A program made the translations under genes and the position numbers. Shown here in pieces: positions 1-64,000 of a stretch of DNA of 64,000 nt. Under the pieces are notes generated by a model that was not told the origin of the DNA, did no database searches, and worked only from the letters and a program-made list of their open reading frames with translations. Position 1 is the stretch's first letter. The number at the start of each line of letters is the position of its first letter. The DNA comes from Oceanispirochaeta crateris (GTDB lineage: Bacteria > Spirochaetota > Spirochaetia > DSM-2461). The stretch covers positions 3,080,439-3,144,438 of the forward strand of contig NZ_CP036150.1 of assembly GCF_008329965.1 (NCBI RefSeq), read 5' to 3'.

Positions 1-2
1 CT

Positions 3-86
3 GATGCTTTGGTGACAAATCTCTTTGATAAAGATTTTACAAATAATAACAACCCATCAAAAGCAATTGCAGATCTCCAGCGCTAA
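3..86 (+). CDS. C-terminal fragment of an unidentified protein
   Basis: An open frame enters from the left edge and ends at TAA 84-86. It gives 27 residues, beginning DALVTNLFDKDF and ending ADLQR. The other two forward frames are closed by TGA within the first bases. The tail is polar with a run of Asn and shows no recognisable motif, so no function is proposed. It converges on the minus-strand HEAT-repeat gene, with a hairpin between them. Confidence 0.4.
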   Translation, partial: DALVTNLFDKDFTNNNNPSKAIADLQR

Positions 87-117
87 AGCCTTGGTATTGA
101 ACCATTTTCTTTTGAAT

Positions 118-152
118 TAGAAGGTTTTCAGAATCAATCCGAGAACCTTCTA
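118..152. terminator. Possible bidirectional terminator hairpin
   Basis: A 12-bp stem (118-129 with 141-152, one G-U pair) encloses an 11-nt loop between two converging genes. Neither side has a strong T-run, so the hairpin is clear but a terminator role is inferred only from its position. Confidence 0.4.
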
Positions 153-179
153 TTCATAGGCCAAAGAGAACAAGAGAGA

Positions 180-2795
180 CTAATCCAGTGACTTTGTTCT
201 CAATCGTTCCATCGCCCAAAAAGTATACTTTCTAACTTTTTTATCCGGATCCTGTTCGAGATCCTTCAGGATTTCTGTTCCCTCTTCTGTATTCAGAACT
301 TCTAATGCCTTCGTTACTTCTATCCGGACCTCTTTGTTCGGATCTCTGGCAGCCAGGACAATCCCTCTAAAAGCGGCCTTTGTTTTTATGGCGGATAGAA
401 ATGATGCAGATTCCTGACGTATGGCAGAACTTCTGTTTTTGAGTTTCCGAATATGATTTTCCACAAATCCCGTGGATTCAAGGACTTCTGCAATGTAGTG
501 ATGAAGAGAGGGAATATCCTCTTTTAACAGTTCAACCATGACTTGCTCTCCCTCAAACCCCATGAGTTTAAAGATGGTCGTCATATCTTCCCGGAGCTGA
601 GGACCGGCATCCTTGAACAGTTCAATTGCCGTGGCTATGCTCTTTTTATCTTTCTTCCCGCTCAAACTGCGAATACAATCCTTTTTGTATTCATCATCAT
701 TTGCTATTTTTCTCACAAGGATTTCAACTGAAGCCGCACTTTCTGAAGCACTAAGGCCTTCAATGACTCCAAGAATGACAGAATCTACCTCATTTTCATC
801 ATTCAGTAGGGCTTCCAAGTCCTTGAGCACGGCAGGAGATCCACTTGTACCAAGGGCTTTCGCCACTTCTCTGCGGACACGGTCTACCGGATCACGGAGC
901 ATATTCACGCAGCGCATCAACTCTTTGGTTTCCTTGTATTCTACCAGGCTCCAGATACTTGAGATTCTAACATCCGGGTTAGCATCATCCAAAGCCTCCC
1001 GGATCTCTTTCAAAAATGTCTTCTTTCCAGTGGCTGGTAAGGAGACGATGACCGCCGCACGACTTTGAGCATCTATAGAATCCAAAATGGATTTCACCCG
1101 CTCATTAAAAAGTTTTTCTGAATAGGCACTGAGCATCCCGGCAAATTCCCGTGCTTCTTCGAGGGGCAGAATAGGAAGATTTTCAAGAATGATCTGCAAA
1201 CAACTGGCATTCTTCATCTCACCCAAAATCTTTAAGGCCTGGATACGTACCTGATGGGAATAGGCTTCACGTCCCTGCCTGATAATATCCATGACAAGGC
1301 ACTGAACATCCGGTTTAGGCATTGTTAAAAGAACCTTTCTCAATTCATCTTTTAATGGAAAATCAGGATCCTTAAGAAAACTCTCGAGAACCGGAAGCAT
1401 AATAGAGGCACCCCTGACAGGTATGGCATGCAGGACTTCTCTCATGATTTCAGGATGATCTTTTGATTCGAGAAGTTCCTGTCTCATCAGAGCAATCGCA
1501 TTGTCACTTCCTCTTTGATGAACACACTCTAATGTATTCTTATAGAGTTCTCTAAGCTCAACATCCACCTTCTGACTGATATCCTGAGCAAAAACTCTAT
1601 CGGCCAAATTATCAATAGCCTCCTGAGGTCCCGCCTTCTTTAATAGACGAGAAGCCAACAAGAGTGATCCACGATTATTATTGGATTGGATCTCATTAAG
1701 AAAACCAGTCACATTGACTTCTAGAGCTTTATTCAGAAGGTCATAATTCCTCTCCAGCTGCTGTTTATCATTCATATAGCTTTCACGGATTAATCTATTT
1801 AGGACAGCACAGTCTTGAAGGTATCGGGCAGCATTCTGTCTCAGTTCCAGATCATCTCCTGCAAGAATCCCCAATGCAAGATCCTGATCCTCAGCCGATT
1901 CTGTATCAAGAAGTTGAAGAACATGAAGGATTTGTTCATTGTTCAAACTTTCAAGTGTAAGGGAATATAAGGATAGAAAGTCTTTAACAATTCTATCTTT
2001 GGCTGATTTCCTGACTTCATAAACAGGATCATTTAAAAGAAGGTTATAGAGTTTCTCGTAGAGTTCATTTTTTTCAGATCCTTCTGCACCGAATGCTTTT
2101 GCATCAATTGGAATATCCCTCACAACGGTCGATCTGATCAAAGAATGAGAATCTTCAAAAGATTCCCAGACAGCTCTGAGAGATCTCTCATCGTCATCAT
2201 GAAGCAGAATGTTAATTGCAAAATACCGGGCAGCCCACTCCTGATCACCTGTCATTTCACGTATTTCATCTAGACGGTTCTCAAACAAGAGAAGCCCTTT
2301 TTCACCATCAAAGAGTTCTCCCTTCCCGGATAGAGCGATGCGTCTCAACTTCAAAAAATCTGTACTTTCATCCAGAAATTGATTGAGTACCTGGGCTGTT
2401 TTTTTATGATCCAATGCTCTGAGGAAAATTGAGTAGAGTCCCTGATCTGGTGCAAATTCCAAAATCCAGGATTGAAGATTCTTACTCTTTTTTTCTGTGT
2501 ACCGATTGATCCACAGATCAGAAAGACCCAGAATTCTGGGAAGATTTACATCATTTTTTCTGGCAATCTCAACGATTCTCGAAGACTTTTTATAAAGTCT
2601 TTCCAAAGAGAATTTTGCTAAAACTTCGGCCCTTTTCAAGTCATGATCTTCGGCGACGGCTTCCATCATCAGACGGAAATTCTTTCGAAGAATGAATCTG
2701 ATGATGATCAGGCTCACAAGCGCAACGATAACGACCGCTGAGGGAATAATGAAAAAAAGTGAATTAGAATTAAATAACTGAATGAACTGGTTCAT
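180..2795 (-). CDS. Membrane-anchored HEAT-repeat protein
   Basis: 871 residues. The N-terminus has one hydrophobic segment (about residues 13-36) followed by basic residues, so the long remainder should lie in the cytoplasm. The rest is helical and rich in HEAT/PBS-lyase-type repeats, for example DDANPDVRISSIWSLVEY, RDPVDRVRREVAKAL and RDPNKEVRIEVTKALEVL, densest after residue 500. Such alpha-solenoids are protein-binding scaffolds; no catalytic motif is visible. The ATG at 2795 has AGGAG 7 nt upstream. It lies 61 nt downstream of the adenylate cyclase gene on the same strand and may be cotranscribed with it. The partner is unknown. Confidence 0.85.
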   Translation of the reverse strand: MNQFIQLFNSNSLFFIIPSAVVIVALVSLIIIRFILRKNFRLMMEAVAEDHDLKRAEVLAKFSLERLYKKSSRIVEIARKNDVNLPRILGLSDLWINRYTEKKSKNLQSWILEFAPDQGLYSIFLRALDHKKTAQVLNQFLDESTDFLKLRRIALSGKGELFDGEKGLLLFENRLDEIREMTGDQEWAARYFAINILLHDDDERSLRAVWESFEDSHSLIRSTVVRDIPIDAKAFGAEGSEKNELYEKLYNLLLNDPVYEVRKSAKDRIVKDFLSLYSLTLESLNNEQILHVLQLLDTESAEDQDLALGILAGDDLELRQNAARYLQDCAVLNRLIRESYMNDKQQLERNYDLLNKALEVNVTGFLNEIQSNNNRGSLLLASRLLKKAGPQEAIDNLADRVFAQDISQKVDVELRELYKNTLECVHQRGSDNAIALMRQELLESKDHPEIMREVLHAIPVRGASIMLPVLESFLKDPDFPLKDELRKVLLTMPKPDVQCLVMDIIRQGREAYSHQVRIQALKILGEMKNASCLQIILENLPILPLEEAREFAGMLSAYSEKLFNERVKSILDSIDAQSRAAVIVSLPATGKKTFLKEIREALDDANPDVRISSIWSLVEYKETKELMRCVNMLRDPVDRVRREVAKALGTSGSPAVLKDLEALLNDENEVDSVILGVIEGLSASESAASVEILVRKIANDDEYKKDCIRSLSGKKDKKSIATAIELFKDAGPQLREDMTTIFKLMGFEGEQVMVELLKEDIPSLHHYIAEVLESTGFVENHIRKLKNRSSAIRQESASFLSAIKTKAAFRGIVLAARDPNKEVRIEVTKALEVLNTEEGTEILKDLEQDPDKKVRKYTFWAMERLRTKSLD

Positions 2796-2856
2796 CTACT
2801 GCTCCTATCTACTACTTAGGTTATTCCTAACCTTGGCGATTTTCTTGTCAGGGCCA

Positions 2857-4434
2857 TTACCGCATACCCACAACATTATATATTTGTATTGGTTTTATTT
2901 TTCCTTTGACTTTGACGGCATCTCTAGACTCTATGATAAATCGATCATCGAGATGTTTCCGTGTATCTTCTGTTATAATGATTTCTCCCGCTTCAGAAAC
3001 ACCTTCCAACCTGGCAGCTAAATTTACGGTATCTCCAATAACTGTATAGTCCATCCTGCGGGAACTTCCCAGGTTCCCTGCAACAAGGTCCCCTGTATGC
3101 ATACCGAATCCAACCTTAAGGGATTCAGCTTTTCCTTTAAAAAATTGACGATCCTTGTCTTTTACAAGATTTTGAATCTCAACAGCACAACTTACGGCCT
3201 TAACTGCATCTTCTGTTTCATTCACCATGGGAACACCCCATGCGGCCATGATGCAGTCTCCAATGAATTTGTCGATATATCCTCCGTACTTGATGACAAT
3301 CTCAACAGCCTCACTAAAATATTCGTTTAAGACTTCAATGATATATTCCGGAGATTTATCTTCTGAAAAAGAGGTATAACCCCGGATATCCGCAAAAAAG
3401 ACAGTGGCATGTTTTGTCCCACCTCCCGGTTTTACCATTTCAGGAGAATCCATAAGGTTTTGAACAATATCATTTGAGAGGTAACGGGCAAACATATCTT
3501 TTATGACCCGGCGGTCCTCAGTCGCAACTTTCGCAGTAGCCTTCAATTCCTGTTCACGAGTCTGGTCTGTAAAAAGGAGGGTCAATCCCTTGTGTTTACC
3601 CCGAACACCCTTCAGTGCCGAAACATTTAATGAAAAATCCATATCTCTTTCATCATTATTCCTCTTATAAATGCCTTCCATACCGAGGATTTCCTGTCCG
3701 GTTGCTCCCACTTTTTCCGTTGCGTTTAAGACCTTACGACTCAAGTTTTTCTTAAAATATTGAGAGAGAGGAACACCGATAGACTCTTCATCCAGACCCA
3801 TAGACTCTTCAGCTATATGGTTAAAATATTCAATCTTGTTATTTTCATCAGTGGTAATCAGAATGTTTGTCATAGACTCAAAAATACTCTCCTGATACCT
3901 TTCAAGATCTTCTATTTTCTTTACATAATCCTTTAATTCCCGATACAACCGTGAGTTCTGCAACATTCCACTGGCTTGTTTAGTGTACGAGTCCAAAAAA
4001 TTAAAGCTATTTTTGTTGTAAAAAAGGGCTTTCCTTGAATTCAGGATAAGAATACCAATCCTGGATTTAGATGTTTTTAAGGGAAGCGCTATGCCGCTGT
4101 TCATCAATGGATGAACAAAAAGATCATCAAATGGCCCCGGTTTTCGTTCCTGTAAAACAACTGATTTTTCACATTCATTTATAAACTCAACCAACTCTGT
4201 ATCAGCAAGGAGTTCATTTGCTACTTCAAAAGCCCCTCTTTTATACATGAGCTTTAAGTCAGAATTCTTATTTTCTGGATTCTTGAAAAGATATAAAGCG
4301 GCCAAATCCGACCTTGTAATATCAAGAGACTGCTCTACAAGAACAGAAATAAGACTCTTGAAATCTCCTTCGTCAGCCAGAAGGGCACTGGCACGAACCA
4401 GCTCATCAAGAACAAATAGTTCTTTGACCATCAT
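2857..4434 (-). CDS. Class III adenylate cyclase with GAF and PAS sensor domains
   Basis: 525 residues that should make cAMP from ATP in the cytoplasm. Residues about 1-165 resemble a GAF domain and about 175-300 a PAS domain; the C-terminal cyclase starts near 340. Its metal-binding Asp residues are in FFADIRGYT and FIGDCIMAAWG. The Lys in YIDKFIGD and the Asp in RMDYTVIGDTVNLAARL are the adenine-specifying pair of known class III adenylyl cyclases, and Asn and Arg in VNLAARL are the transition-state residues. All appear intact, so activity is expected. No transmembrane segment is seen. The ATG-ATG start has GGGAG just upstream. Any signal sensed by GAF/PAS is unknown. Confidence 0.9.
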   Translation of the reverse strand: MMVKELFVLDELVRASALLADEGDFKSLISVLVEQSLDITRSDLAALYLFKNPENKNSDLKLMYKRGAFEVANELLADTELVEFINECEKSVVLQERKPGPFDDLFVHPLMNSGIALPLKTSKSRIGILILNSRKALFYNKNSFNFLDSYTKQASGMLQNSRLYRELKDYVKKIEDLERYQESIFESMTNILITTDENNKIEYFNHIAEESMGLDEESIGVPLSQYFKKNLSRKVLNATEKVGATGQEILGMEGIYKRNNDERDMDFSLNVSALKGVRGKHKGLTLLFTDQTREQELKATAKVATEDRRVIKDMFARYLSNDIVQNLMDSPEMVKPGGGTKHATVFFADIRGYTSFSEDKSPEYIIEVLNEYFSEAVEIVIKYGGYIDKFIGDCIMAAWGVPMVNETEDAVKAVSCAVEIQNLVKDKDRQFFKGKAESLKVGFGMHTGDLVAGNLGSSRRMDYTVIGDTVNLAARLEGVSEAGEIIITEDTRKHLDDRFIIESRDAVKVKGKIKPIQIYNVVGMR

Positions 4435-4533
4435 TAGGCTCCCTATTGATTTTATAATAATTTACAGATGTTGAATAAAAATATAAATCATGAAGGGTTC
4501 AACATACAAGAGAAGATTCACTCCCTGTAAATA

Positions 4534-4562
4534 TTAACAAAGACAGAAAGCTGAAGTATGAT
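4534..4562 (+). promoter_or_regulatory. Sigma-70-type promoter for the FHA-GntR genes
   Basis: TTAACA (4534-4539), a 17-nt spacer, then TATGAT (4557-4562). Transcription should start about 20 nt before the TTG start at 4593. Found by inspection only. Confidence 0.55.
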
Positions 4563-4592
4563 ACAATATGAGCCAAGCACGTGGAGGATTTC

Positions 4593-4967
4593 TTGAAAGA
4601 TAAAACTGTCATACAATCAAAAGGGAAAAAAAAAGAAACATTCCTGAAAGAAAAAGCTGTTTTACTCATTCTTTCATCTCAAGAATTAGGAAAAACATTT
4701 ATAATTGACAGGAATGAAATAACAATTGGACGCGATGAATCCTGCACAATTCAATTGCTGGATACAGAGGTCAGTAAATTCCATTGCCGGATTACAGTTC
4801 CTGAGGAAAAAACCTTCATATTGGAAGACCTTGATTCCACAAATGGAACCTTCTTAAATAAGAAGCTCCTTAAAAAAGCTACTCAAATGTTTTATAGCGA
4901 CCGACTGGTTCTAGGCAAAACTGTATTACGATTTTTTCTGGAAGAGTCACTGAACGAATCAGTATAG
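4593..4967 (+). CDS. FHA-domain protein
   Basis: 124 residues. An FHA domain spans about residues 25-115: FIIDRNEITIGRD, SKFHC and DLDSTNGTFLN supply the GR, S..H and NG residues that bind phosphothreonine peptides. A start at TTG 4593 is preferred over the in-frame GTG at 4581, because GGAGG (4583-4587) sits 5 nt before the TTG and would lie inside the gene otherwise. It is 11 nt upstream of a GntR-type regulator, so the two are probably cotranscribed. No Ser/Thr kinase gene is seen in this window, so the phosphorylated partner is unknown. Confidence 0.85.
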   Translation: MKDKTVIQSKGKKKETFLKEKAVLLILSSQELGKTFIIDRNEITIGRDESCTIQLLDTEVSKFHCRITVPEEKTFILEDLDSTNGTFLNKKLLKKATQMFYSDRLVLGKTVLRFFLEESLNESV

Positions 4968-4978
4968 GAGAAAGATGT

Positions 4979-5716
4979 ATGACCACAGGGAAACTGCCAA
5001 TCCTTGTTCAGCAAACATACGAAGAAATTAAAGCCATTATTGAGAGGGGAGAAATTGAATCCTCAGGACAATTGCCTTCGGAAAACATTCTCTCATCCAG
5101 ATTAAATGTCAGCAGAGCGACCATAAGAACAGCCCTGGCCCGTCTTGAATACGACGGTCTTATTCTGAGAGTACACGGAAAAGGGACGTTTATACGTGAA
5201 AAAGCCATTAGCCTGGAAACCTCACTCTCAGAAAAGTGGGACTTTATTCCCATGCTGGAAGAAAATGGCCGCAAAGTTAAAATCGAACTCCTTGGGATAC
5301 ATCATAGGTCTGCAGGAAGTGATGATGCCAACCTTCTTAATGTCAGAGCTACAACAGAAATAGTTGAAGTCACCCGCCTCTATTTAGCAGATAATTATCC
5401 AGTCATTTATTCAAGGAATATATTCCCTAGAAGTGCTTTAAAAAAGGGTGCGGATCCAGTCCTAATGAATTACCAATGCACCGCTTATGAATTATTTGTC
5501 GAATATTTTGAAGAGACTGCTGATAGCAGTCTCACAGACTTGCTGCCGGTCCTCCCAGATGAACAAATTGCAAAACATCTTAAAATATCCGTTCACACTC
5601 CAATCTTTCTCTTCAAAGATTTTTTTATGGCAGAAAATGGTCACATTTTGCTAGCAGGTGAAAACTACATGCATGAAGATTTGTTAAAACTTCGTTTTTT
5701 AAGCAATCCCAGCTAA
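4979..5716 (+). CDS. GntR/HutC-family transcriptional regulator
   Basis: 245 residues. The N-terminal winged helix-turn-helix (about 1-75) is typical GntR: GQLPSENILSSRLNVSRATIRTAL is followed by the wing LILRVHGKGTFI. The C-terminal part (about 90-245) looks like a UTRA effector-binding domain of the HutC subfamily, with EIVEVTRLYLADNYPVIYSRN near the middle. Members are dimeric repressors released by small molecules such as sugars or amino-acid derivatives; the ligand cannot be read from sequence. It follows the FHA gene closely. The next gene, arsC, has its own RBS 63 nt downstream, and nothing ties the regulator to it. Confidence 0.85.
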   Translation: MTTGKLPILVQQTYEEIKAIIERGEIESSGQLPSENILSSRLNVSRATIRTALARLEYDGLILRVHGKGTFIREKAISLETSLSEKWDFIPMLEENGRKVKIELLGIHHRSAGSDDANLLNVRATTEIVEVTRLYLADNYPVIYSRNIFPRSALKKGADPVLMNYQCTAYELFVEYFEETADSSLTDLLPVLPDEQIAKHLKISVHTPIFLFKDFFMAENGHILLAGENYMHEDLLKLRFLSNPS

Positions 5717-5779
5717 GAAAAGCTTGCTCTCCCCTGACCTTTCTGACATCCTTTTGGGAAAACACTTCAGGAGTATAGC

Positions 5780-6196
5780 TTGAAAAAAAATATACTGTTC
5801 CTATGTACGGGCAATTCCTGCCGGAGCCAGATGGCCGAGGGCTGGATGAGACAGCTTCATGGAGAAGAATACAATGTCTATTCCGCCGGTATAGAAACTC
5901 ATGGTTTAAACCCCGTCGCCGTGCAGGTCATGGCAGAATCAGGTATTGATATCAGTCATCAAAAGAGTGTACTTGCCAGCGATTATAAAGACATCGATTT
6001 TGATGTCGTGATTACAGTCTGTGGTCATGCTGATGAAAACTGTCCTGTTTATCTTGGTAAAACCAATAAGATTCACCATGGTTTTGATGATCCTCCCCGC
6101 CTAGCCAGGGAAATTGAGGGGGAAGAAGAAAAGAAAGAGCTCTTCAGACGTGTTCGTGATGAAATCAGGGATTATCTTAAAGATTTTTCCCTATAA
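5780..6196 (+). CDS. arsC: Thioredoxin-coupled arsenate reductase
   Basis: 138 residues, the usual length. It has the low-molecular-weight phosphatase fold with P-loop CTGNSCRS (nucleophile Cys9). The two further Cys of the thioredoxin-linked reductase class, Cys81 and Cys88, are in VITVCGHADENCP. Together they match the Cys10/82/89 relay of Staphylococcus aureus ArsC, so it should reduce arsenate to arsenite. TTG start at 5780 with CAGGAG 6 nt upstream. No arsenite pump or ArsR gene lies beside it, so export must be encoded elsewhere. It converges with the next gene with only 3 nt between the stops. Confidence 0.9.
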   Translation: MKKNILFLCTGNSCRSQMAEGWMRQLHGEEYNVYSAGIETHGLNPVAVQVMAESGIDISHQKSVLASDYKDIDFDVVITVCGHADENCPVYLGKTNKIHHGFDDPPRLAREIEGEEEKKELFRRVRDEIRDYLKDFSL

Positions 6197-6199
6197 CAT

Positions 6200-8962
6200 T
6201 TATAGAGAGGCATTTGCAAAGACCAGTTGAAAAACAGGTCTTTCCTCTTCCACCAGCCAAACAAAGCGGAATCCAAGACTAAAGGGACCCTGCCTTTGAT
6301 TTGCCAGAGTCATATCAAAGGTTAATTCTGTTCCTATAGACTGAAATGTTCTTGTCGATCGATCTTGACTCATCTGCTCCGCAAAGTCAAAGAAAAAGGC
6401 GGCTCTCATCCTTTGTATATATGCAAAAGACCCTCCAGCCAGATCCGGATATAAAAGAGGAAAGTCATATTGAACTGAGCTGATAGCCGTTCTATAATCA
6501 CTCTGTGAGTCATATCCCCGGACAAAGAGAAAGGGAAGGCTGTACTGCCCACTCTGTTCTTCCAAGGAAACTCTCAGGCTCAAACTGTTGTTTTTAAACA
6601 ATCCAGGAATATAGAATCTTGAGTCGGAATATATCTGATAGGATTCATTTATTTCAGAAGGATTCATATAGCTGCCGGCTCTCTGCCAGGCACCCCATTG
6701 AGGATAAATAGAGCGAAAACTCCCAGGTAGAAGAGCATAGGCTGTTATTGATGGGTTCAGAGGAACATAAGAATCCGCACCTGAGCCTCCTAGGGGTAAA
6801 AAAGCTCTTAAACCAGTACTGACTCCCGGATTCACAAAATAGTACCAGGAATCCCGTTTGAGGTTCATTGGGAAATAAAAGCCTAAGGTGGAAGAAATAT
6901 CCCAGAGATCCACACCGTCTATGGTCCTGTAAAAACTGCTGTTCCTCATGCTGAGTACCGGATAAGACCGAACCCAATCAATATCCAGAAAAGATCCCCA
7001 TTTCTTCTCGTTTATTTCATATTCAGCACCGGTAGCCCAATTCATGGTTTCCATAACATCAGTAGACTGAACCTGAAATCTTAAACCTGTCATACTCTCC
7101 AGATTGGGAGAGATTCCCCAACTATGAATATTAAATTTACCCCTAATGAGAGAGTAGTCCTGAATTTCTGAAATTTGGATTTTTTCCATTTCCTTAGATT
7201 CTGAAAAATCATGAATGGACCAGTCACCCTCCGGGCTATAGGGAATAAATTGTTCATCTCTATCAGTCAGAACCCAGGTATCTGGATTCAAGTCCTGTTT
7301 CACAATGGAATTTCCATTAATGCCTCTCGTATCAGAGTAATACAGAGTGGATTTAGGGGCATAAACATAGGGTGCTTGTACGCCATATGGCCGTGAAGAA
7401 ACTTGAAAGGTATGTAAGCTGTCCAGATCCAGAGCCATTATGTTTTCAAAACCCGAGAGATTGGACTGATAGAGGAGATAATTTTTCCAGGGTCTAATAT
7501 TCTTGACAGTTTCCATTGAAAAATCTTGGATCATGGTAAAAGATCTTTCTTTTAGATTCAATAAAGCGATACCCCGGCCCTGTTCCCCCTGCAAAGTAAA
7601 ATACAGAGTTTCATCATCTTCAGACCAGGATGGAGAAGCAGGAAAACCATCAAAGGGAATGAAATACACATCTTTTAAAGCACCGGAACCGCCATCTAGA
7701 ATATGTATTTCTGCTTTGAGGTCAGTCCGCCAATGAATAACAGCCAGAAGATCTCCTTTCACCGAAAATGCCGGAGAAAGGTATCTTGCCTTACGGGTTA
7801 AAAATGTCTTTTTTCCTGTTTTGATGTCTAAGAAAACAAGATCTGACCAATTTTGAAAAGAATGAAGGGGCGAGGGTCTATTCCAGGTCCATGCGACAAT
7901 TCGTCCATTGCTGCTCATCTTCCCTTCTGCTGAAATACGGAATAAGTATTCCTCTTCTCCTTCCTCCAGATTAATTCTGACCAGAGAAGGAGGCTCATCG
8001 AGGGATGTTTTTCGTGCCAAGACTTCATTCTCATCAGCAAAAAGCGTCTCATAATTTGTATACACATTCTGTTCCTCAGACAGAATGGACTCATTCTCAG
8101 TCAAAACCAGAGTCTTTTGTTCTGCTTCCCAGTACTCTTTTAATTCCTTCATCATGTCTTGAAACAATGAAGTCCATGATTTTCCAGTGACCCTTTTTGC
8201 ACCCAGATAAAGTCCGAAAGCCGGTAGAGGGAGGGTTGCCGTTGTTTTCAGGATTTTATTCCAGCTCTCTTCTCCGTATTTCCGGCTTATATAGGAGGCC
8301 ATAAAATAACCAAAGGCATACTGATTGGGTATGTAGTGTCGATAAGAACGATTCACAAATTTCTGATAGCTGAAATTTTCATTGAGGGCTAAGACCTTCA
8401 TCTGGCTGTAAAACAGAGGATCCCGTCCTCTGCCTCCCGAAGAATACATGGTCTCTGCGGCAACAGCATCTCCTTCGAGATACCATGAAGGAACTGAAAG
8501 ATAAATACCCGCTGTCAGTCCCAGTTCTCCGCCGAAAAAATAAAGGAACCTGATAAATCCCTGGTTCATATGATCCATTTGGACCATATGCCTTGTTTCA
8601 TGAAGATTCAGCAGATCATACCAATCAAGCGAAGAGAGACCTTCGGCTGCAGGAGTACCAAACCAGACACTCTTTCGGGGAGCCAAAGTCACATAGCCGT
8701 TACTCACCATTCCGGATGTAGTCAAAATCAAAGGCCATTTGGATTCACGGGCCGTTCCAAAATCTCCCAATTCCTTCTGGTAAACCATTTCGGCCTTCTT
8801 TACAATTTTCATTGCCTGTTCATGAATTTCCTCAGGGAATATGAGAAGGAAATGGTCACTCTCTATTTTTTTCCAGTCTACCCCGGGAGAAAACTGAGCA
8901 TTTACCGAGACGACAATCACAGAAAATAAAAGCAGGGTTTGGATTAATTTCTTAAGACGCAC
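6200..8962 (-). CDS. Exported metallopeptidase-like / beta-propeller protein with probable C-terminal barrel
   Basis: About 920 residues. A signal peptide (LLLFSVIVVSVNA-Q) is followed by a peptidase-MA-like region: the zinc motif HETRH is in LLNLHETRHMVQMDH, and acidic residues in LEGDAVAAETM could supply the third ligand. Residues about 300-560 contain WD40/TolB-like propeller blades (for example ILDGGSGALKDVYF and SPSWSEDDETLYFTL). The last 300 residues are rich in alternating aromatic beta strands, suggesting an outer-membrane barrel. I prefer GTG at 8962 (fourth codon of the longest frame), because GAGGA lies about 8 nt before it but touches the ATG at 8971. The substrate is unknown. Confidence 0.7.
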   Translation of the reverse strand: MRLKKLIQTLLLFSVIVVSVNAQFSPGVDWKKIESDHFLLIFPEEIHEQAMKIVKKAEMVYQKELGDFGTARESKWPLILTTSGMVSNGYVTLAPRKSVWFGTPAAEGLSSLDWYDLLNLHETRHMVQMDHMNQGFIRFLYFFGGELGLTAGIYLSVPSWYLEGDAVAAETMYSSGGRGRDPLFYSQMKVLALNENFSYQKFVNRSYRHYIPNQYAFGYFMASYISRKYGEESWNKILKTTATLPLPAFGLYLGAKRVTGKSWTSLFQDMMKELKEYWEAEQKTLVLTENESILSEEQNVYTNYETLFADENEVLARKTSLDEPPSLVRINLEEGEEEYLFRISAEGKMSSNGRIVAWTWNRPSPLHSFQNWSDLVFLDIKTGKKTFLTRKARYLSPAFSVKGDLLAVIHWRTDLKAEIHILDGGSGALKDVYFIPFDGFPASPSWSEDDETLYFTLQGEQGRGIALLNLKERSFTMIQDFSMETVKNIRPWKNYLLYQSNLSGFENIMALDLDSLHTFQVSSRPYGVQAPYVYAPKSTLYYSDTRGINGNSIVKQDLNPDTWVLTDRDEQFIPYSPEGDWSIHDFSESKEMEKIQISEIQDYSLIRGKFNIHSWGISPNLESMTGLRFQVQSTDVMETMNWATGAEYEINEKKWGSFLDIDWVRSYPVLSMRNSSFYRTIDGVDLWDISSTLGFYFPMNLKRDSWYYFVNPGVSTGLRAFLPLGGSGADSYVPLNPSITAYALLPGSFRSIYPQWGAWQRAGSYMNPSEINESYQIYSDSRFYIPGLFKNNSLSLRVSLEEQSGQYSLPFLFVRGYDSQSDYRTAISSVQYDFPLLYPDLAGGSFAYIQRMRAAFFFDFAEQMSQDRSTRTFQSIGTELTFDMTLANQRQGPFSLGFRFVWLVEEERPVFQLVFANASL

Positions 8963-9080
8963 TATAATCATCCTCGATGAGGAACAAACACTCTCATCTG
9001 TATCATCCTTATTTTGGATAATACTTCATTTTAATAAATTATACCCTGTTTTAAAGCAGGAAGTCGAAGAAGGATCACTT

Positions 9081-9881
9081 ATGAAGCAATCTCTAACCAT
9101 ATTTCTTATTCTGCTCTTCTCAGGAACAGCCTTATTTGCCGAAACCACAAAAACAATCATCATTGAAAACAACCTTGAAAATCCGGTCTATTATCTTTAT
9201 CTCTCTCCTGATGGAGAAAGAGAGTGGGGAGAAGACAGGCTTGGTGATGATATTTTGGACCCAGAATCAACAATTGAAATAGATGTTGATTTCGATGAGG
9301 AGTCTCCTCTATTTGATCTTTTGGCAGAAGATGAAATTGAACAAGCCTATAGAATCGAGAATATTAATTTATCAGATACTAATTTCATATCCATCGGAGC
9401 CGAAAATTTATTGCCCGCCGGTGGTTTTAATCCTGTCAACAAAGATTTGACTTTCATAAACGAGACAGGAGAGTCTATTTACTACCTCTATATATCATCT
9501 CGCGATTCCATGTATTGGGGAGAAGATTTATTGGGTGACGAAATTTTGTATGACGGAGAATCCCTGACTCTTACAGTCCCCATTGATGGGGATTACCCCA
9601 ACTATGATATTTTGGCAGAAGGTGAAAGCAGTGCATCCTATGAAATGTTTGATACACATATGCTGGAAAGAGACACATTCACGTTCACTGAAGAAAATAT
9701 GACCTCATCAGGGGATGAGTACGATTATGATGACTATAATGACTATGACGATTATGATGACTACGGCTATGACGATCTATCATCTGAAAATGACAGCTAT
9801 CTGGAAGGATATAGGGACGGATACAGAGATGCTTGGAAAGATGCCTACGGCCAAGGATTTTCTGACGCCATAGAAAATTGA
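9081..9881 (+). CDS. Secreted acidic protein with two tandem domains
   Basis: 266 residues. A clear signal peptide (LTIFLILLFSGTALFA-E) precedes two related domains of about 80 residues. Both contain YYLY(L/I)S, an acidic W-G-E-D-x-L-G-D-(D/E)-I-L element, and FDLLAEDE or YDILAEGE. A linker made largely of Asp and Tyr follows (about residues 213-235), then a short repeat YLEGYRDGYRDAWKDAYGQG at the C-terminus. I do not recognise the family. The acidic linker could bind cations. ATG at 9081 with AAGGA about 8 nt upstream. It reads divergently from the propeller protein. Confidence 0.75.
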   Translation: MKQSLTIFLILLFSGTALFAETTKTIIIENNLENPVYYLYLSPDGEREWGEDRLGDDILDPESTIEIDVDFDEESPLFDLLAEDEIEQAYRIENINLSDTNFISIGAENLLPAGGFNPVNKDLTFINETGESIYYLYISSRDSMYWGEDLLGDEILYDGESLTLTVPIDGDYPNYDILAEGESSASYEMFDTHMLERDTFTFTEENMTSSGDEYDYDDYNDYDDYDDYGYDDLSSENDSYLEGYRDGYRDAWKDAYGQGFSDAIEN

Positions 9882-9889
9882 TATGAAAT

Positions 9890-9917
9890 AGGGATTCTTT
9901 CCTATGAAAGGATCCCT
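9890..9917 (+). terminator. Hairpin downstream of the secreted acidic protein
   Basis: A 12-bp stem (9890-9901 with 9906-9917, one G-U pair) and a CTAT loop begin 9 nt after the stop codon. The following GTTATT is only weakly T-rich. Confidence 0.5.
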
Positions 9918-9963
9918 GTTATTAAGCCTATCCACCCAATTAGTTTGAATTTTAGGATCTGTT

Positions 9964-10557
9964 TTATCCACCCATTTTAGAGAGCCGCCTGAGAATATTG
10001 CTTTTATTTTCGGCAACATATTCACGGAACTCATCAAAATCATCTTTGGTTTCCGATGCGGCACCCGAGAGGATGAGAACCCGGTTCTCCCACTTAAACC
10101 AGAGAAAATGCTTTCCAATTACAGGTCTATAGCCCTTAGCTGCCTGTCGCCTCTCAAGAGCATCATCAAGTTCTATATGATTCGATGTACCCGTGATGTA
10201 AATAATATCACCATCTTCCAAAAGAAAAAGAACACACCTTGAAAACCCATCAGAAAGAGCTTCATCATTTCGAAACCCTTCCAGCCTGAGGTCTAAAGAT
10301 CCCAAACGCAGGTTGTAACCCTGCATTCTCAGAGCTTTCCGAATGATCACAAGTTCCTGGCGGACTTCCTGCAAGACTTCAGAATTTTTCCTGTTCCTTT
10401 CCAACCTGTGGCGCAACTCTCTAAGCTGTGATTCATACTGATAAAATATCTTTGTATTGTTTGAAAGGAAAATAGTCGTATCAGACATCAATGTCCAAAC
10501 AGATGCAAAATATTCATTGAGATTCTTCAGAGCTGATTGGATTCCTTTTCTTTCCAT
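9964..10557 (-). CDS. Conserved hypothetical cytoplasmic protein
   Basis: 197 residues, not recognised. There is no signal peptide or membrane segment. The N-terminal half is helical and charged, with a probable coiled coil at about 50-75 (LRELRHRLERNRKNSEVLQE). The C-terminal half is mixed alpha/beta (VLFLLEDGDIIYITGTSN). The start is only weakly preceded by a GGAAG-like site. It is divergent from the phosphodiesterase gene, leaving 75 nt for both promoters. Confidence 0.6.
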   Translation of the reverse strand: MERKGIQSALKNLNEYFASVWTLMSDTTIFLSNNTKIFYQYESQLRELRHRLERNRKNSEVLQEVRQELVIIRKALRMQGYNLRLGSLDLRLEGFRNDEALSDGFSRCVLFLLEDGDIIYITGTSNHIELDDALERRQAAKGYRPVIGKHFLWFKWENRVLILSGAASETKDDFDEFREYVAENKSNILRRLSKMGG

Positions 10558-10632
10558 CTACTTCCATTATATAATCGAATTTGTTCAAAACAAACAGTAG
10601 ACTATCACTTTATTTTGCAGGAAAGAAAATTA

Positions 10633-11361
10633 TTGAAGATATTAGTCCTTTCAGACATTCACGGAAACCTCGAAGCCCTTCAAGCTGTCCTAAAGGAAGC
10701 TAAAGATTTGGACTGGAAAGAGATTTGGTTTTTAGGAGACCTCTGCGGTTATGGTCCGCAACCAGATGCCTGTTTCGACCTTCTCATGCAACATACCATC
10801 ACATTCATACCTGGTAATCATGACCTTTATATTTGCGGCCGAATGAAGGGAGACCATTTTTCAAATGAATCCAGAAAGGCTCTCATCATAAGCAGGTCAT
10901 TTATTTCAGATAAGTTGGTTAAGCTCCTGAAAGAACTACCCGCTTACCAGATTAAAAAAGGGATTGAACTGGTCCATGCCAGCCCGGAAGGTCCTTCTAA
11001 AATCTATATACTGAATGAAATGGATGCTCTCAAAAATTTCCGGATTTCTAGGAAAAAGTGCGTTCTCTTTGGTCATACACACATTCAGGAGTACTATCGT
11101 CTAGAGAAATCAAACGTAATCTCCTGCCGGGGGGAAACAGGCCAAAAAATTTCTTTTAAGAAGTCGAAAATACTGATCAACCCGGGGAGCGTAGGACAGC
11201 CACGGGACGGGGATCCACGCGCTGCCTGGGGAATCCTTGATCTAAAACATAAAGAATTTACATTTTATAGAACACCCTATGAATATGAGGTCACTCAGGA
11301 GAAAATGAAAAAAGCAGGGTTCTCTGATTTTCTTATAGACAGGATCGCAAAAGGAGTCTGA
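10633..11361 (+). CDS. YfcE/MJ0936-type metallophosphoesterase
   Basis: 242 residues. The calcineurin-like metal-binding motifs are in order: LSDIHGN near the N-terminus, GDLCGYGP, PGNHD and GHTH, with INPGSVGQPRDGDPRAAW in the C-terminal part. These small enzymes hydrolyse phosphodiesters, including cyclic nucleotides in some members; the physiological substrate is unknown. The frame is open further upstream, but TTG at 10633 is preferred because AGGAAAG lies 7 nt before it and the next residues (KILVLSDIHGN) form the first strand of the fold. It ends beside the convergent radical SAM gene with no gap. Confidence 0.85.
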   Translation: MKILVLSDIHGNLEALQAVLKEAKDLDWKEIWFLGDLCGYGPQPDACFDLLMQHTITFIPGNHDLYICGRMKGDHFSNESRKALIISRSFISDKLVKLLKELPAYQIKKGIELVHASPEGPSKIYILNEMDALKNFRISRKKCVLFGHTHIQEYYRLEKSNVISCRGETGQKISFKKSKILINPGSVGQPRDGDPRAAWGILDLKHKEFTFYRTPYEYEVTQEKMKKAGFSDFLIDRIAKGV

Positions 11362-13218
11362 TCAAGCTCTGCAAATATACCCTTCCTGAATTCCATTCAT
11401 AATAAAATCAAACTTTTCAGACCCATTCAGATTTGTTTCAAGATCTGAATATTTGACAACTCTATCTCCTAGAAGCTTTAAAGTATTCAGTTCATCAAAG
11501 TCAAGAATATCCATACAGACCTGATGATTCCGTCCCCAAAGAAGGGCCGGATAATCTCCCGCTTCGGCCATTAACTCTTCCGATGAAGCTGGAAATCCTT
11601 CCAAAACAAGATCCGGTGGAATATGAAATTGATGAAATAGCACACTGGAATGGAGTGAAAGGGGACTCTCAGCATCCAAAATCAGATCTTCAATCAAGGC
11701 CGGTGAGGATTCTTTCTGCTCTATATCATCTAAGAGATCAAGATAACTGAATATATCCTGTATCACAGGAAACAGATTTTTTTTACCCTGTTCCAGATAC
11801 AATCTCTTCAAAAAGTTTAGGGGAGTTTCCAAATCATTATTTTGACTCTTTCTACCAAAAGAAGAAAAGGATTCAAGTATAGCAATCGAATCCATCTCTA
11901 GGTCATAACAGACCCTGCTCAACCAGCTTATTCCCCGTCCCTGATTATATAATTGGTCACAATCATGGCTGATGATGCGCGCGATCTCTAGATCGTCCTT
12001 TGAGAAAGTCTGACTTTCCCTGACAATATATGGATCACTTTCATCGGCGATCAGACGCAGTGAGTCCCTGCGGTCATAAAGGGCTGTCCCGGGCAACACG
12101 GCCAAAGGAAACAGATCTAAATGATTCGGTTCCAGAGATAACGCATATTTTAGAGAGTGTCTGAAACCTTCCAAGCTATCCCCAGGAAGACCATAGATTA
12201 AATCAAGTCCGAAAGAGGCTCCCGCATCGCCCAACAAGGAAACTTCCTGTTTGAAAACTTCAGCTTTAAAATCCCTGTTTATCTCTCTTAACACCGAAGG
12301 ATCACTGCTTTGAAGGCCAATTTGAAGAGTACAGGGTATAGAGGCAAAAGCATTGGCTGTTTCCTCATCCAGAAACTCAGATCTGATTTCAAAGTAATAA
12401 TATGTCCCGGGAGTGATTGTACGGATCATATCCAGAATAGTAAGGACTCTCGCCTTATTCACATTGAAGGTGGGGTCTAGGACAAAGACCTGCTCAATTC
12501 TGTGATCTCTAATGATTTCAAGTTCTTTTCTGATTCTTTCGAGACTGAAATACCTGACCTTGCCATTGCCTTTGGATTCAAAACAGAATTCACAAGCAAA
12601 GGGACAACCCCTAGAGAGCTCCCAGAGCAAGCCCTTGTTTTCTGAAAGATTCAGAGCCCCCGATAGCAATGGAGACTTCAGTAAATTGATATCAGGACAA
12701 TAGCCTGGTGAAGACGGAGTATAGGTGGATGTCCAGACCCCTGGGATTTCAGGCAAGTCATGACCCATGGAAAGGGCATCCAGTATCGGATTAATCAAGA
12801 CTTCTCCTTCTCCCTGCATAGCCGCACAAATCTTACTCTCTTTTAAGAAAGCCTTAGGCGCGGCTGTAACCTCAGGTCCTCCTGCCAAAAGCGGCAGGTC
12901 TGGAGCAAATGTCCTGATAAGGTTTATGACTGAAAGAACTAAAGCCCTGTTCCAGAGATACACAGGAAACCCCAGAACTTCAGGATTTTCTTTGAGAAGA
13001 TCTCTGCATATCTCATCCGCACTCTGATTCAGAGTATAATTTTTAAGAAGGACTTCATGATTTTTCACTTCCGCCTTCAGGCAGGCTGCTGCCAGAGGAA
13101 CAGCCCTTGTGGATTCTTCCAGATGTATGGTCGCCAGAATGAGTTTCATATCCAAGTATTGTATCAGATACATATGGCCACGGACATATGTAAAACTCTC
13201 ATGAAACAGTACTTCCAT
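11362..13218 (-). CDS. B12-binding-type radical SAM protein (DUF4080-like)
   Basis: 618 residues in the longest frame. The N-terminal part (about 25-160) has the Rossmann-like fold of cobalamin-binding domains (EVLGFPVYLWNRAL, LPLLAGGPEVTA). The radical SAM core follows, with the 4Fe-4S motif CPFACEFC, and then a roughly 200-residue C-terminal extension resembling DUF4080. The substrate is unknown. The start is uncertain: ATG at 13149 (MKLILATIHLEES) fits the family better than the upstream ATG at 13218, but neither has a strong RBS. It converges with the upstream phosphodiesterase gene and is divergent from the next metallophosphoesterase gene. Confidence 0.8.
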   Translation of the reverse strand: MEVLFHESFTYVRGHMYLIQYLDMKLILATIHLEESTRAVPLAAACLKAEVKNHEVLLKNYTLNQSADEICRDLLKENPEVLGFPVYLWNRALVLSVINLIRTFAPDLPLLAGGPEVTAAPKAFLKESKICAAMQGEGEVLINPILDALSMGHDLPEIPGVWTSTYTPSSPGYCPDINLLKSPLLSGALNLSENKGLLWELSRGCPFACEFCFESKGNGKVRYFSLERIRKELEIIRDHRIEQVFVLDPTFNVNKARVLTILDMIRTITPGTYYYFEIRSEFLDEETANAFASIPCTLQIGLQSSDPSVLREINRDFKAEVFKQEVSLLGDAGASFGLDLIYGLPGDSLEGFRHSLKYALSLEPNHLDLFPLAVLPGTALYDRRDSLRLIADESDPYIVRESQTFSKDDLEIARIISHDCDQLYNQGRGISWLSRVCYDLEMDSIAILESFSSFGRKSQNNDLETPLNFLKRLYLEQGKKNLFPVIQDIFSYLDLLDDIEQKESSPALIEDLILDAESPLSLHSSVLFHQFHIPPDLVLEGFPASSEELMAEAGDYPALLWGRNHQVCMDILDFDELNTLKLLGDRVVKYSDLETNLNGSEKFDFIMNGIQEGYICRA

Positions 13219-13299
13219 TTTTTTTTAAATATCAGAATTAAATAATTTTTTAACACTTTTCTTACACAATCCAGCAAGTTCACATTCAATATTCTCTAT

Positions 13300-14415
13300 A
13301 TGGATCAATTTCAGATAAATCCCTGGTTGACGATTCTTCAGGAAACAAGGGAAAACGCAGTAACTCTCCCGCTAAAAGATAAAAAAATAATTATTTTCAG
13401 CGATTTGCATATGGGAAATGGAGGCTCCAGAGATGATTTCCGCCGGAATGCCCAATCCCTCTACAGCATACTCAGTGGGTATTATTACCCAGGAAACTAT
13501 CATTTGGTTTTGAATGGGGATATTGAAGAACTTCAAAAGTTCAAATACAGCCAAATCCGGGAGAAATGGGCATCCCACTACAACTTATTTGAAGATTTTT
13601 ACAAGGAAAATCGTTTCACTAAAATTTTAGGAAATCACGATCTTTTTCTTAAAGATATGACTGCAAACTTCCCCTATCCTATTTCGGAATCTCTGGAACT
13701 AAAAACTGGAAACGGTTCGATTCTCATATATCACGGCCATCAGTTTTCAGATCTATTGATGAGATTTGACAAGCTCTGTCGTTTCACTCTCCAATACTTG
13801 GCCTATCCTCTTGGAATTATGAACCATTCAAAATCACCAACAAGCCGCAAAAAACTAAAAACAGAACTAAGAGCCTACGAGGCCTCTTCCCGGGAAGGGA
13901 TCATATCAATCATAGGACATACTCACAGGCCCTTATTTGAATCCATGTCTAAGGCAGACTCTCTCAGGTACCGATTGGATTCTCTTATCCGCAGCTACAG
14001 AAAATGTGTCGATTTTGAAAAACCGACGATTGTTCATGAGATCAAGAATGTTCAAAAAGAATTGTCTCTCTTAAAAAACAATCCCGAACTTCATATCAGC
14101 GAGCTTTACAGTTCTGAAGGGTTGCAACCCTGTCTTTTCAACTCTGGTTGTACCATAGGAAAAAGAGGCATAACCGCCATAGAATTAGACAAAGATAAAA
14201 TCAAATTGGTCTACTGGTACGATTCAAACAAGATGAGCCAATATCAGAATTTTTACGGCTATAAACAAACGGAGCTCCAGGGAACATCCCTTAGAAAAGT
14301 CGTTCTGAATAGTGAAAAGTTATGTTATATACAGGATAAAATCCGCTTTACTGGTCCTCAGCCTTTTCCTTCCGTGACAGATACTGCTTTATCATTTCAG
14401 CCGCTTCCGAACTGA
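13300..14415 (+). CDS. Metallophosphoesterase of the calcineurin superfamily
   Basis: 371 residues. It has metal-site motifs FSDLHMGNGG, LNGDIEEL, LGNHD, YHGHQ and GHTHRP. The D-x-H-x-G plus N-G-D pattern resembles UDP-2,3-diacylglucosamine hydrolases and related phosphoesterases. It is longer than LpxH (about 240), with a helical insertion after the GHTH motif, so a different substrate is likely. No signal peptide. The last 68 nt overlap the 3' end of convergent uvrC. No convincing ribosome-binding site is seen at the ATG. Confidence 0.75.
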   Translation: MDQFQINPWLTILQETRENAVTLPLKDKKIIIFSDLHMGNGGSRDDFRRNAQSLYSILSGYYYPGNYHLVLNGDIEELQKFKYSQIREKWASHYNLFEDFYKENRFTKILGNHDLFLKDMTANFPYPISESLELKTGNGSILIYHGHQFSDLLMRFDKLCRFTLQYLAYPLGIMNHSKSPTSRKKLKTELRAYEASSREGIISIIGHTHRPLFESMSKADSLRYRLDSLIRSYRKCVDFEKPTIVHEIKNVQKELSLLKNNPELHISELYSSEGLQPCLFNSGCTIGKRGITAIELDKDKIKLVYWYDSNKMSQYQNFYGYKQTELQGTSLRKVVLNSEKLCYIQDKIRFTGPQPFPSVTDTALSFQPLPN

Positions 14416-16171
14416 TCCCGGCTGTCCTGGAAATCTCTTCAGCCTTGGCTGCATATAGATTTTCCATGGATCCGAATGTCGTCAGTAGCTTTCTGCTCCT
14501 GGCCGGACCTATTCCCGGAATATTTTCGAGAGAACTCAAAGAGAGCTGTTTTTTTCGTAGTTTCTGATTATGAGAAGTGGCAAATCGGTGTGTTTCATCC
14601 CGCACATGCTGTAGGACTCTCAGACCGCGGTCTCCTTCAGGCAGATCTATAGGTTCCTTCTGACCCGGCATGTAAATGAGTTCTTCTTTCTTCGCAAGCC
14701 CAATAAGAGGGATGGAGAGCCCTAAAGCGTCCAAAACAGAAACAGCCGAACTGACCTGCCCCTTTCCTCCATCAATCAGTATAAGGTCAGGCATTTCCTT
14801 TTTCTCATTCATCAGTCGGGAATATCGCCTTGCCACGGCTTCGCTGATGGCTTTAAAATCATCAATCCCCCCATGTAGAGACCGAATATTATAATGCCTG
14901 TAATTTTTTCTATCAGGATTTCCATCCTTAAAGGAAATTAATGAAGCAACAGTAAAATGCCCATCAAGCTGTGCAATGTCGAATCCTTCTATCCTGCGGG
15001 GCAATTTCTTAAGATTCAAAACATTCTGAAGATCTTCCAAGGCTGGAATATTTCCCAGGTCTTGTAATTTTCTAGCCAGGTCCATACGGGCATTTTCTGT
15101 TGCCATATTCAATACAGCCTGATCTCTTTTTGAGCGGGGAAAACTGAGAGTCATCGATTCAGCCCCTTTCACTTCCTGTCTAAGATAATCCTGAATAAGG
15201 CTTCTTTCTTTGAGGGAGATAAAGGCCTGTGCGGGAAAATCCTTATCAGGAGACCCATAATAAAGAAGAAGGAATTCCTGTATGGCCTCCTCCTGAGTTC
15301 CATAGTATTCACTCCTGTAGGACTCTTTTCCCAGGAGTTTCCCTTTCCTCATTTGTATCACAGCAAAGGAATAATAATTCCCCGACGTATCGACTCCAAT
15401 ATAATCCCGACTTTCTTCTTCAAAATCTTCAACCTTCTGCTCGGTTTGAAGTTTATTTAAAGCAATTAAAATATCCCGGATTTCTGCTGCTTTCTCATAT
15501 TCGAGAGATTCTGAGAGGACTTTAATCTCTTTCATCAACTCTTTTTCAAGCCCAGAAGTTCTTCCACTCAATATGGAACGGGCCTTGTTGACGAGGATTC
15601 TGTAATCTTCTTTGCTGATGAATCCAGTACAGGGCGCGGAACATTTTCCCATATGGTAGTACAGGCAAGGACTATCCCGTTTTTTTAACGTTCTGCACCG
15701 TCTCAAGGGGAGGATTTTCTTGATCAACGTAAGAGTTTCATCCAAAACCTTAACATCGGGATAGGGTCCGTAATATTGTGATTTATCATTTACGATGGCC
15801 CTGGTTCTGAAAACTCTAGGAAAATCTTCAGCTGTAATCCTTATAACAGGATATGTTTTGCCATCCTTAAGATTGATGTTATATCGGGGATTCCATTTCT
15901 TAATGAGGTTGTTTTCCAGCAGCAGGGCTTCATATTCGCTCTTAGTCACAATATGGTCTATTGAATCAATCTGACGGACCAGAGTTTTTGTTTTAATATC
16001 TTTTTCACCCGAAAAATAGGAACGAACCCGATTTCTGAGATTTACAGCTTTTCCGATATAAATGATCTTTTTACGATCATCTTTCATAAGATAGACCCCT
16101 GGCTGGAGGGGGAATTTGCGTATTTGATTCTGAAGAGACTCGACTCTTTCTTTATTCCTTTCCATAATCAT
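14348..16171 (-). CDS. uvrC: Excinuclease ABC subunit C
   Basis: 607 residues, normal for UvrC, the subunit that makes both incisions at lesions marked by UvrAB. In order: the GIY-YIG nuclease (GVYLMKDDRKKIIYIGKA), a Cys-rich stretch (CRTLKKRDSPCLYYHMGKCSAPC), a UVR motif near residue 210, the RNase H-like domain (IEGFDIAQLDGHFTVAS; LILIDGGKGQ) and a C-terminal helix-hairpin-helix (IPGIGPARSRKLLTTFGS). All are intact. The start could be the first or third codon (ATG-ATT-ATG). The coding region ends inside the oppositely oriented phosphoesterase gene, and its start is 22 nt from the next divergent gene. Confidence 0.96.
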   Translation of the reverse strand: MIMERNKERVESLQNQIRKFPLQPGVYLMKDDRKKIIYIGKAVNLRNRVRSYFSGEKDIKTKTLVRQIDSIDHIVTKSEYEALLLENNLIKKWNPRYNINLKDGKTYPVIRITAEDFPRVFRTRAIVNDKSQYYGPYPDVKVLDETLTLIKKILPLRRCRTLKKRDSPCLYYHMGKCSAPCTGFISKEDYRILVNKARSILSGRTSGLEKELMKEIKVLSESLEYEKAAEIRDILIALNKLQTEQKVEDFEEESRDYIGVDTSGNYYSFAVIQMRKGKLLGKESYRSEYYGTQEEAIQEFLLLYYGSPDKDFPAQAFISLKERSLIQDYLRQEVKGAESMTLSFPRSKRDQAVLNMATENARMDLARKLQDLGNIPALEDLQNVLNLKKLPRRIEGFDIAQLDGHFTVASLISFKDGNPDRKNYRHYNIRSLHGGIDDFKAISEAVARRYSRLMNEKKEMPDLILIDGGKGQVSSAVSVLDALGLSIPLIGLAKKEELIYMPGQKEPIDLPEGDRGLRVLQHVRDETHRFATSHNQKLRKKQLSLSSLENIPGIGPARSRKLLTTFGSMENLYAAKAEEISRTAGISSEAAEMIKQYLSRKEKAEDQ

Positions 16172-16193
16172 CCGATAATACTTTTATAGTGCC

Positions 16194-17678
16194 ATGAAAA
16201 TAAAATCTACACTCTATCTACTGATTATACAAACTCTCTTTATTAGTGCTGACTTAATTGCAGAAACGAGGATACTCGGTGCGGAAGACAACTGGGAAGG
16301 AACCGTATTAAATAATCTCAAGACGACTCCTGGAAGAGCTGGGTTTCAGGACTTGGTCCTTCGGCGGAGTGAATTAAGCTCAGATGATGAAATCACGGAT
16401 ATTCTTCTCCCTTTCAACAAAGATGAAAGCCTTGACCACAGCGGTAATTATATCATTTTAGAAAATCCAGAATACAGCGACCGATATTTTAAATCGGGAT
16501 CAGGTGCAGCGACCTTTGACAGAGACAGCAGCCTGGTTTTAAAGGCCGTAAAGGATGAAGCTCTATTTGCACCTTTCAGCAATTGGGAAGATTTTTCCAT
16601 AGAATTTTGGCTTTATCCAGCCAATCCGAGAGAAGGAGAAGAAATCCTTCAATGGAAAGGACTCGGTAGAGAAGGGAATGACATATATTCTCAAGAGATT
16701 CTATGTCATTTCATCAATCGAAAGCTCGTCTGGAGTTTTAAAAATATTTTTCAACTACCAGACAGTCCTGAATCTCATTATGAAATATCTGGAGATCCGG
16801 TTCTTCCTCGTCAATGGAATCATCATATGCTTCGATATGACAGTAAGACCGGTATGCTTGAATATTTGATTAATGGGGAACCATCGGCAATCATCTATAC
16901 AACGGACACTGGAAATGAATCCAATACAGTCTTTACTCCCAGAATTGGAGAAGCACCAGGAGAGGTCATCATTGGTTCCGGATTTACCGGTTTCATGGAC
17001 GAATTCAGAATAGAGAAGATATTTAACGAAAACAGATCCACCAACCGTTATGACCTTTCGGGGTTTGGCGTCAGTTCAGTCATAGACCTCGAGTTTTCCG
17101 ACTCAAGACTAAACTCGCTGAATTCAATAGAATCCAGTCCTGGAGATTCGGCTGTTTTTCCTTACTATCAAATTACCAATAGCCTCCTTGAAGCGGAAAA
17201 TCTCGTAAAATCCTTCAAAGGCGAAAAAACGATTCTTTCCGAAAACAGCCAATGGAGACCTTTCAGCGATATTGATGAAAAAAGCAATGGACGTTATCTC
17301 ATTCTTTCTTTTTTATTATTCCCCGACATGAAGAGTGATATTTCTCCAGGCCTCTCTTTCTTAGAAATAGACTACACTCCATCATTGCCTCCACTACCAC
17401 CTGCATATATCACGGCAACAAAAGACGTTTCCGGTGGTTTGAGGTTGGAGTGGAGCCCCTCTGCCACTCCGGAAGTGGAAGGATACCTCATTTTTTTTGG
17501 GGAAAAACCAGGAGAGTATATTTATCCCGGCAGCCCTTTAAAAATTGAAAAAGAGAATTATACTCTTGTTGATGGACTTTCTCCTTTTAAACAGTATTTT
17601 TTTGCTATCAAATCCTATACCGGAACAGGAAATCAGCGTTATAGTGATTTTTCCAAAGAAATTTCGATTCGCCCTTGA
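16194..17678 (+). CDS. Exported LamG-like and fibronectin type III protein
   Basis: 494 residues with an N-terminal signal peptide (LYLLIIQTLFISADLIA). Residues about 115-280 form a LamG/concanavalin-like jelly-roll domain (FSIEFWLYP, GFMDEFRIEKIF), as in proteins that bind glycans or other surface ligands. The final 90 residues form an fn3 domain (GLRLEWSPSATPEVEGYLIFF; YFFAIKSYTG). No catalytic motif is seen. No good RBS precedes ATG 16194, which is only 22 nt from divergent uvrC. It ends 10 nt before the TPR gene, so the pair probably forms an operon. A role in envelope or matrix binding is inferred. Confidence 0.7.
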   Translation: MKIKSTLYLLIIQTLFISADLIAETRILGAEDNWEGTVLNNLKTTPGRAGFQDLVLRRSELSSDDEITDILLPFNKDESLDHSGNYIILENPEYSDRYFKSGSGAATFDRDSSLVLKAVKDEALFAPFSNWEDFSIEFWLYPANPREGEEILQWKGLGREGNDIYSQEILCHFINRKLVWSFKNIFQLPDSPESHYEISGDPVLPRQWNHHMLRYDSKTGMLEYLINGEPSAIIYTTDTGNESNTVFTPRIGEAPGEVIIGSGFTGFMDEFRIEKIFNENRSTNRYDLSGFGVSSVIDLEFSDSRLNSLNSIESSPGDSAVFPYYQITNSLLEAENLVKSFKGEKTILSENSQWRPFSDIDEKSNGRYLILSFLLFPDMKSDISPGLSFLEIDYTPSLPPLPPAYITATKDVSGGLRLEWSPSATPEVEGYLIFFGEKPGEYIYPGSPLKIEKENYTLVDGLSPFKQYFFAIKSYTGTGNQRYSDFSKEISIRP

Positions 17679-17688
17679 AGGACTGTGA

Positions 17689-20541
17689 ATGAGTAATTAT
17701 CAGAATAAATATAACCAGGCTGTTTCTGCCTATCTTCTTGAAGATTACGAAATGTCCAGAAAAATGACAGATTCACTTCTAAAGGAACAGGGAGGGAATC
17801 CTCTGCTCTACATTCTTTCAGGAAATATCTATGAGGCCCTGAAAGATTCGGATAAAGCGATTGAAAACTACAGAGAAGCCATTCATATGGCTCCTGAAAA
17901 CCCTGAAGCCTACAATAATCTTGGTGTTGCCTATAAGAATAAAGGAGATTTTGATAAGGCTGAAACTGCTTTTCTTCAGGCCGCAGAACTAGCCCCCGAT
18001 CGACCGGATATTAGCTATAATCTGGGAAATCTATTCAAAAAAAATGGGAAAATAATCGACGCGGAAATTTGGTATAAAAAATCAATAGAACAAGATCCGG
18101 CTTATATAAAAGCTTACAATAATTTGGGAACCATCTTTGAGCAGAATGAAGAATATGAGAAAGCGGAAGAGATATATCAGCAGGGTCTATCAATGGACAG
18201 AAATAATGCCACTCTTCACTACAATCTCGGTATAACCTATCAGGATAGAGGCCACCTGGACAAAGCCAAAACTCAATACGAGGAGTCCCTTAAATTTCGT
18301 CCTGGCTGGACACCCAGTCTCGGGAATCTTGGAGAAGTTCTTCAAAGCCAGGGAAATCTTGAGGAAGCTGAAAAAAAATTCTCACAACTTTTAAATAAAG
18401 AACCAGAAAATATCAGAGCCATCAACAGTATGGGTACAATTCATGCTAAAAAGGGCGAAGATGATAAGGCTAGACAGTATTTTAAAAGGGCATTGGCCAA
18501 GGATCCAACCTACAAGACGGCAACCCTGAACTTGAAACAACTCTATCTAAAAGAAAATGCTCTTCAGGAGGCCCTGGAGGAACTGAATAAACAGGCTAAT
18601 TATCACCCAGAGGATATGAACATCCGCCTTCAAATAGGATCAATCTTAACAAAGCAGGAAAGGTATAAAGAGGCAGAAAAAGTATACAACCATGTTCTGG
18701 ATAGGCAGCCTGACAATCTTGAAGCCTACAGATCACTTGCCGAACTCTATGCAATTGAACAGAGACCCGATCTTGTGAGGTCCTGTATTGTTGAAATATT
18801 CAAGCTTGACCCCAGTGACAAATCGATTTTATTGACCCTCTCTGAAACCTATCTGAAAGGTGAACGGTATGAAGAGGCACTCAAGTATATAAATGATTAT
18901 CTGGAAGAAACACCAGATGATAAAAAAGCACTTAGGATTAAAGCAAGGATTCTTCAGAAGACAGGTTCTCAGGAAGAAGCCTCGACTCTTTATGACCAGC
19001 TTGAAGATGATTCTGATTTGACAATGGATCCCAAAACACTAACGGATATGGCAGAGGCATATTTTCATTCTGGGAAAAGAGAAAAAGCCGTTGAAAAACT
19101 GGAATCACTCGTAAATCTCCAGGGATCATCTTCTGACATGGAAGATATTAACAACCTTGCAAAAACCCTGGATCTTTATGAAAAAACAGTCTCATCTTTT
19201 CATGAGGGATCTGAAAATTGGCACAACAATCTGGATAAGATGAGGCAGATAACCATACGGGATCTCCATCAAGATGATAATTCCAGCTATACAACTGGAC
19301 CAAGACCCGCAACCATACCTCTAGAGGAGGAGGATGCCGTCAGTCTCCTGGATATCAATGCCATGGAACCGGTGATCAGAATCAACGAAGAAGAGGATAC
19401 ATTATTCTTAGAAGAGGATAATGAGGACCTTTCCGAGATCTATACAGAGATGATGGAGGAAGACATGATTCCTCAGGAAGAAGAAGATGTAAAAGAGGCA
19501 TACCCCCACGGTACATCTGATCCTTCCTTTGGTACACCGCCCTTTTTGGGAGAACCATATCCAATGAATATGCCTTTTCCTGCCCCATCAGAGCCTTTGG
19601 ATGAGGAGCCTTTGGATGAGGAGCCTTTGGATGAGGAGCCTTTAGATGAGGAGCCTTTAGATGAGGAGCCTTTGGATGAGGAGCCTTTAGATGAGGAGCC
19701 TTTAGATGAGGAGCCTTTAGATGAGGAGCCTTTAGATGAGGAGCCTTTAGATGAGGAGCCTTTAGATGAGGAGCCTTTAGATGAGGAGCCTTTAGATGAG
19801 GAGCCTTTAGATGAGGAGCCTTTAGATGAGGAGCCTTTAGATGAGGAGCCTTTAGATGAGGAGCCTTTAGATGAGGAGCCTTTAGATGAGGAGCCTTTAG
19901 ATGAGGAGCCTTTAGATGAGGAGCCTTTAGATGAGGAGCCTTTAGATGAGGAGCCTTTAGATGAGGAGCCTTTAGATGAGGAGCCTTTAGATGAGGAGCC
20001 TTTAGATGAGGAGCCTTTAGATGAGGAGCCTTTAGATGAGGAGCCTTTAGATGAGGAGCCTTTAGATGAGGAGCCTTTAGATGAAGAGCCTTTAGATGAA
20101 GAGCCTTTAGATGAGAAGCCTCTGAAAGAAAATCCTCCGGCTCCAGCAAAGCAGCCCCCCAAACCCCAGGGTAGAAACCCTCTGGAGGAAAGGGAGCAAT
20201 TTGAACCCCAGTTGGATATAGCGGGAATGATGAATTATTTGTTCACTCTCTCCCATGATCTACCAGAAGATAAAAGACAGGTTCTGATAGACAAGGCAAT
20301 CCCCCTCAAGATGGCTTCTGTGGTCAAAAGGCTTTCCGGAGGCAAACATTTCAAGGATAAGGTTTCAAGTTACGACAGAAGAAACGAAACTCGCCTGGAC
20401 TTCCAGATAAGTGAATCCAGGATGAAAAAATCTCTGTCAGCCTTTAGAAATCTGACCAGTGAACACCCTGATAACCTCATCAGTTCTGCATTTACCAAAA
20501 AGATGGATGAACTGATGACAAAAATAAAACCTTATCTCTAA
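17689..20541 (+). CDS. TPR protein with a long EPLDE pentapeptide repeat
   Basis: 950 residues without a signal peptide. Residues about 1-480 are tandem 34-residue tetratricopeptide repeats (for example NPEAYNNLGVAYKNKGDFDK), a protein-interaction solenoid. An acidic linker follows (about 545-630). From about 635 come 35 exact EPLDE units and one KPLKE, making a highly acidic, probably disordered tether. A conserved-looking helical C-terminal domain (about 840-950, with LDIAGMMNYLFTLSHDLPEDK) ends the protein. It is probably cotranscribed with the LamG/fn3 gene. Because the DNA repeat unit is 15 bp, changes in copy number would stay in frame. The partner is unknown. Confidence 0.85.
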   Translation: MSNYQNKYNQAVSAYLLEDYEMSRKMTDSLLKEQGGNPLLYILSGNIYEALKDSDKAIENYREAIHMAPENPEAYNNLGVAYKNKGDFDKAETAFLQAAELAPDRPDISYNLGNLFKKNGKIIDAEIWYKKSIEQDPAYIKAYNNLGTIFEQNEEYEKAEEIYQQGLSMDRNNATLHYNLGITYQDRGHLDKAKTQYEESLKFRPGWTPSLGNLGEVLQSQGNLEEAEKKFSQLLNKEPENIRAINSMGTIHAKKGEDDKARQYFKRALAKDPTYKTATLNLKQLYLKENALQEALEELNKQANYHPEDMNIRLQIGSILTKQERYKEAEKVYNHVLDRQPDNLEAYRSLAELYAIEQRPDLVRSCIVEIFKLDPSDKSILLTLSETYLKGERYEEALKYINDYLEETPDDKKALRIKARILQKTGSQEEASTLYDQLEDDSDLTMDPKTLTDMAEAYFHSGKREKAVEKLESLVNLQGSSSDMEDINNLAKTLDLYEKTVSSFHEGSENWHNNLDKMRQITIRDLHQDDNSSYTTGPRPATIPLEEEDAVSLLDINAMEPVIRINEEEDTLFLEEDNEDLSEIYTEMMEEDMIPQEEEDVKEAYPHGTSDPSFGTPPFLGEPYPMNMPFPAPSEPLDEEPLDEEPLDEEPLDEEPLDEEPLDEEPLDEEPLDEEPLDEEPLDEEPLDEEPLDEEPLDEEPLDEEPLDEEPLDEEPLDEEPLDEEPLDEEPLDEEPLDEEPLDEEPLDEEPLDEEPLDEEPLDEEPLDEEPLDEEPLDEEPLDEEPLDEEPLDEEPLDEEPLDEEPLDEKPLKENPPAPAKQPPKPQGRNPLEEREQFEPQLDIAGMMNYLFTLSHDLPEDKRQVLIDKAIPLKMASVVKRLSGGKHFKDKVSSYDRRNETRLDFQISESRMKKSLSAFRNLTSEHPDNLISSAFTKKMDELMTKIKPYL
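19591..20130 (+). repeat. 15-bp coding minisatellite (35 EPLDE units plus one degenerate unit)
   Basis: The unit is GAGCCTTTAGATGAG. Units 1, 2, 3 and 6 use TTG instead of TTA for Leu, two units near the end use GAA for the final Glu, and the last unit (20116-20130) encodes KPLKE. From 19681 to 20070 there are 26 consecutive identical copies (390 bp). Variants at the edges and identity in the centre fit recent expansion by slippage or unequal crossover. Confidence 0.98.
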
Positions 20542-20572
20542 TTCTGTATACCCCCATCTTCTGGATTCATTA

Positions 20573-21409
20573 TTAAAGTTGTTTGTGATCTTTCAATTTT
20601 ACTTCAAACCGTTCCAGGTCTTTACCGGTCAGAGGATTTTCCTCTCCATTCATGACAAGACTCAAAGCGTCCAGTTCTGATGCGGAGAATCTGACAGATC
20701 CCCGAATATGATTATCGAAAGCTTCCATGGCGATTGGACAAACAAGGGATACGAGTCTGTGAATTTCTTCGGCATAAACTCGTATTTCCATCTGAGCATG
20801 GGCATCCATTCTCAATTTCAGGAAATGAAACATATTTTTAAGATCCATCTGCCAGTACCATTCTGTATAAAGGCTTAAAGGCAGGTTTATCCTGGCAAGC
20901 TCACGTGCAACATTTTCATCAAGCAAAGCACTATAGTTATCATAGACCTGTTTCTGTTCATCTTCCAGGAGAGTTCTGACTCTCTCTTTTAATTCCGATG
21001 GAATTTCATCGGTGGAACGTCCCTGTTTGTTATCCTGACTTTGAAATGCTATATCCTCTGGGTCAGGAACATAAAATTCATTTTTCATAACACTGTATCG
21101 TCCGGAGATCTCATTGACTCGGGCCGTTCTATGCCTGACCCACTGACGGGCAACAAATATGGGCATCTTGGTATGAAAAGTAAAAACAACCTGCTCAAAA
21201 GGGGATGTATGCTCATTCCTGAGAAGATAGTTGATCAGCCCTTTGTCTTCCCTGAATGACTTTGTTCCACTACCATAGGAGACTCTCGCCGATTGAACAA
21301 TCCTATCATCACTGCCCATATAATCAACGAGACGAACAAATCCTTTATCCAGTACGGGAAACTCCTTATCCAGAACAGCCTCTGCTTCGGGAATACTGCT
21401 ATGACCCAT
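20573..21409 (-). CDS. thyX: Flavin-dependent thymidylate synthase
   Basis: 278 residues. It makes dTMP from dUMP using methylenetetrahydrofolate, NADPH and FAD. The ThyX signature is present as RHRTARVNEISGRYS, a version of RHRxxSxNxxSxRY in which the first Ser is Ala. Other conserved parts are SPFEQVVFTFHTKMPIFVARQW and LRMDAHAQMEIRVYAEEI. ATG at 21409 with AGGAGATAT upstream. It lies 35 nt downstream of yigZ on the same strand, probably in one transcript. No ThyA gene is in the window. Confidence 0.95.
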   Translation of the reverse strand: MGHSSIPEAEAVLDKEFPVLDKGFVRLVDYMGSDDRIVQSARVSYGSGTKSFREDKGLINYLLRNEHTSPFEQVVFTFHTKMPIFVARQWVRHRTARVNEISGRYSVMKNEFYVPDPEDIAFQSQDNKQGRSTDEIPSELKERVRTLLEDEQKQVYDNYSALLDENVARELARINLPLSLYTEWYWQMDLKNMFHFLKLRMDAHAQMEIRVYAEEIHRLVSLVCPIAMEAFDNHIRGSVRFSASELDALSLVMNGEENPLTGKDLERFEVKLKDHKQL

Positions 21410-21444
21410 GATATCTCCTTCAATCCGATTTATTGAGCTGTATT

Positions 21445-22065
21445 TTAATTGCTATCGCAATCCTGTACAACAAGATCCACTCTTCCGCTAGAATATTCCT
21501 GGATAAGATCCCGACAGTTGTCGACATTTTTTTCGGGAACCAGACACATCATTACAACGTTTTCTGAAAATTCTTCACGAATATCTTTTGCTTCTACGTC
21601 CAGAAGGATTGCCTTAATACTTTCAAATTGACCATAACTGCACAGAAGTGAAACATTTGAATAATTCAGCTTCTCTTCTGTCTTTAGCCCATCTAGAACA
21701 TTTTTTGCAGCCTGGGTATATGCACTGACCAGTCCCCCTGTTCCCAGTTTTGTTCCTCCGAAGTATCTGATAACAAATAGAGCGATATACGTAATCCCAC
21801 TGCCCTTTAAAACTTCCAACACTGGACGTCCAGCCGTTCCATGGGGTTCACCATCATCACTCAACCCGTAGAGAGTTCCCAAATCTCCTAAAACAGAAGC
21901 CCAGACAACATGTGTCGCTCCCGGATACTCCTGTCTCAACCGTTTCAAATGTCCTCGAACCTCCTGCTCATCTTGAACGGGATATACCAGGCTAATGAAT
22001 TTTGATTTCTGAACTGTAAACTCTGTTTCTGCTATTTCTGAGGGGATAATAATTTTTTTTAACAT
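21445..22065 (-). CDS. yigZ: YigZ/IMPACT family protein (UPF0029)
   Basis: 206 residues, the standard length. The N-terminal UPF0029 domain carries the signature GEPHGTAGRPVLEVL followed by RYFGGTKLGTGGLVSAYTQA. The C-terminal part resembles the DUF1949 ferredoxin-like domain. Homologues are linked to translation control, but the bacterial role is unclear. It is first in a two-gene unit with thyX, with a good promoter upstream. Confidence 0.9.
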   Translation of the reverse strand: MLKKIIIPSEIAETEFTVQKSKFISLVYPVQDEQEVRGHLKRLRQEYPGATHVVWASVLGDLGTLYGLSDDGEPHGTAGRPVLEVLKGSGITYIALFVIRYFGGTKLGTGGLVSAYTQAAKNVLDGLKTEEKLNYSNVSLLCSYGQFESIKAILLDVEAKDIREEFSENVVMMCLVPEKNVDNCRDLIQEYSSGRVDLVVQDCDSN

Positions 22066-22089
22066 TTTTTTCCTGTTTTATAAAAATGT

Positions 22090-22119
22090 ACTATAATTTC
22101 CTATAGTAAATAAAGTCAA
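22090..22119 (-). promoter_or_regulatory. Promoter for yigZ-thyX
   Basis: On the minus strand TTGACT (22119-22114) is separated by 18 nt from TATAGT (22095-22090), about 24 nt before the yigZ start. Found by inspection. Confidence 0.55.
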
Positions 22120-22249
22120 ATTCATGCTTTACCACATCCTTTAGCGGCTCAATTTCTGTCCCCTGAACATTGTGTAAATGATGAATTTATTGTATTATAC
22201 GAAATTCACAATATTGATTTTTAATTTATGCAGCTGCTGAGGAGCGATA

Positions 22250-23674
22250 GTGATAAAAAAAGATTTTCCTAAAGTACACTATTATGATCAGGACTTTGTA
22301 GATATTTACAACCGGTCATGGGCGTGGATACAGGATAACTGGTTTAAAGGAGATTCTGAAAATAGACTAAAAAACAGTTTCTTCAACCATAAGGAGAACA
22401 CAAGTGTGGACCTTTTTGAAACCTGTATGTCCACCTTTTTCCTAGTGTATTACAATATGAAATACCCTGTGGCTCCCATGCTTGATAACTTTTACTTGTT
22501 ACAGGAAGAAAATGGAGCCATCCGGTCCAATTACAGTGTAGAAACATCTGAACCTGTTTTTACTGAGGGTAACCCAGAAGGAGCCTCACCACCCCTTTTG
22601 GCATGGGTGGAATATAACCTCTATCATAAAGTAGGCCAGAAAAAGAGAATTAAAGAGATAATGCCCCATCTTGAACGATATTATACCTGGTTGGATGAGA
22701 CATTTAAGGATCAGGATTCCGGTCTTTATGAGGTTCCTCTCGAAGCGACGAAAATGACCAATTCTCCTCGATCTAAAATGAAATTCGCCGTGGACTTCAA
22801 TTCTCAACAGGCACTGAACTCTCTTTACATGTCTGCTTTGGGTGATATTCTGAACGATAAAGAACTCAGCTTCAAATATAAGAAACAGTATTTTTCACTA
22901 AAAACCAGAATCAATACCCTGATGTGGAATCAGGATGATAATCTATATTACGATTTAGATGAGGATCTCGAACAGGTACAGGTTAAGACCGCAGCCTCTT
23001 TTTGGCCTCTCCTGGCTGAAATACCAAATGAAGCCCGGGCGGAAGGATTAATTGAAAATCTCAAGGATCCTGATTCTTTTGGTACAGATAATCCCTTTCC
23101 TTCTCTTGCAGTCAGTGAACCGGATTTTGATAAGAAAGGTAATGGATTCTGCGGTTCCGTATATCCCTTTCTTACCTTCATGATCATCAAAGGTCTTGAA
23201 AAATACGGGCGATATGATTTTGCCAGAGAGTGCTCTATCCGTCATATGTACTATATCCTTGATACATTTCATCCTGACGGCAACAAAAAAGGAACTCTTT
23301 GGGAAGCGTATTCACCAATAAGTGAAGGCCCTGCCATCTGGAAGGATGAGAATCAGGAAAATAAACAGCTCTTCTTGACCTATGCAGCCCTATCAACAAT
23401 AACCCTTATGATAGAAAACATTGTTGGACTCTATATCAGTCTTCCCCGTAAAACGGTCGACTGGATAGTACCGACTCTGGAACTCATGGGAATAGAAGAC
23501 TTATCATTGAAACGGAATATGATTACCATTTTGAGCAACAAGAGTGGTCGTGGATGGGAAATTAGACTTGAGTCTGAAAAATTGTATTACTTTACAATTG
23601 ATATTTTGGGAGAGAAGAAGAAAACACTTCCAATTCCTTCCGGGAAATGCTCAATGCTCATAGACAAACTATAA
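22250..23674 (+). CDS. GH63/MGH1-like glycoside hydrolase
   Basis: 474 residues. The sequence looks like an (alpha/alpha)6-barrel of the trehalase/GH63/mannosylglycerate-hydrolase superfamily. Supporting segments are DLFETCMSTFFLVYYNM, FAVDFNSQQALNSLYM, MWNQDDNLYYDLDED, AASFWPLLAEI, GSVYPFLTFMIIKGLEKYG and KGTLWEAYSP. There is no signal peptide, so it should act in the cytoplasm. The exact glycoside is not readable. GTG start at 22250 with GAGGAG 5 nt upstream. It is monocistronic, followed by a strong terminator shared with recR. Confidence 0.7.
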   Translation: MIKKDFPKVHYYDQDFVDIYNRSWAWIQDNWFKGDSENRLKNSFFNHKENTSVDLFETCMSTFFLVYYNMKYPVAPMLDNFYLLQEENGAIRSNYSVETSEPVFTEGNPEGASPPLLAWVEYNLYHKVGQKKRIKEIMPHLERYYTWLDETFKDQDSGLYEVPLEATKMTNSPRSKMKFAVDFNSQQALNSLYMSALGDILNDKELSFKYKKQYFSLKTRINTLMWNQDDNLYYDLDEDLEQVQVKTAASFWPLLAEIPNEARAEGLIENLKDPDSFGTDNPFPSLAVSEPDFDKKGNGFCGSVYPFLTFMIIKGLEKYGRYDFARECSIRHMYYILDTFHPDGNKKGTLWEAYSPISEGPAIWKDENQENKQLFLTYAALSTITLMIENIVGLYISLPRKTVDWIVPTLELMGIEDLSLKRNMITILSNKSGRGWEIRLESEKLYYFTIDILGEKKKTLPIPSGKCSMLIDKL

Positions 23675-23693
23675 TTGAAATGTATTTGAAAAG

Positions 23694-23722
23694 CCTGATT
23701 CCTAGTGGATCAGGTTTTTTTT
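23694..23722. terminator. Bidirectional terminator between the glycosidase gene and recR
   Basis: An 8-bp stem (23694-23701 with 23707-23714, one G-U pair) and a 5-nt loop are followed by eight T on the plus strand. On the minus strand the hairpin is followed by CTTTTC. Confidence 0.85.
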
Positions 23723-24308
23723 AGTAGTTCATCCTTCCTTTTAAGGCCCTGGAAATACTCATCTTATCAGCATATTCCATATCGCCTCCTACAGGTAGAC
23801 CAGATGCAATTCTGGAAATTTCGATCTCTTTGCCTTCCAGAAGATGTTTTATATAAAGAGCTGTTGAATCACCTTCCAGAGTCGGATTTGTTGCCAATAT
23901 CAACTCTTTGACTCCCAGAGTGTTAATCCTGTCCAGGAGGCGATCAAATCCAAGCTCTGTGGGCCCTATGCCGTCTAAGGGGGAGAGAACACCGTGGAGG
24001 ACAAAGTAGAGGCCCTTATAGTCTCCTGTGCTCTCTATCATCATAATATCCTGTGATTCTTCAACAACGCAAAGAGTCAATTCATCCCTGTCTTTTGAAC
24101 TGCAAATGCTGCATAATTCCTCTTCGGTATAATTTCCACATTGGCTGCATTTGTGAATTTTTTCTTTCAATTCTGCAATGGACTGTCCCAGAACTCTGTT
24201 GTAAGATTCCTCCCCTTTAAGGAGTGAGTAAGCCATACGAGAAGCACTTTTCTTCCCGATACCTGGAAGTCTGGACAAAAGGACTATTAGATTCTCAAGG
24301 GTGTTCAT
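23721..24308 (-). CDS. recR: Recombination protein RecR
   Basis: 195 residues, normal length. It acts with RecF and RecO to load RecA at gaps. It has an N-terminal helix-hairpin-helix (LLSRLPGIGKKSASRMAYSLL), a four-Cys zinc finger (CSQCGNYTEEELCSIC), and a Toprim domain (LCVVEESQDIMMIESTG and ILATNPTLEGDSTALYI). It starts 2 nt after ybaB stops, in the common dnaX-ybaB-recR order. Confidence 0.97.
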   Translation of the reverse strand: MNTLENLIVLLSRLPGIGKKSASRMAYSLLKGEESYNRVLGQSIAELKEKIHKCSQCGNYTEEELCSICSSKDRDELTLCVVEESQDIMMIESTGDYKGLYFVLHGVLSPLDGIGPTELGFDRLLDRINTLGVKELILATNPTLEGDSTALYIKHLLEGKEIEISRIASGLPVGGDMEYADKMSISRALKGRMNY

Positions 24309-24310
24309 AC

Positions 24311-24631
24311 TCAGATCCCTGGAAAACCCGGAGGCAGGGGCATACCGGAAAGTTCAGAGACTTCTTCTCTAATTTTTTCTTTGATTTTGATCGTGGCTGC
24401 AGAACATGAGGAAACAATCAACTCTTCCAACATCTTCACATCCCGGGGATCAACAGCAATAGGATCTATGGTAAGCCCCGTAATTTCCATCTGTCCATTG
24501 ATCCTGACTTTTACAAGTCCACCGCCGGAACTGCCTTCTGCTTCAATGGTTTTCAGCTTCTCCTGAACTTCTCCCATTTTGCCTTGCATCTCCTGCAAAT
24601 TTTTCATCATATCCATTGGATTAAAACTCAT
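24311..24631 (-). CDS. ybaB: YbaB/EbfC nucleoid-associated protein
   Basis: 106 residues, standard for this small dimeric DNA-binding family. The N-terminus is MDMMKNLQEMQGKMGEVQEKL, followed by GGGLVKVRINGQMEITGLTIDP. The Borrelia homologue EbfC binds DNA broadly. Its ATG overlaps the stop of the dnaX tau frame as ATGA, so ybaB is translationally coupled to the frameshifted product, which supports expression of that frame. Confidence 0.93.
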   Translation of the reverse strand: MSFNPMDMMKNLQEMQGKMGEVQEKLKTIEAEGSSGGGLVKVRINGQMEITGLTIDPIAVDPRDVKMLEELIVSSCSAATIKIKEKIREEVSELSGMPLPPGFPGI

Positions 24632-26335
24632 ACCGAACTCCTGTTAATAATCGTTCCACGGAATATATTCCGAACAAGTTCAACCTGCTCTTCTATCTCT
24701 TCATCTACTGACAAATCTTCAGATTGATTGATAACCGTTTTTAAACTCACTTCCCAACCAAGCTGTTCTTTTATAATATTTTCTATTTCCCTGCTTTCCT
24801 TCTCAATGAATGTGCTTTCAAAGGGGCTATCAAAACTGAGAGACAGGTTTGGATTCTCAAAATTCCAATGCCTGGATTTTTCCATTGCCGCAGCGAGAGA
24901 GTGACGGTCTTGTCTGAGAGCCTTGAGAATCTCTTTTTTCATTTCCTCAAGAGAAGGAATCGATTTCGTTGATGTTTCCAAAGTTGTGGTAGGTTCTGCC
25001 TTAGGAGGAACAGAAATAGGCTCTGTTTCTACGGGTATTGAATCAGCTGAGGGACCGGAGCTGAGAACAGAATGAGAAGACTCTTTACGGCTCTGCAACT
25101 TCTTGTTGAACGCATCTGTGAGACCCGCCTCAGGCTGTTTTAATTTTTTTTTTAGCCTCATCCTGTGGAGGATGAATATGAACGGAAGATGAATTTTCAA
25201 GTTGATCCTTCATGCGTCCCAGTTCTTCAAGGAGGGCCTTAGGATCAATATGGTACCGGATTGAAGACAAACGGCTCACCAACAACTCAAGTTCAAATCG
25301 TGGATTCAGAGAATATCGAATATCCCTGAAAAGCTTGATCACTTCTTCCAGAGCCCATTCAATCTGTCGTGAATTCAAAAGTTCAAATACAATGCTGGAA
25401 AAGCGATCTGCCGTATAACCCAGTAGAGATTCTTTTTTAACACCATGAAATATGAACAGAACATTTCTCAAATACTCTGCCAGGTCTATGATGAATTGCT
25501 CAACAGAAACTCCACCGGAAAGGATCGTATCTAAAAGATCCATAGATTCCTCAGTCTTTTCCTCCACTAACAGAGTGATAAGATTGTTCAATTGGTCCAT
25601 TCCAATAAGACCAAGTTTTTCTCTGATTTTATCTAAGGTAATGTGACCATCTGAAAAAGAGACTATCTGATCAAAGAGAGTATAGGCGTCGCGAACGGAA
25701 CCGGTTGCTTCCCGGGCAATCCAAAAGAGGGCATCCTCATCAAATTTGACCGCAATTTCATCACAGACCGCTGCCAGGAGTCTTTTAATCTCACTCACCT
25801 CTACCAGCCTGAAATTAAACTGCTGACACCGTGAGCGGATTGTGGCCGGCACTTTATGAATTTCAGTCGTCGCAAATATGAAGATGATATATGGAGGTGG
25901 TTCCTCTATTGTCTTTAACAGTGCATTAAAAGCACTGTTGGAAAGCATATGCACCTCATCAATGATATAAATCTTATATCGTGAGCTCCCTGGACCAAAG
26001 AGAACTTCATCCTTGATTTCACGGATGTCATTTACACCTGTGTTGGAGGCCCCATCAATTTCGATGACATCCATGGAATTTCCACGGGCTATTTCTTTGC
26101 AATTGGAACAGACACCACAAGGAGTGATAGAAGCTCCCCTTTCACAATTGAGAGAACGGGCTAAGATTCGGGCCGAAGAAGTTTTTCCTACCCCTCTAGG
26201 TCCTGAAAACAGATACGCATGAGCTATCCTATTATTTTCAATTGAGTTTTTAAGAGTCGCTACAACAAAATCCTGGCCGGAGAGTTCCACCAGAGACTGA
26301 GGTCGTTTCCGTGAGGCAGTTACTTCAAATTCCAT
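24628..26335 (-). CDS. dnaX: DNA polymerase III gamma/tau subunit with an internal frameshift site
   Basis: The zero frame (26335 to 25130) encodes a 401-residue gamma-like product with the full AAA+ clamp loader: Walker A GPRGVGKTSSARIL, zinc site CGVCSNCKEIA, IDEVHMLSNSAFNALLKTIEEPP and sensor SRCQQF. It ends 4 codons after a run of ten A (25144-25153 as T on the plus strand). A second frame continues to 24628 for 171 residues. Joining KKK to LKQPEAGLTDAF through a net loss of one A gives a 568-residue tau. That reading frame has its own conserved-looking domain and is coupled to ybaB by ATGA. The A-run resembles the transcriptional-slippage site of Thermus dnaX. A homopolymer sequencing error is the alternative. 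Confidence 0.9.
25144..25153 (-). promoter_or_regulatory. A10 slippage site in dnaX
   Basis: Ten consecutive A on the coding strand sit at the exact point where the two dnaX frames can be joined. Standard decoding reaches a stop four codons later. Loss of one A in the mRNA, or a +1 ribosomal shift, opens the tau frame. The -1 shift used by Escherichia coli dnaX would not. Confidence 0.7.
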
Positions 26336-26394
26336 AGTCTTTTATTATATCTGAAAGGTGGTCAGTCATCAAGCTTGAGCAAAGGACAAAAAAA

Positions 26395-26500
26395 TCCCCT
26401 CAGCTCCTCTCAAGCGAGCCATGGCACATCAAACAACCGCTTACGGCTGCTACCTTCCGATCCTGACCGGGTTGGGCGGTGTTCAATTGCATGGAGCCTG
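26395..26500 (-). ncRNA. ffs: Signal recognition particle RNA (small bacterial type)
   Basis: The minus strand carries the universally conserved SRP domain IV core, GGTCAGGATCGGAAGGTAGC and following bases (26469-26445), with the GGAAG-type tetraloop between the symmetric and asymmetric loops that bind Ffh and FtsY. The ends pair (CAG-G-CTCC with GGAGCTG, one bulge), and GGGGATTTTTTT follows as a likely terminator. The boundaries are estimated from this helix. It lies between tRNA-Ser(GGA) and dnaX on the same strand. Confidence 0.92.
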
Positions 26501-26523
26501 AAAATCAACACTGAAGGGAAATA

Positions 26524-26608
26524 CGGAGAAGGGGGGATTCGAACCCCCGGTACCTTGCGGTACATACGCTTTCCAAGCGCACACCTTCGGCCTCTCGGTC
26601 ACCTCTCC
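26524..26608 (-). tRNA. tRNA-Ser(GGA)
   Basis: An 85-nt class II tRNA. Acceptor stem GGAGAGG/CTTCTCC, anticodon loop TTGGAAA (anticodon GGA, reading UCC/UCU), long variable arm and TTCGAAT T-loop. Discriminator G; CCA is not encoded. Confidence 0.95.
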
Positions 26609-26649
26609 AAAAAATTAATGAAATAAATCAGAATAGACTCACTCCAATA

Positions 26650-26723
26650 TATGCCCAAGAGGGTTCGAACCTCTGACCTTCAATTCCGCAAACTGACGCT
26701 CTATCCAGCTGAGCTATGGGCAC
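26650..26723 (-). tRNA. tRNA-Arg(GCG)
   Basis: A 74-nt class I tRNA. Acceptor GTGCCCA/TGGGCAT, D-arm with GGA (including A20, an arginine identity base), anticodon stem TCAGT/ATTGA with loop TTGCGGA, so anticodon GCG (reads CGC/CGU). Discriminator A; no encoded CCA. Most bacteria use ACG, edited to inosine, for this box. Confidence 0.9.
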
Positions 26724-26728
26724 ATGTT

Positions 26729-26815
26729 CGGAGAGGGGGGGATTCGAACCCCCGGTGCGGTTACCCGCACAACACCTTAGCAGGGTGCCACCTTCGGCCA
26801 CTCGGTCACCTCTCC
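26729..26815 (-). tRNA. tRNA-Ser(GCU)
   Basis: An 87-nt class II tRNA. Acceptor GGAGAGG/CCTCTCC, anticodon stem GCACC/GGTGT with loop CTGCTAA (anticodon GCU, reading AGC/AGU), long variable arm. Discriminator G; CCA is not encoded. Confidence 0.95.
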
Positions 26816-26869
26816 TGGTTTGTTTTTCAACCAGAATAATAATTAAGCATAAAATGTGGTCTAAAACTA

Positions 26870-26954
26870 CGGAGAGGGTGGGATTCGAACCCACGGTAGG
26901 TCTCCCTACGCTGGTTTTCAAGACCAGATCCTTCGACCGCTCGGACACCTCTCC
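26870..26954 (-). tRNA. tRNA-Ser(UGA)
   Basis: An 85-nt class II tRNA. Acceptor GGAGAGG/CCTCTCC, anticodon stem CTGGT/ACCAG with loop CTTGAAA (anticodon UGA, reading UCA and other UCN codons), long variable arm. It is the first gene after the strong promoter of the tRNA-SRP cluster. Confidence 0.95.
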
Positions 26955-26968
26955 AAAAACCGTAGGTA

Positions 26969-26997
26969 AAATTATCGTAAGTCCAAATCTTTGTCAA
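26969..26997 (-). promoter_or_regulatory. Strong promoter of the tRNA-Ser/Arg, SRP RNA and dnaX unit
   Basis: On the minus strand a perfect -35 TTGACA (26997-26992) precedes TAATTT (26974-26969) with 17-nt spacing, or GATAAT (26976-26971) with 15 nt. The tRNA-Ser(UGA) 5' end is 14 nt further on. Confidence 0.7.
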
Positions 26998-27073
26998 GTC
27001 TAAATACAATGAGAGTTCTAGGGACTTCGTATTTTATGATTGCTATAGCTGGTTTTTTAAATATAATGATGAA

Positions 27074-29230
27074 ATGAATACGATTAAAAAACACGCATTA
27101 AATGAAATCGGTATCGGTTTTATCCCCCGGGAATTCCTTCCTGATGGTAAAGATGAATACTATATAAGAAATAGACAATTAGAAGAGACAAGGACATACA
27201 AACAGCTCTCAGCTCAAGAGATAGAAGTTTTAGTCAAGAATTCCAACTCAGCGGATGACTGGAATACAATATATGTAACAGAGAATTTTAATCCGAAACT
27301 GGTAAAGAACAACCAATTCCATGGATTGATACGAATTGGCGATCTTGAAAATTTGTATCTTGAATTCCATGATGTCCCTTTTCCGGTAGGTATTTATAAT
27401 TCAAAAATAATCTCCTGCGACCTCGGCACCAACGTCTCTATAAACAATGTGAACCTTCTATCCCATTACATCATCGAAAATGAAGTCATTCTCTTGAATA
27501 TAAACGAACTGATAACAACCAATTATGCAAAATTTGGCAATGGAATATTAAAAGAAGGTGAAGAAGAATCAACTAGAATATGGATTGAGATTGCCAATGA
27601 AAACGGAGGCAGAAAAGTTCTCCCCTATAATGGTATGACTGCGGGTGATGCCTGGATATGGTCACGATTTCGAGAACGTGAAATAATTATGGACAAGCTA
27701 AAGCTATTAACCCAGCGATCTTTTGATAATAAACGGGGCTATTACGGCAGAATCGGCACTAGATCAGTACTTAAGCACTGCAGAATTCTTAAAGACGTTA
27801 CCATAGGTAGCGATGCCTATATCAAAGGCTCGAATAAACTCAAGAACCTGACCATCAACAGCAGGGCTGATTCTCCCACCCAGATCGGGGAAGGGGTAGA
27901 ACTTGTCAATGGCATTATCGGTTATGGATGTCACATATTCTATGGAGTAAAAGCCGTTAGATTTGTAATGGATGACCATACCAACCTGAAATATGGGGCA
28001 CGACTAATTAACTCATTTCTGGGATGTAATTCAACGATTTCATGTTGTGAAGTTCTAAATGCATTGATCTATCCTGGACATGAACAGCATCATAACAGCT
28101 CTTTCCTCTGTGCCTCTACCGTACTGGGACAGAGTAATATGGCCTCTGGTGCAACAATAGGATCTAATCATAATTCCAGAGGTAATGACGGTGAAATTCT
28201 CGCCGGACGGGGATTCTGGCCTGGATTGAGTACGAGTCTCAAGCACAATTGCCGTTTTTCATCTTTTAATCTCCTTGTGAAAGGAGCCTATCCTTTTGAA
28301 ATAGTGAATCCCCTACCCTTTTCACTCATATCAAACGATGAGAGTCATGACTGCCTACGGATCATTCCTGCCTATTGGTTTAGATACAATATGTATGCAC
28401 TGGCTAGGAATGCCTGGAAATATGAAGACCGTGATATGAGAATGGAAAAAAAACACCTCATTATCTACGACTATCTGGCACCGGATACAATCAATGAAAT
28501 TTTCGAAGCCATGGAGATCATCAGAATACAGCTTGAACACAGCGATGAGTTCAAACAACAGGAGACCTTTGCGACTCCCCATGACTATCTGTGCCATGAA
28601 GATCTTCCGACTCTGCATGCAGATCATTTCGAGCAAGGGAAGCGATCGGTTCTCATATTAAAGCCCTGTGAAGCATATAGGGAGTACAGAGATATGCTTC
28701 TCTATTATTGTGTCAAAACAATCGTCACCTCAAATATGGATGTATCAGGACTTCTAAAAAAACTGCAGGGCAGCGGGAACAGAAGCAGCTGGGATAACGT
28801 TGGCGGTCAATTAATTAGAAAATCACGTGTTATGAAATTTTTAAATGATGTTGAAAATGATCTTGTTGGTAGCTGGGATGAAATTCACGAGTTCTACCTC
28901 TCAGAAGCTCAGAAATACCCCAAAGAAATGCTTGAGCATTCTATTTCATCTTTGAAAGAACTGCTGCATTTGGATAATTTGAAGGAAGACACGGCTTCTA
29001 TACAGAATATTTTAGACCGCAGTATCCATATCAACAAAAAAATAAAAGACAGATGTTATGAATCACGCCTGAAGGACTATACCAATCCCTTCAGGAATAT
29101 CACATTTTCAAGTGAAAAAGAGAGAGATGCTGTCATCGGTAAACTAGAGGATAACAGCTTTATCCAAAAGACTCTTGAAGACTCCCAAGACCTGGAGAAA
29201 TTAATTATAAAAATGAGAAAAAGCCTTTAG
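27074..29230 (+). CDS. DUF4954 family protein (hexapeptide-repeat, left-handed beta-helix)
   Basis: 718 residues. The central part (about 220-400) contains degenerate hexapeptide-like turns such as VLKHCRILKDVTIGSDAYIKG, VELVNGIIGYGCHI and SGATIGSNHNSRGNDGEI, as in left-handed beta-helix acyl- or nucleotidyl-transferases. The C-terminal 300 residues are helical. This layout matches DUF4954, found mainly in spirochaetes and Bacteroidetes. No signal peptide. The conserved His and Asn residues in the helix suggest an active site, but no reaction is known. No clear RBS at ATG 27074. Its stop overlaps the convergent parB stop by 4 nt. Confidence 0.8.
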   Translation: MNTIKKHALNEIGIGFIPREFLPDGKDEYYIRNRQLEETRTYKQLSAQEIEVLVKNSNSADDWNTIYVTENFNPKLVKNNQFHGLIRIGDLENLYLEFHDVPFPVGIYNSKIISCDLGTNVSINNVNLLSHYIIENEVILLNINELITTNYAKFGNGILKEGEEESTRIWIEIANENGGRKVLPYNGMTAGDAWIWSRFREREIIMDKLKLLTQRSFDNKRGYYGRIGTRSVLKHCRILKDVTIGSDAYIKGSNKLKNLTINSRADSPTQIGEGVELVNGIIGYGCHIFYGVKAVRFVMDDHTNLKYGARLINSFLGCNSTISCCEVLNALIYPGHEQHHNSSFLCASTVLGQSNMASGATIGSNHNSRGNDGEILAGRGFWPGLSTSLKHNCRFSSFNLLVKGAYPFEIVNPLPFSLISNDESHDCLRIIPAYWFRYNMYALARNAWKYEDRDMRMEKKHLIIYDYLAPDTINEIFEAMEIIRIQLEHSDEFKQQETFATPHDYLCHEDLPTLHADHFEQGKRSVLILKPCEAYREYRDMLLYYCVKTIVTSNMDVSGLLKKLQGSGNRSSWDNVGGQLIRKSRVMKFLNDVENDLVGSWDEIHEFYLSEAQKYPKEMLEHSISSLKELLHLDNLKEDTASIQNILDRSIHINKKIKDRCYESRLKDYTNPFRNITFSSEKERDAVIGKLEDNSFIQKTLEDSQDLEKLIIKMRKSL

Positions 29231-30117
29231 GATATCAGGTCAAAGATTCTTTCAAGATCATCTTCAGAGAAATAAGAAATCTCAATTTTCCCCTTTTTGA
29301 GATTTCCTTTGACTTGAACTCTTGTACCAAAATGGTCAATGAATTTTTGTTCTATACCCAGTATTTCTGGAATTTTATTCTTTGGTAGAGCAGCTTTATC
29401 CCGATTCTGAAGACGTTTCCCCTGATTGAGGTCCTCTACCATCTTTTCAGATTCCCTCACAGACAGCCCTTCATCTCTGATCCTGGAATGAAGGATTTTC
29501 TGATCAGCAGGATTCAAAACAGCCAAAATGGCTCTGGCGTGACCCGCTGTGATGATACCCTGACTCAATGAGGCCTGAATATCTTCCGGTAAATTCAAAA
29601 GACGGAGACTATTGGCTATGGTCGAACGTTTTTTACCAACCTTGTTAGCAATTTCCTGTTGGCTCATATCCAGAGATTCCATAAGATTTCTGTATGCCTG
29701 AGCTTCCTCAATGGCCGTCAGGTCCTCACGCTGTATATTTTCAATCAGGGCAATTTCAAGCTTTTCCTCAATTGAAAAATCCCGAATAATGGCTGGAATT
29801 GACTCTCTCTCAGCTAAAACAGATGCTCTAAAACGGCGTTCACCTGCTACAATTTCGTACCCATCACCAGATTTCTCTACGATGATAGGCTGTATGACAC
29901 CCCTGGACTTAATAGAATCCGCCAACTCCTGAAGTGATTCTTCGCTGAAAGTTTTTCTTGGTTGATCAGGATTTGTAATGATTGATGCAATAGGAATATC
30001 TTCTACTGAATCTCGAAGATCTGAAGGAATATCTACTTTATCCTGCGTACTATCATCCAGGCTGAGCAGGGCATCAAGACCCATGCCTCCCAGGGCTTTT
30101 TTCTTAGACACGTGCAA
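29227..30117 (-). CDS. parB: Chromosome partition protein ParB
   Basis: 296 residues. It is a CTP-dependent clamp that loads at parS and spreads. The N-terminal domain has the CTP-binding motif GERRFRAS and ENIQREDLTAIEEA. The central helix-turn-helix is MSQQEIANKVGKKRSTIANSLRLL, and the C-terminus is a dimerisation domain. The ATG lies inside the end of parA (14-nt overlap), so the two are coupled. Its parS sites are at 32833 and 32897 in this window. Confidence 0.96.
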   Translation of the reverse strand: MHVSKKKALGGMGLDALLSLDDSTQDKVDIPSDLRDSVEDIPIASIITNPDQPRKTFSEESLQELADSIKSRGVIQPIIVEKSGDGYEIVAGERRFRASVLAERESIPAIIRDFSIEEKLEIALIENIQREDLTAIEEAQAYRNLMESLDMSQQEIANKVGKKRSTIANSLRLLNLPEDIQASLSQGIITAGHARAILAVLNPADQKILHSRIRDEGLSVRESEKMVEDLNQGKRLQNRDKAALPKNKIPEILGIEQKFIDHFGTRVQVKGNLKKGKIEISYFSEDDLERIFDLIS

Positions 30118-30877
30118 TGACCTCTTCGGTTAATTTTTCATAGCATTTAGCACCGATACAGGCGGCATCATAAAGATTGATGGGTAATCCATGTGAAGGA
30201 GCTTCAGAGAGACGTATGTTTCGAGGTATCACAGTATGAAAGACCATTTCCGGATGCTGTTTAAAGGTTTCCTGAACACTTTTTATGACCTCTTTTCCCA
30301 GATTTGTTCTTGAATCATACATTGTAAAAATAATACCGCCGATTTTTAGATCCGGATTAACTGATTTTTGAATTCGTTTAATCGTCATGGAATACATGTA
30401 TTTCAATCCCTCTAGAGCAAAATACTCACACTGGAGAGGAATGATAACCGTATCGGCTGCTATAAATCCATTGATTGTGAGAACTCCCAAAGAAGGAGGG
30501 CAATCAATTAAAATATAGTCATAATGACTCTTTAGAGATGACAAAGTCTTTTTAAGATACTGTAAAGACTCTTTTTTATCCGCTTTGCTGAGTTCAACAG
30601 TAGCACCTGAAAGATTTAAATTGGATGGAAGTATGTCCAAATTCTTTTGAGGTGTTTTCTGAACAGCCTTCTCAACAGGGATTTGTTCCATCATAGCCTC
30701 ATAGATGCTGTTCTTGGTATCGGTGATGCCAAGACTGCTGGAAAGGTTCCCTTGAGGATCAAAGTCTACCAGAAGCACGTTATGACCGGCCTCTGCCAAA
30801 TAAGCACCAATGTTAACAGTGGTGGTCGTTTTACCTACACCGCCTTTCTGATTTGCGAATACCACTACTTTTGCCAT
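30104..30877 (-). CDS. parA: Chromosome partition ATPase ParA/Soj
   Basis: 257 residues from ATG 30877. It has the deviant Walker A of ParA ATPases (FANQKGGVGKTTTTVNIG), Walker A' region LLVDFDPQGNLSSSLG and Walker B DYILIDCPPSLG. It binds DNA non-specifically as an ATP dimer and moves ParB-parS complexes; in Bacillus it also tunes DnaA. The frame is open 12 codons upstream, but MAKVVVFANQKGG is the canonical N-terminus. A promoter lies right up to this ATG, so the mRNA may be leaderless. Confidence 0.96.
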   Translation of the reverse strand: MAKVVVFANQKGGVGKTTTTVNIGAYLAEAGHNVLLVDFDPQGNLSSSLGITDTKNSIYEAMMEQIPVEKAVQKTPQKNLDILPSNLNLSGATVELSKADKKESLQYLKKTLSSLKSHYDYILIDCPPSLGVLTINGFIAADTVIIPLQCEYFALEGLKYMYSMTIKRIQKSVNPDLKIGGIIFTMYDSRTNLGKEVIKSVQETFKQHPEMVFHTVIPRNIRLSEAPSHGLPINLYDAACIGAKCYEKLTEEVIARV

Positions 30878-30884
30878 AGTCAGA

Positions 30885-30913
30885 ATTATATCCGAACAGT
30901 TATTTCTTGTCAC
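30885..30913 (-). promoter_or_regulatory. Promoter of parAB
   Basis: On the minus strand GTGACA (30913-30908), a 17-nt spacer, then a perfect TATAAT (30890-30885). Only seven bases separate the -10 from the parA ATG, so transcription should begin at or next to the start codon. Confidence 0.7.
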
Positions 30914-31002
30914 TTCAATCAGTGAATGTTGACCAACAAGTTTATATTTTATATTTTAAAGTTCTTATTTATCAAGAAATGACCAAATCAGGAGATATAA
31001 AA

Positions 31003-31227
31003 ATGTTAACAGAAAAAGTTAAAAAAGCTCTGGAAGATGTAAGACCCTCACTTCAAGCTGACGGTGGAGATATAGAATTGGTAGAAGTCAAAGAAGACGG
31101 AACCGTTATGGTCAAGCTTCAAGGGGCCTGTGCAGGATGTCCAATGTCTCAGATGACTCTCAAGCAAGGTGTTGAAACCTATCTCAAAAAACAGATTCCT
31201 GAAGTTAAATCAGTAGAGTCAGTTTAA
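31003..31227 (+). CDS. NifU-like iron-sulfur cluster scaffold
   Basis: 74 residues, matching the stand-alone NFU domain that carries a 4Fe-4S cluster and hands it to target proteins. The cluster motif C-x2-C is in GACAGCPMSQMTLKQGVE. The N-terminus is MLTEKVKKALEDVRPSLQADGGDIELVEV. The frame is open further upstream, but ATG 31003 has AGGAG 8 nt before it and matches the family start. Confidence 0.93.
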   Translation: MLTEKVKKALEDVRPSLQADGGDIELVEVKEDGTVMVKLQGACAGCPMSQMTLKQGVETYLKKQIPEVKSVESV

Positions 31228-31345
31228 ATTCTTTTTTATAGCACTTTGTTCCGATAATTTAAAAAGCTTGATTTTTTTATTTTATGCTTTAAATTTCTAG
31301 GTACGCTCTTAATTGAAGGGCTGGAACCTTGCTAAGGAATTACTA

Positions 31346-32425
31346 ATGAGTGCTATAATTCAAAGAGAATTCAATAAATCTTTACTGGAAAACGATTTAT
31401 TATATACTTTCCCTAAAATCGAACTCCATAGGCATCTGGAGGGTACATTCGATATTGATACCCTTTATGAGCTTTCAATCAAAAATGATCTGGATACACC
31501 CAGAGATAAAGCTCTTTTCAAAGAGTATTGTCAATTTCCAAAAGATCATGAATCTGATTTTTTATTATTTCTCGCTAAATTTCATAACAATTGGTACAGA
31601 TCTCTAGATGATGTATATAAGGTTGTTTATAACTCAGTTATTAAAATTGTAAATGAAGGAGTTCACTATATTGAACTCCGTTTTTCTCCAGAACATTTTT
31701 CTTTGGAAAACGATTTTAACCGATTGGATATCACCAGACTTGTGATTGAAGCAGCCGACGCAGCGGCAAAAGCCAGCGGTTTAAAAATTAAATATATTTT
31801 AACCTTCAATCGGGGCAAGCAGACCGCACATGAAATGCTTGAATTATATAAAAAGATGTTGGATCTCAATATTGATAGTATTGTTGGTGTAGATCTGGCA
31901 GGGGATGAAACAAATTTCCCACCGGAACTGTTTTGTGATTTTTTTGATGCTGTGAATGAGATTGGCATGCATAAAATAGATATCCATGCAGGAGAAGTAA
32001 CAGACTCAAAACAAATTTGGACAGCCATCGATAAGCTTCATGCCCATAGAATTGGTCATGGGGTCTCCACAATTTATGATGAAAAATTACAAAAAGAACT
32101 CATTGATAGACGCATTTATCTTTGCCAATGTGTCATTTCAAATTTCCAAACAGCATCATGGTCAGACACAGCGACACATCCTATTGCCAGACTCTTTAGA
32201 AAAAATGTTCCTGTTTCCATTAGCTCTGATGATCCCACAATACAAAATGCTTCCCTGGTGGATGATTATACGACCATTATTAAAAACTTTGATTTTACAT
32301 ACCAGGAATTGGTCAAAATCAATTATAATACTATTGAAGCATCTTTCCTTACTTTTGATCAAAAAAATAAGATGAAAGAAGATTACTCTAAGGCTTTGGA
32401 TCTCTTCGTCAGTAAGAATTCCTAA
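31346..32425 (+). CDS. add: Adenosine deaminase
   Basis: 359 residues. It deaminates (deoxy)adenosine to (deoxy)inosine in purine salvage. Zinc-site and catalytic motifs are in order: PKIELHRHLEGT, DIHAGE, HRIGHG and SISSDDP (usually NTDDP). The ATG at 31346 has AAGGAA 6 nt upstream, which is better than the longer frame beginning at 31313. It is a single gene with no clear terminator directly after it, followed by a 400-bp AT-rich spacer. Confidence 0.92.
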   Translation: MSAIIQREFNKSLLENDLLYTFPKIELHRHLEGTFDIDTLYELSIKNDLDTPRDKALFKEYCQFPKDHESDFLLFLAKFHNNWYRSLDDVYKVVYNSVIKIVNEGVHYIELRFSPEHFSLENDFNRLDITRLVIEAADAAAKASGLKIKYILTFNRGKQTAHEMLELYKKMLDLNIDSIVGVDLAGDETNFPPELFCDFFDAVNEIGMHKIDIHAGEVTDSKQIWTAIDKLHAHRIGHGVSTIYDEKLQKELIDRRIYLCQCVISNFQTASWSDTATHPIARLFRKNVPVSISSDDPTIQNASLVDDYTTIIKNFDFTYQELVKINYNTIEASFLTFDQKNKMKEDYSKALDLFVSKNS

Positions 32426-32832
32426 CACCTTTTCCACAGGTATAATTTTACATTTTTTCGTAACTCAATTGAATTAATTGTATTAATTGCATAGATATAT
32501 ATTATTGAGTATTTATATATCTATGTTTTATCCCCATTTTATACACAAGTCTTTCCTCTCCCAGCTATTAAGTAAAACACAATTATAAATAGGAAGTTAG
32601 AATTCAGATAGACAGACTATCCTATTGCTTCTTGACCTGTCCATTCTCATACTATTTCCAAGTTATTGGGCCAGAAATTTATTACTTCAAAAATTAAACG
32701 GGCACCTTAGCTTATAGCTCGACAGTACATAGACTAGAATGATCCAGTATTGTTATGTGATTTTTGTTTTTCTGAAGAGATAGAACATCATGGATCTTAG
32801 AATTGTGACGAGCATATGGCGGAATAAAAGAA
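32426..32832. other. AT-rich spacer between add and the parS sites
   Basis: About 400 bases without a credible gene. The only structure I see is a perfect 12-bp inverted repeat (32490-32501 with 32514-32525). No RNA gene is recognised. This block lies left of the parS pair, at the end of the converging add and gyrA genes. Confidence 0.5.
32490..32525. repeat. Perfect 12-bp AT-rich inverted repeat
   Basis: CATAGATATATA (32490-32501) and its exact complement (32514-32525) enclose a 12-nt spacer, 65 nt after the add stop codon. It could act as a weak terminator or a protein site. Confidence 0.6.
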
Positions 32833-32848
32833 TGTTTCACGTGAAACA
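32833..32848. promoter_or_regulatory. parS: parS site 1
   Basis: TGTTTCACGTGAAACA, a perfect 16-bp palindrome matching the near-universal chromosomal parS consensus bound by ParB. It lies about 2.7 kb from parB and 4.9 kb from dnaA. Confidence 0.95.
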
Positions 32849-32850
32849 AA

Positions 32851-32878
32851 AAGGCCGCAGTCATCAAACTGCGGCCTT
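32851..32878. terminator. gyrA terminator between the parS sites
   Basis: A perfect 10-bp GC-rich stem AAGGCCGCAG/CTGCGGCCTT (32851-32860 with 32869-32878) with an 8-nt loop. On the minus strand it is followed by a T-run, so it should terminate gyrBA transcripts. Confidence 0.88.
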
Positions 32879-32896
32879 ACAAATTTTTTATTCAAT

Positions 32897-32912
32897 TGTT
32901 TCACGTGAAACA
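32897..32912. promoter_or_regulatory. parS: parS site 2
   Basis: A second perfect TGTTTCACGTGAAACA, 64 bp (start to start) from site 1 and 18 bp from the gyrA stop codon. The pair brackets the terminator hairpin. Confidence 0.95.
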
Positions 32913-32929
32913 TCAGTTGATTATGATGC

Positions 32930-35455
32930 TTACTCTTCCTCTGAGCTATACTTATCTTCTAATACCATTTCTTCTTCATCTGCTTCTATGGCATCATCCA
33001 TCTCTTCCGGTAAATCTTCATCTTCGTCCTCATCGTTCTGCTGTACTGCAACTCCAACAAGTGTATCATTATCATTGATATTAACAATCCTGACACCGAA
33101 GGCATTTCTACCAATAATGGATATGCTATTCAAGTTGAGTTTAATAGCTTTTCCTAGGGTTGTGATACATATAAGAGAATCTGATTCATTAACTGACAGT
33201 GCAGCCACCAGAGATCCAGACTTTTTATTGACATTATAGGCTCTCTGACCCTGAGTCCCTCTTCCATGAGGATTGAAATCATCAAACTTGGTTCTTTTTC
33301 CATATCCCTGTTCTGAAATTAGGAAAAGATCATTTTCTTCTGAAACACAGGCGACTCCAATCAAAATATCATCACCATTTAATCGAATACCCCGCACTCC
33401 ATGGGAGTTTCTTCCCATACAACGCACAGATTCTTCAGGGAATCGTAATCCCTTTCCATTTTTAGTAATGATAATGACGTCATTCGTTCCATCAGTTAGT
33501 TTCGCTGAAACAAGATGGTCACCCTCATCAAGATTTATGGCAATGATTCCTCTTGTCTTGGCATTTCTAAAATCATGGGTTGATACTCGTTTAACAACAC
33601 CTTTTTGTGTCGCCATAAACAGGAAGCTATTTTCAGAAAAATCTTCCAGTGGAACCATTGTCGTTATTTCTTCATCGGGTGCAAACTCAAAAATAGTCTT
33701 TAAATGTTTTCCCCTCGATGCACGGGATCCTTCTGGTATTTCATACACCTTTAACCAGTAAGCTTTTCCTTCACTTGTAACAAAAAGGATATAACTGTGG
33801 GTAGAAGCCAAAAAGATATGTTCAATGAAATCACCATCTTTCAATGTTGCAGAGTTAGAGCCTTTTCCTCCTCGCCCCTGCTCTTTGTATGCTGTAAATG
33901 GAATACGTTTGATAAAACCTCTATTTGAAATAAGAACGACCATGTCTTCTTTTTCTATTAGATCTTCCATATTCATGGATCCAATTTCTTCTACTCTTAT
34001 TTCAGTTTGTCTTTCATTTCCATATTTCTGGGCAATTTCTTTTGTTTCATCTTTTACAACACCCAGTATTTTATGCTCATGTGCCAGCAAATCTTCCAGA
34101 TAATCAATAAACTTCATTATCTCTGCTAATTCATCAAGAATTTTTTGAGTTTCAAGGCTGGTCAATTTCTGAAGGCGCATATCTAAAATGGCTTGTGCCT
34201 GGAGTTCGCTGAAGTCAAACCGTTCCATAAGGTTGGCTCTGGCAATATTGACATTGGCAGATTTCTTGATGATTTCTACGACTTCATCAATATTTTCAAG
34301 AGCTATCTTAATACCCTCAAGTATATGAGCCCTGGCTTTTGCTTTTTTAAGATCATATTCAGATCTTCTTCTTATAACGATCTGTCTATGTCTTATGAAA
34401 TAATCAAGGAGATTTCTGAGTGTGCAAACCTTGGGCATGCCATTTACAAGTGCCAGGTTGTTCACACTAAAATTAACTTGGAGATTTGTATGAGAAAATA
34501 GGAGGTTAAGTACAACCTTTGGAGAGACGTTTCGTTTGAGTTCCAAAACAATTCTCATCCCTTTTCTATCTGATTCATCACGGAGGTCAGAGATACCCTC
34601 AATTTTTTTCTCTCTAACCAACTCAGCAATTCTTATGACAAGATTCGCTTTATTCACCATATAAGGAAGTTCTGTCACAATAATTGCATCTTTTTCAGAA
34701 GTCATTTCTTCAAGATGGTATTTTGCTCTGACAGTGATTTTTCCTCTTCCTGTCATGCAGGCCTGTCTAAATCCCGTTCTACCGAATACAACAGCCGCTG
34801 TAGGAAAATCTGGACCCTTTACAATATCTAGTAGACCTTCAATATCGATATCCGGGTTATCAATTACAGCGCAGATGGCTTCACAAATCTCATTAAGGTT
34901 ATGAGGAGGCATATTCGTAGCCATCCCAACAGCAATACCGCTTGCTCCGTTAACAAGAAGCATAGGAAATGCAGTAGGAAGGATGATTGGCTCCTTCATA
35001 GAATCATCGTAGTTAGGACCAAAATCAACCGTATCTTTTTTGATATCCATCAATATGGCTTCAGATACTTTTGCTAGTCTTGCTTCTGTATACCTCATAG
35101 CAGCCGGAGGATCACCATCTACGGAACCAAAGTTCCCCTGACCCTGGACAACAGGTACCCGTAATGAAAAATCCTGAGCCAACCGAACAAGGGCATCATA
35201 AATAGACTGGTCGCCATGGGGATGAAATTTACCGAGAACATCACCAACAATACGACCACACTTTTTATAGGCAGTATTATATCTTAGTCCCATTTCACTC
35301 ATAGAATAGAGAATTCGACGGTGAACCGGCTTTAATCCATCTCTGACATCAGGTAGAGCCCTGCTAACAATAACAGACATGGCATAATTCAGATAGGATT
35401 CTTTTACTTCATCTTCAATGGCAATTGGAAGGATTTTTCCCGTATTATCCAGCAC
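32930..35455 (-). CDS. gyrA: DNA gyrase subunit A
   Basis: 841 residues. This is the DNA-cleaving subunit. The N-terminus has [35 protein letters not shown] and the catalytic Tyr122 in [10 protein letters not shown]. The GyrA-box for wrapping, QGRGGKG, is near residue 545, followed by the six-bladed C-terminal wheel. The last 35 residues are strongly acidic. At the quinolone-resistance positions (E. coli numbering) residue 83 is Gln and 84 is Ser, with Asp87 conserved. It follows gyrB after 20 nt in one operon and ends at a strong terminator between the parS sites. Confidence 0.98.
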
Positions 35456-35475
35456 GTTTGACTCCTGTGAGGCTA

Positions 35476-37760
<2,285 letters not shown>

Positions 37761-39119
37761 ATGAATGAATTTGATTACAGCATATTCTGGGAAGAAACTA
37801 TTAAGCAACTCAGAGAAGAAAATGAATTATCAGATCAAGAATACAATATGTATTTTCAAAGCATTCACTACATTGAATCGACCAGAGACAAAATTATTCT
37901 CAGTATTCCATCCCGATTTATCCAATCGCAATTAAAACAACGATACAATGCAATCATAGAAACACGTCTATTTGAGCTTTCCGGTATTGAACTAACTCTT
38001 GATTTTGAAATTGAAAATAGAAAAAAAGACCAGGAGAAAACTCAGTCCCAAGAAACAGAGAGCCCGGAAATTCAAGAAAAAGCTTATGAACCCCATCCTC
38101 AATTGAGAGAAGATTATACATTTGATAATTTTGTTGTTGGAAATAACAATTCCTTTGCAGCCAATGCCTCAAGGGCCATAGCTGAAAATCCCGGTTCCAA
38201 ATACAATCCCTGCCTGATTTATGGAGGGGTTGGCCTTGGAAAAACTCACCTTATGCAATCAATTGGTAATAGTATTCATAAACATAAGCCTGATATGAAG
38301 GTTGTTTATATACCGGCTGAAACCTTTATTAATGACTTTATTGAATCTATAAACACAAAAAAACAGACTCACTTCAAAAATAAATACAGAAATGCCGATA
38401 TCCTCCTGATTGATGATATTCATGATTTACAGGATAAAAAAGGAACCCAAGAAGAACTGTTTCATACCTTCAATGCCCTATACGATGCCAATAAACAGAT
38501 GGTCTTCACTTGTGACCGACCTCCATCAGAACTTAAGAACTTCGCTGATAGACTAAAAAACAGATTTGTCAGAGGTTTGAATGTAGATCTTCATCCACCA
38601 AATTATGAAACCAGGTACGCCATACTCAGAAAAAAATTGGAAGACAGAAATGTAGCTATCTCTGAAGATATTCTTGAATTAATCAGTGAGAATATAAATA
38701 CAAATATCCGAGATCTCGAAGCTGCTCTCACCAGCATCGTAGCCTATGCCGAACTCGTACAAAAAGAAATTACGCCAGAAATAGCCAAACAACAGTTAAA
38801 ACAGTTTTTCTCCAGCCCTATTCAGACAAATATCACCATCGATAAAATTCAGAAACAGGTATCAGAATATTTTAATGTGACCCTGAGTGATATGAAGGGG
38901 AAAAAGAGAACAAAACAAATTACTTTCCCAAGACAAATTGCCATGTTTATCATCAGGGAGATTACAGATTATTCCACAACTGAAATTGGCCTCGAATTTG
39001 GTGGCAGGGATCATACGACTGTAATGCACTCATGTCAAAGGATTGAAGATAGAATTAAAACAGATTCCACAATAGAGCCTACAGTTCAGGAGTTGATTCG
39101 CTCGATTAAGGAAACATAA
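37761..39119 (+). CDS. dnaA: Chromosomal replication initiator DnaA
   Basis: 452 residues. Domain I (about 1-80) binds helicase and regulators; a short, charged domain II linker follows. Domain III is AAA+: YTFDNFVVGNNNSFA, Walker A GGVGLGKTHLMQSIGN, Walker B ILLIDDIHDLQ. Domain IV carries the DnaA-box-binding signature GGRDHTTVMHSCQRIE. It lies between two groups of DnaA boxes, so it should be autoregulated. GGAG lies about 12 nt before ATG 37761. Confidence 0.98.
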   Translation: MNEFDYSIFWEETIKQLREENELSDQEYNMYFQSIHYIESTRDKIILSIPSRFIQSQLKQRYNAIIETRLFELSGIELTLDFEIENRKKDQEKTQSQETESPEIQEKAYEPHPQLREDYTFDNFVVGNNNSFAANASRAIAENPGSKYNPCLIYGGVGLGKTHLMQSIGNSIHKHKPDMKVVYIPAETFINDFIESINTKKQTHFKNKYRNADILLIDDIHDLQDKKGTQEELFHTFNALYDANKQMVFTCDRPPSELKNFADRLKNRFVRGLNVDLHPPNYETRYAILRKKLEDRNVAISEDILELISENINTNIRDLEAALTSIVAYAELVQKEITPEIAKQQLKQFFSSPIQTNITIDKIQKQVSEYFNVTLSDMKGKKRTKQITFPRQIAMFIIREITDYSTTEIGLEFGGRDHTTVMHSCQRIEDRIKTDSTIEPTVQELIRSIKET

Positions 39120-39452
39120 ACCCTGTTGATAAGCCTGTGTACAAATCTTAATAACCGACTATATTGGTGAATAAATCATATATTTCACAGATTAGATTGT
39201 ATTCTGTGCATAAGTGATCAATTTAACACCCAGCTTATTAACAGGGCTAATTTGTGCTATTCTAAGTTTTTAAGGGCTGAATTCACAAATTCACAGGCCC
39301 TACTATTACTATTACTCTTTTATTATATTAATAAGTAATAAGAGAGTATTTATAAATCTGTGCAAAAGGCATATGAATAATCTAAATTTTATCCTATACA
39401 ACAGAGGATTATTTTTTTATTATTCTTTATATAATATGAACAGGGGATACAA
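39120..39452. other. oriC: dnaA-dnaN intergenic origin region (unwinding element)
   Basis: 333 bp. It contains degenerate DnaA boxes TGTTGATAA (39124-39132), TGTGCATAA (39205-39213) and TTATTAACA (39235-39243). A tandem 8-bp repeat AATTCACA-AATTCACA (39280-39295) follows, then GGCCC, then TACTATTACTATTACTC (39301-39317), then an AT-only-like stretch. That order of boxes, a short GC block and repeated DnaA-trios matches the basal unwinding system of B. subtilis. A TATAAT (39430-39435) near the right end could serve dnaN. Confidence 0.75.
39301..39317. promoter_or_regulatory. DnaA-trio tract of oriC
   Basis: The complementary strand reads, 3' to 5', GAT-AAT-GAT-AAT-GAG: four consecutive matches to the DnaA-trio consensus plus one variant. 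It lies directly after the GC block and before an AT-rich stretch, where DnaA filaments open the duplex. Confidence 0.7.
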
Positions 39453-40559
39453 ATGAAATTTATCTGTGATAAAAGCGTAATTGTAAAAGAGATTTCTATC
39501 GCCCAGGAAATTATCTCTTCAAGAAATGCACTCTCTATTCTATCTAATGTACTTATAGAAGCTCATGATGATGCTCTTATTATAAAAGCGACTGATCTTA
39601 AAGTTGGATTTGAAACCAGAATACCCGCTATTATAGAAATTCCAGGAAGTACTACTGTATTCTGTGATAAATTTCTGGGTATTCTAAGATCTCTTCCCGA
39701 TGGTGAGATAACATTTGAACAAAATGAAAATGAAAGATTAACGATCCGTCCTCTAGATAAGAAAATTGTTTTTGAACTGAATTGTATTACCGCTGAAAAG
39801 TTTCCTGAGCTTCAAAGCATAGAAGATGACAGCTACTTTGATATTTCACAGGAACTCTTTAATTCAATGATTTCTCAAACCATTTTTTCCATCTCAGTAG
39901 ATGAGGCTCGTTACTTTATGAACGGCGTCTATATGGAAAAAAATGATAATACTCTTCTGATGGTTGCTACTGATGGTAGAAGATTATCTTACATTTCTGC
40001 AGATCCTGAATCTGAGGTAAATGATTTCAAGGGAGTTATTATTCCTCCCAAAATTCTTAACCTGATTAAAAAGCTATCTTCAGGGGAAGGAAACCTGTCA
40101 CTGGCTGTTACGGAAAAAACAATTTATGTAAAATTTGATAACCAAAAAATTACTTCTACATTGATTGAAGGTCAGTTTCCAAATTTTTCAAGAGTCATTC
40201 CAGAAAGCCAGGAGTACAATGTCATTCTTGAAAGAACTGCTCTTAATGAAGCTCTAAAACGTGTATCTCTCCTTGCAGAACAAAAATCTAAGAGAATTTA
40301 TCTGACTTTTAGCGAAGGAAATCTAAACTTAAAGTCTGAAGAAAGTGAAATAGGTATGGCTGATGAAGATATCGCCTGTGATTATTCAGGAGAAGAAATC
40401 CGATTAGCAGTAAACTATATATATCTTCAGGATCCGCTTAAAGTCATAAAAGATGACTTACTTAAGCTGGAGTTTTCCGAAGCCAATAGAGCTGTGACAC
40501 TTAAATGTAATCCCGAAGCTAATTATTTTCATATTATCATGCCTATGCAGATGGACTGA
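39453..40559 (+). CDS. dnaN: DNA polymerase III sliding clamp (beta)
   Basis: 368 residues, the normal length of the three-domain clamp. Typical segments include LSILSNVLIEAHDDALIIKATDLKVGFET, FMNGVYMEKNDNTLLMVATDGRRLSYI, LIEGQFPNFSRVIP and the C-terminal YHFIIMPMQ-like end (YFHIIMPMQMD). It follows dnaA and the presumed unwinding element, as in most bacteria. AGGGGAT lies just before the ATG. recF starts 2 nt after its stop. Confidence 0.98.
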   Translation: MKFICDKSVIVKEISIAQEIISSRNALSILSNVLIEAHDDALIIKATDLKVGFETRIPAIIEIPGSTTVFCDKFLGILRSLPDGEITFEQNENERLTIRPLDKKIVFELNCITAEKFPELQSIEDDSYFDISQELFNSMISQTIFSISVDEARYFMNGVYMEKNDNTLLMVATDGRRLSYISADPESEVNDFKGVIIPPKILNLIKKLSSGEGNLSLAVTEKTIYVKFDNQKITSTLIEGQFPNFSRVIPESQEYNVILERTALNEALKRVSLLAEQKSKRIYLTFSEGNLNLKSEESEIGMADEDIACDYSGEEIRLAVNYIYLQDPLKVIKDDLLKLEFSEANRAVTLKCNPEANYFHIIMPMQMD

Positions 40560-40561
40560 CA

Positions 40562-41644
40562 TTGGGTTTTACTTCTGTAAAGTTCAAAAATTTTAGGAAT
40601 TTGGATGAACAGGAAATTGATCTTTCCCACAAAGAAGTCTATCTCATAGGAGAGAATGGACAGGGAAAGACTAATTTTTTGGAACTCCTCTACTTTCTTT
40701 GTTACGCTTCTTCTTTCCGGAACAGAAATGATAAAACATTGATTCGGGAAGGAGAAAACAGTCTATATTTGTCCGGACAATTTCATCACACATCTGATTT
40801 TATATCTAATAGGCTTGATATCTCTCTTGATAACCACCAAAAAAAAATAAAGTTAAATGGCAAAAGTGTGACAGACAGGAAAGATATCCTTTCCAATATG
40901 CCTTGTATTGTCTTTTGCCATAATGATATTTACTTTGTAAATGGAAGTCCTGATAAGAAAAGAATTTATATGGACCAATGTTTGAGTCTTCATGATTCAT
41001 TGTATATAAACGATTTAAGACAATTCAGGAAAATTTTAAAAGAAAGAAATTTTCTCTTAAAAAAGGGTGAGAAATCAATGCTTTCAGTGTATACCACCCA
41101 ACTGATCGATAAGGGTTTTCCTATCCTAGAAAAGAGGAAAACCCTTTTTAAGTTTTTAAATGAAAAATTTCCTGAATACTACAAACTCGTTAGTGGAACA
41201 GATCTGGATTTAAAAATTTTATATAATGCTTCATGGAAGGAAATTGATAAAGTACAAGTTTTTGGTATGATGGAGCAGAAATTAGAAAAGGAAATACAAT
41301 ATGGTTTGACCTTATCAGGACCTCACAGAGATTCCTTTACTGTTATGCAGGATAATAAAAACTTCAATGACTATGCATCTACAGGCCAATTGAGGATTGT
41401 TTCCCTTCTGTTACGGATTCTTCAATCGGAGTACTATCAGGAAGAGAGCGGTAGAAATCCAATATTATTAGTAGATGATGTTCTTCTGGAACTGGATAAG
41501 GATAAAAGAGAGAGAATGATGTCATTATTTCCGAGGTATGAGCAGATTTTTTATACGTTTCTTCCTGGATATAAGAATGAAATTAGTGAAAATTCACTTT
41601 CTTTCACTGTCAATAAGGGAAAATTGGAGAAAAAAAATGGATAA
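40562..41644 (+). CDS. recF: DNA replication and repair protein RecF
   Basis: 360 residues. An SMC/ABC-type ATPase that works with RecO and RecR. It has Walker A GENGQGKTNFLELLYFL, signature region STGQLRIVSLLLRI and Walker B PILLVDDVLLELD. TTG start at 40562, immediately after the dnaN stop, with no clear SD of its own, so it is probably translated by coupling. It overlaps the DUF721 gene by 8 nt. Confidence 0.96.
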   Translation: MGFTSVKFKNFRNLDEQEIDLSHKEVYLIGENGQGKTNFLELLYFLCYASSFRNRNDKTLIREGENSLYLSGQFHHTSDFISNRLDISLDNHQKKIKLNGKSVTDRKDILSNMPCIVFCHNDIYFVNGSPDKKRIYMDQCLSLHDSLYINDLRQFRKILKERNFLLKKGEKSMLSVYTTQLIDKGFPILEKRKTLFKFLNEKFPEYYKLVSGTDLDLKILYNASWKEIDKVQVFGMMEQKLEKEIQYGLTLSGPHRDSFTVMQDNKNFNDYASTGQLRIVSLLLRILQSEYYQEESGRNPILLVDDVLLELDKDKRERMMSLFPRYEQIFYTFLPGYKNEISENSLSFTVNKGKLEKKNG

Positions 41645-42074
41645 AGCAGATCAAATCATCTCCAATCTTTTTAATATTCAAGGAAATTCTGAATCTAAGG
41701 GATATCGAGAAGCTTACAAGAACTGGAAAAAAATTATCGGTGATGAGAGATTGTCAGATCATTGTAAACTGGAAGATATCAGTAATCATGCTATAAGAGT
41801 TTCTTTTGATCATCCCGGTTGGATTCAGGTTTTCAAGATGAATCAATCCAGGATACTGAAGAGATTAAATACCCAATATCCCAACTTTAGTATTACCTCA
41901 GTCAGTATGCATTTGAATAATGAAAAATTTGTACAGAACAAAGCAGAAGAAAAAAAGGAAATCAAACCCCCTGCAACAAAAAATCAGAGTTTCAATGGCG
42001 ATTTAAAAAGTATAAATGATAATGAATTGAAAATGAGGCTTGAAAGCCTCAAGAAAACACTCCAGGGAAAGTAA
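41637..42074 (+). CDS. DUF721 (DciA-like) protein
   Basis: 145 residues. The DUF721 core is at about 10-95: NWKKIIGDERLSDHCKLEDI, IRVSFDHPGWIQVFKMNQSRILKRLN. DciA, a family member, loads the replicative helicase in bacteria that lack DnaC/DnaI, and the position after recF is typical. ATG 41637 has GGAG 7 nt upstream, inside the end of recF. The C-terminal 45 residues are charged and probably flexible. Confidence 0.85.
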   Translation: MDKADQIISNLFNIQGNSESKGYREAYKNWKKIIGDERLSDHCKLEDISNHAIRVSFDHPGWIQVFKMNQSRILKRLNTQYPNFSITSVSMHLNNEKFVQNKAEEKKEIKPPATKNQSFNGDLKSINDNELKMRLESLKKTLQGK

Positions 42075-42173
42075 AAATCTTCCGATTTATTTTTGGGATG
42101 GTCCAGCTGTTGAAACAAGCAGAAATCATGAGGTTAAAAAAAAGTTATTACGACCTGCATTGAATAAGAAGAG

Positions 42174-42202
42174 TTGACATAGTTATCACTTAACTTTATA
42201 TT
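42174..42202 (+). promoter_or_regulatory. Promoter for rpmH-rnpA-yidDC
   Basis: A perfect TTGACA (42174-42179), 17-nt spacer, TATATT (42197-42202), about 43 nt before the rpmH ATG. It is one of the best promoter matches in the window. Confidence 0.8.
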
Positions 42203-42245
42203 ATGCACACTAAAAGAATTGACTATTATTATAGGAGTTAAATAT

Positions 42246-42401
42246 ATGAAAAGAACATATCAGCCAAGTAAGACTAAAAGAACTAGAAAATTTGGATTCA
42301 GAGCCAGAATGGCAACTAAAGCGGGTAGAGCAGTACTTTCTAGAAGAAGACGTAAAGGAAGAAAAAAACTCTCTGTCACCGATGAAAGAAAACCTTACTA
42401 A
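42246..42401 (+). CDS. rpmH: 50S ribosomal protein L34
   Basis: 51 residues, strongly basic: [18 protein letters not shown], then [17 protein letters not shown] and [11 protein letters not shown] 42246 with AGGAG 8 nt upstream; a longer in-frame extension (from 42219) is not supported. It is slightly longer than the usual 44-47 residues, with a C-terminal TDERKPY. The gene overlaps rnpA. Confidence 0.98.
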
Positions 42402-42729
42402 GAATGAACGTCTCGGAAAAAAATCCGACTTGAATAGAATCTTTGCAAATGGCAATACATCTAAATGCTATGGGGCAAAGATTTTATTTTTAAAAAGTTC
42501 CTTAACTTACAGCCGGTTTGCTATAACAATTGTTAGAAAATTCGGGAATGCAGTTGAAAGGAATTATACAAAGAGGATTTTCAGAGAATTTTTTAGAAAA
42601 CAAAAATTTTCGATTAAAGAGTCATATGACATTGTTTTTGTTGTCTATCCTGGAGATTTTTCATATCAAAACAGATTAGAGCAATTTAATCTTTTGATAA
42701 AAAGAGCAAATCTTGTTAAAAGTCATTAA
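42382..42729 (+). CDS. rnpA: Ribonuclease P protein component
   Basis: 115 residues, the normal length. It assists the P RNA in tRNA 5' maturation. The signature is [20 protein letters not shown] followed by RIFREFFR; the N-terminus is [21 protein letters not shown] 42382 lies 20 nt inside rpmH without an SD, so translation is probably coupled to L34. The frame is open well upstream inside rpmH, so a longer N-terminus as in Thermus cannot be excluded. It overlaps yidD by 17 nt. Confidence 0.93.
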
Positions 42730-42961
42730 CTGGATTTTCATTAAGATACTAGTTTTGGTGATTGTCCTTTACAAAAAAGTGATTTCTCCCTGGCTTCCCA
42801 GATCATGCAGGTTTTATCCCACCTGTTCTTCCTACGCTCTGGAGGCTATAATGAAACACGGACCCTGGAAGGGGTCCTATCTGTCTATAAAAAGGATCCT
42901 AAAATGTCATCCCCGGAATCCCGGTGGCTATGATCCGGTACCTAACGATTTGGAGTCATAA
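42713..42961 (+). CDS. yidD: Membrane protein insertion efficiency factor YidD
   Basis: 82 residues, typical for YidD. A hydrophobic/amphipathic N-terminus ([20 protein letters not shown]) precedes the conserved [28 protein letters not shown] (quoted by parts: [14 protein letters not shown]) and [16 protein letters not shown] start at 42713 inside rnpA, and a 1-nt overlap (TAATG) with yidC. It assists YidC-dependent insertion. Confidence 0.95.
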
Positions 42962-44721
42962 TGGATAAGAATACATTTCTGGCAATTATTCTGTCAGTAG
43001 TTGTTATCTCTGTGGGGTTTGTCATTCAGACAACCTATTTCATGCCAGAAGAAGATATAACAACAGTCAGTGAAAATAGTTCTGAGCAGATCAGTGAAGT
43101 TGTAGAGGAATCTGATAGCCAGGCAATCGTTCTTGATACAACAGAGGACGCAGAAGAAAAGCTTGAAGAAGTAGCCTTTGAAATGGGTGATGAGAATTAT
43201 GTTTCAAAAACTGTAGAGGCTGAAACAGATAAATTCATCGTTACATTCAATACGGAGGGTGGTATCATCACTTCTCTGAAATTAAAGGAGCACATGAAGG
43301 GTCTTCATCCTGTAGATATGATACAACCAGGAGACTCTGAATTAGGATCCTTTGGAATTTCACTCGGTGACAACACTGAATCTTATTTGAAAGAAGCCTA
43401 CGACTATAAACATGAAAGTGGTACAGATACCTACAGTTTTATAAGAAATTATAGGGTAAAACTATCGGATGGGAATGTCAGTGATCCATTTCAGATAAAA
43501 AAATCATATACCTTTTTTCCTGATCAATATATGTTTGAATTGCGGGTTGAACTGATTAATTCTGTTAATTCTGCCATACCCCTCAATTTTAATGGAAAAT
43601 CATATACACTTTTTGCTGGTCCTCAGATCGGGCCTTCTTTTGAAAAGCTGGATGGAAGGAATGAGTTTAGAAAATACTATTCTCTGTCTGGTGACAAGAG
43701 AGAAGAGCATAAGCTCAAGAAAGGTGTAGAAGAATCTGCTGAGCAGATCAAATGGGCTGCCATTGTAGGTAAGTATTTCACCATGATAGGTATTCCGGGA
43801 TCCGGAACATCAAATATTATTTGGTCCAATTCTCCCAGAGATGGATTAAATGAAGCCTCTGAAATGTTTTTTGCACGATCTGCGACTAAAAGTTCAAGAG
43901 TAGAAGATGTTTACCGTTTCTATGTGGGTCCTAAAAATAACAGTAACTTAACACAATATAATATATCATCTGAAAATCCTTTTGGATTCTCTGATATGTA
44001 CCTGGATAAGGCTGTAGATTCAAGTTCCTGGTTAGGTTGGCTAGAATTTATCCTTAAGTTTTTTATGGAGACTTTTTACAAGCTCATACCTAACTACGGA
44101 GTTGCCATTATTCTGCTGACGATTCTTATTAAGGTAGTTTTCTTTCCAATAACTCATAAGAGTTATGAATCTACCAGTAAGATGCAGAGTATCCAGCCCA
44201 AATTAAAAGAAATCCAGACAAAATATAAGAATGACCCAAATAAACTAAATAAAGAAACAGCAGCTCTGTATAAATCAGAGGGAGTGAATCCCATGGGGGG
44301 ATGTCTGCCTCTTCTGATTCAGATGCCAATCTTTTTTGCTTTATACGGTTTGTTAAATAAATATTTCGATTTGCGAGGAGCTGTTTTTATTCCAGGTTGG
44401 ATAACAGACTTGTCTGCTCCTGAATCGATACTCAATTTTGGAAACTTTACCCTACCTATTCTGGGTTGGAACGATCTGAGACTCTTACCCATACTGTATC
44501 TGGGAACCCAGTTACTCATGAGTAAATTCACTCAGGCACCCAGTGGCGGAGGCGGACAGAGTGCCATGCAGACAAAAATGCTTACTCTAGGAATGCCTAT
44601 AATGTTTTTCTTTATTCTCTATGATATGCCTTCAGGACTGCTGATTTACTGGACATTTTCAAATATCCTCACAGCAGCACAACAAGCATATATCAGTCAA
44701 AGAAATAAGAGAAAAGCTTAG
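42961..44721 (+). CDS. yidC: Membrane protein insertase YidC
   Basis: 586 residues. It has the Gram-negative layout: N-terminal transmembrane anchor (about 5-28), an acidic linker, a large periplasmic beta-sandwich domain (about 75-350), then the five-helix insertase core beginning at NYGVAIILLTILIKVVFFPITHKSYESTSKM. The cytoplasmic hairpin (MQSIQPKLKEIQTKYKNDPNKL) and GGCLPLLIQMPIFFALY are conserved. The periplasmic domain supports a diderm cell envelope. It ends IYWTFSNILTAAQQAYI plus a short basic tail. Confidence 0.97.
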   Translation: MDKNTFLAIILSVVVISVGFVIQTTYFMPEEDITTVSENSSEQISEVVEESDSQAIVLDTTEDAEEKLEEVAFEMGDENYVSKTVEAETDKFIVTFNTEGGIITSLKLKEHMKGLHPVDMIQPGDSELGSFGISLGDNTESYLKEAYDYKHESGTDTYSFIRNYRVKLSDGNVSDPFQIKKSYTFFPDQYMFELRVELINSVNSAIPLNFNGKSYTLFAGPQIGPSFEKLDGRNEFRKYYSLSGDKREEHKLKKGVEESAEQIKWAAIVGKYFTMIGIPGSGTSNIIWSNSPRDGLNEASEMFFARSATKSSRVEDVYRFYVGPKNNSNLTQYNISSENPFGFSDMYLDKAVDSSSWLGWLEFILKFFMETFYKLIPNYGVAIILLTILIKVVFFPITHKSYESTSKMQSIQPKLKEIQTKYKNDPNKLNKETAALYKSEGVNPMGGCLPLLIQMPIFFALYGLLNKYFDLRGAVFIPGWITDLSAPESILNFGNFTLPILGWNDLRLLPILYLGTQLLMSKFTQAPSGGGGQSAMQTKMLTLGMPIMFFFILYDMPSGLLIYWTFSNILTAAQQAYISQRNKRKA

Positions 44722-44771
44722 TGACAGAGTGAGCTCCTGAAAGTAGAAAATCGATAACCAGGAGTTATTTT

Positions 44772-45440
44772 ATGGTAAAAGAATATGAAGCCAAGACAGA
44801 AAGGGAGGCTATAGAAAAAGCTGCAACAGATCTTGGTATGGAACAGGATCAGTTTGATGTTGAGATTCTTGAATCTGAGCAACACGGCTTTTTCTTTAAG
44901 AGAGGTTCCGTAAGAATTAAAGTTTATGTGAATGAACCTCAACAAGTACGGGCGGAGGCAATTGAACCTTCAGGAGATATTGAAAAGGAGCTGATTGAAT
45001 TTTTAAGAAAATCAATTGAGCTTATGGGATATCCAGGAGAAGTCTCCATTACTTTCAGAGAAAAAGGTAAAATTGGGATGGATATAAAGTCCGAGCATTC
45101 TGCCATTCTCATAGGTAAGAAAGGAAAAAATCTGGATGCCCTTCAGATGTTAGTCAATGTTTTTGCAAGTAAAATAGGTGGTAGCGGGTATAGCGGAAAA
45201 GTTATTATTGATACCGAAAATTACAGACAGCGTCGTGAAGAAAATCTAATTAGGCTGGCGAGTAAGACAGCTGAACAGGTTTGTAAATCAAAATCTTCAA
45301 AGCTGCTTGAACCTATGAATCCCTTTGAGAGAAGACTCATTCATATGGCTCTCAATGATATGGATGAAGTGATGACTAAGAGTGAAGGTGAAGGTCTTTA
45401 CAAGCAGGTCAGGATAATTTATAAAGGCAGCAATAGCTGA
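44772..45440 (+). CDS. jag: Jag/KhpB RNA-binding protein
   Basis: 222 residues with Jag-N (about 1-50, YEAKTEREAIEKAATDLGM), KH-II (about 80-150, including LIGKKGKNLDALQMLVN, the GxxG-like loop) and R3H (about 155-220, PFERRLIHMALNDMD). Homologues bind many RNAs and influence cell wall growth and division. AGGAG precedes the ATG. It is last in the rpmH-yidC group and is followed by a terminator. Confidence 0.95.
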   Translation: MVKEYEAKTEREAIEKAATDLGMEQDQFDVEILESEQHGFFFKRGSVRIKVYVNEPQQVRAEAIEPSGDIEKELIEFLRKSIELMGYPGEVSITFREKGKIGMDIKSEHSAILIGKKGKNLDALQMLVNVFASKIGGSGYSGKVIIDTENYRQRREENLIRLASKTAEQVCKSKSSKLLEPMNPFERRLIHMALNDMDEVMTKSEGEGLYKQVRIIYKGSNS

Positions 45441-45451
45441 TTAATAAGTTT

Positions 45452-45488
45452 TAAAAAAAAACCGGGAACTATATGTCCCGGTTTTTTT
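45452..45488. terminator. Bidirectional terminator between jag and thrC
   Basis: Stem ACCGGGA/TCCCGGT (45461-45467 with 45476-45482) with an 8-nt loop, flanked by an A-run on the left and a T-run on the right, so it works on both strands for the converging genes. Confidence 0.9.
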
Positions 45489-45500
45489 ATTTATTTTTGT

Positions 45501-46796
45501 TTATGAAAATAATGAAAGTAAAGTTTTCTTTAATTCTTTACTACTGTTACTTATAAGACGTGATACCTTATCTAGATCCTTTACAGCCAGAAGAGACGCC
45601 GGCAGCTGGGGTTTTTTACCAACAGCCTTTTCATAGACTTCCATGAATTTTCCAGGATGAGCTGTAGACAGGACTGTAATATTCGATTCTTTGGAAGTCC
45701 TATCCATGGCAGCCTTAATGCCTACCGCGGTGTGGGGGCAAACTGCATATCCATATTCCTCATCCATATACTTCATGGTTGCCAAGGTATCTTCATCGCT
45801 GACCATGCATCCTATTATATCTTTTTTCATCAATGAAACATCGTTGTTGTAAAGAGTCTGCATTCTTTCAAAATTACTGGGAGCTCCTACGTCCATGGCA
45901 TTAGAGTATGTTTGAACAGAAGCTCTTGGTGTATAGATCGCGCTGGCAAGATATGAGGGAACAACATCATTTCTATTTGTAGCTGCAATAAATTTTCCAG
46001 TTTCTAAGCCCCAGGATTTGGCATATAAACCGGCTGTTAAATTACCAAAGTTTCCACTAGGAACACAAAAAACAGGAACTTCAGATGCATTTTTTAATCT
46101 GCTGACGGCCCATACGTAATAAAATGACTGAGGGATCAACCGTCCAAGGTTTATGGAATTGGCAGATGAGAGATTAATCCCGCTTAGTTCTTTGTCGGTG
46201 AAGGAATCCTTGACCATTCTTTGACAGTCGTCAAATGAACCATCCACCTCTAAGGCATGAATATTTTTTCCAAGGGTCGTCATCTGTTTTTCTTGAAGTG
46301 GACTGACCCGTCCTGAAGGATATAAAATTACGACATCAATATTTTTTTTATCATAGAAAGCTTTTGCTACGGCACTTCCTGTATCACCGGATGTCGCAGT
46401 TAGAATAACTGCTTTTTGATCCCTGTCATTCAGAAAATATTCCATAGAAGTAGCCAGAAAAGAAGCTCCGAAATCTTTGAAGGCTGAACTTGGACCATGA
46501 TATAATTCGAGAATGTTTATTTTGTCATTTAATTTTTTGAGTTCTGGTGAAAATGGAAATGCTCGCTTGGCTAAAATTTGAGAATCTGATTCTGGTATTT
46601 CATCTCCCAATAGACTGACGATGAGGGATGATGCAATATCCTGAAACGAGCTGTTCTGGTCAAAAAGAGAAAAGCTGGATTTAAGATCTGGAGTTTCGAT
46701 GGGGTAGTAAAGACCGCCATCTGGAGATAATCCCTGGAATAAGGCGTCTTGAAAACTGACTATGTGGTTTTTGTCTCTTGTACTGGCAAATTTCAT
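45501..46796 (-). CDS. thrC: Threonine synthase
   Basis: 431 residues. It makes threonine from O-phosphohomoserine using PLP. The N-terminus is MKFASTRDKNHIVSFQDALFQGLSPDGGLYYP. The PLP-lysine is in HGPSSAFKDFGA and the phosphate-binding loop in TATSGDTGSAVAKAF. SGNFGNLTAGLYA is also conserved. The length matches the longer E. coli-type enzymes. It is monocistronic and divergent from murA. No other threonine gene is adjacent. Confidence 0.96.
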   Translation of the reverse strand: MKFASTRDKNHIVSFQDALFQGLSPDGGLYYPIETPDLKSSFSLFDQNSSFQDIASSLIVSLLGDEIPESDSQILAKRAFPFSPELKKLNDKINILELYHGPSSAFKDFGASFLATSMEYFLNDRDQKAVILTATSGDTGSAVAKAFYDKKNIDVVILYPSGRVSPLQEKQMTTLGKNIHALEVDGSFDDCQRMVKDSFTDKELSGINLSSANSINLGRLIPQSFYYVWAVSRLKNASEVPVFCVPSGNFGNLTAGLYAKSWGLETGKFIAATNRNDVVPSYLASAIYTPRASVQTYSNAMDVGAPSNFERMQTLYNNDVSLMKKDIIGCMVSDEDTLATMKYMDEEYGYAVCPHTAVGIKAAMDRTSKESNITVLSTAHPGKFMEVYEKAVGKKPQLPASLLAVKDLDKVSRLISNSSKELKKTLLSLFS

Positions 46797-46963
46797 TTTA
46801 AATCCTTAACGGGTTTTATCCCTAGTATTTAAATGTTTATAACTTTTTTTGATAAATTTATCTATACCTCTAGTATCTTAGCTGATAGGATAATGAGAAT
46901 TAGCATGACAAAATGAATAAAAAATCTCTCAATTAGGAGAGTAATAAGTGGTGATAAATCTAT

Positions 46964-48241
46964 ATGCATAAATATGATATTGATGGTGGCTTTCCCATAA
47001 GGGGGAAAATCAAAGCCAGTGGAAACAAGAATGCTGCTCTTCCTTGCATAGCGGCTGTGATTCTTACTGATGAACCTGTAGAGCTGGACAATATTCCTGA
47101 TATTGAAGATGTCCGTGTCATGGTAGAAATTCTGCGGCACCTCGGATGTTCTGTTGAAAAAACGGGTAATAATAGTCTTAGATTTCAAATGAATGATATA
47201 AAAAATGAAGTACCTGAATCATTGGCTACTGTTGTAAGGGCCTCTATTCTTTTTGCCGGTCCTCTATTGGCACGTACTGGGAAAGTTATACTTCCTCCTC
47301 CGGGTGGTGATGTCATTGGCCGTAGAAGGCTTGATACTCATTTCCTTGCACTCTCTGCTTTAGGGGGTAGAGTGGAAGTCGATGGACAATTTACCATTAC
47401 AGCCAATAAGCTGAAGGGTGTTGATATTTTTCTTGATGAAGCTTCTGTTACAGCCACAGAAAATGCAGTCATGGCAGCTGTATTAGCCGAAGGTAAGACT
47501 GTTATACAGAATGCTGCTTCAGAGCCGCATGTACAGGATTTATGCAGAATGCTCAATGGAATGGGAGCCGATATCACCGGGATAGGATCTAATATTCTCT
47601 ATATCAATGGTGTTAAGAAACTAGGCTCTGTATCCTACAGCATCGGAGCTGATTTTATGGAAGTTGGATCCTATATAGGACTAGCGGCTGTCACCAGGGG
47701 TGAACTAGAAATTACACACTCTAATCCTGAAAATATGAGGATGTGTAAGATTGCCTTCGGTAAACTGGGAATCCATTGGAATTACGAAAATGATACTATT
47801 TATGTTCCACCAAATCAAACAATGCGAGTATCCAGTGATATGGGTGGAATGATTCCCCAGATTGACGATTCACCCTGGCCCGGATTTCCACCAGATTTAA
47901 CCAGTATTATAACAGTTGTTGCAACACAGGTAGAGGGAACAGTCCTTATTCATGAGAAGATGTTTGAATCAAGAATGTTCTTTGTTGATAAACTTATCTC
48001 TATGGGGGCAGGAATTATCCTCTGTGATCCACACAGAGCCGTTGTAACAGGCCCTAGAGTCCTCAGTGGTTCAGATTTAGTCTCTCCGGATGTCAGAGCC
48101 GGGATGGCCATGGTGATAGCCGCCTTGTGTGCCGGTGGAAATAGCACAATTCATAATGTGTATCAAATTGAACGGGGTTATGAATCTCTGGTTGAAAAAC
48201 TTGTTTCATTGGGAGCCCATATAAAGAGAATCCAGGAATAA
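46964..48241 (+). CDS. murA: UDP-N-acetylglucosamine 1-carboxyvinyltransferase
   Basis: 425 residues. It carries out the first committed step of peptidoglycan synthesis, transferring enolpyruvate to UDP-GlcNAc. SGNKNAALPCIAA holds the catalytic Lys22-Asn23, and RASILFAGPLLAR and PGFPPDLTSII are family motifs. The loop that normally has the fosfomycin-reactive Cys115 (GGCAIG in E. coli) reads PPGGDVIGRRRLDTH, with Asp116 in its place. This substitution is known from mycobacteria, chlamydiae and spirochaetes and gives intrinsic fosfomycin resistance. A strong terminator follows. Confidence 0.95.
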   Translation: MHKYDIDGGFPIRGKIKASGNKNAALPCIAAVILTDEPVELDNIPDIEDVRVMVEILRHLGCSVEKTGNNSLRFQMNDIKNEVPESLATVVRASILFAGPLLARTGKVILPPPGGDVIGRRRLDTHFLALSALGGRVEVDGQFTITANKLKGVDIFLDEASVTATENAVMAAVLAEGKTVIQNAASEPHVQDLCRMLNGMGADITGIGSNILYINGVKKLGSVSYSIGADFMEVGSYIGLAAVTRGELEITHSNPENMRMCKIAFGKLGIHWNYENDTIYVPPNQTMRVSSDMGGMIPQIDDSPWPGFPPDLTSIITVVATQVEGTVLIHEKMFESRMFFVDKLISMGAGIILCDPHRAVVTGPRVLSGSDLVSPDVRAGMAMVIAALCAGGNSTIHNVYQIERGYESLVEKLVSLGAHIKRIQE

Positions 48242-48248
48242 TACAAAT

Positions 48249-48473
48249 TTATCCACAGTTTATCCACAAGAGAATTCCTGAAAATTCAGGAATTCTCTTT
48301 TTTTTTGATTATATATAAATTCAAGAATGTTATAATTAAATATATATAGTATAGGTATTTAAATCATTTTTATTCATTAATGTACTATTTGTTTACTCTT
48401 CAATTGAGATTTCAATATTAAAAATATCTGATTTTAAGTACGTTATTTAGCTGTTTTACACAAGTTATCCACA
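48249..48473. promoter_or_regulatory. Remote cluster of three perfect DnaA boxes
   Basis: TTATCCACA occurs at 48249-48257, 48260-48268 (2 bp apart, same orientation) and 48465-48473, the last covering the stop codon of the regulator gene. The spacing between the outer boxes is AT-rich. It lies about 9 kb from dnaN, between the murA stop and a convergent regulator gene. Confidence 0.8.
48270..48306 (+). terminator. murA terminator
   Basis: An 11-bp perfect stem GAGAATTCCTG/CAGGAATTCTC (48270-48280 with 48287-48297) followed by nine T. It begins 2 nt after the second DnaA box. Confidence 0.92.
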
Positions 48474-49100
48474 AGTAAATATCAAAGAATACCCTTTTGA
48501 ACTCGAATTCACAATTTTCAATTGGATTCCATATAATTCGGGAAGTTCTTCTTTTAATATCTTTTTGAGATTATGAATATGGACATGAATTGATTTATCG
48601 GCTCTATCACTCTTGGTTCCAGTATGATTTGCAAGAATTTGATAATTTACAAAAGAATTCAAATTTTTCATCAGAATATTTAAAAGTCTATACTGTGAGC
48701 ATGTGATAGAAATGAGTTTGTTGTTTATCCTGAGAGAACCATGGCTGCAGTCTATGCAGTCAGATCCAAAGGAAAGCCTCATATTTTCCAAGAATGGTTG
48801 TGTACGGATGATTAATTCCTGACAATTCCAGGGATCTTTAAGATAATCTGATGCTCCAGCAAAAAATGATTGTTCTAAAAATTCGGCAGGTCCAAAAGGA
48901 ATGATGATTTTGTGCTTAAAGGCTTTAACATTTTTGAAAAGAACAGATGCAGGTAGTAGAGTTAAATCGGTAAAAGTAAGTTCAAGGTTATCATTATTTC
49001 TGAAAAGGCATTTTTTATACCAGTCAGGGTACCTCTCCTTCAATTCTAATTGAATCAAGGGAGGGGCATCAATAAATTGAACTGACCTATACATGGACAT
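48465..49100 (-). CDS. Winged-helix regulator with degenerate receiver domain
   Basis: 211 residues. The C-terminal 90 resemble an OmpR/PhoB-type winged helix (ISITCSQYRLLNILMKN, DKSIHVHIHNLKKIL, SSSKGYSLIF). The N-terminal 115 residues have the remains of a response-regulator receiver, recognisable by the end GASDYLKDPWNCQELI, but no clear phospho-acceptor Asp. No histidine kinase is nearby. The first codons are ATG-TCC-ATG with no SD, and a terminator hairpin ends just before them, so expression is puzzling. It converges with murA. Confidence 0.7.
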   Translation of the reverse strand: MSMYRSVQFIDAPPLIQLELKERYPDWYKKCLFRNNDNLELTFTDLTLLPASVLFKNVKAFKHKIIIPFGPAEFLEQSFFAGASDYLKDPWNCQELIIRTQPFLENMRLSFGSDCIDCSHGSLRINNKLISITCSQYRLLNILMKNLNSFVNYQILANHTGTKSDRADKSIHVHIHNLKKILKEELPELYGIQLKIVNSSSKGYSLIFTCG

Positions 49101-49123
49101 AAAAAAAACCGGGTACTACCCGG
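49101..49123 (-). terminator. Terminator between the STAS gene and the regulator
   Basis: On the minus strand the stem CCGGGT/ACCCGG (49123-49118 with 49114-49109, 3-nt loop) is followed by eight T, which end exactly at the next start codon (49100). Confidence 0.8.
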
Positions 49124-49131
49124 CTTCCATT

Positions 49132-49686
49132 CTAACCAAGAAATACCTGACCAGTATTATCAATGGCCAGAATTGTTTTACATTCACTACACCTGAAACG
49201 GCCAGCTTTTGTGGCCTTCAGCTTCTTTGAACAGATAGGACATCTAAAAATTTTCGGGAAAATATCACTGGATTTTGTCTCCCCTTCACTTTCGAAGAAA
49301 GCAACAGCTTCATCAAGATTATCCTTGATATTAAAGAACTGAGAAAAACCTAATAATTGAAAAACTTCATAAACCTTAGGTTGGATTTCAAGTAATACTA
49401 GATTTCCACCTCTTGGTTTGACTGTTTTCAGGAATGCGGTAAAGGATCCGATCCCGGTACTGGAGACATAATTCAAACTTCCGCAATGAAAGATTAGACG
49501 TGTATAACCCGACTCTATGGCTTTATTTACACGCTTTTGAAAGAGGTTTGAGTTATATGTATCAATATAACCAGTTAGATATAGTACAAGACAACCTTTT
49601 ACAGAATCAATTTTCTGAAGTCTAATCTTCAGGCTGTCATCTTTTTCTATATCAAAACCAGCGACGATCTCATTATTACCACTCAT
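49132..49686 (-). CDS. STAS-domain protein with a C-terminal zinc ribbon
   Basis: 184 residues. An anti-sigma-factor-antagonist-type STAS domain spans about 28-130. The segment LIFHCGSLNYVSSTGIGSF contains the Ser (SSTG) that is phosphorylated in SpoIIAA-like proteins. A zinc ribbon CPICSKKL...CSEC occupies about 147-172. The fusion is unusual; the usual partner kinase (RsbW/SpoIIAB type) is not in this window. AAGGTGA lies 7 nt before the ATG, and a near-consensus promoter is upstream. Confidence 0.8.
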   Translation of the reverse strand: MSGNNEIVAGFDIEKDDSLKIRLQKIDSVKGCLVLYLTGYIDTYNSNLFQKRVNKAIESGYTRLIFHCGSLNYVSSTGIGSFTAFLKTVKPRGGNLVLLEIQPKVYEVFQLLGFSQFFNIKDNLDEAVAFFESEGETKSSDIFPKIFRCPICSKKLKATKAGRFRCSECKTILAIDNTGQVFLG

Positions 49687-49738
49687 ATAAAATTCACCTT
49701 TAACTAATGTAGAAATACAATTTAAATATACACTATTT

Positions 49739-49767
49739 ATTCTATTAATCTGGCCCTATTTTGTCAA
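49739..49767 (-). promoter_or_regulatory. Promoter of the STAS gene
   Basis: On the minus strand a perfect TTGACA (49767-49762), 17-nt spacer and TAGAAT (49744-49739), about 53 nt before the ATG. Confidence 0.75.
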
Positions 49768-49816
49768 ATAAATAAAAATTGTAATTTTTTTATTTAAGGA
49801 TACTTACACCACTGTC

Positions 49817-49845
49817 TTGATATACGACGTTAGTGAATGTAAGAT
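49817..49845 (+). promoter_or_regulatory. Promoter of the small secreted protein gene
   Basis: TTGATA (49817-49822), 17-nt spacer, TAAGAT (49840-49845), 34 nt before the GTG start. It is divergent from the STAS promoter. Confidence 0.6.
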
Positions 49846-49879
49846 TAGAGAATGAAGAGATTTTTTAAAGGGAGAAGGT

Positions 49880-50362
49880 GTGAAAAAGTATTTAAATAAA
49901 TTCATGATCCTATTCCTTACTCTCGGGTTTATTCAAACTCTACCGGCACAAGACAACGGCTTAGAAGACTTATTGTTTTCAATGACGATAAAAGATTTGA
50001 ATGCACTCAACACTGACCAACTGGATGCTATCATAGAAAATGGAGACTGGCTACTTCTAGATGGTTCATTGGCAGCTTTAACCCTCTTATCCGGAAAAAA
50101 TGAAGAGTATTTGCTGGATGCACAACTAATACAAGGGGAGTGGAAAGGCCTCGATGAGGTTTTGAAATATAGCTGCCACCTGATTTTCCAAGGAGATGGA
50201 TGGATAAATGTTGTCCCCGATAAAACTCCCCGTAATCCGGTGGAAGGACAAATCCTGCTTAACTCTCAAGTCCTGGTACTTGCAAAACTTATTGGGTATG
50301 AATTGGATGGTGATAAACCAGTTCCCTATCTACTTGTTAGTAATATACGCCGGCTCCTCTGA
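49880..50362 (+). CDS. Small secreted protein of unknown function
   Basis: 160 residues. A signal peptide (FMILFLTLGFIQTLPA-Q) is followed by a compact mature part with no family I recognise (LNALNTDQLDAIIENGDWLLLDG, VEGQILLNSQVLVLAKLIG). No Cys follows the cleavage region, so it is probably not a lipoprotein. GTG start at 49880 with GGGAGAAGG upstream. It stands alone between two minus-strand regulatory genes and ends 5 nt from the AAA+ activator-like gene. Confidence 0.7.
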   Translation: MKKYLNKFMILFLTLGFIQTLPAQDNGLEDLLFSMTIKDLNALNTDQLDAIIENGDWLLLDGSLAALTLLSGKNEEYLLDAQLIQGEWKGLDEVLKYSCHLIFQGDGWINVVPDKTPRNPVEGQILLNSQVLVLAKLIGYELDGDKPVPYLLVSNIRRLL

Positions 50363-50367
50363 CATAG

Positions 50368-51462
50368 CTAAGAATATTGAATGTGATTCTTAAGAATTAG
50401 GTTTTTTTTATCCGACAAGATATCCGCTTTTCTTAAAATGGATCGTAGTTCCCGCACATTTCCCGGCCATGAATATTCTAAGAGTTTCATCATCGCATCT
50501 GGATGGATCATCTTCGATGATTTCTCTCTCTGCAATAAAAAATTGCAAAGCATAGGTATATCCTGTTTTCTACTTCTTAGGGGTGGAAGCTGGATTATCA
50601 AGACATTTAACCGGTAATAGAGATCTATTCTAAAGAGTCCTTCACTTACTAACTTTTTGAGATCTTTAGAGGTTGCACTGATAATCCTGACATCTAAAGA
50701 AATTTTTTTGGTGCTTCCCAGTCGTGTCAGTTGTTTATCTTCTAAAATTCTGAGGAGCTTAGACTGCATCATTAAAGACATTTCACCAATTTCATCTAGA
50801 AAAAGTGTTCCCCCATGGGCACATTCAAAGTATCCAGGTTTATTGACTGAATCTGTATAGGCTCCTTTGACACATCCGAACATTTCAGATTCCAGTAGAG
50901 TTTCAGGAATGGCAGCACAGTTTACTGCTACAAAAGGCCCTGAACTACCGCTATAACTATGGAGGGCCTTGGCAGTTATTTCTTTTCCGGTTCCGGTTTC
51001 TCCTAAAAGTGTTATGGCATCTTTAAAAGGACTGTATTTCTTAATAATTTTCCTGACTTCACAAATGGGCTTGCTGTATCCTACGATTCCCAAATCTGCA
51101 AATTCATTTGTTGTATCAGGGGCTGGGGATGGCATACTCTTAATCAGTAATAAATCTGATATCTGGTCAGCGTTCACAGGGAAGCTATAATAGTGGATTC
51201 CCCTTTCAACAAGTGGTATTACAGTTTTAAGGTCATCATCTTCACAGCCCCAAAGGATGACTTTTGGGATTAAATCAGAAGTAAATGGTTTAAGAGCCGT
51301 AGGATCGTTAAAGTAAATGGCTTCAAGGAATATTAGATCAGGTTGAGTATTTTGCAGGATTTCTCTGTTGAACTTTTTATACTTTTGGATTTGAATGCGG
51401 GTGGGAAGAAAGGTAAGGAGTTGTTGGAAATTGACTTCATTTAAACTTGAAAGAATGACCAT
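50368..51462 (-). CDS. Sigma-54-activator-like AAA+ protein, probably degenerate
   Basis: 364 residues. Residues about 1-115 are a receiver-like domain in which the phospho-Asp region reads PDLIFLEAIYF (Glu in place) and the conserved Lys is lost. The AAA+ core follows, with Walker A GETGTGKEITAKALH and Walker B GTLFLDEIGEM, and ends with SWPGNVRELRSIL. The loop that contacts sigma-54, normally GAFTGA, reads GAYTDS. No Fis-type DNA-binding domain follows. ATP binding looks intact but classical enhancer-dependent activation does not. It is the last gene of the ctpA operon. Confidence 0.75.
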   Translation of the reverse strand: MVILSSLNEVNFQQLLTFLPTRIQIQKYKKFNREILQNTQPDLIFLEAIYFNDPTALKPFTSDLIPKVILWGCEDDDLKTVIPLVERGIHYYSFPVNADQISDLLLIKSMPSPAPDTTNEFADLGIVGYSKPICEVRKIIKKYSPFKDAITLLGETGTGKEITAKALHSYSGSSGPFVAVNCAAIPETLLESEMFGCVKGAYTDSVNKPGYFECAHGGTLFLDEIGEMSLMMQSKLLRILEDKQLTRLGSTKKISLDVRIISATSKDLKKLVSEGLFRIDLYYRLNVLIIQLPPLRSRKQDIPMLCNFLLQREKSSKMIHPDAMMKLLEYSWPGNVRELRSILRKADILSDKKNLILKNHIQYS

Positions 51463-51517
51463 AAAGTAATCCTTTGTATGTTAATGATATGATAACACTA
51501 TATATTATAGAGTATTG

Positions 51518-51964
51518 TCAATCAATAACATTAATAAATTCGTGAATCTCTTTCCAATCAATTTTTAAAAATGAAGATATAATTTTGCCAGATTTGTACC
51601 TTAAAAAGGGTATACATAAAATTAGGGCGATTATGGAACCTAAAATTCCGGGCATAATCAGAAAAAATGAGACAAACAGAGTCCCGGCCAACATATTGTA
51701 ATAGTATTCTGAAAAATAGTGATTGGCTGTATTCGTGTGTATAATGAATAGATTTCTTTTCACTAAAAACATGGATAAAAAGAAACCGATCAAACTGAAG
51801 GTAATCAGCATTGCTAGGAATAAATACTCACCTATATTGTGGGCTATGAGGAGAATAAAGTAGCAGTCCATAAATGGTACTAATGCTGCCAGAAGCAGGA
51901 AGTAGAGGTAGCGTACGGTATAGTGGGGATTCAATACCCTGATTATCATTTTCACATCTAACAT
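51518..51964 (-). CDS. Small integral membrane protein
   Basis: 148 residues with about four transmembrane helices (YLYFLLLAALVPFMDCYFILLI, YLFLAMLITFSLIGFFLSMFLV, LFVSFFLIMPGILGSIIALILC and flanks). Resembles small FxsA-type membrane proteins, but I make no firm assignment. It starts 39 nt after the TagA-like gene in the same operon. Confidence 0.6.
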   Translation of the reverse strand: MLDVKMIIRVLNPHYTVRYLYFLLLAALVPFMDCYFILLIAHNIGEYLFLAMLITFSLIGFFLSMFLVKRNLFIIHTNTANHYFSEYYYNMLAGTLFVSFFLIMPGILGSIIALILCIPFLRYKSGKIISSFLKIDWKEIHEFINVID

Positions 51965-52003
51965 GGGCAGATCCTATCATTTATTACTTAGTATCAGCAA
52001 GTT

Positions 52004-52735
52004 TCACCTGCTTTTGATTTTCTCAATTGTTAACAGCATGAAAAAAAGAATATAACTGAGAAGTTTCCAGGGCAGAATAAAAGACAAGAGGGTCTTCCAG
52101 AAGATACGTCCCACCGATGAGTTCACAGGCTTCTTCTTTTTCCCAGAAAAAACCTCAAAGCAAGTTCTTCCCCACAGTGTTAATCCTCCTGGAAAATCTT
52201 TTCTATTTCGATAGATCCAGAGGTTATTTCCTTTTAGTCCTTTCCCTGTCAATAAAAGGGATGGAGATGACTTTTTAACAGCCATTATAATATCTTTTTC
52301 TTCCTGCTGAGAAAAAGTTCCGGCATATCGGCCAACAATCTGTAAACCGGGAAAAGATGTTTTCAGATTAGATTCAGATTTTAGAATGTTCTTTTTTTTG
52401 GAGCCTAATATATAAATTGATTTTCCGCTGCGTTCCAGAACTCCTAAGAGTCGGATAACAAAGGTAAAAGGATTAAAAATTGGAGGTTTTTCGTATTTGA
52501 GATAGGATGCAGCAAAACTTAGTGCCGGAGTAATGGAGATATTGAGCCTTGAAGAGCGGAGACAATCCAAATATTCACGATTGAATTGTGCTTTTAGAAT
52601 ATCTCTATAGCTGATAAAACAAATCTGGCTTGATTTTTCTTCTTCCAGTATATCTCTTACAGTTTGCTCAATATCATCTTCATTGAGCATATCTATGGGT
52701 ATATGAAGAATGTTGATTCTATTATTTTGATACAT
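52004..52735 (-). CDS. WecG/TagA-like glycosyltransferase homologue
   Basis: 243 residues. The fold and several segments match WecG/TagA/CpsF enzymes, which add N-acetylmannosamine-type sugars to undecaprenyl-linked intermediates: IHILHIP-like start, FNPFTFVIRLLGVLERSGKSIYILGSKKK (in parts), GLQIVGRYAGTFS and PSLLLTGKGLKGNNLWIYRN. The usual P-D-G active-site segment reads SITPALSF, without the Asp. The C-terminus adds a hydrophobic helix (LLSYILFFMLLTIEKI). Activity is doubtful. It overlaps rsmE by 1 nt (TAATG). Confidence 0.7.
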   Translation of the reverse strand: MYQNNRINILHIPIDMLNEDDIEQTVRDILEEEKSSQICFISYRDILKAQFNREYLDCLRSSRLNISITPALSFAASYLKYEKPPIFNPFTFVIRLLGVLERSGKSIYILGSKKKNILKSESNLKTSFPGLQIVGRYAGTFSQQEEKDIIMAVKKSSPSLLLTGKGLKGNNLWIYRNRKDFPGGLTLWGRTCFEVFSGKKKKPVNSSVGRIFWKTLLSFILPWKLLSYILFFMLLTIEKIKSR

Positions 52736-53466
52736 TAGGTAATCTCCATAGTTGTCATTATTGCAGCCAGGGCAAATAGACTGGCTGTCTCGGCACGTAG
52801 AACGTTATCTCCCAGGAAAAGAGAAGAATAGCCTTTCTTTTTCAAAATTTCAATTTCTCCAGAAGATAATCCTCCTTCAGATCCAATAATCATATGAATA
52901 TCATTATATCCTTTTCCTATGTCTGCCAATTGGCTAGGTCCCAGTTTTTCCTGGTGACAGAAAAATCCAATAGTATGATCTGATTGAATCTCAGGAAGAT
53001 CTTTGAATTTAATGAGAGGATTCAACATAGTATTGATGTAAGAACCACTTTGTTGTTGTGCCTCCTTGATTATTTTACGCCAACGTTCGTATTTATGATC
53101 TTCTCTACTTTCTTCTTTGAGCTTTACCTGTGAGAAGTCACTGTCTAAAAGAGTAATGCTTCTAACCCCTGTTTCAGTGGCCTGGCGAATCATTAAATCC
53201 GTTTTTTTACCCTTGCACAGGCAGAGATAGAGGTGTATGTCATAGGGCCTTATATGAGATTGTATTAATTCTCCTACTTCAATAAGGCAAGAATCTTCCT
53301 TAATTTCCAAGATTCTACAATTGTACCGCTTCTCTGAAGAATCCTTTAGTTCAATGACCTCTCCCACTTTGACACGTCTGACACGGCAGAGGTAGTGGTA
53401 TTCTTTGCCTGTTAAGGTCACAGATTCTTCTTGACTGAGAGAGGTTTCTACCAGAAGTTGTTTCAC
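52735..53466 (-). CDS. rsmE: 16S rRNA m3U1498 methyltransferase
   Basis: 243 residues. A SPOUT-class enzyme that methylates U1498 of 16S rRNA. The N-terminal PUA-like part (HYLCRVRRVKVGEVIEL) precedes the SPOUT knot: MIRQATETGVRSITLL, IIGSEGGLSSGEIEILK and LGDNVLRAETASLFAL. GTG start overlapping the yjbQ stop by 4 nt (GTGA), so it is translationally coupled. Confidence 0.95.
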   Translation of the reverse strand: MKQLLVETSLSQEESVTLTGKEYHYLCRVRRVKVGEVIELKDSSEKRYNCRILEIKEDSCLIEVGELIQSHIRPYDIHLYLCLCKGKKTDLMIRQATETGVRSITLLDSDFSQVKLKEESREDHKYERWRKIIKEAQQQSGSYINTMLNPLIKFKDLPEIQSDHTIGFFCHQEKLGPSQLADIGKGYNDIHMIIGSEGGLSSGEIEILKKKGYSSLFLGDNVLRAETASLFALAAIMTTMEIT

Positions 53467-53870
53467 TGTATCCCTTTTAATATCTGGACATGGAAATTCC
53501 TGTTCCTAGGACCGTCAAATTCACAAAAATATATTCCCTGCCACGTCCCGAGAACAAGAAGGCTCTTATGTATAGGAAGCATGGCATGAAGGCCTGTGAA
53601 AGTCGTCTTGATATGGGCCGCGGAATTCCCTTCACTATGATGATACTGATCTGAAAAAGGTACAATCTTATTTATTTCATAGATCATATCTCTTTGGACA
53701 TCGGGATCTGCATTTTCATTAATGGTAATTCCCGCTGTTGTATGGGGGCTGTATATCATACACAGCCCCTCGATCACTCCACTTTGACTAATCAGGGATT
53801 GTATTCGTTCAGTTATTTCAACCATGCCTGTCTGATGGTTGGTTTTAATGGATTCTGTAAAGAAGCTCAT
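53463..53870 (-). CDS. yjbQ: YjbQ/UPF0047 family protein
   Basis: 135 residues, the normal length. Conserved sequence includes MIYSPHTTAGITINENADPDVQRDM, HHSEGNSAAHIKTTFTG and LGTWQGIYFCEFDGPRNR. The invariant His and Glu residues form a possible metal site. Some members have weak thiamine-phosphate synthase activity; the true role is uncertain. It is 2 nt from ctpA in the same operon. Confidence 0.93.
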   Translation of the reverse strand: MSFFTESIKTNHQTGMVEITERIQSLISQSGVIEGLCMIYSPHTTAGITINENADPDVQRDMIYEINKIVPFSDQYHHSEGNSAAHIKTTFTGLHAMLPIHKSLLVLGTWQGIYFCEFDGPRNRNFHVQILKGIQ

Positions 53871-53872
53871 CT

Positions 53873-55267
53873 TCAGTCCTTAATCAGAGTCATTACTTTC
53901 TTCAAAGATTCATCGTATTCCAGGTCGAAAATCGGAGGATTATCCAATCGGCGGTTCATTTCATTCCTGATCATGATGCGTAAGAATTGGATATCGAGCT
54001 GAATCCCTTCTTTTCTGAGACTACTGATGAACTCTTCTATCTCCCTATCTCCAGGATTTTCATTTTTATTTATAAAGGATCCGATTCTGTTCTCTTCTAA
54101 CAGGATCTTATAGTCATTTATATCTTCTTCTTTGAGATCGCTGTCTTCTACCAGTATATCAGGATCAATTCCAGTTTTATCAATGTTTACACCGCTGGGA
54201 GTATAGTACCTTGCCATTGTCAGTTTTATGGCACTGTTTCCAAGCATCAACATCTGCTGGACTGATCCTTTACCATAGGTGGTCTGACCGACAATGGTCG
54301 CTCTTCCCCGATCTTTTAGGACTCCTGTGAGTATTTCTGATGCCGAAGCAGAGCCGTTGTCAATGATGACGAACAGTTCCGTATCATCATCTACCAATGT
54401 GCCTAGTTTCGCTTTGAAAACTTCATTTTCTCCGGGGATCCTAGACCTTGTACTCACGATGGTGCCGTTATCGAAAAAGAAGTCACTTATATCAACTACG
54501 GAGTTCAGAAGTCCACCAGGATTACTCCTGACATCGACTATGACGGAGTCAACATTATTTTTTCTGAAATCTTTCAGGGCCTCTTCTACCCGTTCCGTCG
54601 TGTAGGGAGTAAACTGAATGATCCTGAGATATCCAGTTTTGTCGTTTACATAGTCCCATTTTACCGTTGGAATCTCTATGATCGCTCTCGTCAGTATCAC
54701 ATCAAATATAATGTCATTGTTTCTCAGAATGGTTACGGTAACATCCGTCCCGGAAGGACCTCTTAATAGATTAGAAACTTCATCTGTAGTCAAATTTTCG
54801 GCAGATGTATCATTAATTTTATAAATATAGTCTCCCGAATGAATCCCCGCCCTATAAGCCGGAGTTCCTTCTATGGGAGAAACGACTTCAACATAGGGTT
54901 TGCGTCCATTTGCATTTGTTTCATCAAAAATATCCTTGGATATATAAAGACCTACTCCTCCAAACTGACCACTTGTTGTGTCTGTTAGAGATTGTAACTC
55001 TTCTTCATTCAAATAGAGGGAATAGGGATCATCGAGGCTCTCAAAGAGTCCCTTCATTGCTCCCTGGAAGAGCTGCTCAGGTGGTACCTCATCAACATAG
55101 TTTCTCAAAATAAGATAATAAGCCGTTTCAAAAAGCCTCAGGTAATTTTCTGTACTGAGACTTGAGGACTGTGCCGAGACAGTGGGAGCGAGAATTATAA
55201 GTGATAATGCCAGTAATAAGGACAGTGTTACAGAGACCCAGAGAACTCGTTCAGTCTTTCTTTTCAT
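53873..55267 (-). CDS. ctpA: C-terminal processing peptidase (S41)
   Basis: 464 residues. A signal anchor (VLWVSVTLSLLLALSLIILAP) leads to a periplasmic PDZ domain (about 110-185, FGGVGLYIS, IEGTPAYRAGIHSGDYI) and the S41 protease with nucleophile Ser in NGSASASEILTGVLKD and general-base Lys in TTYGKGSVQQM. Such proteases degrade or mature envelope proteins. The frame is open 25 codons upstream, but ATG 55267 has AGGA 10 nt before it and begins directly at the signal sequence. First gene of a six-gene operon. Confidence 0.93.
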   Translation of the reverse strand: MKRKTERVLWVSVTLSLLLALSLIILAPTVSAQSSSLSTENYLRLFETAYYLILRNYVDEVPPEQLFQGAMKGLFESLDDPYSLYLNEEELQSLTDTTSGQFGGVGLYISKDIFDETNANGRKPYVEVVSPIEGTPAYRAGIHSGDYIYKINDTSAENLTTDEVSNLLRGPSGTDVTVTILRNNDIIFDVILTRAIIEIPTVKWDYVNDKTGYLRIIQFTPYTTERVEEALKDFRKNNVDSVIVDVRSNPGGLLNSVVDISDFFFDNGTIVSTRSRIPGENEVFKAKLGTLVDDDTELFVIIDNGSASASEILTGVLKDRGRATIVGQTTYGKGSVQQMLMLGNSAIKLTMARYYTPSGVNIDKTGIDPDILVEDSDLKEEDINDYKILLEENRIGSFINKNENPGDREIEEFISSLRKEGIQLDIQFLRIMIRNEMNRRLDNPPIFDLEYDESLKKVMTLIKD

Positions 55268-55447
55268 AATTAATAATCCTTTGGAAAGTATTTTAGATAC
55301 AGGAGTTTCTTTGTCAACACCTTCCCTTGACCTGTAATTCAATCAGATTTATAATTAAAAAATAACTCATATCCCGGACCTATTCCGGAATTCCGGTTCT
55401 ATTACTTAAAAAACAGGTTATGATTATAATATTAGACGGGAGTTGGA

Positions 55448-56593
55448 ATGATGCAAGTAATTGCTGTTGCAAGTGGAAAGGGTGGGGTAGGTAAATCCCT
55501 GTTGGCCTCCAATTTGGCCATTGGTTTGGCTGATAACAATAAAAAAGTTATTTTGGCCGATTTGGATCTTGGCGGTTCAAATCTGCATCTGGTCATAGGA
55601 CAAAAGGCATCCAATCTTGGGTTGGGCTCTTTTATTAATAATTCTAAGCAGAAAATTGAAGATATTATTCAGGATACAGAGTATAAGAATCTTCGTTTTA
55701 TTTCGGGTGAGGGAGAAGCTCCCGGTGCTGCCAATATAACGGCACCACAGAAAAAGAAGTTAATTAATCGGATGAGTGGTCTGGATGCAGATTATCTTGT
55801 TATGGATTTGGGTGCTGGTTCCAGTAACACTATTCTTGATTTTTTCCTCCTTTCAGGCTGTGGCATCATCGTGACAACCCCGACGCTGACTGCAACACTT
55901 AATGCCTATCTATTCATTAAAAATGTTCTATTCAGGATGTTATATGCCTCTTTTAATAGAAAATCACCGGCGACTGAATATCTTGAAACTCTAAGAAAGG
56001 ATGGGGTATCTCTTCAAAAGGTATACCTGACTAGTCTTTTAGAAAAATTAAGGAGCCTGGATCCCGCTGGTGCAGATCTCTTTGAAGAGAAAAAAAAGCA
56101 TTTTCAACCACGTCTAGTTATGAATATGCTAGATAATCCGGATGATATTCAGAAAGTAGACCGCTTGATTATTTCTGTTAGAGATTATTTGGGAGTCAAT
56201 CTTGATTTCCTGGGTGTTCTATACAGAGATGAGTTTCAGAAAAAGGCTCTAAATTCCCGTTTACCTGTCTTAAAGTACAAACCTGGAGCGGTTGTATCAC
56301 AGGGAATCTTAAGAATTTGCGATAAAGTCCTGGATATGAAACTGGAAGAGAGGATTAATCTTTCAAACCTGGATGCCGAATCCTCTTATCAGTCGGCTGA
56401 GATGGAAGCCGAATCGGATTTTAATGACAAGGTGCAGTCACTGGAAGAACTGCTTCATAGCGGTGCTCTAACACAGGGAGATTTGATTGAAACTATTCGT
56501 ATGCAACAATATGAAATTAGCAAATTAAAAAAGGAAAATAGATTCATCAAATCCAAGCTGTTAAAGGCTTCAGAATTGGGATTCCAAGTGTAG
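55448..56593 (+). CDS. MinD/FlhG-like P-loop ATPase
   Basis: 381 residues. Deviant Walker A SGKGGVGKSLLASNLA, switch I region ILADLDLGGSNLHLVIG and DYLVMDLGAGSSNTILDF identify the MinD/ParA superfamily. The C-terminal 110 residues extend beyond MinD, with an acidic stretch and a coiled coil (LIETIRMQQYEISKLKKENR). No MinE, MinC or flagellar gene is adjacent. It is 8 nt upstream of the FapA gene, so the two are likely partners; a role in pole or envelope positioning is an inference. Confidence 0.85.
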   Translation: MMQVIAVASGKGGVGKSLLASNLAIGLADNNKKVILADLDLGGSNLHLVIGQKASNLGLGSFINNSKQKIEDIIQDTEYKNLRFISGEGEAPGAANITAPQKKKLINRMSGLDADYLVMDLGAGSSNTILDFFLLSGCGIIVTTPTLTATLNAYLFIKNVLFRMLYASFNRKSPATEYLETLRKDGVSLQKVYLTSLLEKLRSLDPAGADLFEEKKKHFQPRLVMNMLDNPDDIQKVDRLIISVRDYLGVNLDFLGVLYRDEFQKKALNSRLPVLKYKPGAVVSQGILRICDKVLDMKLEERINLSNLDAESSYQSAEMEAESDFNDKVQSLEELLHSGALTQGDLIETIRMQQYEISKLKKENRFIKSKLLKASELGFQV

Positions 56594-56601
56594 CTGGGCA
56601 T

Positions 56602-59472
56602 ATGAGTTTTGAATTCAATGGTAAATTAAGTGTTCAGACAGATGAAAAATATCTGTCAGCAAAAATTCATTTTACACCTATAAGCAGTCAGGAATCTCAT
56701 AATCTGGCCAGCCTTCAGGCTCTTTTGGAGAAGGAAGGTATTGTTTATGGTATTGATCAGGCAGTGCTGGAAAAGACTGCAGAAGAGTTTTCTGAAACCA
56801 TGGAACCCTACCTCTCTGATGTTATAGCCAAGGGGAATCCTCCACAGGGCGGAACTGGTCAAACGTACGAATTTTCTCCATTTGCAACACCGAAAAATCT
56901 TCAAACTGTGCTCAAAAAAATTATGAGCATGAAAAAAGCCCCAGTCATAATGAAAACCATATCGGTTAAAGTTACGAAGGACAAAAGAGTTAAAGATAAA
57001 GGGCTTTTCAAGGGTGGTAAAGAAAAAATTATTACCGTAGAGGAAGAAGAGCAGAAGAGAATCAGAGTCGATGTTTCGGATGAAGTTCTTGATATCGGTT
57101 TTTTTGAAAAAGGGGCTGTAATCTGTAGAATGAGCTCCTCTACAGGAGAAGCGAAGAAAGGAAAAGACATCCGGGGAAATGACCTTTTACCTCCAGAAAT
57201 TATTGAGGGTGAATTTTGGCCCGGTAAGAATATTATTAAAGAAAAAACAGAGATTCTTGCTGGTGAAACCGGATTTGTGAGAAAAGGGAAGAATTGGCTG
57301 GACCTTCTACCCTTTGAAAACCATAGCTGGTCTGTCTTTCGAAGTGATAATAAAGCCGACTGCCTTCTAGAACTCACTGCTGGAAATAAATTTGCAGCTC
57401 CTCCAGAGGTCTCAGAAATAAAACAGGCCGTTCTTCAATTAGGGGTTTCCCAGGATGTTTTGGTAAGCGACAGAAAAATTATGCAATTTTTGGGAAGCAG
57501 TTGCAGGTCCGGAGGAACACATACATTTTGCCTGACTAAGGACAGGGATGGATCCTTTGATATTGAGGTCAATTCACTGTCTACTGAAGCCAAATTACAT
57601 CTTTATAAGGGTTCTGGAAAAGGTCGATCCTTAAATTTAAAACAGGCTTGGAACAGGGTTCTAGACCTTAAAATTGTTCATTTTGAAGCGGAAAGGATTA
57701 AAAAAGAGATCCTGGACTTTCATGGTTCTGAGGACAAGGAAACGACCATTCTTCTCGCAGCAGGTCAAGATCCTCGAAGAGGGGATGACCGTGAAATTTT
57801 GATTGAAGTCGAATACCTTTCTGAGGATGATGTCGGCAGCATAAAGGACAGAATCAAAGAGTTAAAAGTTTTGGCACCTTCCTTTAAGGATTTTCCGGTT
57901 GATAAAATTGAAAAAATGGCTCCTGTTAAAAAAGGGATGAAGCTTTTTCAATTGGGAAAACAGAAAGGTGGTAAAGACGGGCGTGATATTTACGGGAATA
58001 TTATTCAAGGGATAGAGGGGAATGATCCCATTCTCAATATATATGAGAATATAAGTATTCAGGATGAAGTTGCCACATCAAAAATTAATGGTATCCTGGA
58101 TTTTGCATGTGATAATATGATCTATTATCTGAGAGTCCGGGAACATGAAGATGCCAGAATCATGGTGTCTCTCTCTGATAATAGTATGACCGCTTATGTT
58201 TCATTTCTTTCACCCCAGGGCAGCGGTAAGCCGGTTTCTCTGGAGAGTATCCATTCTGTTTTAGAAGAAAAAGGAATTGTCAAAGGCATACTAGAAGATG
58301 AGATCAGAAAGATTGTGACCCTTGCAGAAGAAGGCCAGATCGTTACTGATTATCCTGTTGCTGAGGGAAAGATGCCCTTTTTGGAAGAACAGACGCTGAA
58401 GTTTCTCGTCGATCTGGAACCTGGTACAAAGGACAATGTTCCTGTTGATGCAGGTGATTTGATTGCGGAAATTCAGAAGCAGGGAGATGGAGAATCTACA
58501 GGATATAATGTTCTGGGTGAGCAATTATACAGTGAAAATGACAAGGGTTTAGAACGGGAAGATAATGTTCTTCTTGAGGAAGTTGAGGGTCGAACACTTC
58601 TTAAATCCGGCACTAAGGGTCTTCTCTGTTTGGAGAATGGTAAACTGTATATTAAAGAGAAGCAGACTATTCGAGGGGATATTTCACGAACAACCGGGAA
58701 TTTGCAATTTCCAGGGTCTATTGCTATCTCCGGTTCAGTCTTATCTGGCATCTTTGTTAAAGCAGGCAAAGACCTGACTGTTATGGAAGTTGTAGAAGCA
58801 TCTCTCCTTTCCGCGGGAGGCTCAATTATAATTGGTAAGGGTGTTAAGGGCGATCATAAGGCTGTTTTGAGAGCTGGTGAGAATATTACACTAGGTTTTG
58901 CAGAGGCAACAAATATCATGGTCAATGGTGTGCTCTATTTAAAGAAGGCTCTTATGAACTGCGTGATAAAGTGTAATGGAAAGATCGAGTCTGACTCCGG
59001 GAACACGCGAATTATCGGTGGTCATCTAAAGGTAAAAAATGGCATTACTGTTGGGTCGATCGGATCAGAAAGTGAGACCAAGACTTACATCTCATTCGGA
59101 CAGGACTACCTGGTGGAAGATCAGATCAATGTTGTCACAAAAGAAATAGACCAGATCACTCAAGCTCTGCCGGAAATTGAATCTCACCTTAAGCTGGCTG
59201 GTGAAAAAAGAAATCAGAAAAAGCTGATGGCTTTGAGGAAAAAGAAAGTTCAGATGTTGAAGGTCCTTGAGAAACAGGGAATTAAGAATTTCTTTCTTAA
59301 AGAAAAATTTGAAATTCATTTTGATTCCATGATCAAAGTAAGTAATACTGTTTTTCCAGGGGTTACTTTTGAAAGCCATGGCCGTACATACACAGTTAAA
59401 CAAAAATTAAATTCAATTATCATATATTTTGATAGTAAAACTGGTAAGATTCTTACAAAGCCACTGATCTAA
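56602..59472 (+). CDS. Large FapA/DUF342 polymer-forming protein
   Basis: 956 residues, larger than most FapA proteins. The start resembles the FapA N-domain (LQALLEKEGIVYGIDQAVLEK) and a copy recurs near residue 535 (SVLEEKGIVKGILEDEI). Gly-rich hinge motifs occur three times, at about 187 (GKDIRGN), 456 (GKDGRDIYGN) and 631 (STGYNVLGE), suggesting an N-domain array. A right-handed beta-helix of valine/isoleucine turns follows (about 690-830, GSIAISGSVLSGIFVKAGKDL). A coiled coil (about 850-900, EIESHLKLAGEKRNQKKLM) precedes the end. Vibrio FapA polymerises at the cell pole. It is paired with a MinD-like ATPase. Confidence 0.85.
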   Translation: MSFEFNGKLSVQTDEKYLSAKIHFTPISSQESHNLASLQALLEKEGIVYGIDQAVLEKTAEEFSETMEPYLSDVIAKGNPPQGGTGQTYEFSPFATPKNLQTVLKKIMSMKKAPVIMKTISVKVTKDKRVKDKGLFKGGKEKIITVEEEEQKRIRVDVSDEVLDIGFFEKGAVICRMSSSTGEAKKGKDIRGNDLLPPEIIEGEFWPGKNIIKEKTEILAGETGFVRKGKNWLDLLPFENHSWSVFRSDNKADCLLELTAGNKFAAPPEVSEIKQAVLQLGVSQDVLVSDRKIMQFLGSSCRSGGTHTFCLTKDRDGSFDIEVNSLSTEAKLHLYKGSGKGRSLNLKQAWNRVLDLKIVHFEAERIKKEILDFHGSEDKETTILLAAGQDPRRGDDREILIEVEYLSEDDVGSIKDRIKELKVLAPSFKDFPVDKIEKMAPVKKGMKLFQLGKQKGGKDGRDIYGNIIQGIEGNDPILNIYENISIQDEVATSKINGILDFACDNMIYYLRVREHEDARIMVSLSDNSMTAYVSFLSPQGSGKPVSLESIHSVLEEKGIVKGILEDEIRKIVTLAEEGQIVTDYPVAEGKMPFLEEQTLKFLVDLEPGTKDNVPVDAGDLIAEIQKQGDGESTGYNVLGEQLYSENDKGLEREDNVLLEEVEGRTLLKSGTKGLLCLENGKLYIKEKQTIRGDISRTTGNLQFPGSIAISGSVLSGIFVKAGKDLTVMEVVEASLLSAGGSIIIGKGVKGDHKAVLRAGENITLGFAEATNIMVNGVLYLKKALMNCVIKCNGKIESDSGNTRIIGGHLKVKNGITVGSIGSESETKTYISFGQDYLVEDQINVVTKEIDQITQALPEIESHLKLAGEKRNQKKLMALRKKKVQMLKVLEKQGIKNFFLKEKFEIHFDSMIKVSNTVFPGVTFESHGRTYTVKQKLNSIIIYFDSKTGKILTKPLI

Positions 59473-59486
59473 AAATGAGGTAAATA

Positions 59487-60443
59487 ATGTTATATATATA
59501 TTTTCCAGAATGGTTAAAACCAGAAATAATTCCAGGTTTACCTGTCCGTTGGTATGGTCTCATGTACATTTTAGCATTTGCTGTTACCTACCTCCTGTTT
59601 AAAAAACAGATGAAAGAGGAATCTATTGATATCAGCGATGATGATGTTTCCAATCTGTTTTTTGCCGGTATTCTCGGTTTGATTCTGGGTGCCCGGCTGA
59701 TGTCTGCTTTAGTCTATGATACGTCCGGAATCTACTGGAGTAAACCTTGGCTGATTTTCTGGCCTTTTATGGGAGGACAGTTTGTTGGTCTTCAGGGAAT
59801 GTCCTATCATGGCGGCCTCATCGGTACTCTGGTCGCTGTCGTTATATATTGTCGAAGACATAAAATCTATTTCCCGGCTTTAGCCGACAGAATCGTTTTG
59901 GGTGTTCCCCTGGGATATACATTTGGTCGTCTGGGAAACTTCATAAATGGTGAGCTTTATGGCAGAGTGACAACCAGTTCTGTTGGAATGGTTTTTCCCT
60001 ATGCCGGCCGCTTTTCTCCCGCCGAAGAGTGGGTTAAAGAAACAGCCAGTAAAATAGGGATGGATATCAGTGGTATGTCTGCAGTGAACCTCCCGCGTCA
60101 TCCTTCGCAGCTGTATGAAGCCTTTGGAGAAGGAATCCTCCTTTGGATCTTTCTCTGGTTTGTCATCAGAAAACGAAAGAAGTTTGAAGGGGCTGTCATA
60201 GGCTGGTATCTGATCGGGTATGGTTCTGTTCGTTTTGTTATCGAGTATTTCCGAGAACCCGATGCTGGATTGGATTTCCCGCTATTGTGGGGAAATCCTT
60301 CACCCAATTATATTTTTGCTTCTCTTTTTAACTTTACGACAGGTCAAATTTTCTGTTTTGCCATGATTCTTAGTGGATTACTATGTCTACTTTTATTTCG
60401 TTGGAAAGACCGGCGACGTAAAGGGCCAGGACTGTTTGTATGA
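59487..60443 (+). CDS. lgt: Prolipoprotein diacylglyceryl transferase
   Basis: 318 residues, a polytopic inner-membrane enzyme adding diacylglycerol to lipobox Cys. Signature sequence GRLGNFINGELYGR and HPSQLYEAFGEG, with SYHGGLIGTLVAV. Seven transmembrane helices are expected. GAGG lies upstream of ATG 59487. The last codons overlap the next gene (ATGA). Confidence 0.97.
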   Translation: MLYIYFPEWLKPEIIPGLPVRWYGLMYILAFAVTYLLFKKQMKEESIDISDDDVSNLFFAGILGLILGARLMSALVYDTSGIYWSKPWLIFWPFMGGQFVGLQGMSYHGGLIGTLVAVVIYCRRHKIYFPALADRIVLGVPLGYTFGRLGNFINGELYGRVTTSSVGMVFPYAGRFSPAEEWVKETASKIGMDISGMSAVNLPRHPSQLYEAFGEGILLWIFLWFVIRKRKKFEGAVIGWYLIGYGSVRFVIEYFREPDAGLDFPLLWGNPSPNYIFASLFNFTTGQIFCFAMILSGLLCLLLFRWKDRRRKGPGLFV

Positions 60444-61609
60444 TAAAAAGAGGGGGATGGATCATTTTCATGATCCTTATGACTCAGGGACTCTGGTCGG
60501 CGCAATGGCTCCTTGGAGACAGTGGTAGCTCTGTATTTCTCCCTGAGGGATGGGGGCTGTATGACCAGGAAGACGAGGGACGCATCGCTTTTGCAAATCC
60601 TGAAAACAGTATCAGATTTCAAGTGACTCTCTATCCTGGGAGCGTGTACGATTCTGATACTGAAATGATGGACGAACATCTTACTGGGCTGAATATCAAA
60701 GAAAAGGATCTTTCCCGCTTTATGTATCAGGGTCTTCCCTGTTCTCTGGCAGATATTCTTTTTGAAACAGGAGGCCAGCAGATTCGAGGATGGTTTTTAT
60801 TCATCGATAGGGATGATTACGATTATTATCTGACTGCCATCACAACCCCCGAAGATTACCCTTCTTCATTGCCTCTCATACTCTCCTGTTTAGATGGTTT
60901 CTCGCCGGATCAGCAGGGGAGGAGTCAGCCAGGGCCCATAAGTGCTCTTATTTCGTCCGGAGGTTCAGAGGAACAGGAAGAACAATTAAGTTTTGAAGGC
61001 AGCCAATTGGTATATCGATGGAGTCGCGGACGCGAGGAAGCCAGCCGTCTTCTGATAGAACGGGAGGCAACCATTCTCTCTTCATACGAGGATCCTAAGC
61101 TTTTTGACGAGGCCTGGAAGCGGTATTATCAGATGATATACAGGGATATGGCTTATGATCTTGAAAATTTGGCATTCCAGCTTTCAGATCAATTATATGA
61201 ATTAGATGAGGTGAACAAATCAGAAGTTCTGCTTTCCTGGCTGCAGGACTTTCAATATGGTAGTACAGATCGTTTTTCGGATTTATTGACACCTACGGAA
61301 TGTCTTCTCTCGGGTACAGGAGATTGTGATGCTTTGGCTCTTGTCTATGGTATCCTTTTAAATCATTTGGAGATTCCTGCAGTACTCATGGTCTCCAGAG
61401 AATACAGTCATGCTCTTGCGGCTGTGGCAGTTCAGCGTAAAGGAGCTCATTTTGATCTGAATGGAACCGACTATGTTGTTGCGGAAATGACTAAAAAAGT
61501 CGATCTTGGACAGATCAGTGCGGACATGTCAAATCTTGATTATTGGGTTATTGTACCCTTTTCAAACTACATTAAAGGTACACTCCCTCTGGAGAGTAGT
61601 AATAATTGA
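60440..61609 (+). CDS. Exported transglutaminase-like protein
   Basis: 389 residues with a signal peptide (IIFMILMTQGLWSA). The N-terminal half is beta-rich and unfamiliar; the C-terminal half has a transglutaminase/cysteine-protease-like core: Cys in LLSGTGDCDALALVYGILL, His in REYSHALAAVAV and an Asp or Asn in HFDLNGTDYV. This triad pattern occurs in bacterial Cys proteases and in non-catalytic binding domains; activity is not certain. It overlaps lgt by 4 nt and is probably cotranslated. Confidence 0.75.
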   Translation: MIKRGGWIIFMILMTQGLWSAQWLLGDSGSSVFLPEGWGLYDQEDEGRIAFANPENSIRFQVTLYPGSVYDSDTEMMDEHLTGLNIKEKDLSRFMYQGLPCSLADILFETGGQQIRGWFLFIDRDDYDYYLTAITTPEDYPSSLPLILSCLDGFSPDQQGRSQPGPISALISSGGSEEQEEQLSFEGSQLVYRWSRGREEASRLLIEREATILSSYEDPKLFDEAWKRYYQMIYRDMAYDLENLAFQLSDQLYELDEVNKSEVLLSWLQDFQYGSTDRFSDLLTPTECLLSGTGDCDALALVYGILLNHLEIPAVLMVSREYSHALAAVAVQRKGAHFDLNGTDYVVAEMTKKVDLGQISADMSNLDYWVIVPFSNYIKGTLPLESSNN

Positions 61610-61776
61610 CTATATGCTGTATGAAAAAAGATACAGTTCCCGATTTGCAGTATGATCCAGTAAAATAGTTAAACGCTAAAGGTTTTCCTAATAAAGAATT
61701 ATATTGTTTATTTTTATTTTATACAGACTGGTATGGATATTGCATGTAATTAATCAAATCGGGAGATAGTAATTTC

Positions 61777-62394
61777 ATGCTGCAAAGTTATAGGACTATA
61801 GGTTCAAAGAGACTGTTTTTGGAAACAATACAGAAAGAGTTTGTCAGAAAATCCATTCATTTGATGATTGCCCTGGTTCCCACTCTAGCCGCTTGGAACT
61901 ACAAATTGACAGTCAGCCTCTTAATTGTTGGAATCCTTGTTTACACCTACGCAGAATATTTGCGCGGTAGGGGTCAGAGAGTCCCTATCATATCAGACCT
62001 GACTGCCTTAGCTTCCCGTGATAGAGACAAGGGCCATTTTGTACTTGGTCCAGTAACGCTTGGTATCGGTGCCTTGTCAGCATTGCTCCTATATCCTCAT
62101 CCTGCTGCTTCGATTGCAATATACGCCTTGGCTTTTGGAGATGGACTATCTAGTCTGTCAGGAAAGCTCTTTGGAGGAGTTCAGATTCCTCTGACAGGGG
62201 GAAAGACTCTGGCTGGATCTTTAACCTGTTTTATATCAGTTCTTACAGCAGGGCTGTTTATATCTCAACAACCCCTTTCTATTCTGCTTGTTGCTTTAAT
62301 GGCAACATTCCTTGAAGCTCTACCCTCAAAAGATCTTGATAATATTATCATTCCCATGGGAACCGGTTTAACAGCCAGTCTGATTGCCTTCTAG
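61777..62394 (+). CDS. Polyprenol/diacylglycerol kinase-like (SEC59/DGK1/VTE5 family) membrane protein
   Basis: 205 residues with about six transmembrane helices. The signature of CTP-dependent lipid kinases and phosphatidate cytidylyltransferase-like proteins is visible: FGDGLSSLSGKLFGG, LTGGKTLAGSLTCF and LPSKDLDNIIIPMG. The substrate could be a polyprenol, dolichol-like lipid or diacylglycerol. Its stop overlaps the convergent membrane protein gene by 4 nt. Confidence 0.8.
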   Translation: MLQSYRTIGSKRLFLETIQKEFVRKSIHLMIALVPTLAAWNYKLTVSLLIVGILVYTYAEYLRGRGQRVPIISDLTALASRDRDKGHFVLGPVTLGIGALSALLLYPHPAASIAIYALAFGDGLSSLSGKLFGGVQIPLTGGKTLAGSLTCFISVLTAGLFISQQPLSILLVALMATFLEALPSKDLDNIIIPMGTGLTASLIAF

Positions 62395-63203
62395 CTCCAT
62401 AGAAAAAGTTTTCTGCTCGTTCTCGCTGAGAGAATTGTTCCAGGTATCAAACAGGCAAATCCTGGAATGATAAAGGGGACATGTAGGAAGAATAGTAACT
62501 CATAACCGACGATCACAAGCATGTTCAGCAAGGCCAGTCTGTAATACTCGTTTCTCCCCTGATGTATCGCTGCAGAAACATAATTCAGAATTGTAAGAAT
62601 TTCTAAGGTTATGCAGAAAAGAGCCAGGTGCTCCTCCCGGGCGATTCTGTTGATGAGAGCCCCTGTTACTATGCTGGTATTGACGGGAATCAATGATGCT
62701 AAAGTAAAAGCTGTCAGAAATGAAATAAGGAGTACCATTCCAAATTTCTGTATTTGGAGGCCGGAGCTGAACAGAGATGCAGCGAAGAGAGAAGCAAGGC
62801 TTAGAATCCTGCTGAAATAAACGATTCTTGTTATAAAACCGGTCGTTGTCAGCAAAGAGGGAAAGTTCTCTATCAAAAAGGGAACACGGAAGACCTGCAG
62901 TGAAAATGTAAATAGAAAAAGATAGAAAAAAGACAACTCTGCTGAAGGATTTCTTTTGATTTGGCGTGATATGATAAATCCGGCAAAGAATGAAAAAAGA
63001 ATTTGCCCGCTTAGTGATATGTATTTCATCAATCCCGTTGCGGTAATCCCTGAAAATAGAGACCACCACAGTTGTTCTTCCTTCCAAGGAATTGAGAATC
63101 CATTCCCTTTTTGAAGAAAGAAAAAAACAATCATAAAGAGGAGAGACAGAAATGAGAGGTTCAGGAGTATCCTGACTATGTATTTTCTGAATATAAGGAT
63201 CAT
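62391..63203 (-). CDS. Polytopic membrane protein of unknown function
   Basis: 270 residues, about seven hydrophobic helices (for example ILLNLSFLSLLFMIVFFFL, LFLFTFSLQVF and LLNMLVIVGYELLFFL). No motif I recognise. It contains no large soluble domain. Divergent from the DUF2259 gene, with about 97 nt between the starts. Confidence 0.65.
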   Translation of the reverse strand: MILIFRKYIVRILLNLSFLSLLFMIVFFFLQKGNGFSIPWKEEQLWWSLFSGITATGLMKYISLSGQILFSFFAGFIISRQIKRNPSAELSFFYLFLFTFSLQVFRVPFLIENFPSLLTTTGFITRIVYFSRILSLASLFAASLFSSGLQIQKFGMVLLISFLTAFTLASLIPVNTSIVTGALINRIAREEHLALFCITLEILTILNYVSAAIHQGRNEYYRLALLNMLVIVGYELLFFLHVPFIIPGFACLIPGTILSARTSRKLFLWS

Positions 63204-63300
63204 AATCTCTATTAAAGCTTAAATACTCTAAAACGTCAAAATAAGAAAAAAAATCTATAGAAAGTTTCCAGACGTTCGATAATAGTATTGAGGTAAAATC

Positions 63301-63993
63301 ATGAAGAAAAAACTTCTAACAGTAACGGTAATGATCCTTTTAATCATGACAGAGGTATATGCCGGAGATAAAGCTGAATTTGTGAACATGGGATTTTCTC
63401 CTGACGGGAGTTATTTCTTATTCGGTCAGTATGGTTTTGCAGCAGAAAAAACACAGTGCTATGCTGATATATATCTGGTGGATGTCAGAAATAACAAATT
63501 TGTACCGGCCTCTGTTTTCTCTGGTGAATACACAGCGACTCTGGAACCCGGTCAATCTCCTGACGGAGCCCTCTTTTCATTGCTGGAAACAGCCATTCCT
63601 GCTAGGAAAAAGTACAATATTGATTATCTGAAAAAGGGACGGCCCCTTTATATCAGGATCAGTGATACCGATGAATCGATGGATGTTCTGGATTTCAGGG
63701 ATTTTGAAACAGGTTCCCGTTTTTCTATGAAATTGATACAGGATGCGGTGAAAAACGAAGATGGACAAGCTGTTGAATCCTCCTTTTTTATTGAAATGAC
63801 ATTCACAGGATCTGGTGGTGTTAATGTTCCTTTTGTTATTGGACATCCAGATTTTAAGAGAAAAGGAATTGAAGAGTATCGAATTGAAAGGGTCTTAACA
63901 GATCCCTCAAATAAGTCCATCATCATTATTGTGGCCAAGATTGATAATGATCTTAATGTCCGGTATATGGTCGAGACTGTCAGAATCCGCTGA
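63301..63993 (+). CDS. Secreted DUF2259 protein
   Basis: 230 residues. The signal peptide (LLTVTVMILLIMTEVYA-G) is followed by a mature part beginning FVNMGFSPDGSYFLFGQYG, typical of DUF2259, then DIYLVDVRNNKFV and FVIGHPDFKRKGIEEYRIERV. The function of the family is unknown; the first motif resembles a propeller strand. It ends 7 bases before the window edge. Confidence 0.8.
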   Translation: MKKKLLTVTVMILLIMTEVYAGDKAEFVNMGFSPDGSYFLFGQYGFAAEKTQCYADIYLVDVRNNKFVPASVFSGEYTATLEPGQSPDGALFSLLETAIPARKKYNIDYLKKGRPLYIRISDTDESMDVLDFRDFETGSRFSMKLIQDAVKNEDGQAVESSFFIEMTFTGSGGVNVPFVIGHPDFKRKGIEEYRIERVLTDPSNKSIIIIVAKIDNDLNVRYMVETVRIR

Positions 63994-64000
63994 TATTGTA

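Follow-up and report, generated by a model that had tools for sequence, protein, structure and literature searches.

The dnaX gene of Oceanispirochaeta crateris is, as sequenced, split at a run of ten A into two overlapping reading frames, of which one encodes gamma and the other the part that is specific to tau. Sequence patterns in this gene and in its relatives suggest that the run is probably a programmed RNA-polymerase slippage site, at which mRNAs with 10 or 11 A would give gamma and mRNAs with 9 or 12 A would give tau. The gene lies on the minus strand of the window, by which we mean the whole 64-kb stretch of DNA that was analyzed. The gamma reading frame (25130..26335) has 401 amino acids, contains the clamp-loader ATPase domains I-III (ATPase, lid and domain III; Pfam PF13177, PF22608 and PF12169) and matches the DnaX model NF005173 with an E value of 6.4e-193. 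The A10 run occupies 25144..25153 (read from 25153 to 25144; T10 on the plus strand), and the coding strand around it is GAT GAG GCT AAA AAA AAA ATT AAA ACA GCC TGA, which gives the gamma tail DEAKKKIKTA*. The TGA stop that is used by the A10 mRNA lies at 25130..25132, four codons past the run, as the first-pass annotation had stated with correct coordinates while leaving the minus strand unmentioned.

The tau-specific frame (24628..25143, minus strand) is the +1 frame with respect to gamma. Loss of one A or gain of two leads into KKKLKQPEAGLTDAF (KKKLKQPEAGL...), which stays open for 171 codons after KKK, and this part is a C-terminal match to NF005173 (positions 448-563 of 568, E 4.7e-7). 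Its TGA stop at 24630-24628 overlaps the ATG of ybaB (24631) as ATGA. The frame, the length of 171 residues and this overlap had all been described before from the sequence and all hold. The ybaB/ebfC gene (24311..24631, minus strand) and recR follow dnaX downstream, and a tRNA and a small SRP RNA are found upstream. The small SRP RNA and the tRNA gene adjoin dnaX on the minus strand (26405-26503 and 26524-26608), and another partial tRNA match lies beyond this pair, at 26650-26700. The third frame is closed almost at once: one extra A (A11) leads to KKKN*, with a TAA stop at 25140..25142 on the minus strand. The stops in the two non-tau frames end 4 and 14 nt past the codon boundary at the run end. 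A -1 ribosomal shift of the E. coli type gives the same KKKN* and is unable to join the two frames, as was argued earlier; since it cannot give tau, the E. coli mechanism is excluded in O. crateris.

The first-pass annotation had proposed a comparison of the A run and its frame in related genomes, and this comparison shows that relatives share both the run and the split. Within the genus, each of the six genomes has A10-A12 here, and the phase takes three forms. O. crateris has A10 and reaches tau by -1 or +2 A, three congeners (G002, G003 and G005) have A11 and one (G001) has A12, all four with tau reached by one added A, and G004 has A10 with tau in frame. In a wider sample of 119 Spirochaetia dnaX genes from 77 genera, which is non-random and includes a second set chosen partly for short open frames, at least nine A are found in the linker after domain III in 32 of the 119 genomes, from 16 genera and 11 families; the 31 genomes other than O. 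crateris have A9-A12 in this same linker. By phase, and with the caution that a metagenome assembly may give the run length wrong by one, 19 of these 32 have tau in frame, 12 need one extra A and only O. crateris needs -1 or +2. On a tree of the gamma domain the phase changes at least seven times among the run-bearing genomes.

Several local patterns were seen in this sample. In family f13 all five sampled genomes (L033 and L177-L180) show a gamma-first split at A9 or A10, with a short tau tail of ~58-125 codons. In genus g11 (L009, L011 and L169) the A10 lies ~20-25 codons further downstream, within RKKKLTLSAALEKA, where the C-terminal domain of tau begins, and this different position indicates that the site moved or arose separately. 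An A10 is also present in the dnaX linker of two GC-rich genomes, L060 (MAG GL140, GC 0.67) and L228 (GC 0.71), where it would be least expected.

Are such runs more frequent than the encoded amino acids alone would produce? In our analysis the amino acids were kept fixed and synonymous codons were redrawn from each gene's own usage. Over the 119 genomes, at least nine A occur in the linker in 32 cases against 8.7 expected, while in the gamma domain there are 0 against 0.2 expected. The longest linker run is exactly A10 in 20 genomes against 1.9 expected, whereas A7 (7 against 8.8) and A8 (8 against 7.8) show no excess in the linkers of the same 119 genomes. Relatedness is handled in this test by genus sampling only; with one genome per genus, A10 is observed 9.5 times against 1.2 expected, a value reached in 0 of 4000 simulations. 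In addition, when the two non-tau frames are tested jointly, early stops past the run are more frequent than in the synonymous shuffles (16 genera, p 6e-4 to 8e-4), a signal that is not significant when each of the two frames is tested alone.

The length of the favored run bears on the mechanism. For a ribosome, which can slip on A_AAA_AAA or A_AAA_AAG, seven bases are enough. Slippage by RNA polymerase has been documented for runs of at least nine (PMC1088944, PMC5009743), and an excess at A10 that is missing at A7 and A8 therefore speaks for the polymerase. One could still suppose that the frames are joined by a ribosome that shifts on the A run, by +1 in O. crateris and by -1 in its relatives; A_AAA_AAA can indeed shift by -1, and such a shift would lead to tau in the 12 other gamma-default genomes and to gamma in the 19 tau-default genomes. 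We regard this as quite unlikely, given that -1 in O. crateris meets an immediate stop and that runs of A7-A8, which are ample for a ribosome, are not in excess. The E. coli heptamer A_AAA_AAG is also not enriched in the linkers (7 against 8.6 expected), no conserved hairpin is seen, and an Rfam search gave no match at the dnaX run site. In O. crateris a weak AGGA lies at -11, and downstream of the run a fold of -12.5 kcal/mol is predicted; across the genomes, Shine-Dalgarno-like motifs are patchy. For the run-bearers other than O. crateris a ribosomal -1 shift is formally possible, and polymerase slippage is there favored by the length of A10 and by the stops in the joint test.

The earlier proposal that RNA-polymerase slippage yields both products from one gene thus stands as the best-supported mechanism, on the basis of the A10 excess without an A7-A8 excess, the variable phase among congeners, the early stops in both other frames and the inability of a -1 shift of the E. 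coli type to join these frames. The direction that it gave, A10 to A9, is not established: an A12 mRNA also yields tau, and in the 12 other gamma-default relatives tau is reached by adding one A. Insertions are reported to be the commoner outcome of slippage on A runs (PMC5574713), which makes A10 to A9 the less favored step; a gain of two A, or of one should the genomic run be A11, is no less likely. We suggest that the RNA-DNA hybrid on the A10 would realign while it is transcribed, which would give mRNAs with 9, 10, 11, 12 and further numbers of A. The A10 and A11 mRNAs would end by ordinary translation within a few codons, as gamma, while the A9 and A12 mRNAs would be in the tau frame and would give full-length tau, whose C-terminal domain presumably binds the polymerase. 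The predicted products have 401 and 568 amino acids (~45 and 63 kDa). What the sequences show is the two frames, the run and its conservation, the excess that is specific to A10 and purifying selection on the tau frame. We infer from this that slippage takes place and in which direction (-1 or +2, or +1 with a run of A11), what ratio of gamma to tau results and that both products are needed.

Two other features were considered in connection with slippage. O. crateris has a tRNA-Lys with anticodon CTT besides TTT, i.e. for AAG and AAA (an anticodon pattern matched mostly by chance, and the tRNAs counted are those confirmed with ARAGORN). It resembles Thermus in this and differs from E. coli, and the presence of two tRNA-Lys species was suggested to favor slippage over ribosomal shifting in Thermus (PMC5009743). 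A possible nascent-RNA hairpin, TTCATCCT-CCAC-AGGATGAG (25157..25176, minus strand; 8 bp, -8.6 kcal/mol), ends 3 nt before the run. As a slippage enhancer it was set aside, since its p value of 0.04 in O. crateris becomes 0.40 over the genera; it is not conserved and its function is doubtful.

The tau frame itself appears to be maintained. Among the six congeners the dN/dS of the tau domain is ~0.07-0.29 where measurable (last 125 columns, with synonymous sites near saturation), and the tau ending is nearly common to all six. Nonsynonymous change far below synonymous change indicates that the frame is kept as protein also in the split genomes and, judged by sequence, that it is under purifying selection there. 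It could be argued, seeing that the zero-frame ORF closes before the tau part, that O. crateris makes gamma only and that the tau part is either degenerating or translated by itself from a start inside the gene. This is very improbable: the tau frame runs for 171 codons without a stop, purifying selection acts on it across the split genomes, no conserved internal restart site for a separate tau domain was found, and tau is the essential dnaX product in E. coli.

Another question concerns the reliability of the run length. Homopolymer length, with its indels, is a typical residual error of PacBio-only assemblies. The O. crateris assembly was made from PacBio RS II reads only, with HGAP3 and Quiver polishing at 125x (PMC7380536), and for this reason the exact A count is uncertain by one or more; the true genomic run could be A11 instead of A10. 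O. crateris alone needs -1 or +2, against +1 in 12 others, and an error of one base, or a recent shortening of the run from A11, therefore deserves attention; neither of these would restore a single frame. A more radical version is that the real run is A9 or A12 and that dnaX is one continuous tau frame. The type of assembly, which is prone to homopolymer indels, and the congener with A10 and tau in frame (G004) would fit with this, yet we consider it unlikely. The same run splits dnaX in five of the six congeneric genomes, which were assembled separately, the coverage of O. crateris is 125x, and dnaX is the only gene that is interrupted by one of the ~70 homopolymers in the 64-kb window, while two other O. 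crateris genes carry A10 in frame. Even with A9 or A12 the run would be slippery and the other two frames would be closed by stops, which is the layout of Thermus. A or T runs of at least ten number only 13 in the 4.01-Mb genome, and most are outside genes. An IS256-like transposase with an A10 at 2038584-2038593 of the genome contig was looked at as a second slippage gene and rejected, as the other copies have CAACAAAAAAAA at this place and an unbroken frame; it is one of five near-identical copies, has lost one base, is frameshifted and is probably dead.

The differences among the congeners, from A10 to A12, could also be taken as replicational phase variation, in which the run length varies between cells and toggles tau. 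Phase-variable genes, however, mostly have surface functions (PMC3711429), the loss of tau would be expected to halt replication, and the A10 excess across genera suggests a length that is held and does not drift freely, so this explanation has little probability. On another view, dnaX in many spirochaetes may be indifferent to frame, with selection holding the run near ten so that RNA polymerase always yields both products, and the genomic frame (tau first, or gamma first with +1 or -1/+2 needed) drifting freely even within a genus. We put this forward as a plausible but tentative generalization.

Split dnaX genes have been described before. The 2013 GeneTack study reported 17 two-ORF dnaX genes from 12 genera, nine with exactly 10 A, and proposed slippage (PMC3711429). 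The O. crateris gene resembles those described there in having a zero-frame gamma stop just past the poly-A, so that tau needs recoding, and in having tau as a second, overlapping and conserved frame with a match to the DnaX C-terminal. It differs in direction: the published genes need a -1 shift at the DNA level (one extra A), whereas O. crateris needs one A less or two more; the published direction is found in 12 of its spirochaete relatives. In Thermus thermophilus the zero frame encodes tau, and slipped mRNA supplies gamma (PMC1088944, PMC5009743). O. crateris shares with this system a run of at least nine A at the gamma/tau boundary, nearby stops in both other frames and two tRNA-Lys species, but the roles are reversed, with gamma as the zero frame; the Thermus layout is that of the 19 tau-default relatives. 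A 2016 review notes that, at an efficiency near 50%, the change of one base can make the two products exchange their roles (PMC5009743). With Escherichia coli the gene has in common two products from one gene and a junction after domain III, but it lacks an A_AAA_AAG with a hairpin, and in O. crateris the -1 shift ends at a stop. In Blochmannia a homopolymer-tract frameshift in dnaX was likewise proposed to be rescued by slippage, but that tract lies inside the tau-only part, in an eroding endosymbiont genome, without a dual-product layout (PMC3017870).

In the literature that was searched, which included the GeneTack study without the names of its 12 genera, no spirochaete case is described. 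O. crateris dnaX joins the known two-ORF dnaX genes, and what we did not find reported is the spread through the clade and the change of default product between members of one genus. For Borrelia, a study suggested that only tau is made, since it saw no ribosomal signal (PMC9879097). Our observations bear on whether the clamp loader of spirochaetes has a gamma form, and this is directly testable in a cultured spirochaete that has a closed genome and a dnaX gene split at A10. A clade that keeps the length of the run while its default product changes would be a natural experiment on what selection sees, the run and not the frame.
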